A stretch of 43,095 nt of DNA from Syntrophaceae bacterium (GTDB taxonomy: Bacteria > Desulfobacterota > Syntrophia > Syntrophales > Smithellaceae), in the NCBI GenBank assembly GCA_009773315.1, contig WRPE01000025.1, positions 1 through 43,095 of the forward strand, given 5' to 3'. Within the stretch, counting starts at the first letter, position 1. Each line of letters starts with the position of its first letter. The translations under genes and the position numbers were made by a program. This document shows, one piece after another, positions 1-43,095 of the stretch. The notes beneath the pieces were generated by a model. That model ran no database searches. It was not told where the DNA came from and saw only the letters and a list, made by a program, of their open reading frames with translations.

Positions 1-111
1 GGGGAATCTCCGCTTTTTGAAAATCCTGCGGCAAGGGATATCTTTATCCAATCTCCAAAACTCAGCGGGACACCTCCGCCGCTTTTGGCTCTTCTATGGT
101 GCCACCAACAG

Positions 112-194
112 CCGTACCTGTCAACGCACTTTCGAAATTCATACATCGGCAGAAAGTCCATGAGTTGCGAGAATACAGTTTGCCCCGTGTACAT
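112..194 (-). pseudogene. IS4-family transposase, N-terminal remnant
   Basis: The minus strand from an ATG at 194 reads about 28 residues beginning MYTGQTVFSQLMDFLP and ending near VDRYG. This is the typical start of IS4-family transposases that carry a DUF4372 N-terminal domain. The homology stops near position 112. What follows, toward the window edge, does not continue the expected transposase sequence although the frame stays open, so the gene is cut off. Upstream, at about 314-330, TTAACCGGACACTACTG may be the terminal inverted repeat of the element, but I recognise it only by type. The plus-strand open frame over 1-273 is probably chance. Confidence 0.5.
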
Positions 195-384
195 GAGCCA
201 CCCCTCTTATCGTTTTGGAGTGGCTATACGGCAGAAAAAATTTCAAGTCGATAAAAAGAAAAAACATGCTTAATTATTCGTTAATATTTGTTTTCTGACG
301 CGATAATTTTTAATTAACCGGACACTACTGATGCAATATGTAAAAGCAATTGACAATTTTCATAAATTTTACTAGAGGTAACCC

Positions 385-1548
385 ATGATTAGTCGAACAG
401 CAGAAAAAACCATTCGTCACTTACTTCGTGGATTTCCAATTGTTACGTTGACGGGACCCCGTCAATCGGGCAAAACGACACTTGCCAGGGCCATCTTTAA
501 AAACAAACCTTACGCTTCATTGGAAGAGCTGGATTTGCGCCAGGCCGCCAGTGATGATCCACGTTCTTTTCTGGCTCGTTTTCCCCAAGGCGCTGTACTG
601 GACGAAGTTCAGCGTTGTCCCGGTATTCTTTCCTACCTTCAAACACGGGTAGACGCCGATAAACATATGGGCGTTTATATCCTGACAGGCTCTCAGCAGT
701 TTGGTCTGATGTCCGGGATTACGCAATCACTTGCCGGACGGACGGCTTTTGTCGAACTGCTTCCTTTTGACGCGCAGGAACTGAAAGCAGCGGGAAAACT
801 GCCGGCAGATATTGACGTTATGTTGTTGACCGGTGGCTATCCGCCGATTTATGATCGCGCGCTGGAACCGGCAAGCTGGTATAGTGCATATGTGACAGCC
901 TATGTTGAACGCGATGTGCGGCAGATGCTTAAGATTCACGAACTGGATACTTTTCAACGTTTTGTGAAGCTTTGCGCGGGGCGCACAGGGCAGTTACTCA
1001 ATCTCTCTTCGCTGGCTACGGAATGCGGCATAACGCATAATACCGCTAAGGCATGGATATCGGTGCTTGAAGCAAGTTATTTAATTTATCTTTTGCGTCC
1101 TCATTCCGTCAATTTCAATAAGCGACTGGTTAAAATGCCTAAGCTTTATTTCTATGATGCCGGACTTGTCGCATGGCTTTGGGGGATCAGAACAACGGAA
1201 CAAATGATAACGCATCCACTACGGGGCAGTGTCTTTGAGACGTTCATCATTTCAGAACTCGTTAAGTCAAAACTGAACAAAGGCGAAAAGCCTGCCTTCT
1301 CTTTCTGGCGGGACAGCAACGGTAATGAAATTGATTTGATAATCGAGCAGGGAATAAACTTGATACCTGTAGAGATTAAATCCGGCCGGACCCTGACACA
1401 TGAATCTTTTGCGGGATTGGAAAAATGGTGCGCGCTGGCTGGTAAGAAGGCTGTGATGCCCGGATTAATCTATGGCGGTGCTGAATCTTATACGCAAAAA
1501 GGAATCAAAGTCGTTGGCTGGAAGGAATGCGGAGACTTGCTTAAATAA
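385..1548 (+). CDS. AAA ATPase with C-terminal DUF4143 domain
   Basis: This 387-residue protein belongs to the AAA_14/DUF4143 group of bacterial and archaeal P-loop ATPases. The role of the group is poorly known and often guessed to be DNA- or defence-related. Walker A is GPRQSGKTT (24-32), Walker B is VLDEVQ (71-76) and the sensor-like TGSQQ is at 101-105. The C-terminal part has E315-x-D317 and E330-x-K332, an arrangement like the PD-(D/E)xK nuclease fold, which is usual for DUF4143. A fair ribosome site (AGAGGT) precedes the ATG. The gene sits beside an insertion-sequence remnant, and these ATPases are commonly patchily distributed, so recent acquisition is plausible. No partner gene of a known system is adjacent. 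Family assignment is firm and cellular role is unknown. Confidence 0.88.
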   Translation: MISRTAEKTIRHLLRGFPIVTLTGPRQSGKTTLARAIFKNKPYASLEELDLRQAASDDPRSFLARFPQGAVLDEVQRCPGILSYLQTRVDADKHMGVYILTGSQQFGLMSGITQSLAGRTAFVELLPFDAQELKAAGKLPADIDVMLLTGGYPPIYDRALEPASWYSAYVTAYVERDVRQMLKIHELDTFQRFVKLCAGRTGQLLNLSSLATECGITHNTAKAWISVLEASYLIYLLRPHSVNFNKRLVKMPKLYFYDAGLVAWLWGIRTTEQMITHPLRGSVFETFIISELVKSKLNKGEKPAFSFWRDSNGNEIDLIIEQGINLIPVEIKSGRTLTHESFAGLEKWCALAGKKAVMPGLIYGGAESYTQKGIKVVGWKECGDLLK

Positions 1549-1594
1549 TTTAGTTAACCCGTTAATATTAAAACAATTTAAAGGAGAAAAATAC

Positions 1595-2404
1595 ATGCCG
1601 CAGATGGATCTCAACACGCTATTTTCATTACAGGGTAAAGTCGCTATGGTCACTGGCGGATCACGGGGAATCGGTAAAATGATCACTCAGGGCCTGCTGC
1701 AGGCCGGGGCAAAAGTCTATATCACGGCAAGAAAAAAAGCGGCCTGCGAAGAAGCGGCAAAGGAGCTTTCCGTTTTTGGCCCGTGCATTGCCATCGCATC
1801 CGATATTGGCACGCCCGAAGGCCGGGCAGCGCTTCTGCATGCATTGAGCCAAAAAGAAGATAAGCTCCACATTTTAATCAACAATGCCGGCACAAACTGG
1901 GGTGAGGAATTTGACAAGTTTCCGGACGAGGCCTTTGAGAAGGTCCTTCATCTGAATGTCAGTGCCATATTTTCGATGACGCGGGATTTCATCCATCTAC
2001 TCGAGAAGGCGGCGACCGCCGAAGATCCGGCCCGGGTGATCAATATCGGCTCCATGGACGGCCTCCATATCCCAACGGTCTCTCAGACAGGTACCTTTGC
2101 CTATACATCGAGCAAAGCGGCGGTGCATCATCTGACCCGGAATCTGGCGGTAACGCTCGCTCCGCGTCACATCACCGTGAACGCCATCGCACCTGGTTTT
2201 TTCCCGAGCAAGATGACGGAATTCATCTTCGACAAGCATCTGGCGGATATTGAAAATAACAGCCTCCAGAAGCGTGTCGGAAAACCCGAGGAAATGGCCG
2301 CTGTCGCCGTTTATCTGTGCTCCAAAGGCGGTTCCTACACGAACGGAGCGGTGATTCCCGTTGATGGCGGAACGTCCATCAACCACCAGCATGTGAGATT
2401 TTAG
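1595..2404 (+). CDS. short-chain dehydrogenase/reductase (RhlG/FabG-like)
   Basis: The 269-residue product is a classical NAD(P)(H)-dependent SDR oxidoreductase. It has the cofactor motif TGGSRGIG (20-27), NNAG (96-99), the active-site Asn121 and Ser153, and the Tyr170-x3-Lys174 catalytic pair. The C-terminus has the usual G-x-x-I-P-V-D-G-G ending. The ATG at 1595 is chosen because AAAGGAGAA lies at an ideal distance upstream; the frame is open further upstream but has no ribosome site and would overlap the ATPase gene. The gene lies 46 bases after the ATPase stop and is followed by a strong terminator. The closest style is RhlG-type beta-ketoacyl reductase or gluconate-type dehydrogenases. 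The substrate cannot be read from sequence. Confidence 0.92.
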   Translation: MPQMDLNTLFSLQGKVAMVTGGSRGIGKMITQGLLQAGAKVYITARKKAACEEAAKELSVFGPCIAIASDIGTPEGRAALLHALSQKEDKLHILINNAGTNWGEEFDKFPDEAFEKVLHLNVSAIFSMTRDFIHLLEKAATAEDPARVINIGSMDGLHIPTVSQTGTFAYTSSKAAVHHLTRNLAVTLAPRHITVNAIAPGFFPSKMTEFIFDKHLADIENNSLQKRVGKPEEMAAVAVYLCSKGGSYTNGAVIPVDGGTSINHQHVRF

Positions 2405-2444
2405 ACGGTTTATCGAGAGGGATAAAGGTAATTGAATAATGAAT

Positions 2445-2477
2445 AAAACCCCGCTTATCGGAAGAAAGCGGGGTTTT
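2445..2477 (+). terminator. rho-independent terminator after the SDR gene
   Basis: A perfect 12-base-pair stem (AAAACCCCGCTT, 2445-2456, with AAGCGGGGTTTT, 2466-2477) closes a 9-base loop. The GC core is flanked by A and T runs, so it could end transcription in either direction. It lies 40 bases after the SDR stop. Confidence 0.9.
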
Positions 2478-2565
2478 ATATTTTGAAGAATTCAGGTAGC
2501 ATAACACTTAATTATCTTGCGTAATAGAGTGGTGACCGGATGCCTGACCATTAATCCCAGATTCC

Positions 2566-2590
2566 GCAATAGGATAAAGAATCCTATTGC
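2566..2590. repeat. perfect 10-bp palindrome with 5-base loop
   Basis: GCAATAGGAT (2566-2575) and ATCCTATTGC (2581-2590) are perfect inverted copies around AAAGA. A further GCAATAG follows a few bases later. There is no T-run, so it is not an obvious terminator. It may be a protein-binding site or part of a degraded mobile element in this scarred region. Confidence 0.6.
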
Positions 2591-2652
2591 GTTGCAATAG
2601 AGATTCTAATAGAAAAGCTTAAGGAAATTGGTGTTTTTGGTAAGAGCCACCT

Positions 2653-2850
2653 GTGCTTGATCATGAAGTATCAGAGGAAGATGCCCGGAAAATGATTGCC
2701 CAAAGTGACAAAGAAAGAGCTCTCTATCATCGCACGGTTACAGGACATGAATGGGTGGATGCCAGGCGACACGACATCTCCATTGATACAAGCAAAATAG
2801 ATTTTGCAAAAAGCACAGAGCTCATCATGAAATACCTGGAATTAATTTAA
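2653..2850 (+). pseudogene. cytidylate-kinase-like protein, C-terminal fragment
   Basis: About 65 codons encode a piece resembling the C-terminal part of the cytidylate kinase-like family (a P-loop nucleotide kinase fold). The pattern is acidic helix, A-R-K-M-I, DKERALYHR, GHEWVDARRHDISIDT, then a final helix. In full-length members this covers the lid and last strands, while the N-terminal P-loop half is absent here. The frame opens just after an in-frame TAA at 2641 and begins with a weak GTG without a ribosome site. The gene is therefore most likely truncated. A short stretch in another frame immediately upstream may be decayed sequence of the same gene, but I cannot confirm it. Confidence 0.55.
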
Positions 2851-3139
2851 GGCAGACCCCGCACCCTTAAGCGCGCATGCGAGGCGTTGTTGCCTTATGA
2901 ACTTCCTGCTTCCCATCCGACTGTTCCGTGAGAATTGAACCGGATTCGTATCATTCCAGGCATCACCAAAGTAAAATCTAGTTCAACGTAGCTCGAAGGT
3001 CGGGAACGACACCGCAAAAGCCCTCGCGATTATTTTCTGGAGCATATATGAAAAATCGTGTATTTATAGTTTCATGTATGCATTTTGTCCGGAATGAGAA
3101 GGTGGTGCTGATAGAGCAGGAATAAATCCTTAAGAACTG
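2851..3139. other. intergenic stretch without recognisable gene
   Basis: Roughly 290 bases between the kinase fragment and the lytic transglycosylase. I see no convincing open frame, structured RNA or terminator. A promoter for the downstream gene presumably lies here, but no clear -35/-10 pair stands out. Confidence 0.5.
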
Positions 3140-3151
3140 ATGAGGACGAAA

Positions 3152-4081
3152 ATGAATATCTTGAAAACAGGCGTTGTGGTTGTCGCGGCATTATTTTCCT
3201 TCACATGTCTTTTCAGCAGCGCTGCCGTAGCGAGCTATACGGTTACCGGCGTAGAAGGAATTACCAGCAAAGAAATCCAAAACAAAAGAACGGGAAAACA
3301 AACCGGGGTAAAAAAGAAGCATTGCGGAAAAAAAGAAAAAACGGTGATCACGGGAAGTATTGAACAACGGAGGGCCGCTTTGCAGGCGTCATTCCGGAAG
3401 GCCGGAATCAGCCAGGAAGAGATTGATGAGCTGTTTTCCGATGAGCGGATCGAGATCTACCACAATATATATTTGTCATCGGTACCGAAAGAAGGCGAGA
3501 CGAAAAAGAAGAAACTGAGTTACTTCGATGAGGAGTTCGGCCTGCTCAAACCGGAGTCCATTGAATCCGGAAAAAGAATAATAGCGGAAAACAAAGAACT
3601 CTTTGAGAGGCTCGAAAGTTTCTATGGTATTCCCGCCAATTATATTGTGGCTATTATCAGGATAGAAACGAATTTTAAAGAGCATCTCGGCGAGTATCGG
3701 GTTTTCAATTCCCTTTATACGATGGCCATGCTCAGTAAAAGAGCAAAGCGTGTGAATATGGCCAATAAAGAACTGGTCACCTGGGTAAAGACGTGCAGGA
3801 AAACGGGCATAGATCCATTTACCGTGAAAGGCTCCTGGGCCGGCGCCTTTGGCATCCCCCAGTTTATGCCTTCATCGTATGTTATTTTTGCCGTGGATGA
3901 TAATAACGACGGGCTAGTCGATCTGTATGATTACCCAGATGCTTTTGCCAGCGTCGCCAACTACCTCCGTCGTGTGGGCTGGAAAACCGGCGACGAGAAA
4001 AGAATGCGCCGGGCCGTCTATCGTTACAATCATCAAAAAGCCTACGTCAACGCCGTCTTTGCGTATGCGGAGAGCATCTGA
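3152..4081 (+). CDS. MltB-type lytic murein transglycosylase
   Basis: The 309-residue exported enzyme is predicted to cleave the MurNAc-GlcNAc bond of peptidoglycan to give 1,6-anhydro-MurNAc. An N-terminal signal segment (hydrophobic to about residue 28, ending AAVAS) is followed by a Lys-rich linker (42-65). The SLT_2 domain has the probable catalytic Glu172 in R-I-E-T-N-F and the signature GSWAGAFGIPQFMPSS (227-242). DDNNDGLVDLYD nearby is the usual Ca-binding-like loop of MltB. No good lipobox is visible, so it may be periplasmic rather than a lipoprotein. The ATG at 3152 is preferred over 3140 because TGAGGA is spaced correctly for it. A palindromic repeat follows the gene. Confidence 0.92.
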   Translation: MNILKTGVVVVAALFSFTCLFSSAAVASYTVTGVEGITSKEIQNKRTGKQTGVKKKHCGKKEKTVITGSIEQRRAALQASFRKAGISQEEIDELFSDERIEIYHNIYLSSVPKEGETKKKKLSYFDEEFGLLKPESIESGKRIIAENKELFERLESFYGIPANYIVAIIRIETNFKEHLGEYRVFNSLYTMAMLSKRAKRVNMANKELVTWVKTCRKTGIDPFTVKGSWAGAFGIPQFMPSSYVIFAVDDNNDGLVDLYDYPDAFASVANYLRRVGWKTGDEKRMRRAVYRYNHQKAYVNAVFAYAESI

Positions 4082-4125
4082 AAAACCATGTGTGACAAGG
4101 ATCAGAATTAGAACGGAAATACCAA

Positions 4126-4191
4126 GGCGCGGTCAGGGTGACCTAACCACCTAAAGGTGGCATGAGGTGGCACGAGGTCACTCGCCGCGCC
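4126..4191. repeat. intergenic palindromic repeat, copy A
   Basis: Nested inverted arms are visible: GGCGCGG (4126-4132) with CCGCGCC (4185-4191), GTGACCT (4138-4144) with AGGTCAC (4175-4181), and an inner CCACC/GGTGG hairpin (4147-4160). The outer right arm is followed by CTGCA. The AGGTCAC-CG-CGCC half recurs at 5255-5270 and 5303-5319, so this is a member of a small interspersed family. Between two genes on the same strand, it may act as a terminator or mRNA-stabilising hairpin. Confidence 0.75.
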
Positions 4192-4212
4192 CTGCAGAGA
4201 TAATGTATGGTC

Positions 4213-4240
4213 TTGACAATATAGGGCTTGAAACTATACT
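4213..4240 (+). promoter_or_regulatory. sigma-70 promoter for the radical SAM gene
   Basis: A consensus TTGACA (4213-4218) and TATACT (4235-4240) are separated by 16 bases. The pair lies 33 bases before the ATG at 4274, which also has an AAGGTGA ribosome site. This is one of the best promoter matches in the window. Confidence 0.8.
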
Positions 4241-4273
4241 CTAATACAAAATTAATCTTTGTAAGGTGAAGCC

Positions 4274-5206
4274 ATGTCATTTGTCAGACCAGAAATTATC
4301 AGGCCCCCCAGCGAGCATGACAGTTATTATCTCCCGTTGACATCGGGATGCTCGAACAATTCGTGTACCTTTTGCAACTTTTCATTTTCTAATCTCGGTA
4401 TCCGCGAGCTTGAGGACGTCAAGCAGGAAATCGATGCCATGTCCCTGTATGTGAATTCCCGTATGTTGATGCCGGGGCAGCCCCGGGTTGTTTACTACAT
4501 ATTGCAGCAATGGAACGGGAAGAAAGTCTTTCTTCAGGATGGCGATGCCCTGGTCTATCCGTACCCCAAACTGCTTTCGGCTTTGCAGTATCTTAACCAG
4601 AAGTTTCCGAACATCCAGCGCGTTGCCAGCTACGCCACGCCGCAGGACATTCTCCGGCGCACGGTTGCGGAATTGAAGGCGCTCAAAGAGCAAAAGCTTG
4701 GCATTCTATACATGGGCGTGGAAAGCGGCGATGACGAGGTGCTGCGGAGGATTCAGAAAAACGCTACCCATGATCAGATGGTGGAAGCCGCCCAAAAAGT
4801 GAAGGAATCCGGCATCCTGCTCTCTGCTACGGTTATCCTCGGGCTGGGCGGCGTCAGAGGCAGTGCCAGGCATGTATCGGAGACGGCCAGAATTCTGACG
4901 GAAATGGATCCGGACTTTGCAGGAGCACTGACCTTGACGCTGATTCCCGGAACGGCGCTTTATAAGGAATGGGAGCAGGGCGAGATTGAGCTGATCACGC
5001 CGTTTGATTCTTTGCTGGAGCTCAAAGGGCTTGTCGAGAATTCAATTTTCACCAACTGTTTTTTCAGCTCCATGCATGCGTCAAATTATTTCGCGATCCG
5101 GGGTTCGATGCCACAGGACAGGGATAAAATTCTCAAGCAGTTAAATGCCTTACTATCCCGGAAAGATCCCCAAATGCTGCGTCCGGAATTTATGCGAGGG
5201 TTGTAA
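4274..5206 (+). CDS. radical SAM protein with CX4CX2C cluster motif
   Basis: A 310-residue single-domain radical SAM enzyme. The [4Fe-4S]-binding cysteines are C26, C31 and C34 in T-S-G-C-S-N-N-S-C-T-F-C. The first spacing is four residues rather than the canonical three, a pattern I associate with one COG1032-like subgroup. Later motifs are typical of the family: LQDGDALVYP, an MGVESGDDEVL strand, and LGLGGVRGS. No B12-binding or C-terminal accessory domain is seen. The gene has its own strong promoter and is bracketed by palindromic repeats, so it is probably monocistronic. The substrate is unknown. It may be a modification enzyme, but nothing nearby points to a target. Confidence 0.88.
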   Translation: MSFVRPEIIRPPSEHDSYYLPLTSGCSNNSCTFCNFSFSNLGIRELEDVKQEIDAMSLYVNSRMLMPGQPRVVYYILQQWNGKKVFLQDGDALVYPYPKLLSALQYLNQKFPNIQRVASYATPQDILRRTVAELKALKEQKLGILYMGVESGDDEVLRRIQKNATHDQMVEAAQKVKESGILLSATVILGLGGVRGSARHVSETARILTEMDPDFAGALTLTLIPGTALYKEWEQGEIELITPFDSLLELKGLVENSIFTNCFFSSMHASNYFAIRGSMPQDRDKILKQLNALLSRKDPQMLRPEFMRGL

Positions 5207-5212
5207 TGGGAC

Positions 5213-5269
5213 GGCGCATTCGGGGATAACCTGATAACCTATAGGTCACACGAGGTCACGCGATGCGCC
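5213..5269. repeat. intergenic palindromic repeat, copy B
   Basis: GGCGCAT (5213-5219) pairs with ATGCGCC (5263-5269). Between them are ACCTATAGGT (5238-5247) and two AGGTCAC or GGTCAC units. The right half matches copy A closely. It starts 7 bases after the radical SAM stop, so it may serve as its terminator. Confidence 0.75.
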
Positions 5270-5299
5270 CTACATAATTGTGTAATCATTTTTGTGTTT

Positions 5300-5322
5300 G
5301 TAGATCACGCGACGCGTCCTAC
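5300..5322. repeat. intergenic palindromic repeat, half copy C
   Basis: GTAGATCACGCGACGCGTCC followed by TAC matches the right halves of copies A and B (GRTCAC, CG-rich core, CCTRC) but lacks the left arm. GTAG and CTAC ends make it a short imperfect palindrome. Confidence 0.6.
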
Positions 5323-5426
5323 AGCGGTTTCTTTTGACAAATCAACCTTCAGAGATTATGGTGAATCCCAAATCGAAAAGCGCATGGTTTTCGGTAATCC
5401 AAAATAACACAAGGCTCTCTACTCTT

Positions 5427-6872
5427 ATGGATACTAAACGTTTTGATCCCCTGTTCACGGGCCGCTCTGTTGCCCTCATCGGCGCGTCTAGCAATCCCGG
5501 AAAATGGGGTTATGTCATGTTGAAAAATCTTATTAACGGCGGTTATGAGGGAAACATCTATCCCGTCAATCCCGAGGCAGACGAACTGTTGGGGAAAAAA
5601 GTATATAAAACGCTGGAAGATGTTCCGGAAACACCTGACCTGGCCGTCATCGTGGTTCCGCCCAAGGCGGTGCTCTCCGCCATACAGGACTGCACGGACA
5701 AAGGTATTAAAGCAGCAGTCGTCATAACGGCGGGTTTTGCGGAACTTGGCTTTGAGGGCAAGCGGCTTCAGGACGAGATGGTCAAAACGGCCCGCGCAAA
5801 GGGCATGGTGATGGTGGGGCCCAACTGCAACGGCATCATGAGTCCTTGGGAAAAACTCTACGTTGATTTTCCCAGTTTTCATGTTCCACCGGGAAGCATT
5901 GCCCTCGTTTGCCAGAGCGGAGGCATTGTTGATGGCCTCGCGCGGCAGATCATGCTCAAAGGCATGGGATGCAGCCTTTGCGTGGCAAGCGGCAACGAGG
6001 CGGACCTGCATATGGAAGATTATCTGGCTTATCTTGCGGATGATCCCCGCACCAGTGTCATCCTCTGTTACATTGAAGGTTTCAAGGATGCTGAGAGATT
6101 CTATCATATTGTCCGTGAGGTCACGAAGAAAAAACCGGTTGTGGCCTACAAAGCGGGCAAAACACAGGCCGGCGCAAAAGCGGCCATGTCGCACACGGCA
6201 TCCATTGCGGGCAGTGATGAGATTTTTAACGGTATCTGCAAACAGGCGGGAATTCTCCGGGCGAAGAATCTGCATCATCTGTTCGATCTAGGCACGGCTT
6301 TTATGAACCAGCCGCTCCCCAAGGGACGAAGAATAGGCATTGTCACGGCAGGTGGTGGATGGGGAGTCATGGCCGCCGACGAATGCGTGTCGCTGGGCCT
6401 GGACATGGCTTCTCTACCTGATGAAACGATCAAACGACTTGATGCTTTTCTTCCGGCCTGGTGGAATCGGGGCAATCCGGTTGATCTGGTGGCGGGTAGT
6501 GATCCCGATGATGTCCTGCGTGTTGTCGAGACGGTGCTGGCTAGCCCGGACGTGGACGGCGTAATCTACATCGGCCTGATGCCGGCCCTGAAGTTCACAC
6601 GGCAAGAGCTGATGCAGAGAGGAAATACGGGAGAAGGTTGGGGAGATGCGCTTGTTCGGGCCGCAGTCGAGCTTGTGCAACATCTGAGCGGTCTGGCCCG
6701 GAAATACGAAAAGCCCGTTGTCGTTGCTTCCGAACATCTGATTGCATCCGCCGCGCAGGAAGCGCGCATGTTGCACGCCATCGGGCAGGCCGGCAGTGTG
6801 TGCTACGAGATGCCCTACGAGGCTGCCGAGGTCATGGCGGCGCTGGTCAGTTATGGAAAATGGAGAGAGTAA
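5427..6872 (+). CDS. ADP-forming acyl-CoA synthetase, alpha (CoA-binding) subunit
   Basis: The product, 481 residues from this ATG, has a CoA-binding Rossmann domain starting S-V-A-L-I-G-A-S-S-N-P-G-K-W-G, followed by succinyl-CoA-ligase-like flavodoxin domains. His256 in A-M-S-H-T-A-S-I-A-G is the expected phospho-histidine of NDP-forming acetyl-CoA synthetases. The family converts acyl-CoA, phosphate and ADP into acid, CoA and ATP, a way for fermenters and syntrophs to conserve energy. The ATP-grasp beta domain is absent from this protein and from the window, so a partner must be encoded elsewhere. The start is uncertain: the frame is open from a TTG at 5334, but that TTGACA may instead be a -35 box. 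Homology begins just after the ATG at 5427. Confidence 0.85.
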   Translation: MDTKRFDPLFTGRSVALIGASSNPGKWGYVMLKNLINGGYEGNIYPVNPEADELLGKKVYKTLEDVPETPDLAVIVVPPKAVLSAIQDCTDKGIKAAVVITAGFAELGFEGKRLQDEMVKTARAKGMVMVGPNCNGIMSPWEKLYVDFPSFHVPPGSIALVCQSGGIVDGLARQIMLKGMGCSLCVASGNEADLHMEDYLAYLADDPRTSVILCYIEGFKDAERFYHIVREVTKKKPVVAYKAGKTQAGAKAAMSHTASIAGSDEIFNGICKQAGILRAKNLHHLFDLGTAFMNQPLPKGRRIGIVTAGGGWGVMAADECVSLGLDMASLPDETIKRLDAFLPAWWNRGNPVDLVAGSDPDDVLRVVETVLASPDVDGVIYIGLMPALKFTRQELMQRGNTGEGWGDALVRAAVELVQHLSGLARKYEKPVVVASEHLIASAAQEARMLHAIGQAGSVCYEMPYEAAEVMAALVSYGKWRE

Positions 6873-6877
6873 TATAA

Positions 6878-7795
6878 ATGAGGATCGCAATTGTCGGTAT
6901 CGGCGGGGTAGGGGGATATTTTGGCGGCAAGCTGGCCAGGGCGTATGCGGCATCCGGACAGCATGAAATCATTTTTATCGCCCGGGGAGAGCATCTCCGG
7001 GCAATCCAGCAAAACGGATTGAAACTATTTACCCGCGAAGGTGATTACGTCGCCTGGCCGAACATTGCCACGGATAATCCGGCTGCAGCCGGCATATTCG
7101 ATCTGGTTTTCTTTTGTGTCAAAAGTTATTCACTGGAGAGTTCAATCAGCTCTTTAAAAGCCAATATAAGCAAAAATACGGTTGTTATTTCACTGCTCAA
7201 CGGCGTGGACAGCGCTGAAAGGCTGCGGGCCGAGCTTCCGGAAGCAACTATTGTTGCCGGTAGTGTCTATATCATCACCCACATTGAAAAACCGGGTGTT
7301 GTTCATCAGGAGGACGGCGCCTGTAAACTGACGTTCGGGGCGGATGACACGGAATCGACTAAACAATATTCAAACATTCTGGATATTTTACTAAAAGCAA
7401 AAATCGATGCCACATTAACGGACAAAATATCCGAGGTCTTGTGGTCAAAATATCTACTCATGTGCCCATTGGCGTCTCTGACATCCGCCACCGGCAAAAC
7501 ATATGGCGCTATTTTGGAAGATTCCACGCTTAAGAAGAAGGCGAGGGGGATGATGCAGGAAGTCGCCGCAGTTGCCAAAGCACGCCATATCGATCTTCCG
7601 GAAAATGCCGTCGATAAAACCATGGAGATGGTTGCCCGTTTTGGCCACAATTCAAAAACATCCATGCAACTGGACCGGGAAAAAGGCAATCAGACAGAAA
7701 TAGACACGCTGACCACCTTTCTTTGCAAAGCCGGCCGCGAATCGGGGATTCCCACCCCATTGCACGACGATGTATTAAGGCAATTAATTGCTTGA
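6878..7795 (+). CDS. 2-dehydropantoate 2-reductase (PanE/ApbA family)
   Basis: The 305-residue NADPH-dependent ketopantoate reductase-like protein begins with the Rossmann motif GIGGVGGYFGG (7-17). It keeps the ApbA pattern throughout: FFCVKSY, the S-L-L-N-G-V strand, and a helical C-terminal domain ending with the usual PTP-x-x-D segment. The true family reaction is ketopantoate to pantoate in coenzyme A synthesis. Many genomes carry paralogues with other 2-keto acid substrates, so panE itself is not certain. It starts 5 bases after the acyl-CoA synthetase stop with GGAGAG as ribosome site, so the two genes are co-transcribed. A link between CoA supply and an acyl-CoA enzyme is attractive but only inferred. 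Confidence 0.88.
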   Translation: MRIAIVGIGGVGGYFGGKLARAYAASGQHEIIFIARGEHLRAIQQNGLKLFTREGDYVAWPNIATDNPAAAGIFDLVFFCVKSYSLESSISSLKANISKNTVVISLLNGVDSAERLRAELPEATIVAGSVYIITHIEKPGVVHQEDGACKLTFGADDTESTKQYSNILDILLKAKIDATLTDKISEVLWSKYLLMCPLASLTSATGKTYGAILEDSTLKKKARGMMQEVAAVAKARHIDLPENAVDKTMEMVARFGHNSKTSMQLDREKGNQTEIDTLTTFLCKAGRESGIPTPLHDDVLRQLIA

Positions 7796-7801
7796 TGAAC
7801 G

Positions 7802-7876
7802 ATGGTCTCATAAAAAATCAATTTGCCCCACTTTTGTCATCACCTTTCATGTCACGCGTTTCCGCGTAGAGACCAT
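7802..7876. repeat. inverted repeat with ATGGTCTC/GAGACCAT arms
   Basis: ATGGTCTC (7802-7809) and GAGACCAT (7869-7876) form an outer stem, and ACGCG/CGCGT (7854-7867) forms a small inner hairpin. The string GGTCTCATAA at 7804 recurs at 13786 in another intergenic inverted repeat. Confidence 0.55.
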
Positions 7877-7900
7877 GTCGCAATATCATAAATCGTCATT

Positions 7901-7928
7901 TAATGTCCTCCGCCGCCGGAGGACATTA
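7901..7928. terminator. strong hairpin, probable terminator after panE-like gene
   Basis: TAATGTCCTCCG (7901-7912) and CGGAGGACATTA (7917-7928) form a perfect 12-base-pair stem around a 4-base loop. There is only a short T-rich tail, so termination strength is uncertain. Alternatively it belongs to an intergenic repeat family. Confidence 0.65.
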
Positions 7929-7957
7929 TTAAACTCTCAAAAAATAATCATATCTGT

Positions 7958-7985
7958 TTGACAAAACAACGGGATTTGTTATAGG
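7958..7985 (+). promoter_or_regulatory. sigma-70 promoter for the hom operon
   Basis: TTGACA (7958-7963) and TATAGG (7980-7985) are spaced by 16 bases, about 70 bases before the hom start. A small GTCGC-AAA-GCGAC hairpin with a T-rich tail follows in the leader, but it is too weak to call an attenuator. Confidence 0.7.
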
Positions 7986-8056
7986 TATTATCTCTTAAAA
8001 AGTGGGTCGCAAAGCGACATTTAATTGTTTTTGGGTAGCTATTGAAGGTGGAAAAA

Positions 8057-9364
8057 ATGAAAAATATCTCTATCGGCTTGATTGGTTTAGGCAACATCGG
8101 TACCGGTGTCGTCAAATTACTGCAGCAAAATGAAAAGCTCATTGCACAGAAGCTCGGCGCTAAACTGGTTTTAAAGAAGATTGCCGATATTAATATTACA
8201 TCGCCTCGCGGCGTCAAAATTCCCAAGAATTTATTCACGACCGATGCCCGTGAAATTCTTAATGATCCGGAAATATCCATTGTAATTGAGCTGATGGGCG
8301 GTTACGAACCGGCGCGAACCTTTGTGCTGGAGGCCATTAAAAACGGAAAGCATGTGGTTACCGCCAACAAGGCTATGCTGGCAACTTACGGCAATGAAAT
8401 ATTTCCAGCTGCGCAGAAAAAAGGCGTGGACATCGGCTTTGAAGCCAGCGTCGGCGGAACAATTCCGATCATTAAAACACTTAAAGAATCTCTGGTCGCC
8501 AACAAGATTAATTCCATTGTCGGCATCATGAATGGAACTTGTAACTTCATTCTAACCAAGATGACCGACGAAGGAAAACCCTTTGATGTTGTATTAAAAG
8601 AAGCCCAGCAACTTGGTTTTGCTGAAGCCGATCCGACTTTTGACATTGAAGGTACTGATACGTCTCATAAGATGGCGATTGTTCTGTCGCTCGCTTACGG
8701 GAAAAAAGTCAACCTCAAGGATATTTATCTGGAAGGGATTACAAAAATCAGCGGTGAGGACATCGCTTTTGCCAGGGAATTGGGATATCGGATCAAGCTG
8801 CTGGCGATCGGCAGACTCAAAGGTAATGCGGTGGAAGCCAGAATCCACCCGACGATGATTTCTTCAGGACATCTGCTGGCAAATGTTAACCGGAACTACA
8901 ATGCCTTTCATCTGGTGGGAGACGCCTCCGGTCCGGTCTTTCTTTTCGGCCAGGGCGCGGGCATGATGCCCACGGCCAGCTCTGTATTCAGTGACATTCT
9001 CGACAGCGCGCGTAATGTTATGAAAGGTATTTCCGGACGTGTGCCGCTGAGATCAATTAATGAAACGGGCATGAAAGATATCAATCTGATACCGATGGAT
9101 AATATTGAGACCAAGTATTATTTCCGCTTCTCCGTCCTCGATCGTCCAGGCGTTTTATCAAAAATATCCGGCATTCTCGGAGAGAACAACATCAGTCTCG
9201 CAACGGTCATCCAAAAGGCCAGGGAAGAGGCAGGACCCGTTCCCATAGTTATGACGACCTATAAAGCAAAAGAAAAAGATGTGCGTAAAGCGCTGAAAAA
9301 AATAGATAAGCTTGACATTGTCCGGGACAAAACAATTCTTATTCGCATTGAAGATGAATTGTAA
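8057..9364 (+). CDS. hom: homoserine dehydrogenase
   Basis: The 435-residue enzyme reduces aspartate semialdehyde to homoserine with NAD(P)H, the branch point to threonine and methionine. It has the N-terminal Rossmann motif GLIGLGNIGTG (7-17), the T-A-N-K-A signature around Lys105, and the catalytic-domain stretch GFAEADPTFDIEG followed by the D-T-S-H-K lysine. An ACT regulatory domain (about 355-430, R-P-G-V-L-S-K-I) is the usual site of threonine feedback. The ATG at 8057 is chosen for its AAGGTGG ribosome site; a TTG 15 bases earlier is in frame but less likely. It heads an operon with apgM 20 bases downstream. Confidence 0.96.
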   Translation: MKNISIGLIGLGNIGTGVVKLLQQNEKLIAQKLGAKLVLKKIADINITSPRGVKIPKNLFTTDAREILNDPEISIVIELMGGYEPARTFVLEAIKNGKHVVTANKAMLATYGNEIFPAAQKKGVDIGFEASVGGTIPIIKTLKESLVANKINSIVGIMNGTCNFILTKMTDEGKPFDVVLKEAQQLGFAEADPTFDIEGTDTSHKMAIVLSLAYGKKVNLKDIYLEGITKISGEDIAFARELGYRIKLLAIGRLKGNAVEARIHPTMISSGHLLANVNRNYNAFHLVGDASGPVFLFGQGAGMMPTASSVFSDILDSARNVMKGISGRVPLRSINETGMKDINLIPMDNIETKYYFRFSVLDRPGVLSKISGILGENNISLATVIQKAREEAGPVPIVMTTYKAKEKDVRKALKKIDKLDIVRDKTILIRIEDEL

Positions 9365-9384
9365 GTTACACAAAGGGAAAACGT

Positions 9385-10608
9385 ATGAAATATGTTGTAT
9401 TACTGGGTGATGGCATGGCGGATTATCCAAGCCAGCAGCTTGGTGGAAAAACCCCGCTGGAGTGCGCCCTGACCCCATTTCTTGATCAGATATCGTCGCA
9501 AGGAACGCTGGGACTGATCGATACTATTCCTCAGGGCTTCACGCCCGGTTCCGACGTGGCCAACCTGAGCGTACTGGGATACGATCCGGTCGAAACCTAC
9601 ACAGGCCGTGGTCCGCTGGAGGCGGCCAGCATGGGTATTAACCTGGGCCCCCATGATATTGCTTATCGTTGCAATCTGGTGAGTATCGGTGAAAAAGATA
9701 CTGACCAGGCCTTTATGGATGACTTTACCGCCGGACATATTTCTTCAGTCGAGGCCCGAGAAGTTATTCTGGACATCAACAAGAGGCTCAATTCGTCTCA
9801 ATATCAATTCTATCCGGGCGTTGGCTACCGCCATTTGCTGGTGTGGCGCAATGCCGCCGGATCTCCGCAAACCACGCCGCCGAATGACATTCCGGGCAAG
9901 GCCATCGCCCAATATATCCCCCAGGGAGATTGCGCAGACGATATTAATGAACTGACGGCAAAAGCGGCGGAGATTTTAAAGGAGCACCCGGTCAACGCCA
10001 AGCGCCTGGCGAACGGTAAGAAGCAGGCAAATTCCATCTGGTTGTGGGGGCAGGGGAGAAAACCACAGATTATTCCATTGACCCAGAAATATGATTTTAA
10101 AGGCGGCATGATTTCGGCTGTCGATCTTCTTAACGGCCTGGGATTGATTGCCGGACTGAAACGGTTAACCGTAGAGGGGGCCACCGGCTACATCGACACT
10201 AATTATGAAGGTAAAGCAAATATGGCGCTTGACGCGCTAAAGTTCATGGATTTTGTTTTTCTCCACCTGGAAGCCCCTGATGAAATGGGTCATGAGGGCA
10301 ACGCGGAGGGTAAGATTCTGGCCATTGAACTTTTCGACGAAAAGATAGTCGGACCAATACTGAATAACATCGGGAAATTGGGTGATTATCGGATTCTTGT
10401 TCTAAGCGACCATCCGACTCCGATTGATCTGAAAACTCATGTTGGCGATCCGAGTCCTTTTGCCGTTTTGTCGTCACGCAAAGAAGAAAATCTTGCGGTA
10501 GGGCGGCCCTTCACCGAAGCTGCCGCCAGGGAAAGCGGTATTTTGGTATCTCCCGGCTACCTGCTGATGGAAAAATTCATTCGGGACTGGAGTGCCTTCG
10601 TTGCTTAG
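9385..10608 (+). CDS. apgM: archaeal-type cofactor-independent phosphoglycerate mutase (possible homoserine kinase analogue)
   Basis: The 407-residue protein belongs to the ApgM branch of the alkaline-phosphatase superfamily. Visible motifs are the metal-binding LGDGMAD near the N-terminus, G-S-D-V-A-N-L-S-V-L-G-Y with the probable phospho-acceptor Ser, HLEAPDEMGHEG, and LSDHPTP with the C-terminal metal ligands. The named reaction is 3- to 2-phosphoglycerate interconversion. In several bacterial groups this family sits beside hom or thrC where thrB is missing and has been proposed as an alternative homoserine kinase. Its place here, 20 bases after hom, fits that idea. The choice between the two functions is inference. 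Confidence 0.88.
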   Translation: MKYVVLLGDGMADYPSQQLGGKTPLECALTPFLDQISSQGTLGLIDTIPQGFTPGSDVANLSVLGYDPVETYTGRGPLEAASMGINLGPHDIAYRCNLVSIGEKDTDQAFMDDFTAGHISSVEAREVILDINKRLNSSQYQFYPGVGYRHLLVWRNAAGSPQTTPPNDIPGKAIAQYIPQGDCADDINELTAKAAEILKEHPVNAKRLANGKKQANSIWLWGQGRKPQIIPLTQKYDFKGGMISAVDLLNGLGLIAGLKRLTVEGATGYIDTNYEGKANMALDALKFMDFVFLHLEAPDEMGHEGNAEGKILAIELFDEKIVGPILNNIGKLGDYRILVLSDHPTPIDLKTHVGDPSPFAVLSSRKEENLAVGRPFTEAAARESGILVSPGYLLMEKFIRDWSAFVA

Positions 10609-11020
10609 TAATTATACAAAAGTCCGCGTGATTTATGCCGACACAGATGCGATGGGTATTGTCTATCATACTAATTATATTCGCTGGTTCGAGCTAGGTC
10701 GCAGTGAACTGATGCGGCAATTAGGAGTGGCCTATACGGAACTGGCAAAACTTAGTCTTAATCTTCCATTAACCAAAGTGTCCTGCCATTATCTCGCGCC
10801 CGCAAGGTACGATCAGTTGGTAATAGTTGAAACAAAATTTGATTACATCAAGAGAGCGAGTATCAAATTCAATTCCAAAATATGGGACGAAAATCAACAA
10901 AAGGTTCTTGTGGAAGGTTATACCATACATGCCTGCACCAACAATGAAGGAAAAATCCGCCGGATACCGCAATTGCTTCTGGAATTAACCGAGAAATATA
11001 ATATCAATAAAGGGGAATAA
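10592..11020 (+). CDS. YbgC-type acyl-CoA thioesterase (4HBT fold)
   Basis: The 142-residue hotdog-fold protein has the YbgC/4-hydroxybenzoyl-CoA thioesterase active-site region YADTDAMGIVYHTNYIRWFE, with Asp17 as the expected catalytic residue. Members hydrolyse short- or medium-chain acyl-CoA esters, and YbgC is often associated with the Tol-Pal envelope complex. No tol genes are present here. The GTG start lies inside the end of apgM (17-base overlap), which suggests translational coupling; a nearby in-frame TTG is an alternative. The gene is part of the hom-apgM run. Confidence 0.9.
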   Translation: MPSLLSNYTKVRVIYADTDAMGIVYHTNYIRWFELGRSELMRQLGVAYTELAKLSLNLPLTKVSCHYLAPARYDQLVIVETKFDYIKRASIKFNSKIWDENQQKVLVEGYTIHACTNNEGKIRRIPQLLLELTEKYNINKGE

Positions 11021-11021
11021 T

Positions 11022-11702
11022 ATGTCCGCAAAGTTAACCAAGAAAGAACTGAAAAGCCCTGATGCATTTCAAACCACATTCGAGAGAGCAGGCGATTATG
11101 TTTCTGAAAATATGACCCGTGTTATGGTGGTCGGCGGAGCACTGGTTTGCGCTGTTGTCATTGCTGTGGGAATTTATTTTTACTGGAGCTATTACTCCAA
11201 TTCTGCTTTAAAACTATACGCCAAGGCTCAGGAAAACATTCTCAAAAGTGGGGAAAATAAAGAAGCTATTAATGAAAATATTAAGATATTCAAAGACTTG
11301 ATTGATAAGTATCCTTACAGTTGGAGCGGTCGAATGGCGTATTATCACCTGGGTAATGTTTATTACAATAATGGTGAGTTCGACCAGGCAATCAGCTCCT
11401 ATGAGAAATTTGTCAGCAAAACAGGAACTGATAAGACGGGCATTAAATTTCTAGCTTTAACATCTCTGGGGAATTTATACGAAGCCAAAAAGGACTTTAA
11501 GGAGGCACTAAAGTATTTTGAGCAAGCGCAAAGCGCTTATAATATAGGCTTTGAAGTGATTGGATTACGTAACATCGCGCGTGCATATGAAGAATTAAAT
11601 AATAAAACAAAAGCTCTGGAATACTATAAGAAAGCATTGGAAAAAACAACCGAGCCTGCGGCGACTATTTTTATTAAGCGAAAAATAGCCACCCTGATCT
11701 GA
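11022..11702 (+). CDS. membrane-anchored tetratricopeptide repeat protein (YfgM-like)
   Basis: The 226-residue product has a short cytoplasmic N-terminus, one transmembrane helix (about 34-55), then TPR repeats to the C-terminus. Units are recognisable around YHLGNVYYNNGEFDQAISSY, LGNLYEAKKDFKEALKYF, and IARAYEELNNKTKALEYY. The topology and length resemble YfgM-type proteins, which bind the SecYEG translocon and periplasmic chaperones; that match is by architecture only. AGGGGA precedes the ATG and the gene follows the thioesterase stop directly, so it is in the same operon. Confidence 0.85.
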   Translation: MSAKLTKKELKSPDAFQTTFERAGDYVSENMTRVMVVGGALVCAVVIAVGIYFYWSYYSNSALKLYAKAQENILKSGENKEAINENIKIFKDLIDKYPYSWSGRMAYYHLGNVYYNNGEFDQAISSYEKFVSKTGTDKTGIKFLALTSLGNLYEAKKDFKEALKYFEQAQSAYNIGFEVIGLRNIARAYEELNNKTKALEYYKKALEKTTEPAATIFIKRKIATLI

Positions 11703-11723
11703 TTTACACGGAGGCACAAGCAT

Positions 11724-12473
11724 TTGAAAAAAGAATTAATGTCAGGAAACGAAGCCATCGCCCGCGGTGTCTATGAAGCGGGCGTAAGATTTGCAGCAGC
11801 CTACCCCGGCACACCCAGTACCGAGATCATGGAAGAGTTTGCAAAATATGACGGTGTTTACGCTGAATGGGCGCCGAATGAAAAAGTTGCGATGGAAGTG
11901 GCCATTGGCGCAGCCCTGGGTGGAGCGAGGGCGTTGGCCGTGATGAAGCACGTTGGCGTGAATGTCGCCGCCGATCCGATTTTTACTGTCAGTTACACGG
12001 GCATCGAAGGAGCGTTGGTGATCATCAGCGCTGATGACCCGTCCATGCACAGTTCGCAAAACGAGCAGGATAACCGCAATTACGCCAAATTTGCCAAAAT
12101 TCCCATGCTGGAACCGGCGGATCCTCAGGAAGCTAAAGATTACGTAAGTCTGGCGTTTCAAATCAGCGAACAGTTCGATACGCCTGTCTTTTTACGTTCG
12201 ACGACGCGTGTTTCTCATTCCAAATCCGTTGTCACGTTGAGCGAACCACAACGACCTGAAGATAAAACGACACTCAAGCATAACGCGGGAAAATACGTCA
12301 TGGTTCCCATCAACGCCCGCACCAGGCGCGTGGAAGTGGAAAAACGCCAGAATGCTCTCAAGAAGTTCGTTGAGACTTTTTCCGAAAATAAAATGGAAAT
12401 CAATGACCCGGAAGTTGGCATCATCACTGCCGGCATGCCGTATAATTACGCTAAAGACGTTTTCCCGAATTAA
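11724..12473 (+). pseudogene. iorA: indolepyruvate ferredoxin oxidoreductase alpha subunit, truncated
   Basis: Only the first about 249 codons of a subunit normally near 600 residues remain. The pyrimidine-binding domain is intact (A-A-Y-P-G-T-P-S-T-E-I, EWAPNEKVAMEVAIGAALGG, KHVGVNVAADP, SADDPSMHSSQNEQDNR). The reading stops after Y-N-Y-A-K-D-V-F-P-N, where intact homologues continue. The TPP-binding domain and the C-terminal ferredoxin domain are gone. The next bases belong to the end of iorB. It starts at TTG 11724 with GGAG upstream. The complete enzyme oxidises arylpyruvates to aryl-acetyl-CoA with ferredoxin as acceptor. As drawn it cannot be functional. Confidence 0.85.
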
Positions 12474-12654
12474 CGCAGCCGAACTGGCGCAAAAAGCCGG
12501 CAACATCAAAGTGGCCAACGTCGTCCTGCTGGGTGCGGTATCTAATCTGATGAACGTCGAAAAGTCCGTTTGGGAAAGCGTTATTAAGGAATCCTTCCCC
12601 AAAAAATTGATAAAATTGAACTTGGACGCTTTTCAAATGGGTATTGCTGCTTAA
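12469..12654 (+). pseudogene. iorB: indolepyruvate oxidoreductase beta subunit, C-terminal remnant
   Basis: Directly after the iorA break, in a different frame, about 61 codons read A-A-E-L-A-Q-K-A-G-N-I-K-V-A-N-V-V-L-L-G and end in L-N-L-D-A-F-Q-M-G-I-A-A. This is the characteristic end of the beta (gamma-domain) subunit of indolepyruvate oxidoreductase. The N-terminal about two thirds of iorB is missing together with the rest of iorA. The two remnants are joined out of frame at about 12469-12473. A single deletion of roughly 1.4 kb explains the arrangement. An assembly error would look the same. Confidence 0.8.
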
Positions 12655-12695
12655 ATTAGCAGCAATACTTCTAATAAAGGAACGTTGAAAAGATT

Positions 12696-13655
12696 ATGGC
12701 AGAAGACTACTATCAAGTATTAGGCGTCGATAAAAAAGCATCCGCCGATGAGATAAAAAAAGCATACCGCAAACTGGCGGTAAAATGGCATCCCGACAAA
12801 AATCCCAATAATAAAACAGCTTCTGAAGAAAAATTCAAAAAAATTAGCGAAGCTTATGCCGTTTTGAGTGATGAGAAGAAGCGCGAGCAATACGACCAAT
12901 TCGGTTCTGCAGACCAGTTTCGTCAACAATATTCCCAGGAAGATATTTTCCGTAATTTTGATCTGGATGAAATATTGCGAAGCTTTGGTTTTGGCGGTGG
13001 CGGAAGAGGGGGAGGTAGAACAACTTTTCGAACCGGCGCTAGAAGAGGCGGCAGCGGATCGCAAAATTATGACGATCCCTTCTCGGGCATATTCGGCGGC
13101 GGTGGTGGCAGTCAGTATGCTAATATGCCACAAAAAGGCCAGGACGCAGAGTATAATTTATCAATATCATTAGAAGAAGCAGTATTTGGCGCTGATAAAA
13201 AGATTTCTCTGCAAATGGAAAATCGTATTGAAGATATCAGTGTAAAAATACCGTCTGGAATCAGCACCGGAAAGAAATTGAGGCTACCCGGAAAAGGACT
13301 CGCAGATTTTAGTGGCGGCCCAAATGGCGATTTATATTTAAATATCAACATAATGCCTCATCCGATTTTTGCCCGTGACGGTAATGATCTATATATCGAA
13401 AAGACAATAAAGTTTACCCAGGCATGCCTGGGAACGACTATGGATGTCCCAACCTTGGACGGAACATCGAAAAGATTGAAGATTGCCCCCGGCACACAAA
13501 ACAACACCAAAATCCGTATGAAGGGCTTCGGCATATCCGGACTCAAGGGTACCGTCAAGGGCGATCAATATATAAAGATTAATGTCGAGGTCCCGAAGAA
13601 GCTCACAGAAAAACAGGTGAAGTTAATTGAGCAGTTAACAGCAGAAGGGATTTAG
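12696..13655 (+). CDS. DnaJ-class co-chaperone (CbpA-like, no zinc finger)
   Basis: A 319-residue Hsp40. The J domain occupies about 4-70 with the HPD triad at 32-34, which stimulates DnaK ATPase. A long Gly/Phe/Arg-rich linker (about 93-145) follows, then two C-terminal beta-barrel substrate-binding domains with L-P-G-K-G and the closing V-P-K-K-L-T-E-K-Q segment. The four CXXCXGXG zinc repeats of true DnaJ are absent, so this is the CbpA/DjlA-like class II type. No dnaK or grpE is adjacent. It follows the ior remnants by 41 bases with AAAGGA upstream and ends at a strong terminator. Confidence 0.92.
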
Positions 13656-13668
13656 AAAAGGTCTATTT

Positions 13669-13691
13669 GGCTGAAGGCTGAAGGCTGAAGG
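13669..13691. repeat. GGCTGAA tandem heptamer (left arm of inverted pair)
   Basis: Three tandem copies of GGCTGAA plus GG lie just after the co-chaperone stop. The reverse complement (two and a bit copies) occurs at 15096-15112 beside the dnaE stop. The pair brackets the PaaI-type and UPF0280 genes. Confidence 0.85.
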
Positions 13692-13702
13692 TTTATTTTG
13701 AT

Positions 13703-13743
13703 CGGCATATTCTTTGATAGCAAGAGGATATGCCGTTTTTTTT
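13703..13743 (+). terminator. rho-independent terminator after the co-chaperone gene
   Basis: CGGCATAT (13703-13710) pairs with ATATGCCG (13728-13735). The stem can extend inward with weaker pairs, and eight T residues follow. It closes the plus-strand hom-to-dnaJ region. Confidence 0.88.
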
Positions 13744-13751
13744 AATTTTTA

Positions 13752-13791
13752 GAGACCACCCTCACAATCAAATATTCTTATTTTAGGTCTC
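13752..13791. repeat. inverted repeat with GAGACC/GGTCTC arms
   Basis: GAGACC (13752-13757) and GGTCTC (13786-13791) enclose an AT-rich interior. The right arm continues CATAA, identical to the motif at 7804-7813. It lies between convergent genes and has no clear terminator tail. Confidence 0.5.
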
Positions 13792-13806
13792 ATAAGATAT
13801 GTTATG

Positions 13807-14226
13807 TTAACATGAAGCAGATTCATCTTTAGTTTTGAATATGGAAAAAGTACCAAGGGCTTTGGCGACCAGAATATCGTCATATTTTATTTCCGCCTCC
13901 AGGACGGCGATCTTTTTTCCTTTTTGAATTATTTTTGCATCACAGACAAGTGTCGTAACCTGGGCCGGTTTTAAATAGTTGATTTTAATTTCAATGGTTG
14001 CGGCTTCCTGGTCTTTTTTAAGTGTCGAATAAACCGCAACACCCATGCCGATATCCGCCAGCGAGTATATCACACCGCCATGAACCGTTTTATGAGAATT
14101 CCGGAAATTGTCTTTTATTTTCAAAGATAATTGGCACGTTCCGCTTTCCAATTTTAATACGTCCAGACCCAGAAGCTTTATAAATGGGCTTCGCTCTCTT
14201 AAAATGTCAGTGTATTCCAAAACCAT
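13807..14226 (-). CDS. PaaI-type hotdog thioesterase
   Basis: The 139-residue hotdog-fold protein has the PaaI-family signature HGGVIYSLADIGMG (49-62) preceded by N-F-R-N-S-H-K-T-V. The fold hydrolyses acyl- or aryl-CoA thioesters, and PaaI acts on phenylacetyl-CoA-type intermediates. It lies within a few kilobases of an arylpyruvate oxidoreductase remnant, whose product would be an aryl-acetyl-CoA. That could be functional or chance. A TGGAG ribosome site precedes the ATG. It lies 82 bases downstream of the UPF0280 gene on the same strand. Confidence 0.88.
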   Translation of the reverse strand: MVLEYTDILRERSPFIKLLGLDVLKLESGTCQLSLKIKDNFRNSHKTVHGGVIYSLADIGMGVAVYSTLKKDQEAATIEIKINYLKPAQVTTLVCDAKIIQKGKKIAVLEAEIKYDDILVAKALGTFSIFKTKDESASC

Positions 14227-14308
14227 GATTTTACTCCATTTTTTGATTTATAGAAATCTGGCCGCCCTACTCCAGAATACCATTTTATTTTTCAGCCTTT
14301 ATTCTTCT

Positions 14309-15028
14309 TTAAATGAACTCTATGTCCCCTATCACTCCCATATCGTTGCCGCAGATGATGACGATTCCCTTGACTCCGGGAATTTTTATTCCGTAATCCA
14401 GAGTGGGTTTAATGTCTTTTTTGCTTTTTATTCGGTTGCCAATGGCGGAGGCTGCCGCGTCGGCTAGTGTTGCGGATCTGGAAATAACACAAACAGCATC
14501 GGCGATTCCAAAGCTCAAGGATGGACCGACCGTGGCGGATGATGTACAAATTCCAAGTGGCGTTTCTTCTGGCTTTACAATAAAATTGACTTTATAACTT
14601 AAAGTAGATTCTCCAGCATAAATGGCCACGGTCAGCTTGTTTATAGACCGAAGAAAGATATCTCCGCCATTTTCGATAATGAGGTTTTCGGTCTGGTCGA
14701 GTAGGTCATACCCCACAAACTCGGATATGGCGCCGGCGACTGAGGCCATGGGCCCTACCCCGCAGATTTTTGATCTGGCGATCATATCCCTGACAATCGG
14801 AGGAGCTAAATCGTCTTCTGGAAACGGCAAAAGCGATGTGCGGAATTCTGGGTGGTTTTGAATATGATTTTCTAAAGAATGGCGGTGCTGTATTAATGAT
14901 TTTTCAGCCGCAGCGGCCAGATTGGTATCCGAACTTATAAACAGGTCACTTTCGGATATTTTCACATTATATGAACTTAGATTACGTTTATTAATTAATG
15001 ATCTATATTTTCTTTCTTCATATGACAT
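14309..15028 (-). CDS. UPF0280 family protein (ApbE-like)
   Basis: The 239-residue protein matches the UPF0280 family, distantly related to the FAD:protein FMN transferase ApbE. Recognisable stretches are CGVGPMASVAGAISEFVG, L-I-I-E-N-G-G-D-I-F, G-I-C-T-S-S-A-T-V-G-P-S and the T-L-A-D-A-A-A-S-A-I-G-N segment that in ApbE binds flavin and metal. The family is common in methanogens and anaerobic deltaproteobacteria. Its reaction is not established. The gene lies 84 bases after dnaE, separated by the inverted GGCTGAA repeat. Confidence 0.88.
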   Translation of the reverse strand: MSYEERKYRSLINKRNLSSYNVKISESDLFISSDTNLAAAAEKSLIQHRHSLENHIQNHPEFRTSLLPFPEDDLAPPIVRDMIARSKICGVGPMASVAGAISEFVGYDLLDQTENLIIENGGDIFLRSINKLTVAIYAGESTLSYKVNFIVKPEETPLGICTSSATVGPSLSFGIADAVCVISRSATLADAAASAIGNRIKSKKDIKPTLDYGIKIPGVKGIVIICGNDMGVIGDIEFI

Positions 15029-15095
15029 ATTATGTATTTATCAACAATCTATTTTGTGGTCATTTGGTTCAGAAAACTCGCCCTATTCCTTAGCT

Positions 15096-15112
15096 TTCAG
15101 CCTTCAGCCTTC
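15096..15112. repeat. GGCTGAA heptamer, inverted copy (right arm)
   Basis: TTCAGCCTTCAGCCTTC is the reverse complement of the repeat at 13669-13691. It abuts the dnaE stop codon. Together the two arms flank 1.4 kb holding the UPF0280 and PaaI-type genes. Confidence 0.85.
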
Positions 15113-18100
15113 TTAGCAATAAAAAACCGTAGCGCCCTCCCCTAATATCCCATCCGCTTCTCGTTGCAGCCTGTCACAAATGTCGAGCCTGGTCTGTTCT
15201 CCGAGTCTTACGATGGTTTCACTCTTTCCATCAAAAATATGAATATAACCTTCGTATTTACCGTTGTATTTCTTTATTGTATTGTAAAGGGATTTAATAT
15301 TTTCCGGGGATATTTTCTCTGTATCAATCATGAAACGAACCTGTTTATAGGGATTTTCCAGGGCTTTAGTCAGAGGGATTACATCCTGAGCAATAATCTT
15401 GAGCGATTCATCACCAACGTCGATGATACCATGAATAACTACCGGCTCATCTGCATGGATCAGCTCATAAAACTTCTTATAAATATCTGCCCAGAAGATA
15501 ATGCTGACTGAACCCTGCAAATCTTCTAAAACGACATTGCACATCACATCTTTTTTCCGGGTCAGTCTTTCGGCAAGTGAACTGATCACTCCGGCAATGG
15601 TTATGACATCCTTATCGTGTTTTGTGCTTAAGGTAATGGAGTTTGCATTGGTGACCAGTTTTAATTTATCTGCATAACCATGTAATGGATGACCGGTAAT
15701 ATAAAAACCAAGTGTTTCTTTCTCGATGGAGAGCAGTTCTTTACGATCCCACTCGGGAAGATTGGGAAGCTGGAAAGATGATCCACCATTGGTTTCAGAG
15801 GTATCCACAGCGTCCAACTGATCAAAGATACTTGCCTGATTGCTTAGTAATTCCTTCTGCTTGCGTTGTGCCTCATCCATGGCTTGGTCTAGACATTCCA
15901 TAAGTTGTCGGCGGGTGTAACCTAGTGAATCAAAGGACCCGCACTTAACAAGGCTTTCGATAACTCTTCTATTTACTTTGCGCAAATCGACACGGCTTAG
16001 AAAATCCATAAAGGAGGTAAAGTTTGCTTCCCGGCGCATGGCGATGACCGATTCGATGGCCGCCTCACCAACATTTTTAACAGCTGCCAGACCAAAGCGG
16101 ATATTTTCCCCCGAAATACTGAAATCTTTTTGCGATTCGTTAATGTCCGGCGGCAGAATGTTGATGCCCATTTCCTTGCAGTTGGACATGTGTTTGATGA
16201 TCTTGTCACGGTTGTCTTTTTCACTGGTCAAGAGCGCGGCCATAAAGGCAACCGGATAATGCGTTTTCAGATAGGCTGTCTGATATGTAATAATCGAATA
16301 AGCGGCACTATGCGACTTATTGAAGCCATATTCAGCAAAGGTCTCCATCTGATCCCAGATAGTCTTCGCTTTATTTTCTTTAATGTTATGCTTTTTCGCG
16401 CCTTCGAGAAACTTGGGTTTCTCCTTTTCCATCGCCGCAACTTGCTTTTTGCCCATCACCTTGCGCAGCGTGTCGGCTTGAGCCATGGTGTAGCCGCCGA
16501 TTACGTTGGCAATTTGCATGACCTGTTCCTGATAAAGAATTATACCATAGGTTTCTTTCAGAATCGATTCAAGCTCAGGCAGCTCATAGGTAATTTGGGT
16601 TTTGCCCTGTTTACGCGAGATAAATTCAGGTATCATCTTCATGGGACCTGGGCGGTACGCTGCAATTAAAGCAATGATATCTTCAATGCGATCAGGTTTA
16701 AAATTGACCAGAAGGTCTTTCATACCGGAACTTTCCAACTGGAAGACACCGTCCGTATCGCCTTTCATCAATAGTTGATAAGTTTCCGGATCATCGAGAG
16801 GCAAATTATTAATGTCAATATGAAGATTATGTGATTCCTTGATAAAATTCAGAGCGTTTTTAATCACTGTCAGGGTTTTGAGCCCCAGGAAATCAAACTT
16901 AGTCAGCCCGACTGCCTCAATATCTTTCATGGAATATTGAGAAACGATATCGTCTTTTGGAGCAAAAAGCGGTACTCTTTCGACCAGTGGCGCATCCGAG
17001 ATCACAACACCGGCGGCATGAATCGAAGAGTGGCGGTTGAGACCTTCCAGAATCAGCGAAAGTGACAATACTTTGTCGATTTGCGGGTTTTTCTTGCGCT
17101 CCTCGGCAAACCGGGGCTCCATTTTGAATGCTTCCACCAGCGTTATATTCAAAACGTTGGGCACCAGTTTGGCAATGCGATCCGCGTCCCCGTATGGAAC
17201 ATTGAGCGCACGCCCGACGTCCCGGATCACCCCTTTGGCCATCATTTTTCCAAAGGTGCAGATTTGCGTGACTTTATCTTTACCGTATTTCTCCGTTACA
17301 TATTTGATGATTTCGCCGCGTCGTTCCTGACAGAAATCAATATCAATATCCGGCATGCTGATGCGATCAGGATTCAGAAATCTTTCAAAAAACAACCCGT
17401 AACGAAGGGGATCGATGTCGGTAATGCGGATGGCGTAGGCCACAAGAGAACCAGCAGCGGAACCGCGTCCGGGTCCGACAGGAACATCATTGTGCCTGGC
17501 GTGTTTGATAAAATCTGAAACGATCAGAAAATAACCGGCAAATCCCATTTTTTTAATGATTTCCAGCTCTAAACGCAGGCGTTTGTTATATTTCTCCCGA
17601 ACTGCCGTTTCGTCCTCTTTATGATATTTCATAATAATCGGCAGGAGCTTATTCAGCCCTTCCACCGACTTGCGTTCAAGATAATCTTCAAGAGATTCCT
17701 CGGGATTTTTGACTTCAAATTTCGGCAAATAAAACTTGCCGAATTCAAAAGTCAGGTTGCAACGCTCTGCAATGCTCACGGTGTTGGCTATGGCCTCCGG
17801 TGTTGCGGCAAAAAGTGTCTGCATTTCCTCCGGGGATTTGACATAAAACTGATCCGATGTCATCGACATCCGGTCGTTGTCTTCGATGGTTTTTCCTGTC
17901 TGGATGCACAAAAGGACATTATGCGCCTCGGCATGGTCGGCATTCAGATAATGACAGTCGTTGGTGGCGATCAGCGGAATGGACAGTTCTTTGCCGAGCT
18001 CAATCAAACCCTGGTTGGCAATCTTCTGATCGGAAATACCGTTTTCCATGATTTCCAGATAGAAATTGTCTTCGCCGAAAATTTCCTGATAGGCGCGTGC

Positions 18101-18583
18101 GGATTTTCTAGCCTCGTCCATATTGCCGCGGACAATATGGGAAGCGATTTCGCCGTGCAGACAAGCGCTCGATGCGATCAGGCCTTCGGAACATTGCTTA
18201 AGCAATTCTTTATCCACACGGGGGCGGTAATAAAAACCTTCGATATGAGCTGCCGAGGTCAGCTTCATCAGATTTTTATAACCCTGCATGTTTTTGACGA
18301 GGACAACCAAATGACGTGTGGCTTCACCGATGGTGGACGACGTCTTATCAAAACGGCTCCGGGGTGCAACGTAGAGTTCGCAGCCGATAATCGGCTTGAT
18401 ACCGTTGGCATAGGCCTGTTTATAAAAATCAATTGCGCCGAACATGTTGCCATGGTCGGTGATGGCCATAGCCGGCATTGCGTATTCCTTGGCCATTTTG
18501 AAGAGGTCATCCAAGCGGATCATGCCGTCGAGAAGGCTGTATTGCGTATGAACGTGAAGATGGACGAAATTTGCGTGCTTCAT
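15113..18583 (-). CDS. dnaE: DNA polymerase III alpha subunit
   Basis: The 1156-residue replicative polymerase, usual length for DnaE1, acts in the cytoplasmic replisome. An N-terminal PHP domain starts with F-V-H-L-H-V-H-T-Q-Y-S-L-L-D-G and keeps TDHGNMFG. The palm has GPGRGSAAGSLVAYAI and the catalytic P-D-I-D-I-D-F near residue 400. Further on are the fingers region with Y-Q-E-Q-V-M-Q and F-N-K-S-H-S-A-A-Y, a helix-hairpin-helix segment, and an OB fold (I-T-I-A-G-V-I-S). The ATG is only 6 bases after the guaB stop and has no clear ribosome site, so coupled translation from guaB is likely. Confidence 0.97.
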   Translation of the reverse strand: MKHANFVHLHVHTQYSLLDGMIRLDDLFKMAKEYAMPAMAITDHGNMFGAIDFYKQAYANGIKPIIGCELYVAPRSRFDKTSSTIGEATRHLVVLVKNMQGYKNLMKLTSAAHIEGFYYRPRVDKELLKQCSEGLIASSACLHGEIASHIVRGNMDEARKSARAYQEIFGEDNFYLEIMENGISDQKIANQGLIELGKELSIPLIATNDCHYLNADHAEAHNVLLCIQTGKTIEDNDRMSMTSDQFYVKSPEEMQTLFAATPEAIANTVSIAERCNLTFEFGKFYLPKFEVKNPEESLEDYLERKSVEGLNKLLPIIMKYHKEDETAVREKYNKRLRLELEIIKKMGFAGYFLIVSDFIKHARHNDVPVGPGRGSAAGSLVAYAIRITDIDPLRYGLFFERFLNPDRISMPDIDIDFCQERRGEIIKYVTEKYGKDKVTQICTFGKMMAKGVIRDVGRALNVPYGDADRIAKLVPNVLNITLVEAFKMEPRFAEERKKNPQIDKVLSLSLILEGLNRHSSIHAAGVVISDAPLVERVPLFAPKDDIVSQYSMKDIEAVGLTKFDFLGLKTLTVIKNALNFIKESHNLHIDINNLPLDDPETYQLLMKGDTDGVFQLESSGMKDLLVNFKPDRIEDIIALIAAYRPGPMKMIPEFISRKQGKTQITYELPELESILKETYGIILYQEQVMQIANVIGGYTMAQADTLRKVMGKKQVAAMEKEKPKFLEGAKKHNIKENKAKTIWDQMETFAEYGFNKSHSAAYSIITYQTAYLKTHYPVAFMAALLTSEKDNRDKIIKHMSNCKEMGINILPPDINESQKDFSISGENIRFGLAAVKNVGEAAIESVIAMRREANFTSFMDFLSRVDLRKVNRRVIESLVKCGSFDSLGYTRRQLMECLDQAMDEAQRKQKELLSNQASIFDQLDAVDTSETNGGSSFQLPNLPEWDRKELLSIEKETLGFYITGHPLHGYADKLKLVTNANSITLSTKHDKDVITIAGVISSLAERLTRKKDVMCNVVLEDLQGSVSIIFWADIYKKFYELIHADEPVVIHGIIDVGDESLKIIAQDVIPLTKALENPYKQVRFMIDTEKISPENIKSLYNTIKKYNGKYEGYIHIFDGKSETIVRLGEQTRLDICDRLQREADGILGEGATVFYC

Positions 18584-18589
18584 TTTTAG

Positions 18590-20050
18590 CTAATCGATCC
18601 AGTAATTGGGCGCTTCCTTGGTGATGATGACGTCATGGACATGGCTTTCCCTTAATCCGGCAGACGTAATGCGCACAAAGCGTGAATTCTCAATCAGTTC
18701 CGGAATTGTTTTGCATCCGACATAACCCATTCCTGCTTTTAAGCCGCCGATAAGCTGGACGATACTGGCGGAAAGCGATCCGCGAAACGGCACCCTGCCC
18801 TCAATACCCTCCGGCACGGTTTTCATAGCGCCTTCCATGTCATCCTGATAATAGCGGTCACGGCTGCCCATTTTCATGGCTTCGAGCGATCCCATACCCC
18901 GATAGACCTTATAACTGCGGCCCTGGAATAAAATTGTTTCGCCGGGACTTTCTTCGGTTCCGGCAAATAAACCGCCGATCATCACACAATGAGCGCCGCA
19001 GCCGATAGCTTTAACAATATCACCGGAAAATTTGATGCCGCCGTCGGCAATCACCGGAATGCCATGTTTTGCAGCAACTTTGCAGGCGTCTCGAATTGCG
19101 GACATTTGAGCTATTCCCACACCGGCAATAATGCGTGTGGTACAAATTGATCCGGGACCGACGCCGACTTTAACCGCATCCACACCCGCGTCGATCAGGG
19201 CCTTGGCGCCTTCGGAGGTCGCGACATTCCCCGCGATCAGCTGGCATTTAGGGAAATTGGCCTTGGTTGATTTGATGGCCTCGAGCACGCCCGATGAATG
19301 TCCGTGAGAGGTGTCAATCACAATCACGTCCGCACCGACTGACAGCAAGGCGGCAATGCGCGGTTCGCGGTCGACGATACCTACCGCCGCACCCACACGC
19401 AATCTGCCTTTGGAGTCTTTACAGGCATTGGGATAACGTCTTATCTTTTCAATATCTTTAATGGTGATCAGACCCTTTAAACGGTATTGATCATCCACGA
19501 CCAGTAGTTTTTCGATGCGATGCTTGTGCAGGAGCTTTTTGGAATCTTCCAGCGAAATATTGGAGGAAACCGTGACAAGATTTTCTTTGGTCATAACGTT
19601 AGCAACCGTCTGCTCCATGTTTTCTTCGAACCGCAGATCGCGGTTGGTTAGAATGCCGACGAGTTTGCCGTTTTTAACTACCGGAACGCCGGATATGGAA
19701 TATTGATTCATTAATGCCAGAGCGTCGCTAACTTTGCGTTCCGGCTCAATGGTGATCGGATCGACAATCATACCGCTTTCCGATTTTTTCACGCGGTCAA
19801 CTTCAATGGCCTGTCGTTCGATGCTCATGTTGCGGTGGATGAAGCCGATACCGCCTTCCTGCGCCATGCAGATGGCCGTGCGCGATTCCGTGACCGTATC
19901 CATCGCCGCCGAGACAATCGGAATGTTCAGGGCGATATTCTTGGTCAGCCTGGTGGCCGTATCAACATCACGCGGCAACACATCGGAAGCGGCGGGAACT
20001 AAAAGCAAGTCATCAAAAGTTAAGGATTCTTTTACTACGTCGTCGAGCAT
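18590..20050 (-). CDS. guaB: inosine-5'-monophosphate dehydrogenase
   Basis: The 486-residue enzyme oxidises IMP to XMP with NAD, the committed step to guanine nucleotides. The N-terminal part carries [12 protein letters not shown]. Two CBS domains (about 93-205) follow; they bind nucleotides for regulation. The catalytic loop [11 protein letters not shown] has Cys303, and the flap region has [10 protein letters not shown] near the C-terminal third. GGAGG is well placed before the ATG. The gene lies between the DUF1285-like gene and dnaE, so GTP supply and replication genes share a transcript. Confidence 0.97.
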
Positions 20051-20071
20051 GATGGCCTCCGTCTTGGTGAA

Positions 20072-20530
20072 TTAATTAATTGTTTTTATAAAATATCTTT
20101 CGTGGTTTAAGGCAATGTAAAAACGATCGGCAGCGTCGTCCATTTCAATAAATTCCGCTATTTGATAGTAACTATTCCTCGTGAAGCGGGCGGCAAATTT
20201 GCCGTCTTTAATCCGGCAATACATGACGTTGTCTTTGCCTACAAATAACGAACCCAAATCAAGTTTTTCCAGGCATTCGTCACTTAAAAGAACATCAATC
20301 TGCTCATGACAGTTTATCGGTGCTTTCGTCTTATAAACGGCTGTCACGACAAAAGCGGTATCCTCCACATCCAGATAATAGATTTCTTCGTTGAGTTCGA
20401 CGAAGTATTTACCACAATCGTCTATTTTCAGATGTTCAAAAAACACACACAAAATATCTTTGCGGAACATGTGTGCGCCCCGGTAATACCAGATGCCGTC
20501 TTTGTCTATTTTTATATCACTTGATTCCAT
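20072..20530 (-). CDS. DUF1285-like protein
   Basis: The 152-residue protein begins I-K-I-D-K-D-G-I-W-Y-Y-R-G-A-H-M-F-R-K-D, which matches the start of the DUF1285 family (a small all-beta domain with solved but unassigned structures). Next come C-V-F-F-E-H-L and the V-E-D-T-A-F-V-V strand typical of it. There is no signal peptide or membrane helix, so it is cytoplasmic. The function is unknown. It lies 9 bases after dtd and 21 bases before guaB, so it is co-transcribed with tRNA quality control, GMP synthesis and replication genes. The family call is from pattern memory. Confidence 0.7.
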   Translation of the reverse strand: MESSDIKIDKDGIWYYRGAHMFRKDILCVFFEHLKIDDCGKYFVELNEEIYYLDVEDTAFVVTAVYKTKAPINCHEQIDVLLSDECLEKLDLGSLFVGKDNVMYCRIKDGKFAARFTRNSYYQIAEFIEMDDAADRFYIALNHERYFIKTIN

Positions 20531-20539
20531 GTGTTTCGC

Positions 20540-20989
20540 TTAAAACGCTTTCCGGCTGTCTAGTAATATCGTTACCGGACCGTTATTGGTCAACTCGATT
20601 TGCATCATTTCCTGAAATTTGCCGGTGGCCAATTTCTTCACCTTGGGAGCGGCCTCACGGACAAAATATTCATACAACTGGTTGGCTGTGATCGGCTTTT
20701 CCGCCCGGATAAATGACGGCCTGCGTCCCTTGATACAGTCGCCAAGGAGCGTGAACTGCGACACCACCAACATCTGGCCGTCAATGTCGGTCAGCGAGAG
20801 ATTCATCTTGCCCTGTTCGTCTTCAAAAATGCGTAAATTAACCGTTTTTTCCAGAATATAATTCGCGTCTTTCTCAGAATCGTCTTTTTCCACCCCCAGC
20901 AATACCAGAACCCCTTGATCGATGGAGGAATATTCCTGAGAATTTATTCTGACGCAAGCCCGGTCCACTCTCTGAATAACTGCACGCAT
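20540..20989 (-). CDS. dtd: D-aminoacyl-tRNA deacylase
   Basis: The 149-residue enzyme removes D-amino acids (and glycine from tRNA-Ala) mischarged on tRNA, a proofreading step. Both family signatures are present: SQFTLLGDCIKGRRPSF in the middle and N-N-G-P-V-T-I near the C-terminus, which form the cross-subunit active site of the dimer. Length and start (M-R-A-V-I-Q-R-V) are standard. It is the first gene of the dtd-DUF1285-guaB-dnaE run. Confidence 0.96.
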   Translation of the reverse strand: MRAVIQRVDRACVRINSQEYSSIDQGVLVLLGVEKDDSEKDANYILEKTVNLRIFEDEQGKMNLSLTDIDGQMLVVSQFTLLGDCIKGRRPSFIRAEKPITANQLYEYFVREAAPKVKKLATGKFQEMMQIELTNNGPVTILLDSRKAF

Positions 20990-21015
20990 GAAGAATCCCG
21001 TTTAATAGTTCCGGT

Positions 21016-21044
21016 ATGCTATCAACAATTGCTTGAGTCTTCAA
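21016..21044 (-). promoter_or_regulatory. candidate promoter for dtd-guaB-dnaE operon
   Basis: On the minus strand TTGAAG (21044-21039) and TAGCAT (21021-21016) are 17 bases apart and 27 bases before the dtd ATG. Both boxes are imperfect, so this is tentative. Confidence 0.45.
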
Positions 21045-21229
21045 GTTCTTTCTGGGATAAAATATACTGCTTAAAGATCATGGGTTTAAATTACTGAACG
21101 ATAGGCCGCTATCGGAAAGCCGCATCGAATATGGTCCAGAATCGCCGGCTGGCTGAAAGGTCATGGGCATGGTATGTGGATTGCGATACATTTTGTAATT
21201 GGTTGACTTGTATGCTAAAAGGCGCATCC

Positions 21230-22600
21230 ATGAGTAAAAACATTCTGTTGATCAATCCTTGGATTTATGATTTTGCCGCATACGATTTCTGGCTGAAACC
21301 ATTGGGACTTTTATACCTGGGCGGTCTGTTGCGCGCAAACTCTCATCGAATATCATACATCAATTGCCTTGACCCCTACTCCCCGCTTATGCTGCAAAGA
21401 AGCCGCACAATGCCCAGGCGGCATGTTTACGGCCACGGCCGGCTCTTCCGTCAGGTGATCAACAAACCGGACTGCCTCCACATGCTGCCCCGCAGTTATT
21501 GCCGTTATGGAATTGACCCGGATATATTCCGAACTGAGCTTGGTCTTTATCCCGACACGGATATGGTGCTGGTTACTTCCATGATGACGTATTGGTATCC
21601 GGGTGTTTTTGAAGCCATTAGAATCGTCAAAGAGATGATGCCGGGCATTCCCGTTGTATTGGGCGGCAAATATGCCTCTCTTTGCTACGATCACGCCGTG
21701 GCCAATTCCGGCGCCGATTATGTAGTTCGCGGCCGCGGTGAAAAACAAATTCTTGAAATACTCCAAAATCTTTTCGATGAAGATATCATTTTCGATCCCG
21801 ATGAAGACGATTTGGATGCCCTGCCCTATCCTGCATTGGATCTGGTACGCCGAATCGATCACGTTCCGATGATTACCACGATTGGCTGTCCGTATCGCTG
21901 CAGCTACTGCTCGTCTCATATATTTCAAAAGAAATTTCTTAGACGTGATCCGGTCAAAGTGGTTGATGAAATCGAACATTGGCAGAAGAGCTTCGGTGTG
22001 ATCGACTTCAGTTTTTATGATGACGCGCTGCTGGTCGATTCCGAAAAGATGATCATTCCCCTGCTGAATGAATTAAAAAGACGGAAGTTATCCTGTCGTT
22101 TTCATTGCCCCAATGGTCTGCATTTAAGAGAAATCAACTCAAAATTAAGTAAGATTCTCTACGATTCCGGCTTTAAAACCATTCGTTTCGGTTTTGAAAC
22201 CGCTGATTTTCAATTGCAAAAAGAAACGGGCGGAAAAGTACAAAATGAAGAACTGCAAAAAGCGGTTATTCATCTCAAAAAGGCGGGATACAAAACGGAA
22301 GATATCGGCGTTTATCTCTTATGCGGCATACCGGGTCAAAAAGAAGTGGATGTAACACAGAGTATTGATTTTGTTTTACAGTGCGGCGCCAAACCGGTGC
22401 TTGCCGAATATTCGCCGATTCCCGGCACGAAGATGTGGGCCGACGCGCTTGCGGCTTCACCATTTGACATTCAGCATGAACCTCTATATCATAACAACTC
22501 GCTATTATGCTGCCGTAATGATGATTTCAGTTACGATGCTTACAGCAGGAGCAAAGCAAAGCTCAAAACATTACCGAAAGAAACGAGTGTTGCGAGATGA
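21230..22600 (+). CDS. B12-binding domain radical SAM protein
   Basis: A 457-residue protein with a cobalamin-binding-like N-terminal domain (residues about 5-170; L-L-I-N-P-W start and V-V-L-G-G-K-Y-A-S-L) and a radical SAM domain. The cluster cysteines are C220, C224 and C227 in G-C-P-Y-R-C-S-Y-C. YDDALLVD and R-F-G-F-E-T-A follow the usual strand order. Such proteins carry out methylations or rearrangements on lipids, antibiotics or hopanoids; no substrate can be named here. The ATG at 21230 is chosen because AAAAGG sits 8 bases upstream; the long upstream extension of the frame is not protein-like. Its stop overlaps the next gene (ATGA). Confidence 0.88.
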   Translation: MSKNILLINPWIYDFAAYDFWLKPLGLLYLGGLLRANSHRISYINCLDPYSPLMLQRSRTMPRRHVYGHGRLFRQVINKPDCLHMLPRSYCRYGIDPDIFRTELGLYPDTDMVLVTSMMTYWYPGVFEAIRIVKEMMPGIPVVLGGKYASLCYDHAVANSGADYVVRGRGEKQILEILQNLFDEDIIFDPDEDDLDALPYPALDLVRRIDHVPMITTIGCPYRCSYCSSHIFQKKFLRRDPVKVVDEIEHWQKSFGVIDFSFYDDALLVDSEKMIIPLLNELKRRKLSCRFHCPNGLHLREINSKLSKILYDSGFKTIRFGFETADFQLQKETGGKVQNEELQKAVIHLKKAGYKTEDIGVYLLCGIPGQKEVDVTQSIDFVLQCGAKPVLAEYSPIPGTKMWADALAASPFDIQHEPLYHNNSLLCCRNDDFSYDAYSRSKAKLKTLPKETSVAR

Positions 22601-22836
22601 AGACTCTTGTCCGGATTAAAAATATCATTGTTCTTTTGCTGTCGCTGTTTTTTTTAGTGTTCGGCATCGATATCCTGGTGAGTTCATTTAAGATGGCCAA
22701 CCCTCTGGAATTCGTGATGACTTTATTTTCTGCCTCTTTCATTATTTTGTTTTGTATTGTCGGCATTCTTTATGTTTTCTTCCGCTTTTTTCCAAAAAAA
22801 TCCACTGATGAGATAGATCATGTTGACACGAAATAG
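22597..22836 (+). CDS. small two-helix membrane protein, unknown function
   Basis: The 79-residue hydrophobic protein has two predicted transmembrane helices (about 9-31 and 40-64) and a charged tail. I do not recognise a family. Its ATG overlaps the stop of the B12-radical SAM gene by four bases, and its end overlaps the start of the M16 peptidase by 17 bases. It is therefore tightly embedded in the operon and likely to be translated. It could be a membrane anchor or chaperone for a neighbour, but that is a guess. Confidence 0.65.
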   Translation: MKTLVRIKNIIVLLLSLFFLVFGIDILVSSFKMANPLEFVMTLFSASFIILFCIVGILYVFFRFFPKKSTDEIDHVDTK

Positions 22837-24340
22837 ATTTTGTTTATTCCTGGCCGGGTTAATCATTTTTTGCTGGGCAGATCCGGCATGGGCGATTGAC
22901 CTGGAAAAAAAAGTCATCAAAACCAAACTGGATAATGGTCTAACCATTTTGATGCTGGAGCGCAAATTCAGCCCGACGGTTTCTCTCTATATCCGCCATC
23001 GGGTAGGAACGGTCGATGAAGTCAAGGGACAAAGCGGTGCTGCGCACGTTTTGGAGCACATGATGTTTAAGGGCACGACAACTATTGGCACGAAAAATTA
23101 TGCGGCGGAAAAGAGGCTGCTTACACAAATCGAACAGATCGGCTCAGCGCTGGATAATGAGAGAATGAGGCAAACAAACGTCGATCAGAAACGCATTGAA
23201 CAGCTTGCCGTAAGTCTGAAGCAATTGCAATCCGAACACCGCCGTTATTATATTCCCAATGAGATTGACCGGCTTTACACGGAAAATGGCGGCCTGGATA
23301 TGAACGCGTCCACCGGTCAAGATGTTACAACCTACCACGTCAGCCTGCCCGCCAACAAAATTGAACTCTGGGCGCGTATTGAAGCCGACCGGCTGCTTAA
23401 CCCCGTCTTTCGTGAATTCTACACGGAACGCGACGTCATTCTGGAAGAAAGAAGGCAGCGCGTAGAATCCAGCCCTGACGGTAAACTCTATGAATCCTTT
23501 ATGAGCAGCGCTTATAAAGTTCATCCCTATGGCGTGCCTATTATCGGCCTACCTCAGGATTTAACCTATATCAACCAGGCGGCCATTCGGCATATTCACC
23601 AAAAATATCTGTCGCCGGGAAATATGGTCATCACCGTAGTCGGAGATATTAACCCCCAAAAGACTTTAAAATTGATTGATCAATACTTTGGACGGATTCC
23701 CAAAAATAATTCTCTGCCGGCCGCCATTCCCGCCGAACCGCGGCAAACCGAGGAGCGAAAAGTGGCCGTATTGTTTGACGCCAATCCGTCGATGATCATC
23801 GGTTATCACAAACCGACTGCGCCCGCTGCTGAAGATTATGTCTTCGACGTGCTGGAAACGATTTTGAGTAAAGGCAGAACCAGCCGTCTGTATGCCAAAC
23901 TGGTGTTGCAAATGCAAATTGCCGACAGTATCAGTGTTCATAACGGCATGCCCGCCACAAGGTATCCTAATCTATTTGCGATCTGGGCCCGTCCACGCCA
24001 TCCGCACACGAACGATGAGCTCCTGGCGGCTATTTTTCATGAACTGGAAAACATCAAGAACTATCCTATACCTGACAAAGAACTGACCAAGGCCAAAAAT
24101 CAATTGAAGATGGATTATATTAAAAGCTTGGATTCCAATTCTGAACTGGCTTCCATTCTTTCATACTATGAATTGCTGTTGGGAGATTACCGATACATTT
24201 CTAATTACATTTCTCATATTGACAAAGTAACCGTAATGGACATTCAGGCAGCGGCCGTAAAGTATCTGGTAGCCGAAAACCGGACTATCGCGGTTTTAAA
24301 CAAAAAGACAAATAAAAACGCGGATAAAAATGAAAAATAA
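22820..24340 (+). CDS. M16 family zinc peptidase (active subunit), exported
   Basis: A 506-residue protein with a signal peptide (to about residue 25, W-A-D-P-A-W-A). The inverted zinc motif H-V-L-E-H is intact at 76-80 (His76, Glu79, His80), and E-R-D-V-I-L-E-E (203-210) lies where the third zinc ligand is expected. Compared with standard M16 proteins there is a Gln/Arg-rich insertion (about 93-150) between the motif and that ligand. The second M16 domain follows. Bacterial exported M16 peptidases degrade small peptides or process periplasmic proteins. The next gene encodes an M16 protein without the zinc motif, so the pair probably forms a heterodimer like the mitochondrial processing peptidase. 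Confidence 0.92.
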   Translation: MLTRNRFCLFLAGLIIFCWADPAWAIDLEKKVIKTKLDNGLTILMLERKFSPTVSLYIRHRVGTVDEVKGQSGAAHVLEHMMFKGTTTIGTKNYAAEKRLLTQIEQIGSALDNERMRQTNVDQKRIEQLAVSLKQLQSEHRRYYIPNEIDRLYTENGGLDMNASTGQDVTTYHVSLPANKIELWARIEADRLLNPVFREFYTERDVILEERRQRVESSPDGKLYESFMSSAYKVHPYGVPIIGLPQDLTYINQAAIRHIHQKYLSPGNMVITVVGDINPQKTLKLIDQYFGRIPKNNSLPAAIPAEPRQTEERKVAVLFDANPSMIIGYHKPTAPAAEDYVFDVLETILSKGRTSRLYAKLVLQMQIADSISVHNGMPATRYPNLFAIWARPRHPHTNDELLAAIFHELENIKNYPIPDKELTKAKNQLKMDYIKSLDSNSELASILSYYELLLGDYRYISNYISHIDKVTVMDIQAAAVKYLVAENRTIAVLNKKTNKNADKNEK

Positions 24341-25760
24341 TAATTATGTTCATATCTTAATCGGACTGCTGGTATCCCTGTTTTGCGGAATTATTCCGTC
24401 AGAGACGTTTGCGGCTCAAACATTTACACCACCGGAAAAAATAAAATATCCCGGTCTGGAATTTCGCTCACAACAGGCCGAGCGAATTTTGCTGGATAAC
24501 GGCATGGTATTGTTTTATCTTCGGGATCCCGAATTGCCTCTGGTAACCATATCTGCGCTGGTGCGAACCGGATCGTTGCATGATCCCCATGGCAAAGAAG
24601 GTATAGCAGAACTGACTGCTTCCGTGATGAGAACAGGCGGCACAACTAAATTGGGCAGCGCCGAAATTGATCAGCGCCTGGATTTTCTGGCTGTGTCACC
24701 CTCCATTTCCATGTCGCTCGATTCCGCCTCTGTTAATTTTTCTTTTTTAAAGGGTGATCTGGACGCCTGCCTTGACCTCCTTTCGCAGATACTCATACAA
24801 CCGGCTTTTGAAAAAGAGAAACTGCAATTGGCGCTTTCGTTGAAAAATGAAGAACTGCGCCGGATAGAGGATAATCCTCAGAAACTGGCCTTTCGCGAAT
24901 TCAACCGTTTGCTTTATCCTGACGATCCGCGCGGGCGTTACGTTACGACAAAATCTCTCAAGCAAATCACCCGCAATGACTTGATCTCTTTTCATCGGGA
25001 ATATTTTTTTCCGGCCAATATAATGTTGGCTGTTTCCGGCGATATTTCCAAGGAAGAAGCCGTGAACAAAATCCGGCAATATCTTGGCCACTGGACTGAT
25101 TCCCGACGTGCCCTCGATGCCGCACCTCCGCCGAAAGAAGCTGGCCGTGGTGTTTTCTTTATCCGGAAGCAACTTTCGCAATCAACCGTGGTCAGCGGAG
25201 AATTAACGCTCAGCAAGAATAATCCGGATTTTTACGCTTTTTCGGTTCTTGATTTTATTATCGGCAGCGGCGGTTTTTCTTCACGAATATTCAGCGCCGT
25301 GCGCAATAATGAAGGTCTGGCATACAGTGCCGGCAGTTTTTACCGGGCACGGTCCAATTATGGTGTTTTCGGAACGTATGCTTTTACAAAAACGGCATCG
25401 ACCTTTCAGGCGCTTCATTTGATGAACGCCATCTTGCATGATGTTGCGGCCGGTTCAATATCTCAGACCGAAATGGACTGGGCAAAAAGATCCATGATCA
25501 ATGGTTTTATTTTTTCGTTTGAGCAACCCGGCCAGATCGCCGTTCAGCAAATGACTATAGCATTTGATAAATTGCCTGCTGATTATCTGAGCAGCTATCA
25601 AAAAAAAATTGAAGCTGTGACACGCGCTGATTTAAAACGTGTAGCCATAAAGTACCTGAATGAGAAAAGACGGCTGACGCTTATTTTAGGTGATACGGAT
25701 CATTTCGGCAAATGGCCTGCTAAATTGGAACAACCTGTTTTTATCTCACCGCTGGAATGA
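24330..25760 (+). CDS. M16 family peptidase-like protein (inactive subunit), exported
   Basis: The 476-residue protein has a signal peptide (to about residue 28, T-F-A-A) and the two-domain M16 fold. At the position of HxxEH it reads G-I-A-E-L-T-A-S-V-M, so both zinc histidines are missing and it should not be catalytic. The C-terminal domain keeps G-G-F-S-S-R-I-F-S-A-V-R and the G-L-A-Y-S-A-G-S-F motif, which in M16 partners contacts substrate. It overlaps the active M16 gene by 11 bases, so the two are translated together. The likely job is substrate binding and shaping the chamber. Confidence 0.92.
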   Translation: MKNNNYVHILIGLLVSLFCGIIPSETFAAQTFTPPEKIKYPGLEFRSQQAERILLDNGMVLFYLRDPELPLVTISALVRTGSLHDPHGKEGIAELTASVMRTGGTTKLGSAEIDQRLDFLAVSPSISMSLDSASVNFSFLKGDLDACLDLLSQILIQPAFEKEKLQLALSLKNEELRRIEDNPQKLAFREFNRLLYPDDPRGRYVTTKSLKQITRNDLISFHREYFFPANIMLAVSGDISKEEAVNKIRQYLGHWTDSRRALDAAPPPKEAGRGVFFIRKQLSQSTVVSGELTLSKNNPDFYAFSVLDFIIGSGGFSSRIFSAVRNNEGLAYSAGSFYRARSNYGVFGTYAFTKTASTFQALHLMNAILHDVAAGSISQTEMDWAKRSMINGFIFSFEQPGQIAVQQMTIAFDKLPADYLSSYQKKIEAVTRADLKRVAIKYLNEKRRLTLILGDTDHFGKWPAKLEQPVFISPLE

Positions 25761-25774
25761 ATTGAGGATCAACG

Positions 25775-27016
25775 ATGATTGACGAAAAAACCTTTGAAAG
25801 AATCTCCCGCAGAATAGACACCTATCGAGACGATATGATTGAACTGCAAAAAGCGTTGACGACTGTGCCCGCTATCGGTCCGGTCAACGGCGGCGACGGA
25901 GAAATGCTGAAAGCACAGTTGCTGAAAAAACGTCTTATCGAAATGGGTTTTGTATCTTTTCGTCATTATGATGCGCCGGATGACAGCGTATCCGCCGGGT
26001 TGCGTCCCAATTTTCTAACATCCATGGAAGGAATAAATAAATCGCGTTTCGTCTGGATCATCACGCATCTGGATATAGTTCCACCGGGCGAACTCAACCT
26101 CTGGAGCGCTGATCCATACACAGCTTATGTTAAAGACAACCATATCTATGGCCGCGGAACGGAAGACAATCAGCAGGACATGGTGGCCTCTATTTTTGCC
26201 GCCAAGGCTTTTATTGATGAGGGAATTCTCCCGTCATCATCCATCGGTCTTTTCTTTGTGGCGGACGAGGAAACATCCGGTGGTAAAGGATTATATCACG
26301 TGCTGGACTTACCGGAAAAGATTTTCAGCAAAGATGATTTATTCGTGGTTCCCGATTCGGGGAATCCCGAGGGATCGCTGATCGAAATTGCGGAAAAAAG
26401 CATCCTCTGGCTAGGCTTCAAAACCACAGGCAAGCAATGCCACGGCAGCAACCCTCAACTGGGCAATAACGCGTTATCAGCCGCTGCATATCTTGTGACC
26501 AGATTAACGAAGCTACGCAAGATATTCGATGCCATTGATCCTCTTTTTGATCCTGCCGTCAGTACGTTTGAACCGACAAAGAAAGAGGCCAATGTGGGCA
26601 ACATCAACACCATTCCCGGCGAAGATGTCTTCTACATGGATTGTCGTGTGCTGCCGCAATACAATCTCCAAGACGTCCTGGAGGAGATCATAAAGATCAC
26701 AAGAAATGTGGAAAAGAAATTTTCAGTAAGAATTGATATTTCCAAGGAGCAATATGTTCAATCCACGCTCCCCACATCAGCTGATGCTCCTGTTGTTTGC
26801 GCCCTTCAGGAAGCGATCAAAATAATTTATCATCTGGAAGCTTTTGCCGGCGGGGTCGGCGCTGGAACGGTAGCCGCCTACCTGCGCAAAAAGAACTATC
26901 CGGCAGCCGTCTGGTCCAAAACCAATATGAATGCTCATCAGCCTGATGAGAACTGTCCAATTGACAATATGTTAGGCAACGCAAAGGTCTTTGCCCACCT
27001 GTTTTTGCAGGCGTAA
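25775..27016 (+). CDS. M20 family metallohydrolase (ArgE/DapE-like)
   Basis: A 413-residue di-zinc hydrolase. Metal ligands can be read in I-T-H-L-D-I-V-P, G-R-G-T-E-D-N-Q, A-D-E-E-T-S-G-G (catalytic Glu and ligand Glu), V-P-D-S-G and the C-terminal M-N-A-H-Q-P-D-E. The lid domain lies between about 200 and 320. The family removes acyl groups or cleaves small peptides (ArgE, DapE, PepT, carboxypeptidase G2); the exact substrate is not clear. No signal peptide is seen, so it is cytoplasmic. It lies 14 bases after the M16 pair, which suggests a peptide breakdown chain from periplasm to cytoplasm. Confidence 0.9.
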   Translation: MIDEKTFERISRRIDTYRDDMIELQKALTTVPAIGPVNGGDGEMLKAQLLKKRLIEMGFVSFRHYDAPDDSVSAGLRPNFLTSMEGINKSRFVWIITHLDIVPPGELNLWSADPYTAYVKDNHIYGRGTEDNQQDMVASIFAAKAFIDEGILPSSSIGLFFVADEETSGGKGLYHVLDLPEKIFSKDDLFVVPDSGNPEGSLIEIAEKSILWLGFKTTGKQCHGSNPQLGNNALSAAAYLVTRLTKLRKIFDAIDPLFDPAVSTFEPTKKEANVGNINTIPGEDVFYMDCRVLPQYNLQDVLEEIIKITRNVEKKFSVRIDISKEQYVQSTLPTSADAPVVCALQEAIKIIYHLEAFAGGVGAGTVAAYLRKKNYPAAVWSKTNMNAHQPDENCPIDNMLGNAKVFAHLFLQA

Positions 27017-27068
27017 ATTGTATTGCATTCAACGCCTCATAATGATAGAAAACGCCCTCGTATAGAAG

Positions 27069-28142
27069 GTGCCATATGGCATTGCTCATGAAAATGATCT
27101 GCAATATCGTTTGGTTAAGATTAACATTTTAGAGGCTGATAATTTTTTGATCAAAGCAACTAAAAACATCCAGGTTGAGAAATTAACCTTCGCCGATCAT
27201 AATTTATTACAGAATCTCTGCGGCGAACATGACAAGCACTTAAGACTTCTCGAAAAACTTGAACAGATCAAGGTTAAACCTTGGGGCAATCATCTTTCCA
27301 TCACAGGTGATGAAGTCGCCGTCCTGAAGATCACACGCCTGCTTAAACAGCTCTATACGCTCATGGAAAAAGGGTGGCATATTCATTTTTCCGACATTGA
27401 CTATGCCCATCGAATTCTCACCGAAGATATCCACTTTGAGCTAGCCCGCGTCTTTCTGGACACGGTTTTTATCTCCTCCAAAAAGCGCATCATCACGCCC
27501 AAAAGCATTGCCCAGCGTCACTACATCGATTCCATGAGAAATGCCGATATGGTTCTGGCCATCGGCCCCGCAGGCACCGGCAAAACCTATCTGGCCATGG
27601 CCATGGCCGTGTCACATTTACTGGAAAAGAAAGTGCAGCGGATTATTCTAACCAGGCCCGCTGTGGAAGCGGGTGAACGCCTGGGCTTTCTGCCGGGCGA
27701 TCTGGCTGAAAAAGTGAATCCATACTTGCGCCCTTTATATGATGCGCTCTATGACATGGTAGATATGGAAAAAGCAACTGCGCTGATTAACAAAGGGCTC
27801 ATTGAAGTTGCACCGCTGGCATTCATGCGCGGCAGGACGCTTAATGATTCATTCATTATTCTGGATGAAGCACAGAACACCACATCTGAACAAATGAAAA
27901 TGTTTTTAACCCGTCTGGGTTTCAATTCAAAAGCGGTTGTGACGGGTGATATCACGCAGATTGATCTGCCGACGAAAAAATCATCGGGTTTGATCGAAGC
28001 CCAGAATATTCTGAAAAAAGTAGATGCCATCCACATTGTTCATTTCTCGCAGGTCGATGTAGTCCGGCATCCCCTGGTTGCCGATGTCATTGCCGCCTAC
28101 GCGTCCTGGGACAATGAAAATGAATCGGGTAAACATAAATAA
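27069..28142 (+). CDS. phoH: PhoH-like ATPase
   Basis: A 357-residue P-loop protein with an N-terminal KH-like part and a C-terminal PhoH domain. Walker A is G-P-A-G-T-G-K-T, followed by [27 protein letters not shown] (Walker B) and G-D-I-T-Q-I-D-L-P. PhoH proteins are linked to RNA metabolism and ribosome maturation and are regularly encoded next to ybeY, as here. The GTG start is uncertain: AGAAGG overlaps it instead of preceding it, and homologous sequence begins near K-I-N-I-L-E. A shorter TTG start is possible. pgpH follows after 5 bases. Confidence 0.93.
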
Positions 28143-28147
28143 GACCT

Positions 28148-30454
28148 ATGAATTTCCTAGATTCCACATCAGAAAAAATATTTTCAACCTTTCGTAAATT
28201 GAAAGAAAAGTATAAAATTTCTTTCAAATTTTTGAACAATATCATTTTTCAGCGCTGGGCGATTGCCATAATTTTAAGCATCGGATTATCCATCATCCTT
28301 GCACCCAAGCTCTTCAATTCAAATCCGGAATATCGCCATGGTATGATCGCTCAGGATAACATTAAGGCGGATCGGGATTTTCTGGTTGAAGATGTCAACT
28401 CCACACGGCAAAAAAGACATGAAGCTGCGGTAAATGTGCGGCCAATCTATGATTATGACGCTGAGATGGCTACTACCCTTAAAACAAAAATAAAAAATTC
28501 TTTGACTTCCGGACAGCAAGAATTAAAACTCAATAAAACCTTTCTGGACAAATCCTTAGGCATTTCTTTGACACAGAATGAATTATCTTTTCTGATAGTA
28601 AATAAGTTTTCCGATGATCTAGCACAAAAACTGTCCAGAACTGTTTCCTCCTTCTACGATAATACATTAATCGCTTCGAGCACTTTTCAAAATAACGAAC
28701 GGGAAAAAGGGATTACCATCGTTAATGCGGTTACGCGGGTAGAGGAAAATCTAAAGGATGTCTCGTCCGTTTTAAATATCAAAGAGATTGACCCAATATT
28801 GTCTAAAAAAGTAAACACCGTCTTTAAAAGCGATCAGCCCGATGCCCGGCGGTTTTCTTTTTCGCTTCTGAAAAAAATTATTAAACCCAACCTCACCTTC
28901 AATAAAGAGGCAACAGACAAGAAAATATTGTCCGCTGCAGATGAAGTCAAACCGGTCTACTTCCAGGTACAAAAAAATGAGATGATCGTCCGCGAAGGAG
29001 AAAAAATCGGTTATCTGGAACTGGCCAAACTGGATGCGTTTTATAAAACAGCCGTGGATAATAGAATATCCCGTCTGACGGTTATTTTGGGGATATTCTG
29101 CACCGCTCTGTTTCTCACATTGCTTCTGTACTTCTGGCGCACCCGAAACTGGCTTCAAACCACAGCCCGTTCCAATGTGGACTTTCTCGTTTTTGCCATT
29201 GTCGCCGTTCTGCAGATATTTTTTGTCAAAGCGGGAATCTTTATCTCTGTTGCCGTCAACAGAGCTTTCCCTTCTATTCCGGTTGATGCCTGCTATTTCG
29301 CGATACCCTTTGCCTGCGGCGCCATGATCATTGCCGTACTGGTGAATCGTAACGTGGCTTTAATTATCAGTGTCCTGACATCATTTCTCATCAGTCTGCT
29401 TTTCGATGAAAAAATTATTTTTCCGCTTTTCTCATTTTTAGGATCTGTTGCCGCTTCCTATCACATCGTCAACAGCCGACAGCGTTCCACATTTTTAAAG
29501 GTTGGCATTTTTCTCGGCATTATCAATATGGCCGCTATTGTTTGTCTGAATCTTTTAACAGGCCATTTGCTTAATGACTTAATCATGCGTCTGGCCATGG
29601 GTTTTCTCGGCGGCATCGTCACCGGAATTCTGGTCGCGGGCATCACACCTATTTTTGAAAGTCTTTTCGGTTTTATCACGTATATTAAGTTGCTGGAACT
29701 GGCCAATCTGAATCAACCGCTTTTCCAGAGAATGATTATCGAAGCGCCCGGCACATATCACCACAGCATTATCGTCGCCTCGCTGGTGGAGGCCGCGGCG
29801 GAAGCCATCGGCGCGGACTCACTCCTGGCCAAGGTCAGTGCCTATTATCATGACATCGGCAAACTGGCCAAACCCCATTACTATATTGAAAATCAACCCG
29901 GCTATAATAATCGTCACGACAAACTCTCGCCGAAGATGAGTTCGCTGATTATCATCTCGCATGTCAAAGAAGGTTGCGAACTGGCTTCGCAGGTCAAACT
30001 CGGTCAGCCGATCATCAACATTATCCGTGAACATCACGGCACCAGTCTCGTCAGTTATTTTTATGATAAAGCGAAGAAAGATAAGGACGAATCGATTCGT
30101 TCTCTGACGGAAAGTGCTTTTCGTTATCCCGGCCCTAAACCCCAAACCAAAGAAGCCGGACTGGTCATGCTGGGAGATGTTATTGAAGCCTCCTCACGCA
30201 CACTTTCCAATCCGACGCCGGCCAGAATACGCTCGCTGGTGCGTGAGCGCATTGAGCGGATATACACAGACGGTCAACTGGATGATTGTGAGTTAACGCT
30301 GAAAAATCTAAACACCATTGCGGAAACATTTACTCGGATTTTAACGGGCATCTTCCATCATCGTGTTGATTATCCGGGAACATCTCCGAAAGAGACAAAC
30401 GGTAAAAAAGAGTCTAATGAAAATTCAAATCGGAAATCAGCAGAAACGAATTAA
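28148..30454 (+). CDS. pgpH: 7TM-HD domain phosphohydrolase (PgpH family)
   Basis: The 768-residue inner-membrane protein has a first helix (about 36-55), a large external 7TMR-HDED domain to about 310, several membrane helices to about 500, and a cytoplasmic HD domain. The HD motif is Y-Y-H-D-I-G-K-L, with upstream T-Y-H-H-S and downstream R-E-H-H-G-T. In Listeria PgpH hydrolyses the second messenger c-di-AMP. Whether this organism makes c-di-AMP is not shown by the window. The order phoH-pgpH-ybeY is widely conserved, and the ybeY start lies inside the last 38 bases of this gene. Confidence 0.94.
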   Translation: MNFLDSTSEKIFSTFRKLKEKYKISFKFLNNIIFQRWAIAIILSIGLSIILAPKLFNSNPEYRHGMIAQDNIKADRDFLVEDVNSTRQKRHEAAVNVRPIYDYDAEMATTLKTKIKNSLTSGQQELKLNKTFLDKSLGISLTQNELSFLIVNKFSDDLAQKLSRTVSSFYDNTLIASSTFQNNEREKGITIVNAVTRVEENLKDVSSVLNIKEIDPILSKKVNTVFKSDQPDARRFSFSLLKKIIKPNLTFNKEATDKKILSAADEVKPVYFQVQKNEMIVREGEKIGYLELAKLDAFYKTAVDNRISRLTVILGIFCTALFLTLLLYFWRTRNWLQTTARSNVDFLVFAIVAVLQIFFVKAGIFISVAVNRAFPSIPVDACYFAIPFACGAMIIAVLVNRNVALIISVLTSFLISLLFDEKIIFPLFSFLGSVAASYHIVNSRQRSTFLKVGIFLGIINMAAIVCLNLLTGHLLNDLIMRLAMGFLGGIVTGILVAGITPIFESLFGFITYIKLLELANLNQPLFQRMIIEAPGTYHHSIIVASLVEAAAEAIGADSLLAKVSAYYHDIGKLAKPHYYIENQPGYNNRHDKLSPKMSSLIIISHVKEGCELASQVKLGQPIINIIREHHGTSLVSYFYDKAKKDKDESIRSLTESAFRYPGPKPQTKEAGLVMLGDVIEASSRTLSNPTPARIRSLVRERIERIYTDGQLDDCELTLKNLNTIAETFTRILTGIFHHRVDYPGTSPKETNGKKESNENSNRKSAETN

Positions 30455-30863
30455 AATCGACAAGCGCAAGATCCGCGCTAAAGTAACCAAGCTTCTGGGA
30501 TTGCTGGATTGTGGGAATAAGGAAATCAGCATCACATTTGTCGATGACGAAACCATTCAGGGCATCAATCAACAATATCTGTCCAAAGATCGGCCTACCA
30601 ATGTCATTTCTTTTCCCCTTCAAGAAGGCGAATTCGGCGATATGAATCCCGAAATACTGGGTGACATCGTCATATCTGTTGACACGGCGCGCCGAGATGC
30701 GGAAAAGGGCCATTTCAACTTCGATGAGGAAATTCTTTTTTTAATCATCCATGGCCTGTTACATTTATTGGGCTATAATCATGAAAACACGTCAAAAGGA
30801 AATACCCTGAGAATGGCGCAAAAAGAAAAAGAACTTTTTCGGTTGCTTACGCAATCCGATTAA
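30417..30863 (+). CDS. ybeY: endoribonuclease YbeY (rRNA maturation factor)
   Basis: A 148-residue zinc-dependent endoribonuclease involved in 16S rRNA 3'-end maturation and ribosome quality control. The signature zinc motif H-G-L-L-H-L-L-G-Y-N-H is complete. D-R-P-T-N-V-I-S-F-P and L-G-D-I-V-I-S lie upstream as usual. The ATG at 30417 is preferred to an earlier in-frame codon at 30363 because the protein family begins here. It overlaps the 3' end of pgpH, implying coupled translation. A weak CAGGG/CCCTG hairpin follows at 30866-30885. Confidence 0.95.
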   Translation: MKIQIGNQQKRIKIDKRKIRAKVTKLLGLLDCGNKEISITFVDDETIQGINQQYLSKDRPTNVISFPLQEGEFGDMNPEILGDIVISVDTARRDAEKGHFNFDEEILFLIIHGLLHLLGYNHENTSKGNTLRMAQKEKELFRLLTQSD

Positions 30864-30944
30864 ATCAGGGGGATTGGAAGCCCTGCTTATTTATCTTCAA
30901 CGGCAAAAACCTGTCCCCGTGTAAGAGAGTCATCATCGGATAGA

Positions 30945-32675
30945 CTATTCTACAGATTTTGCCAAAGAAAAATCCTTTTCCTGTTTCTCCCCGCTGTTAT
31001 TTCCCGTCTCATCGTACGGAATCTTCAATGTCCGGTCGGCTTGAATGTCATTCGTTTTTAAATTATTAATTTGCTTGAGTTTGACGACAGGAACATTGAA
31101 ACGTTTGGCAATGCTAAACAGAGAATCGCCTTTTTTTACTTTGTAAGTTTGAATTGAACCAGCCGTTTTATGAGTTGTAATATTTTTACTACCGGAAGGT
31201 TTTTGCTTCATGTATGCCGTTTCCACATGATTAACCGGAATTCGGATGATTTGACCCTTCGTTAATTTTGTTTTCTGATTAATGCGATTGGAGTCAAAAA
31301 TTGTCTGAGTGGACACTCGATATCTTTTAGCTATTGACACCGCTGTTTCACCGGGCCGAACACGATGTTTGAGATATGTGGAGCGGCTGAAACTGAAACT
31401 TGGTCTTTCCGTTTCCGGAATATCGTTATAAACCAGATTGAATTTCTGGAGAGAATCTTTAGGAATATTCAATGAGTATTCCCGATTAGGGGTTATTTTG
31501 TATCTGAGTTCGGCGTTGAGTACATTAATGAAGTCTTCGGACACTTCCATTCTAGAAGAGATATCCGACAGTTTCATCACCTTATTGACCTTGACGGTTT
31601 CATAATTGAGTAAAGAGTCCAACGATGTCTGAAGATTAAAACCATACTTACCGGGATTTTTAACAATATGCAATGTCGCAAGAAAACGGGGAACATAACG
31701 GGCTGTCTCATTAGGTAATTTAGAGTAGAGATCCCAGAAACGATCGAAATAATTAATGTGTTGTCTGGATATGACACGAAGCACCCTGCCCTCACCGCAA
31801 TTATAAGCCGCAAGCACAGTAAGCCAGTCGCCAAACATGGAATGCAATTCTTTTAAATAAGCGATGGCCGCATGAGTGGATTTTAAAACGTCCATGCGCT
31901 CGTCTACCCACTCATCGCGGGTCAATCCGAATTTATAACCTGTTGACGGAATAAACTGCCACAAGCCCAAAGCTCGCGCGCGCGACAAAGCGCTTACCTT
32001 GAAACCGCTTTCCACCAGAGGCAACCAGAAGAGTTCTTCAGGCATCCCTGCTTTTTTTAATTCACCAACAATGATTTCCTTGTACAGTCCGGATCGATAA
32101 TATGAGGATGTAAAGAATTCTTTCTCCGGTCCCTGAAATGATCGTATTTCCTTTTCTACATCCGCGTTCATCAAAAGAGGAATCTCACTGGCCTTGCCAT
32201 TGGTCTTTGTTTGTTTTGAAGAATAAAGAGCCAGGATGCGCCGGGAAATTAAAAGACGCAAATCATCCTTCTGTCTGGCAATTTCCACATTACCGTTCGT
32301 ATCTAGAACCAACGCATAGGCTTTATCCAACGCATCTAAGGTATTTTCGATATCACCATTTTTCCAGGATTTATCGGCTATTTCCAGCAATTCAACGGCC
32401 TTTTCCATCAGATCCTGCTCTTCTTCAACTTTTGCTTTAGCAGCCTTATCCGCTGAATTTTGGCTTGACGCATTGGTAAGAATATTCTTGGTGGAATCGA
32501 CTGTCACTTGCGGCACGACATGTTTCTGTTCTTTATCTTCTATCTTTTTCTTCAATAGAGCATCATTGCGATGGATATTTTCGGCGTTTACCTGATGGCC
32601 GGCAAACAACAAGATGGTAACACTTAAACAAAAGATAACACAAATTGATGAAACATATTTTATGCATTCCAACAT
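30945..32675 (-). CDS. mltD: MltD-type lytic transglycosylase with two LysM domains
   Basis: A 576-residue exported protein. It has a signal peptide (about 1-31), a low-complexity charged stretch, and a helical pre-domain. The SLT lysozyme-like domain follows, with the catalytic Glu in L-P-L-V-E-S-G-F and L-G-L-W-Q-F-I-P-S-T-G, plus A-A-Y-N-C-G-E-G. Two LysM peptidoglycan-binding repeats (H-R-V-R-P-G-E-T and Y-K-V-K-K-G-D-S-L-F-S-I-A) come next, then a Lys/Glu-rich tail. It cleaves peptidoglycan to anhydro products during wall remodelling. No cysteine lipobox is evident at the end of the signal segment. CAGGAGA precedes the ATG. It is convergent with ybeY and downstream of prfB. Confidence 0.94.
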   Translation of the reverse strand: MLECIKYVSSICVIFCLSVTILLFAGHQVNAENIHRNDALLKKKIEDKEQKHVVPQVTVDSTKNILTNASSQNSADKAAKAKVEEEQDLMEKAVELLEIADKSWKNGDIENTLDALDKAYALVLDTNGNVEIARQKDDLRLLISRRILALYSSKQTKTNGKASEIPLLMNADVEKEIRSFQGPEKEFFTSSYYRSGLYKEIIVGELKKAGMPEELFWLPLVESGFKVSALSRARALGLWQFIPSTGYKFGLTRDEWVDERMDVLKSTHAAIAYLKELHSMFGDWLTVLAAYNCGEGRVLRVISRQHINYFDRFWDLYSKLPNETARYVPRFLATLHIVKNPGKYGFNLQTSLDSLLNYETVKVNKVMKLSDISSRMEVSEDFINVLNAELRYKITPNREYSLNIPKDSLQKFNLVYNDIPETERPSFSFSRSTYLKHRVRPGETAVSIAKRYRVSTQTIFDSNRINQKTKLTKGQIIRIPVNHVETAYMKQKPSGSKNITTHKTAGSIQTYKVKKGDSLFSIAKRFNVPVVKLKQINNLKTNDIQADRTLKIPYDETGNNSGEKQEKDFSLAKSVE

Positions 32676-32860
32676 GGATAGGGTCTCCTGAATTCTTTTT
32701 CGGTTGCAAAAATCAAAAGTACATCGTGCTTCTGATCACTGATCGGTTCACTTTTTATCCTGGCGCAAATGACATCATGGTTAACTTTGCGGAGCTTTAT
32801 AGCACATTTTATTTATATACCAAAACAATTTGACAATCTTGCATATTATTAGATGTTTAC

Positions 32861-33989
32861 CTAACTGACTCTGGACGCATTTGGCGCCCGATTTCCAACA
32901 ACCATCAAATAGGCCTGGATAAAATCATCAAGATCGCCATCCAGCACTTTTTGAGCGTTGCCGATTTCCAGATTCGTCCGATGATCTTTCACCATTTTGT
33001 ATGGGTGCAAAACATAGGAACGAATCTGGCTGCCCCAGGCAATATCTTTTTTAAGTTTATTTTCTTCGTCGAGCTTTTCTTTTTTTTGTTGGAGTTCTCT
33101 TTCATAGAGCCGGGACTTCAGATACTTCATCGCCATCGCTTTATTTTTATGTTGCGATCTTTCATTCTGGCACTGCACGACAATATTTGTCGGCAAATGG
33201 GTGATTCGCACGGCAGAGTCCGTTTTATTAACATGCTGGCCGCCCTTGCCACCCGATCGGAATGTGTCGATTCTTAAATCGTCCTCATTGATATCTATGA
33301 TGATCTCATCATCGACTTCGGGATAAACAAAGACAGAAGCAAAGGAGGTATGGCGTCGGGCTCCCGCATCAAATGGAGAAATACGGACAAGACGGTGAAT
33401 CCCGATTTCGGCTTTGGCATAACCATAGGCATATTCACCTTCCACGGTAAAAGATACGCTTTTGACGCCTGCTTCATCTCCCGGCAGATAATCAATAATA
33501 TTTGTTTTAAAATTTCTCTTTTCAGCCCAACGCAGATACATACGCATCAACATCTCCGCCCAGTCCTGCGCTTCCGTCCCTCCAGCGCCGGCATGAATGG
33601 ACATAATTGCATTCATCGGATCCTGCTCGCTGGAGAGCATCATTTTGAGTTCTTCCAGTTTAACGTCGGAAGACAACTGATCCAGTTCAGAAGCGAGATC
33701 ATTGATGACCTGTTCGTCTTTTTCCTCAGAGGCAATTGACCATAGGGTTTCAGTATCTTTAATCTGGCTTTGAAATCTTTTCCACTGATCGAGCGAATCG
33801 GATAATTTTGTTTTCCTCTGCAGGATGGCGCGGGCTTTTTCCTGATCATCCCAGAAATCATTTTTAGTGGATAAAATTTCAAGATCTTTGATTTTTAATT
33901 CCAGCTCGCTGACGTCAAAGACATTCTCCGATATATTGAATTCTTTTTTTCAGATCACTAATTGCTTCCTGTATGTTTTCGACGGACAT
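32861..33989 (-). CDS. prfB: peptide chain release factor 2, +1 programmed frameshift
   Basis: RF2 ends translation at UAA and UGA. The first 24 codons run from ATG 33989 (AGGGAGG upstream) to C-T-T, then an in-frame TGA (33917-33915). Shifting +1 on CTT-TGA-C continues G-A-C (Asp) and gives about 351 more residues to the stop, about 375 in total. A GGAG lies just before the slippery codon, as in other prfB genes. The catalytic GGQ is in R-S-G-G-K-G-G-Q-H-V-N-K and the codon-recognition region precedes it. The start lies inside the last 32 bases of lnt. A naive caller would start at an internal TTG near 33676 and miss the N-terminal third. Confidence 0.95.
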
Positions 33990-35547
33990 TTCTTTTCCTC
34001 CCTTTTAAGTTCCTTAAGAAAAAAACAATCAAACCTATAAAACTGAACCCTACCAGCAAATCACCATATTTCGCGTAAAAAGTCGGCATCACGATGAATT
34101 TAACACGACCATGAATTTCATCTTTTTTAAATATTTCAGTTTGCTTGATAATTTTTCCCGCTGGGTCGACGATTGCGGAGATGCCTGTATTTGCTGCACG
34201 CACAAGATAAAGCCGTGTCTCCACAGCTCTGAAAATAGACATGGACAGGTGTTGATACGGCGCAGATGTAGTGCCGAACCAGGCGTCGTTTGTAATATTC
34301 ACCAGTAATTCGGCGTCAGCATTTTTATAGGCTCTGGCCGCTTCGGGCAAGATTCCTTCGTAACAGATCATCACGCCAATTTTTCTTTCACCCATGGTCA
34401 AAGGATAAAACCCTTTTCCTTCGACAAAATCACCAATTCCCGCGGCTAAACTGCTGATGAAAGGAAATATTGTTCTAAGCGGCACGTATTCTCCATAAGG
34501 AACAAGGTGTACCTTATCATATTTACCACGAACGTCGCCTTCGGGTGAAAGCAGATAGGCGCTGTTAAAATATTCTGTTTTCTCTCTGCCCGAAGCATAG
34601 CTCATGGATCCGAAGATAAACCAGCTTTTCGTTTTCACCGATATCTCGCTTATCCGATGACGTAAGTCGTTTTCATCCTGAAAGTTAAAAGGCACGGCTG
34701 TTTCCGGCCAGACAATCAAACCGCCATTGACAGCCGGATGACGCAATGACAGATCTTCATAAATATTGATGGTTTCTTTTTGGAAATTTTCATTCCATTT
34801 GATGGATTGATCAATGTTTCCCTGAATCAGGGATACATCCATGGCGGGAGCATCCTTCAATCTTTGATCCACCTGCTGGATTCGCCATACGCCATATGCG
34901 TAAACACCAGACCATAGAAGTAACACGCTTGCAGCCAGAGCAAATGCCTTTTTTGATTTTTCTGAAATGATTTCAAAAAAAGCGGTGTTTAAAAGAATAA
35001 TCAGGAAAGATAATCCGAACACACCCGTTATATCTGCAATCTGGATGAAAAAAATATTACTAAACTGGGAATAACCCAAATTTTCCCAGGGAAAGCCGGT
35101 AAACAACTGCGACTTGATATATTCCAGACATACCCATAAAACAGGCGCAACAAAGCACAGAGGAACCTTTCTTCGTAAATAAACGATTCCTGCGGCAAAT
35201 AAAGCGATATAAAGACTTAAATAACAAGCCAGCAGCAGCATGATCATTACGCCCAGATATAAGGGCAGATGGCCGTAATTCACAACGACGTAGGTGATCC
35301 AGTATATGATGCCAACGCAAGCCGTAAATCCTGTAATCCATCCCAGGAAAAGTGCCCTGCGAAAAGACGCAACCTCTCGTAAAGCAATAAACAGGGGAAC
35401 GAAGGCAATCCAGGCAATGAATCCCAGGCCAAACTTGGGGAAAGATAAAAACAATAAAATACCGCTGAGCAATGCGAAAAAAATACTGTGGCCACTCAGC
35501 TTCTTATTTAACGTATCCGATTTTACTTGTGAATCGCTATTCTTCAT
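33958..35547 (-). CDS. lnt: apolipoprotein N-acyltransferase
   Basis: The 529-residue inner-membrane enzyme transfers the third acyl chain to the N-terminal cysteine of lipoproteins, so a Gram-negative envelope is implied. About six N-terminal membrane helices are followed by a nitrilase-like periplasmic domain and a last helix. The catalytic triad residues are visible in W-P-E-T-A-V-P-F (Glu), K-Y-D-K-V-H-L-V-P-Y-G-E (Lys) and V-M-I-C-Y-E (Cys). It overlaps corC by 11 bases upstream and prfB by 32 bases downstream, so the three form a tight operon. Confidence 0.96.
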   Translation of the reverse strand: MKNSDSQVKSDTLNKKLSGHSIFFALLSGILLFLSFPKFGLGFIAWIAFVPLFIALREVASFRRALFLGWITGFTACVGIIYWITYVVVNYGHLPLYLGVMIMLLLACYLSLYIALFAAGIVYLRRKVPLCFVAPVLWVCLEYIKSQLFTGFPWENLGYSQFSNIFFIQIADITGVFGLSFLIILLNTAFFEIISEKSKKAFALAASVLLLWSGVYAYGVWRIQQVDQRLKDAPAMDVSLIQGNIDQSIKWNENFQKETINIYEDLSLRHPAVNGGLIVWPETAVPFNFQDENDLRHRISEISVKTKSWFIFGSMSYASGREKTEYFNSAYLLSPEGDVRGKYDKVHLVPYGEYVPLRTIFPFISSLAAGIGDFVEGKGFYPLTMGERKIGVMICYEGILPEAARAYKNADAELLVNITNDAWFGTTSAPYQHLSMSIFRAVETRLYLVRAANTGISAIVDPAGKIIKQTEIFKKDEIHGRVKFIVMPTFYAKYGDLLVGFSFIGLIVFFLRNLKGRKRNVRRKHTGSN

Positions 35548-36361
35548 TAAAAATTTTATTGTCCACTTTTGTTATTTTAACTTTTTTAATACTGCGTTCG
35601 TCGGCGTTTTCGATGGTAATATCCATTCCTTCTATTTGAAAATTCTCTCCCTGGTGAGGAATTCGTCGAATCGTATTTAAAATAAGACCGCCCACCGTTT
35701 CATATCGGCCTCTTTCCAGACGCGTATTCAGGTGCTCTTCAATTTTCTCAATTTCGGTGCGTCCATCAACGATAATGGATCCCTCGTCAGTCTGGATAAT
35801 GTCTTCGGAATCCGTCTTTTCTTCATGTTCATCCCGGATATCGCCGACGATTTCTTCCAGTAAATCCTCAAGGGTGACTAGACCGGACGTACCGCCATAT
35901 TCATCGATAACAATGGCAATATGCTTTTTATTGTTCTTGAGCTCATAAAACAACAAATGAGCACTTTTCGTTTCAGGAATGTAATAAGGCTTGGTCAGAT
36001 GTGACAATATATCGGCGATTGTCAGGGGTTGCGACCAGGTTTTAAGCAGATCTTTAACATTTAAAATACCGATGATATTATCAATCGACCCCCGGTGTAC
36101 AGGAATGCGAGTGTAATGAGAATCGGCAAGCCCTTGAATAATGTCTTCCGGTTTATCGTCCTCGCTGATAGAGACAATATCCGTCCGTGGAATCATAATT
36201 TCGCGGACCAGGATGGATGTAAAGTCCAGGATATTTTCGATCATCTTTCGTGATGCATCGTCCAAAACACCACTTTTCTGCCCTTTGGCCAATATCGAAA
36301 ATATTTCTCGACGAACATGTTCGGGCTTGCGCCGGGAAAATAGATCATAAATTTTTCTCAT
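35537..36361 (-). CDS. corC: CorC/HlyC family CBS-domain protein
   Basis: A 274-residue cytoplasmic protein. A short N-terminal helix region is followed by two CBS domains (about 50-170: M-I-P-R-T-D-I-V, then [21 protein letters not shown]) and a C-terminal CorC_HlyC domain (V-G-G-L-I-L). It lacks the DUF21 membrane domain, so it is the soluble CorC type, linked to magnesium and cobalt efflux and found next to lnt and ybeY in many Gram-negatives. CAGGAGA precedes the ATG. It is the first gene of the corC-lnt-prfB operon. Confidence 0.93.
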
Positions 36362-36488
36362 ATTCGTTTTAATATCTCCTGAAATTACAGGCCTCGTAAA
36401 TACTCAGACCGTATTGTGCCTAAATCTTTTTCTTCAATGACCGAACCGATCATTTGACAACCCCATTCTAGAAAATTGTATAGTTGCT

Positions 36489-36517
36489 TATTAAACATGA
36501 CCAATAGATTATGTCAA
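36489..36517 (-). promoter_or_regulatory. promoter for corC-lnt-prfB
   Basis: On the minus strand TTGACA (36517-36512) and TTAATA (36494-36489) are 17 bases apart, about 130 bases before corC. It begins right after the terminator that closes the tRNA transcript. Confidence 0.6.
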
Positions 36518-36543
36518 TCATCCTTATCAAGCAAGTCTCAAAC

Positions 36544-36576
36544 AAAAAAAGGGAGTCGCAATAAGCTGACTCCCTT
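36544..36576 (-). terminator. rho-independent terminator after tRNA-Asp
   Basis: On the minus strand AAGGGAGTC and GACTCCCTT (36576-36568 and 36557-36549) form a 9-base-pair stem with a 10-base loop, followed by a seven-T run. It ends the tRNA-Val/tRNA-Asp transcript and insulates corC. Confidence 0.9.
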
Positions 36577-36584
36577 CGATTTTC

Positions 36585-36661
36585 TGGCGGGGCCAAGGGG
36601 ACTTGAACCCCTGCCCTCCGGCGTGACAGGCCGGCGTTATAACCAACTTAACTATGACCCC
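36585..36661 (-). tRNA. tRNA-Asp (GTC)
   Basis: A full cloverleaf can be drawn: acceptor GGGGTCA with TGGCCCC, D-stem GTTA/TAAC, anticodon stem CCGGC/GCCGG around CTGTCAC (anticodon GTC), and T-stem AGGGG/CCCCT. The discriminator is G73 and CCA is encoded. It lies 44 bases after tRNA-Val. Confidence 0.96.
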
Positions 36662-36705
36662 CAAAAATCATTTATTAATTTTCCTTAACTTCCTTTTTCT
36701 TATTC

Positions 36706-36781
36706 TGGTAGGCGGGACAGGGCTCGAACCTGTGACATCCACGGTGTAAGCGTGGCGCTCTTCCAGCTGAGCTACCCGCCC
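36706..36781 (-). tRNA. tRNA-Val (TAC)
   Basis: Acceptor GGGCGGG pairs with CCCGCCT (one G-T end pair), D-arm AGCTC/GAGC, anticodon stem CCACG/CGTGG around CTTACAC (anticodon TAC), T-arm ACAGG/CCTGT, and encoded CCA. It lies between lon and tRNA-Asp. Confidence 0.96.
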
Positions 36782-36805
36782 ACATGCCCAAAAAAAGCTG
36801 CATGG

Positions 36806-36834
36806 CTTCTAGCAATATTGAGATTTCTTGTCAA
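36806..36834 (-). promoter_or_regulatory. promoter for tRNA-Val/tRNA-Asp
   Basis: On the minus strand TTGACA (36834-36829) and TAGAAG (36811-36806) have a 17-base spacer. TG two bases before the -10 gives an extended element. Transcription would start just before tRNA-Val. Confidence 0.65.
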
Positions 36835-36856
36835 GATATAAAATCAGTAATCTCCG

Positions 36857-39265
36857 TTAATTCACAGGCTGGGCGCCAACCTGTATATCGGTTGTTACAG
36901 CCTTGCTGAAATCATCCTCATCTTTTACAAAAGCAATATCCAGCACCTCGTCGATGTGATCGACAAAAACGATTTTCAGGCCACTTTGGACATTGTGGGG
37001 CACCTCCGCCAGATCTTTTTCATTATCTTTCGGGATAATAACCATTTTAATGTTGCCGCGATGAGCCGCAAGAATTTTTTCTTTCAGACCACCGATAGGC
37101 AATACCCGGCCCCTTAAAGTGATTTCACCAGTCATAGCCAGGTCCGCGCGGACTTTCTTTTTCATAAGAGCCGAGGCAATGGATGTGGCCATTGCAATGC
37201 CGGCGGATGGCCCATCCTTGGGAATCGCTCCTTCCGGCACGTGGACATGTATGTCTATTTTTTTGTAGAAGTTTTTTGCCAAACCAAATCTTTCGGCGCG
37301 TGCCCGGATATAAGTAAGAGCCGCCTGAACCGATTCCTGCATGACGTCACCCAGTTTCCCGGTCATAACCATGCGGCCTGTTCCTTCCATGATGGATGCT
37401 TCAATGGCCAGCAATTCGCCTCCGACTTCAGTCCAGGCTAACCCGGTCGTTAAACCAATCTGATTTTTCTCTTCTGTTTCGCCATGACGGAATTTCGGAA
37501 CACCCAAATATTTCGGTATGTTTTTCGAACTGATTACAATTTTTTTCCGTGCGCCGTTACTGACAATTTCTTTGGCAACTTTGCGGCATACTGATGCAAT
37601 CTCCCGTTCCAGATTACGTACCCCCGCTTCCCTTGTGTATTCCCGGATAATTCGTAGCACTGCGCCTTTGGTAAACTCAATATTCTCAATTGCCAGACCA
37701 TTGGCTTCCGTTTCCTTCGTCAGGAGGAATTTTATTGCGATTTGCAATTTCTCCTGTTCCGTGTAACCGGCAATACGGATCACTTCCATTCTGTCCTGTA
37801 AGGGTGCCGGTATGGTCTGTAAAATATTAGCTGTGGTGATGAACATGATGTCAGATAAATTATAATCCACATCCAGATAATTATCATTGAATGCGAAATT
37901 CTGCTCAGGATCAAGCACTTCAAGCAAAGCTGAAGAGGGATCGCCGCGAAAATCGGAGCTGAGTTTATCCACTTCGTCCAGGCAGAAGACAGGATTATTC
38001 GAACCTGCTTTTTTGAGCGATTGAATGATTTTTCCCGGCATCGCGCCGATATAGGTTCTGCGATGACCGCGTATTTCCGCTTCATCGCGGACGCCGCCCA
38101 GGGATATACGAACAAACTTTCGATTCGTGGCGCGAGCCACCGATTTGGCAATTGACGTTTTTCCCACACCGGGAGGACCGACCAGACAGAGAATCGGCCC
38201 TTTATTTTTTTTAACCAGGGATTGAACAGCCAGATATTCAATGATTCTTTCCTTGACCTTTTTCAATCCATAATGGTCTTCATCGAGGATGTTTTCTGAT
38301 TCTTTCAAAGAGTGCTTATTTTCTGTGACGTCCGACCAGGGCATATCCAACAGCCAGTCGATATAATTGCGAACAACAGTCGCTTCCGCCGACATAGGCG
38401 CCATCATCTGCAATTTTTTAATTTCCTGGCGAACTTTTTTTGTTGCTTCCTCGGAGAGCTTCTTCTGTTTGAGACGCTTTTCCAGATCTACTATTTCATT
38501 CTTGAAATCATCTTTTTCGCCCATTTCCTTTTGGATGGCGCGCATTTGTTCATTAAGATAGTAATCTTTCTGGGTTTTCTCCATCTGCTTTTTGACGCGG
38601 CGCTTGATCTTTTCTTCGACCTGCAAAATCTCTATTTCAGAGAGCATCAGCGAATAAATGGCCTCCAGCCGTTCACTGATGTTATAGATTTCCATAATCT
38701 TTTGTTTATCTTCCAGTTTTACATTGAGATGGGTAACCACCACATCGGCAAGCTTGGATGGGTCTTCGATTGCGGCAATCGTGCCCATCATTTCCACGTG
38801 AATTTTCTTGCTGAGTTTCAGATAAAGCTCAAAAGATTCTTTGATGCTGCGCATCAACGCCTGTTTTCTGATGTCATTCGGGTCATCATCGACATCTTCA
38901 ATATCAGCGACTTTCACGAGAAAGAAATCGTCATTTTTGAGATATTCCTGGATAGATCCACGTGTCTTACCTTCGACCAGCACCTTCACAGTTCCATCCG
39001 GCAAGCGCAGCAGTTGGATAATAATGCCTATCGTGCCAACCCGGTAAATGTCTTCCTCTGCGGGATCATCTTTTTTCGCGTTTTTCTGGGCTACCATGAA
39101 AATTCCTTTTTCGTATTTCATGGCGGATTCCAGAGCGGCGATAGACTTTTCCCGGCCGACAAATAACGGCACAATCATATGCGGAAAAACAACCACATCC
39201 CTCAGCGGTAAAAGAGGAATGATGTTCGTTTTATTTTGGTCATTATAGTTTTGTTCTTCGGTCAT
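36857..39265 (-). CDS. lon: ATP-dependent protease La
   Basis: An 802-residue Lon protease that degrades damaged and regulatory proteins in the cytoplasm. The N-terminal LAN substrate domain starts [17 protein letters not shown] coiled-coil region (about 195-300) is followed by the AAA+ module with G-P-P-G-V-G-K-T (near 360) and C-L-D-E-V-D-K-L. The protease domain holds the Ser-Lys dyad ([10 protein letters not shown] with the later Lys in G-G-L-K-E-K). It lies 24 bases after clpX with AGGAAA upstream. The C-terminal tail is slightly extended and acidic. Confidence 0.97.
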
Positions 39266-39289
39266 TCAATTTTCCTAAGTAGTTTTTTG

Positions 39290-40549
39290 TTATGCAGACT
39301 CAGATTTTGTGTCGTATATCAAAATTGGTTTTTCTTTGTTAATAACAACTTCCTCACTGATTACACACTCTTTTACATCCCGCTGCGACGGAATATCGTA
39401 CATCACTTCGAGCATCGTGTTTTCCAGAACGGAGCGTAAACCACGCGCACCGGATTTTCGTTCCATGGATAATTTGGCGACACAGCGTAGTGCACCGTCG
39501 GTAAACTTCAGATTGACGTTTTCCAGTTCGAATAGTTTCTTGTATTGTTTGATGATCGCATCTTTAGGTTCCATTAAAATACGAACCAATGAGGCTTCGT
39601 CCAGATCATCCAGCGTGGAAATAACTGGCAATCGTCCGATAAATTCGGGAATAAGACCGAATTTGAGCAGATCTTCAGATCGAACTTCCGCCAGCAACTC
39701 TCCAATTCTTTTTTCTTTCTTGCTTTTAATTTCCGCACCGAAGCCCATCGTGTTCGTGCCGATACGCTTGGAAATAATGTTTTCCAGATCATTGAAAGCG
39801 CCGCCACAAATAAACAGAATATTCGTGGTATCAACCTGAATGAATTCCTGTTGCGGATGCTTGCGGCCGCCTTTCGGTGGAATATTGGCCATGGTTCCTT
39901 CCATGATTTTCAGCAGGGCTTGCTGAACACCCTCCCCGGAAACATCCCGGGTAATGGAAGGATTGCCTGATTTTTTTGCGATCTTGTCTATTTCATCAAT
40001 ATAGACAATTCCTTTTGATGCGCGTGCGACATCATAATCAGCATTTTGCAGCAAACTTAAAATGATATTTTCAACATCTTCACCTACGTATCCGGCTTCA
40101 GTCAAGGTGGTGGCATCTGCTATCGTAAAGGGAACATTGAGCATTTTTGCCAGTGTCTTTGCCAGTAATGTTTTTCCCGACCCTGTAGGGCCGACCAAAA
40201 GGACGTTACTTTTCTGAATTTCAACACCATCTGTGGAACTGACATTGGAAAACAGCCTTTTATAATGATTATAAACCGCCACGGATAGTATTTTCTTTGT
40301 TTTTTCCTGACCGATGACATAGGAATCAAGAAATTTTTTAATTTCCTTCGGTTCCGGCAAAACATTTTTAGGGCCTTTTTCGACCGTCTTTTCTTCTTCT
40401 TCAACGATACAACGGCAAAGTTCGATACACTCATCGCAAATATAAGCAGTCGGGCCGGCGACTAATTTACGGACTTCGCTTTGCATCTTCCCGCAAAATG
40501 AACAAAAAAGCATACCTTGACCTCGATTATCTTTACTTCTTTTGATCAC
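39290..40549 (-). CDS. clpX: ClpX ATPase subunit of ClpXP protease
   Basis: A 419-residue AAA+ unfoldase that recognises tagged substrates and feeds them to ClpP. The N-terminal zinc domain has C-S-F-C-G-K and C-D-E-C-I-E-L-C. Walker A is G-P-T-G-S-G-K-T, Walker B is V-Y-I-D-E-I-D-K-I, and pore and sensor motifs such as G-Y-V-G-E-D-V-E and R-K-S-G-A-R-G-L-R are present. The start is a GTG with GGAG 7 bases upstream. It lies 12 bases after clpP. Confidence 0.97.
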
Positions 40550-40561
40550 TTAAATTCTCCT

Positions 40562-41164
40562 TTATTTAACGCCGGATAACGCAGCTTTTCTTACTACTAA
40601 TTCATCAATTAAACCATAGTCTTTAGCTTGATGACTGGTCATAAAGTAGTCGCGCTCCGTATCATTCATAATTTTTGCCAGTTGCTGACCGGTTAATTCA
40701 GCCAGGATTTTGTTTAATTCGTCTTTTAATCTCAGGATTTCTCTGGCCTGAATGTCAATATCCGTTGCCTGCCCCTGAAAACCACCGAGAGGCTGATGGA
40801 TTAAAATTCGTGAATGCGGCAGGGCATATCTTTTCCCTTTTTCACCGGCCGCCAAAAGAATTGCCGCCATGCTGGCCGCCTGACCCATGCATACCGTGGA
40901 AATTTGAGGTTTAATATACTGCATCGTATCATAAATGGCCATGCCCGAACTGACATGTCCACCGGGCGAATTCAAATAGAAAAAAATCTCTTTATCCGGG
41001 TCTTCGGCTTCCAGATAAAGCATTTGGGCAACAACAACATTAGCGACATTATCGTCGATAGCCGTTCCCAGAAATATAATTCTGTCTTTTAAAAGGCGGG
41101 AATAAATGTCGAATGCCCTTTCGCCTCGACCATCTTGTTCCACCACCATCGGTATTAAATTCAC
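40562..41164 (-). CDS. clpP: ATP-dependent Clp protease proteolytic subunit
   Basis: A 200-residue serine peptidase that assembles into a 14-mer with ClpX. The catalytic triad is Ser98 (G-Q-A-A-S-M), His123 ([10 protein letters not shown]) and Asp172 (E-R-D-Y-F-M). The N-terminus [10 protein letters not shown] is the mature form without a long propeptide. The GTG start overlaps the tig stop by four bases (GTGA). Confidence 0.97.
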
Positions 41165-42486
41165 AGGGCAACCTCACGTTCCATTCCAATTTTTTCAACT
41201 ACTTTAATATTGGCCTCACGTTCGATAAAGTCAAATACCTTTTTCTGGATAATTTCCGATTTTAAAGAGTCCAATCTCTCTTCCTTGTCATATGCGCTCT
41301 TGACCACTTCATAATCCGTGCGGTGAATATTTGCTAGTTCTTTGATATGATTATCAATTTCATCTTCAGAGACCGTAATGGCTTCTTTTTCAGCTATTTT
41401 TTTGAGAAGCAGAAAGGATCTAACCGTTTTTTCCGCGTCCTGCTTGAACTGATCGTGCATGCCAAAACTCAGTTCCATCGCGTTTTTTTCATCCATGCCC
41501 GCGGATTTCATCCTTTTTTGCGTATCCGATATCATATAGAAAATCTGTCGCTCCACCAGTGACGGCGGTGCTTCAAATTCGTTGGCCTTAAGAACGGCTT
41601 CCGTTATTTTATCCCGCAACTGCGAATCGCTCTGGTGCTTGCATTGATCTTCCATTGATTTTCGAACATCATTCTTAAAATCTTCCAAGGTATTATACTT
41701 GTCGAAATTTTTAATGAAGTTTTCGTCGATTTCAGGCAGTTTTTGCTCTTTGAGGCCTTTGATGGTCACCGTAAACACAACATCCTTGCCTGCCATTTTT
41801 TTCTCATGATAATCGTCTGGAAACGTGAGGTTGATCCCCTTTGTTTCGCTGTTTTTCATCCCTACGAGTTGCTCTTCAAAGCCGGGAATAAACCTTTTCG
41901 CTCCCAACTCCAGAAGGAAATTGTCCGATTTAAGCTCTGGAAGCGCTTCACCATTCAGCGTTCCTGTAAAGTCAATGGTTATAAAATCACCCATCGCAGC
42001 TTGCCGATCCTCCGTGACATCCTGCATAGTGGCAAACATCTTGCGGATTTCCTGAAGACGTTTCTCCATGTCTTCTTCCGATACGGAAATGTTTATCTTT
42101 TCTAAGTCAATCCCCTGATAACCTTGCGGTTCAAAGGCCGGTTCCGTTTCAAAAGAGGCGCTGAAAGCAAAGTCCGTGTTTTCCTTCAATCCATCCTGCT
42201 CAATTTCCGGACGGGACAAGGTCACAATTTTACGGTTGTCAAGCTCCTGCCAATAGAATTTGTTGACAATATTGGTAACGGTCTCCCCTTCCGCGTCGGC
42301 CTTGAAATAATTTTCCAGTACCTTACGGGGAACCTTGCCCGGACGGAAGCCTTTTATTTTCGCTTTTTTACTGATGGTCCGGTAAACATTGTCCAGCTCG
42401 TCTTTAACGTCCGCCCAGGGAATCTCAAAAGACATTTTTTTCTTAACCTGACTGATATCCTCCACTTTTACAGAAAGCTCACTCAC
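41161..42486 (-). CDS. tig: trigger factor
   Basis: A 441-residue ribosome-associated chaperone and peptidyl-prolyl isomerase. The ribosome-binding tail signature reads G-F-R-P-G-K-V-P in the N-terminal domain. The FKBP-type domain lies about 155-240 ([17 protein letters not shown]), followed by the long helical C-terminal arms. The GTG start is supported by TAGGAG 9 bases upstream. It begins 41 bases after tRNA-Leu, with no terminator between, and probably shares its transcript. The order tig-clpP-clpX-lon is a classic proteostasis cluster. Confidence 0.96.
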
Positions 42487-42527
42487 TCCTTTATTCTCCT
42501 ATTCTAAATTATTATACGTTTTCATTC

Positions 42528-42614
42528 TGGTGCGAGAGAAGGGACTTGAACCCTTAACCGCGTGTGCGGGCTGGATCCTAAGTCCAGTGCGTCTGCCAAT
42601 TCCGCCACTCTCGC
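42528..42614 (-). tRNA. tRNA-Leu (TAG)
   Basis: An 87-base class II tRNA. Acceptor GCGAGAG pairs with CTCTCGC. The anticodon loop CTTAGGA sits in a TGGA/TCCA stem (anticodon TAG). It has a long variable arm, T-arm AAGGG/CCCTT, A73 and encoded CCA. Confidence 0.96.
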
Positions 42615-42628
42615 CTCTTGGTTATTGG

Positions 42629-42656
42629 ACTATATATGCATTACTCAAAACGTCAA
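42629..42656 (-). promoter_or_regulatory. promoter for tRNA-Leu and tig-clpP-clpX
   Basis: On the minus strand TTGACG (42656-42651) and TATAGT (42634-42629) have a 16-base spacer and lie 15 bases before the tRNA-Leu 5' end. This is a near-consensus sigma-70 promoter. Confidence 0.8.
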
Positions 42657-42762
42657 CGCGGATTATTATCGGCGTACTGCAACAAAACCAATTAAATTAA
42701 GCTTTTCATTGGTCCCGTTCTGTAAATGATAATTCGATTTAATGCAAGAAAAATATTGGAAA

Positions 42763-42807
42763 TGGTCGGGGCGAGTGGATTTGAACCACCGGCCCTCTGA
42801 ACCCCAT
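42763..42807 (-). pseudogene. tRNA-Pro (GGG) 3' half, probable attachment-site scar
   Basis: Forty-five bases match tRNA positions 32-76: anticodon loop ATGGGGT (GGG), the 3' side of the anticodon stem TCAGA, variable loop, T-arm GGTGG-TTCAAAT-CCACT, acceptor strand CGCCCCG, A73 and CCA. The bases just upstream do not pair with TCAGA, and no 5' half (which should start CGGGGCG) occurs in the remaining 288 bases. The break is exactly in the anticodon loop, a common crossover site of tyrosine integrases. The remnant is therefore best read as one end of an integrated element. Confidence 0.75.
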
Positions 42808-43095
42808 CTGTTTACAAGGTATTTTGCAACACAATAGAATTCATTCACTTATTTATTGATACACGAGTGGTAGTCTAAGCAATAGAAAGAAAGGAGTTAG
42901 CCCATCTTTAACACGGCCCAAAAATACTTCAGTAAATACGGCTTGATGGGAGCGATTAAAATTCCTTCTGGCACTACATTTTTGCAAAACGCAGTTTAAA
43001 TCCCGACTTTGACAGTTAAAAAAATAATATTCAGTAAAAATGGCGAGTTACAGCCGCAGATCAAGTTTGTGCCACTACATTTTCATTTTTTGTAA
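42808..43095. other. right-edge DNA without genes; degenerate repeat
   Basis: This stretch has no complete gene. TTCAGTAAA (42928, 43030) and CACTACATTTT (42972, 43073) recur with the same internal spacing (43-44 bases), so a unit of about 101 bases is repeated in degenerate form. A 32-codon plus-strand fragment (42901-42999; K-Y-G-L-M-G-A-I-K-I-P-S-G-T-T-F-L-Q-N-A-V) looks protein-like but is not recognised. It may be the end of an insertion sequence or of the element integrated at the tRNA scar. Confidence 0.45.

What the first reader, a model, noticed from the sequence alone, without database searches (positions are those of the whole stretch)
42763..42900. Half tRNA-Pro(GGG) marks the end of an integrated element beyond the window
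The sequence shows tRNA bases 32-76 with correct T-arm, acceptor strand and CCA, but foreign DNA upstream of the anticodon loop. Integrases of the tyrosine family commonly recombine in the anticodon or T-loop of tRNA genes and leave a 3'-half copy at the distal junction. The housekeeping block stops here and the next 290 bases have no genes, which fits. Prediction: an intact tRNA-Pro(GGG), with an integrase gene close by, at the far end of the element to the right.
Basis: partly seen in the sequence, partly recalled or inferred. Interest (0 to 1): 0.68.

Follow-up and report, generated by a model that had tools for sequence, protein, structure and literature searches.

The report
Scar of an island in tRNA-Pro
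The half tRNA gene at the end of this contig is the displaced end of a tRNA-Pro gene into which a mobile element once inserted; the intact copy lies on another contig beside a broken phage-defence gene, which is an ordinary kind of genomic island.

Summary
Window 42763-42807 (- strand) is the 3' half (positions 32-76, CCA included) of tRNA-Pro(GGG); the window is a whole contig (C68) that stops 288 bases later. A 48-bp stretch (42760-42807) recurs once elsewhere in the genome, inside an intact tRNA-Pro(GGG) near the start of contig C30. Two relatives, G007 and G004, have the uninterrupted site: C68 up to 42807 joined to C30 from 1471 aligns collinearly over about 1.27 kb at 95-96%. So C68's right end and C30's left end are the two outer ends (attL, attR) of inserted DNA. 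Beside the intact tRNA lie the first 240 codons of a DrmD-like (DISARM-type) defence gene cut by IS debris, not an integrase. Same-genus G015 has an 18.9-kb DrmD-type cassette between two tRNA-Pro halves, with no integrase domain found on that contig. Two phage contigs carry a tyrosine integrase beside this tRNA, one of them next to a half whose match ends one base from the window's. The "gene-free" 288 bases are an element arm plus two nested IS ends, which explains the contig break. Verdict: an ordinary tRNA-targeted genomic island, decayed; the predicted integrase was not found.

The parts
42763..42807 (-). 3' half of tRNA-Pro(GGG), positions 32-76 with CCA; the displaced native 3' end
   Evidence: 45/45 identical to intact tRNA-Pro on C30
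42760..42807 (.). attL core, 48-bp direct repeat of C30:1423-1470
42808..42896 (.). left arm of the inserted element; start of foreign DNA
   Evidence: absent from empty sites G007 and G004. First 63 bases: 42 of 63 identical to the arm after the inner half in G015, and related to the G001 arm; no shuffle of 1000 reached either score. Not related to the arm after G015's outer half (557 of 1000 shuffles as good). No match at E <= 0.001 in a search of the 19 same-genus relatives with 42798-42900
42897..42999 (.). end of insertion sequence 1, interrupted by insertion sequence 2
   Evidence: same 105 bp with other flanks at ends of contigs C76 and C72
43000..43095 (.). end of insertion sequence 2 (DDE_Tnp_1 transposase in relatives' copies); contig break. 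Its exact first base is uncertain within 42997-43001
   Evidence: same sequence at ends of C11, C58 and C86; copies in G014 and G007 lead into a 507-510 aa ORF with PF01609
42528..42614 (-). tRNA-Leu(TAG), native flank
   Evidence: within 301 bp of intact tRNA-Pro(GGG) in 13 of 19 same-genus genomes
42629..42656 (-). sigma-70-like promoter candidate for tRNA-Leu, left on the native side
   Evidence: TTGACG-16-TATAGT, consensus scan only; 2 sites found in the region, 1.2 expected from shuffles
41161..42486 (-). trigger factor (tig) ORF, native flank; clpP, clpX and lon-like ORFs follow
   Evidence: names recalled from the sequences

Best explanation
A mobile element inserted into the anticodon loop of the only tRNA-Pro(GGG) gene found in this genome, by tyrosine-integrase site-specific recombination. 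The element's own copy of the 3' half rebuilt an intact tRNA at one end (attR, on C30), still behind its native upstream DNA. The native 3' half was displaced and left at the other end (attL, the window's 42760-42807). A DrmD-type anti-phage cassette lay at the attR end. The inserted DNA has since decayed: drmD is cut after about 240 codons by IS-like DNA, the attL end is filled with nested IS copies, and no integrase is recognised near either end. Shown: the two ends, the 48-bp repeat, the empty site, the intact tRNA, the broken drmD and the IS ends. Inferred: that a tyrosine integrase did it, that the inserted DNA is one element rather than a row of two, and that the integrase was lost, lies in the unassembled gap or acted from elsewhere.
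For: 48-bp exact repeat with the intact tRNA on C30. Joined flanks collinear with the empty sites: 95.8% over 1,276 columns in G007, 95.2% over 1,272 in G004. 13 of 19 same-genus relatives keep intact tRNA-Pro within 301 bp of tRNA-Leu. C30:484-1472 is 92.9% identical to the drmD end of the G015 cassette, which lies between two tRNA-Pro halves. Halves with arms related to the window's in G015 (inner half) and G001. Phage contig L092: integrase ending 28 bp before a tRNA-Pro half whose match ends one base further than the window's. Phage contig L067: intact tRNA-Pro with genus-like upstream DNA and an integrase gene 18 bp past its 3' end.
Against: No integrase beside either end. The DNA between C68 and C30 is not assembled, so size and content are unknown. 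The other 17.97 kb of the G015 cassette are missing from G000 apart from a weak 69-bp match. The window's arm resembles the arm after G015's inner half, not the outer arm of the drmD cassette itself, so the two ends seen in G000 may belong to two elements. No L067-type integrase at E <= 1e-40 sits beside tRNA-Pro in 155 genomes of the order; the 9 found are elsewhere.
Confidence: 0.9

Rival explanations
1. Two or more elements sit in a row at this tRNA: the window's arm belongs to one, the drmD remnant on C30 to another, and a further half tRNA lies in the unassembled gap. The mechanism is the same; only the count differs.
For: G015 has two halves 18.9 kb apart, and the arm after the inner one is related to the window's (42 of 63 bases, 0 of 1000 shuffles as good) while the arm of its drmD cassette is not (557 of 1000). 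Rows of decayed and newer elements are a known pattern (PMC5704250, passages).
Against: Only two copies of the core were found in the G000 assembly. The outer arm in G015 may have been lost by a deletion: the large helicase gene ends about 14 bases from that half.
Confidence: 0.4
2. Misassembly: the half tRNA is a chimeric join.
For: The genome is in 86 contigs and C68 ends in repeats.
Against: Similar halves with related arms occur in separately assembled G015 and G001. The match stops at the anticodon loop, as in phage contigs L092 and L091 within two bases. The C30 partner fits the empty site to the base.
Confidence: 0.02
3. Split tRNA gene or intron: the anticodon-loop break is an intron boundary and the 5' half is nearby.
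For: Some bacterial tRNA introns sit in the anticodon loop (recalled).
Against: A complete uninterrupted tRNA-Pro(GGG) exists on C30. No intron family reached threshold in the window. Relatives have the intact gene at the same place.
Confidence: 0.01

Closest known systems
tRNA-targeted genomic islands as collected in Islander (PMC4383910; part 1 of 3 of the text read)
   Same: An intact regenerated tRNA plus a displaced fragment mark the two ends.
   Different: Islander demands an integrase inside the interval; none is known here, and the two ends lie on separate contigs.
CIME, cis-mobilizable element (PMC5704250; passages read)
   Same: In G015 the cassette keeps an att copy at each side, shows no integrase domain, and lies in a row with a further element arm.
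   Different: No partner element or excision shown; transfer genes were not searched for as such; in G000 the remnant is further broken by IS copies.
DISARM anti-phage system
   Same: DrmD-like SNF2 helicase followed in G015 by a large methyltransferase gene matching type IIG (1393 bits) and DrmMI (426 bits) models.
   Different: The third large gene scores as DruE (344 bits) far above DrmA (48 bits), and no DrmB or DrmC row is shown, so it is DISARM-like, not canonical; in G000 only the start of drmD was found.

Membership tests
tRNA-targeted genomic island | Displaced tRNA fragment as a direct repeat of an intact tRNA | tested here: met
   48 bp exact
tRNA-targeted genomic island | Empty site in relatives (added by me as a check) | tested here: met
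   G007 and G004 collinear across the joined flanks; 13 of 19 same-genus genomes keep the tRNA pair
tRNA-targeted genomic island | Integrase gene inside the element | tested here: inconclusive
   None on C30 or C68; none on G015 contig C177; the middle of the G000 element is not assembled
CIME | attL and attR retained without integration genes | tested here: inconclusive
   Two halves and no integrase domain on G015 C177; interior unknown in G000
CIME | Lacks transfer genes | tested here: inconclusive
   None among the families matched by the 7 G015 proteins scanned against Pfam; no dedicated search
CIME | Mobilised by a neighbouring or co-resident element | not testable with these tools
   needs an excision assay
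DISARM | drmA, drmB and drmC with drmD and drmMI (list recalled) | tested here: not met
   In the G015 cassette DrmD and DrmMI/IIG-like proteins match; the helicase matches DruE best; no DrmB or DrmC among the rows shown (25 of 29 rows shown for the helicase; 4 of the 8 proteins had no PADLOC family)

The most novel reading that the evidence does not exclude
The DrmD-type cassettes at this tRNA are integrase-less defence modules that keep phage-type attachment sites and move with, or compete for, the integrases of temperate phages that use the same tRNA-Pro(GGG) site, so that phage machinery would spread defence against phages.
Probability: 0.12. Interest if true: 0.5.

Novelty: new member of a known kind. 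Interest (0 to 1): 0.2.

Why it matters
It maps, to the base, an island end in a little-known bacterial genus (relative G015 corresponds to an uncultured delta proteobacterium record), shows that tRNA-Pro(GGG) next to tig is a used integration site there, and gives one att-bounded defence cassette (G015) whose mobility could be tested. As a phenomenon it is textbook.

Tried and rejected
Intron or split tRNA: rejected by the intact copy and the empty sites. Misassembly: rejected by similar halves in G015 and G001. Integrase near the intact tRNA: not in the 1,425 bases of C30 on that side. I tested whether C68's last IS is the same copy as the transposase fragment starting C30, which would have made the gap very small: no, the DNA and the transposase families differ.

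Searching the order for relatives of the L067 integrase (E <= 1e-40) gave 9 loci in 8 of 155 genomes; 7 of 9 loci hold a complete tRNA (Thr, a Lys/Arg/His cluster twice, Arg twice, Leu/Ala, Cys/Gly), none of them Pro, which suggests that this integrase line switches targets.

DrmD relatives elsewhere (10 loci besides G015's own; several cut by contig ends): no tRNA-Pro half in the DNA held; one (L083) has an intact tRNA-Gly about 100 bp before drmD but no second copy within 23 kb.

The half in G016:C434 beside an integrase belongs to some other tRNA. The window arm 42798-42900 had no match at E <= 0.001 in the 19 same-genus relatives; its likeness to the G015 inner arm and the G001 arm shows only in pairwise comparison. 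My first reading that all four arms are alike did not hold: the outer G015 arm is not, and I raised the row-of-elements rival and lowered the one-insertion confidence for that reason. Rfam covariance search did not report the half tRNA at all. Williams 2002, the primary source on tRNA sublocations, is not held; I saw only citations of it.

Full report
What is there. The window is the whole of contig C68 of a 2.98-Mb genome in 86 contigs. Its last part reads: tig (trigger factor, - strand; name recalled), tRNA-Leu(TAG) at 42528-42614, a 148-base spacer, the 3' half of tRNA-Pro(GGG) at 42763-42807, then 288 bases to the contig end. ARAGORN sees no tRNA-Pro in the window.

The partner. The 48 bases 42760-42807 occur once more in the assembly, at C30:1423-1470, inside an intact tRNA-Pro(GGG) at C30:1426-1502, - strand. 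Beyond the tRNA's 5' end lie a lytic transglycosylase-like gene, a helix-hairpin-helix protein, an aspartate kinase-like gene and others that read as housekeeping genes (names recalled from the sequences).

The empty site. In relatives G007 and G004, tRNA-Leu, intact tRNA-Pro and the DNA of the transglycosylase-like gene are contiguous. Joining C68 up to 42807 with C30 from 1471 gives a sequence that aligns to G007 (95.8%, 1,276 columns, 2 gap openings) and G004 (95.2%, 1,272 columns, none). Of 19 same-genus relatives, 13 (G002, G004, G005, G006, G007, G009, G010, G011, G013, G014, G016, G018, G019) have intact tRNA-Pro(GGG) 148 to 301 bp from tRNA-Leu. Two (G001, and G015 by way of overlapping contigs C279 and C177) have a half there. 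The other four differ: G008 has about 5 kb with other genes between the two tRNAs, G012 and G017 have them on different contigs, and G003 gave a single match, a half-like stretch at 87.5%.

The element at the intact tRNA. On C30, 1203-1425 is an arm without an ORF of 60 aa, and 484-1202 holds the first 240 codons of a DrmD-like SNF2 helicase (PADLOC DrmD, E 1.1e-70 for the ORF). The rest, to the contig end, is IS-like: ORF 1-426 matches PF13701 over residues 2-100 (E 1.9e-7, below the family's cut-off), and 1-125 recurs at the end of C33. The drmD end with its arm is 92.9% identical to the end of an 18.9-kb cassette in G015, whose contig has the length and DrmD of CAIVDK010000177.1, an uncultured delta proteobacterium. 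There the cassette lies between two tRNA-Pro halves: 38 of 45 bases identical to the intact gene at the outer one, 43 of 45 at the inner one, against 45 of 45 in the window. The G015 cassette reads: a 1,975-aa DEAD helicase with MrfA Zn-binding and S24 domains (closest to DruE), an HTH_3 regulator, a PIN protein, a trypsin-like peptidase, two proteins without a Pfam or PADLOC match, a 1,723-aa Eco57I/type IIG/DrmMI-like methyltransferase, and DrmD (DrmD was scanned against PADLOC, not Pfam). An integrase-domain search of G015 gave 11 matches, none on this contig. Apart from C30:484-1422 and a weak 69-bp match, the cassette was not found in G000, nor at DNA level in the 14 other same-genus genomes that I searched (16 of 20 genomes given; only part of the first-look candidates was scored in many of them).

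The last 288 bases. 42808-42896 is an arm absent from the empty sites. Its first 63 bases are 42 of 63 identical to the arm after G015's inner half and related to the G001 arm (0 of 1000 shuffles as good in each case), but not to the arm after G015's outer half (557 of 1000), nor to the DNA after the L092 half (233 of 1000) or the native tRNA 5' half (357 of 1000). 42897 to about 43000 is an IS end also found near the ends of C76 and C72 with other flanks; about 43000-43095 is a second IS end found at the ends of C11, C58 and C86; copies in G014 and G007 run into a DDE_Tnp_1 transposase ORF. The second IS sits in the first. That is why the contig stops.

The mechanism. Three contigs of the viral collection carry this tRNA end. 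L067 has an intact tRNA-Pro(GGG), 47 bases of upstream DNA like this genus, a tyrosine integrase gene (PF00589) 18 bp past the tRNA, and a terminase-like gene. L092 has an integrase ending 28 bp before a tRNA-Pro half, which is what an attP looks like, plus an endolysin-like protein. L091 has a half amid terminase and tail genes; I did not find an integrase among the four of its proteins that I scanned. The match to the intact tRNA ends one base further than the window's in L092 and two bases further in L091. The anticodon loop as a crossover region of tyrosine integrases, and expression of the rebuilt bacterial tRNA from its original promoter with few exceptions, are established (PMC8371274, passages). 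In C30 and G007 the upstream DNA of the tRNA is nearly identical and holds TTGACA-17-TAATGA by eye; the consensus scan, which demands a final T, did not list it. A promoter-like site before tRNA-Leu stays on the other side (consensus only, near chance level).

The missing integrase. G000 has 8 integrase-domain matches, none on C68 or C30. Of the 8, three have a tRNA in the DNA around them: SeC, Arg(CCG) and Leu(CAA)/Ala(GGC). The inserted DNA is thus a remnant, or its integrase lay in the unassembled middle, or it never carried one.

One element or two. The outer arm in G000 is of the kind seen after G015's inner half, whereas the C30 end is that of the drmD cassette. Either the G000 element is one unit and G015's outer arm was lost, or two elements once stood in a row here as they seem to in G015. 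Reads across the gap would tell.

What it is called. It meets the two-ended signature of a tRNA-targeted genomic island (PMC4383910, part 1 of 3); the state in G015 resembles a CIME (PMC5704250, passages). It is a new example of a known kind. One search for DISARM-type islands at tRNAs (10 of 78 papers listed) and one for islands in this family (8 of 43 listed) showed no title or abstract on this case; I read none of those papers.

Noticed in passing
G000 C80:13614-14105 (L009, L096), C45:31361-31828 (L010), C23:85900-86415 (L008): Three further integrase matches lie near predicted tRNA-SeC, tRNA-Arg(CCG) and tRNA-Leu(CAA)/Ala(GGC), so other tRNA islands may exist in this genome; the C23 one has a stop inside, and the tRNA-SeC call overlaps the end of the integrase ORF.
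   Followed up: partly
L040:197-18873: An 18.9-kb cassette joins a DrmD-like helicase and a DrmMI/IIG-like methyltransferase to a DruE-like helicase carrying an S24 peptidase domain, with a trypsin-like peptidase and two unmatched proteins between them: an unusual mixture of defence parts.
   Followed up: partly
L040:19203-19592: After the inner half and its arm, the G015 contig runs into tRNA-Lys(CTT), while G015's intact tRNA-Pro lies on C334 with a trmFO-like gene on its 3' side: perhaps a rearrangement.
   Followed up: no
L083:9823-10001: In a planctomycete MAG an intact tRNA-Gly(CCC) ends about 100 bp before a drmD relative, the same geometry as here with another tRNA; no second tRNA-Gly copy within the 23 kb held.
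   Followed up: partly
L056:2640-4085: In G016 an integrase lies about 200 bp from the 3' half of another tRNA at a contig end.
   Followed up: partly
L092:7788-8825: The phage contig with the attP-like half also encodes a reverse transcriptase (PF00078).
   Followed up: no
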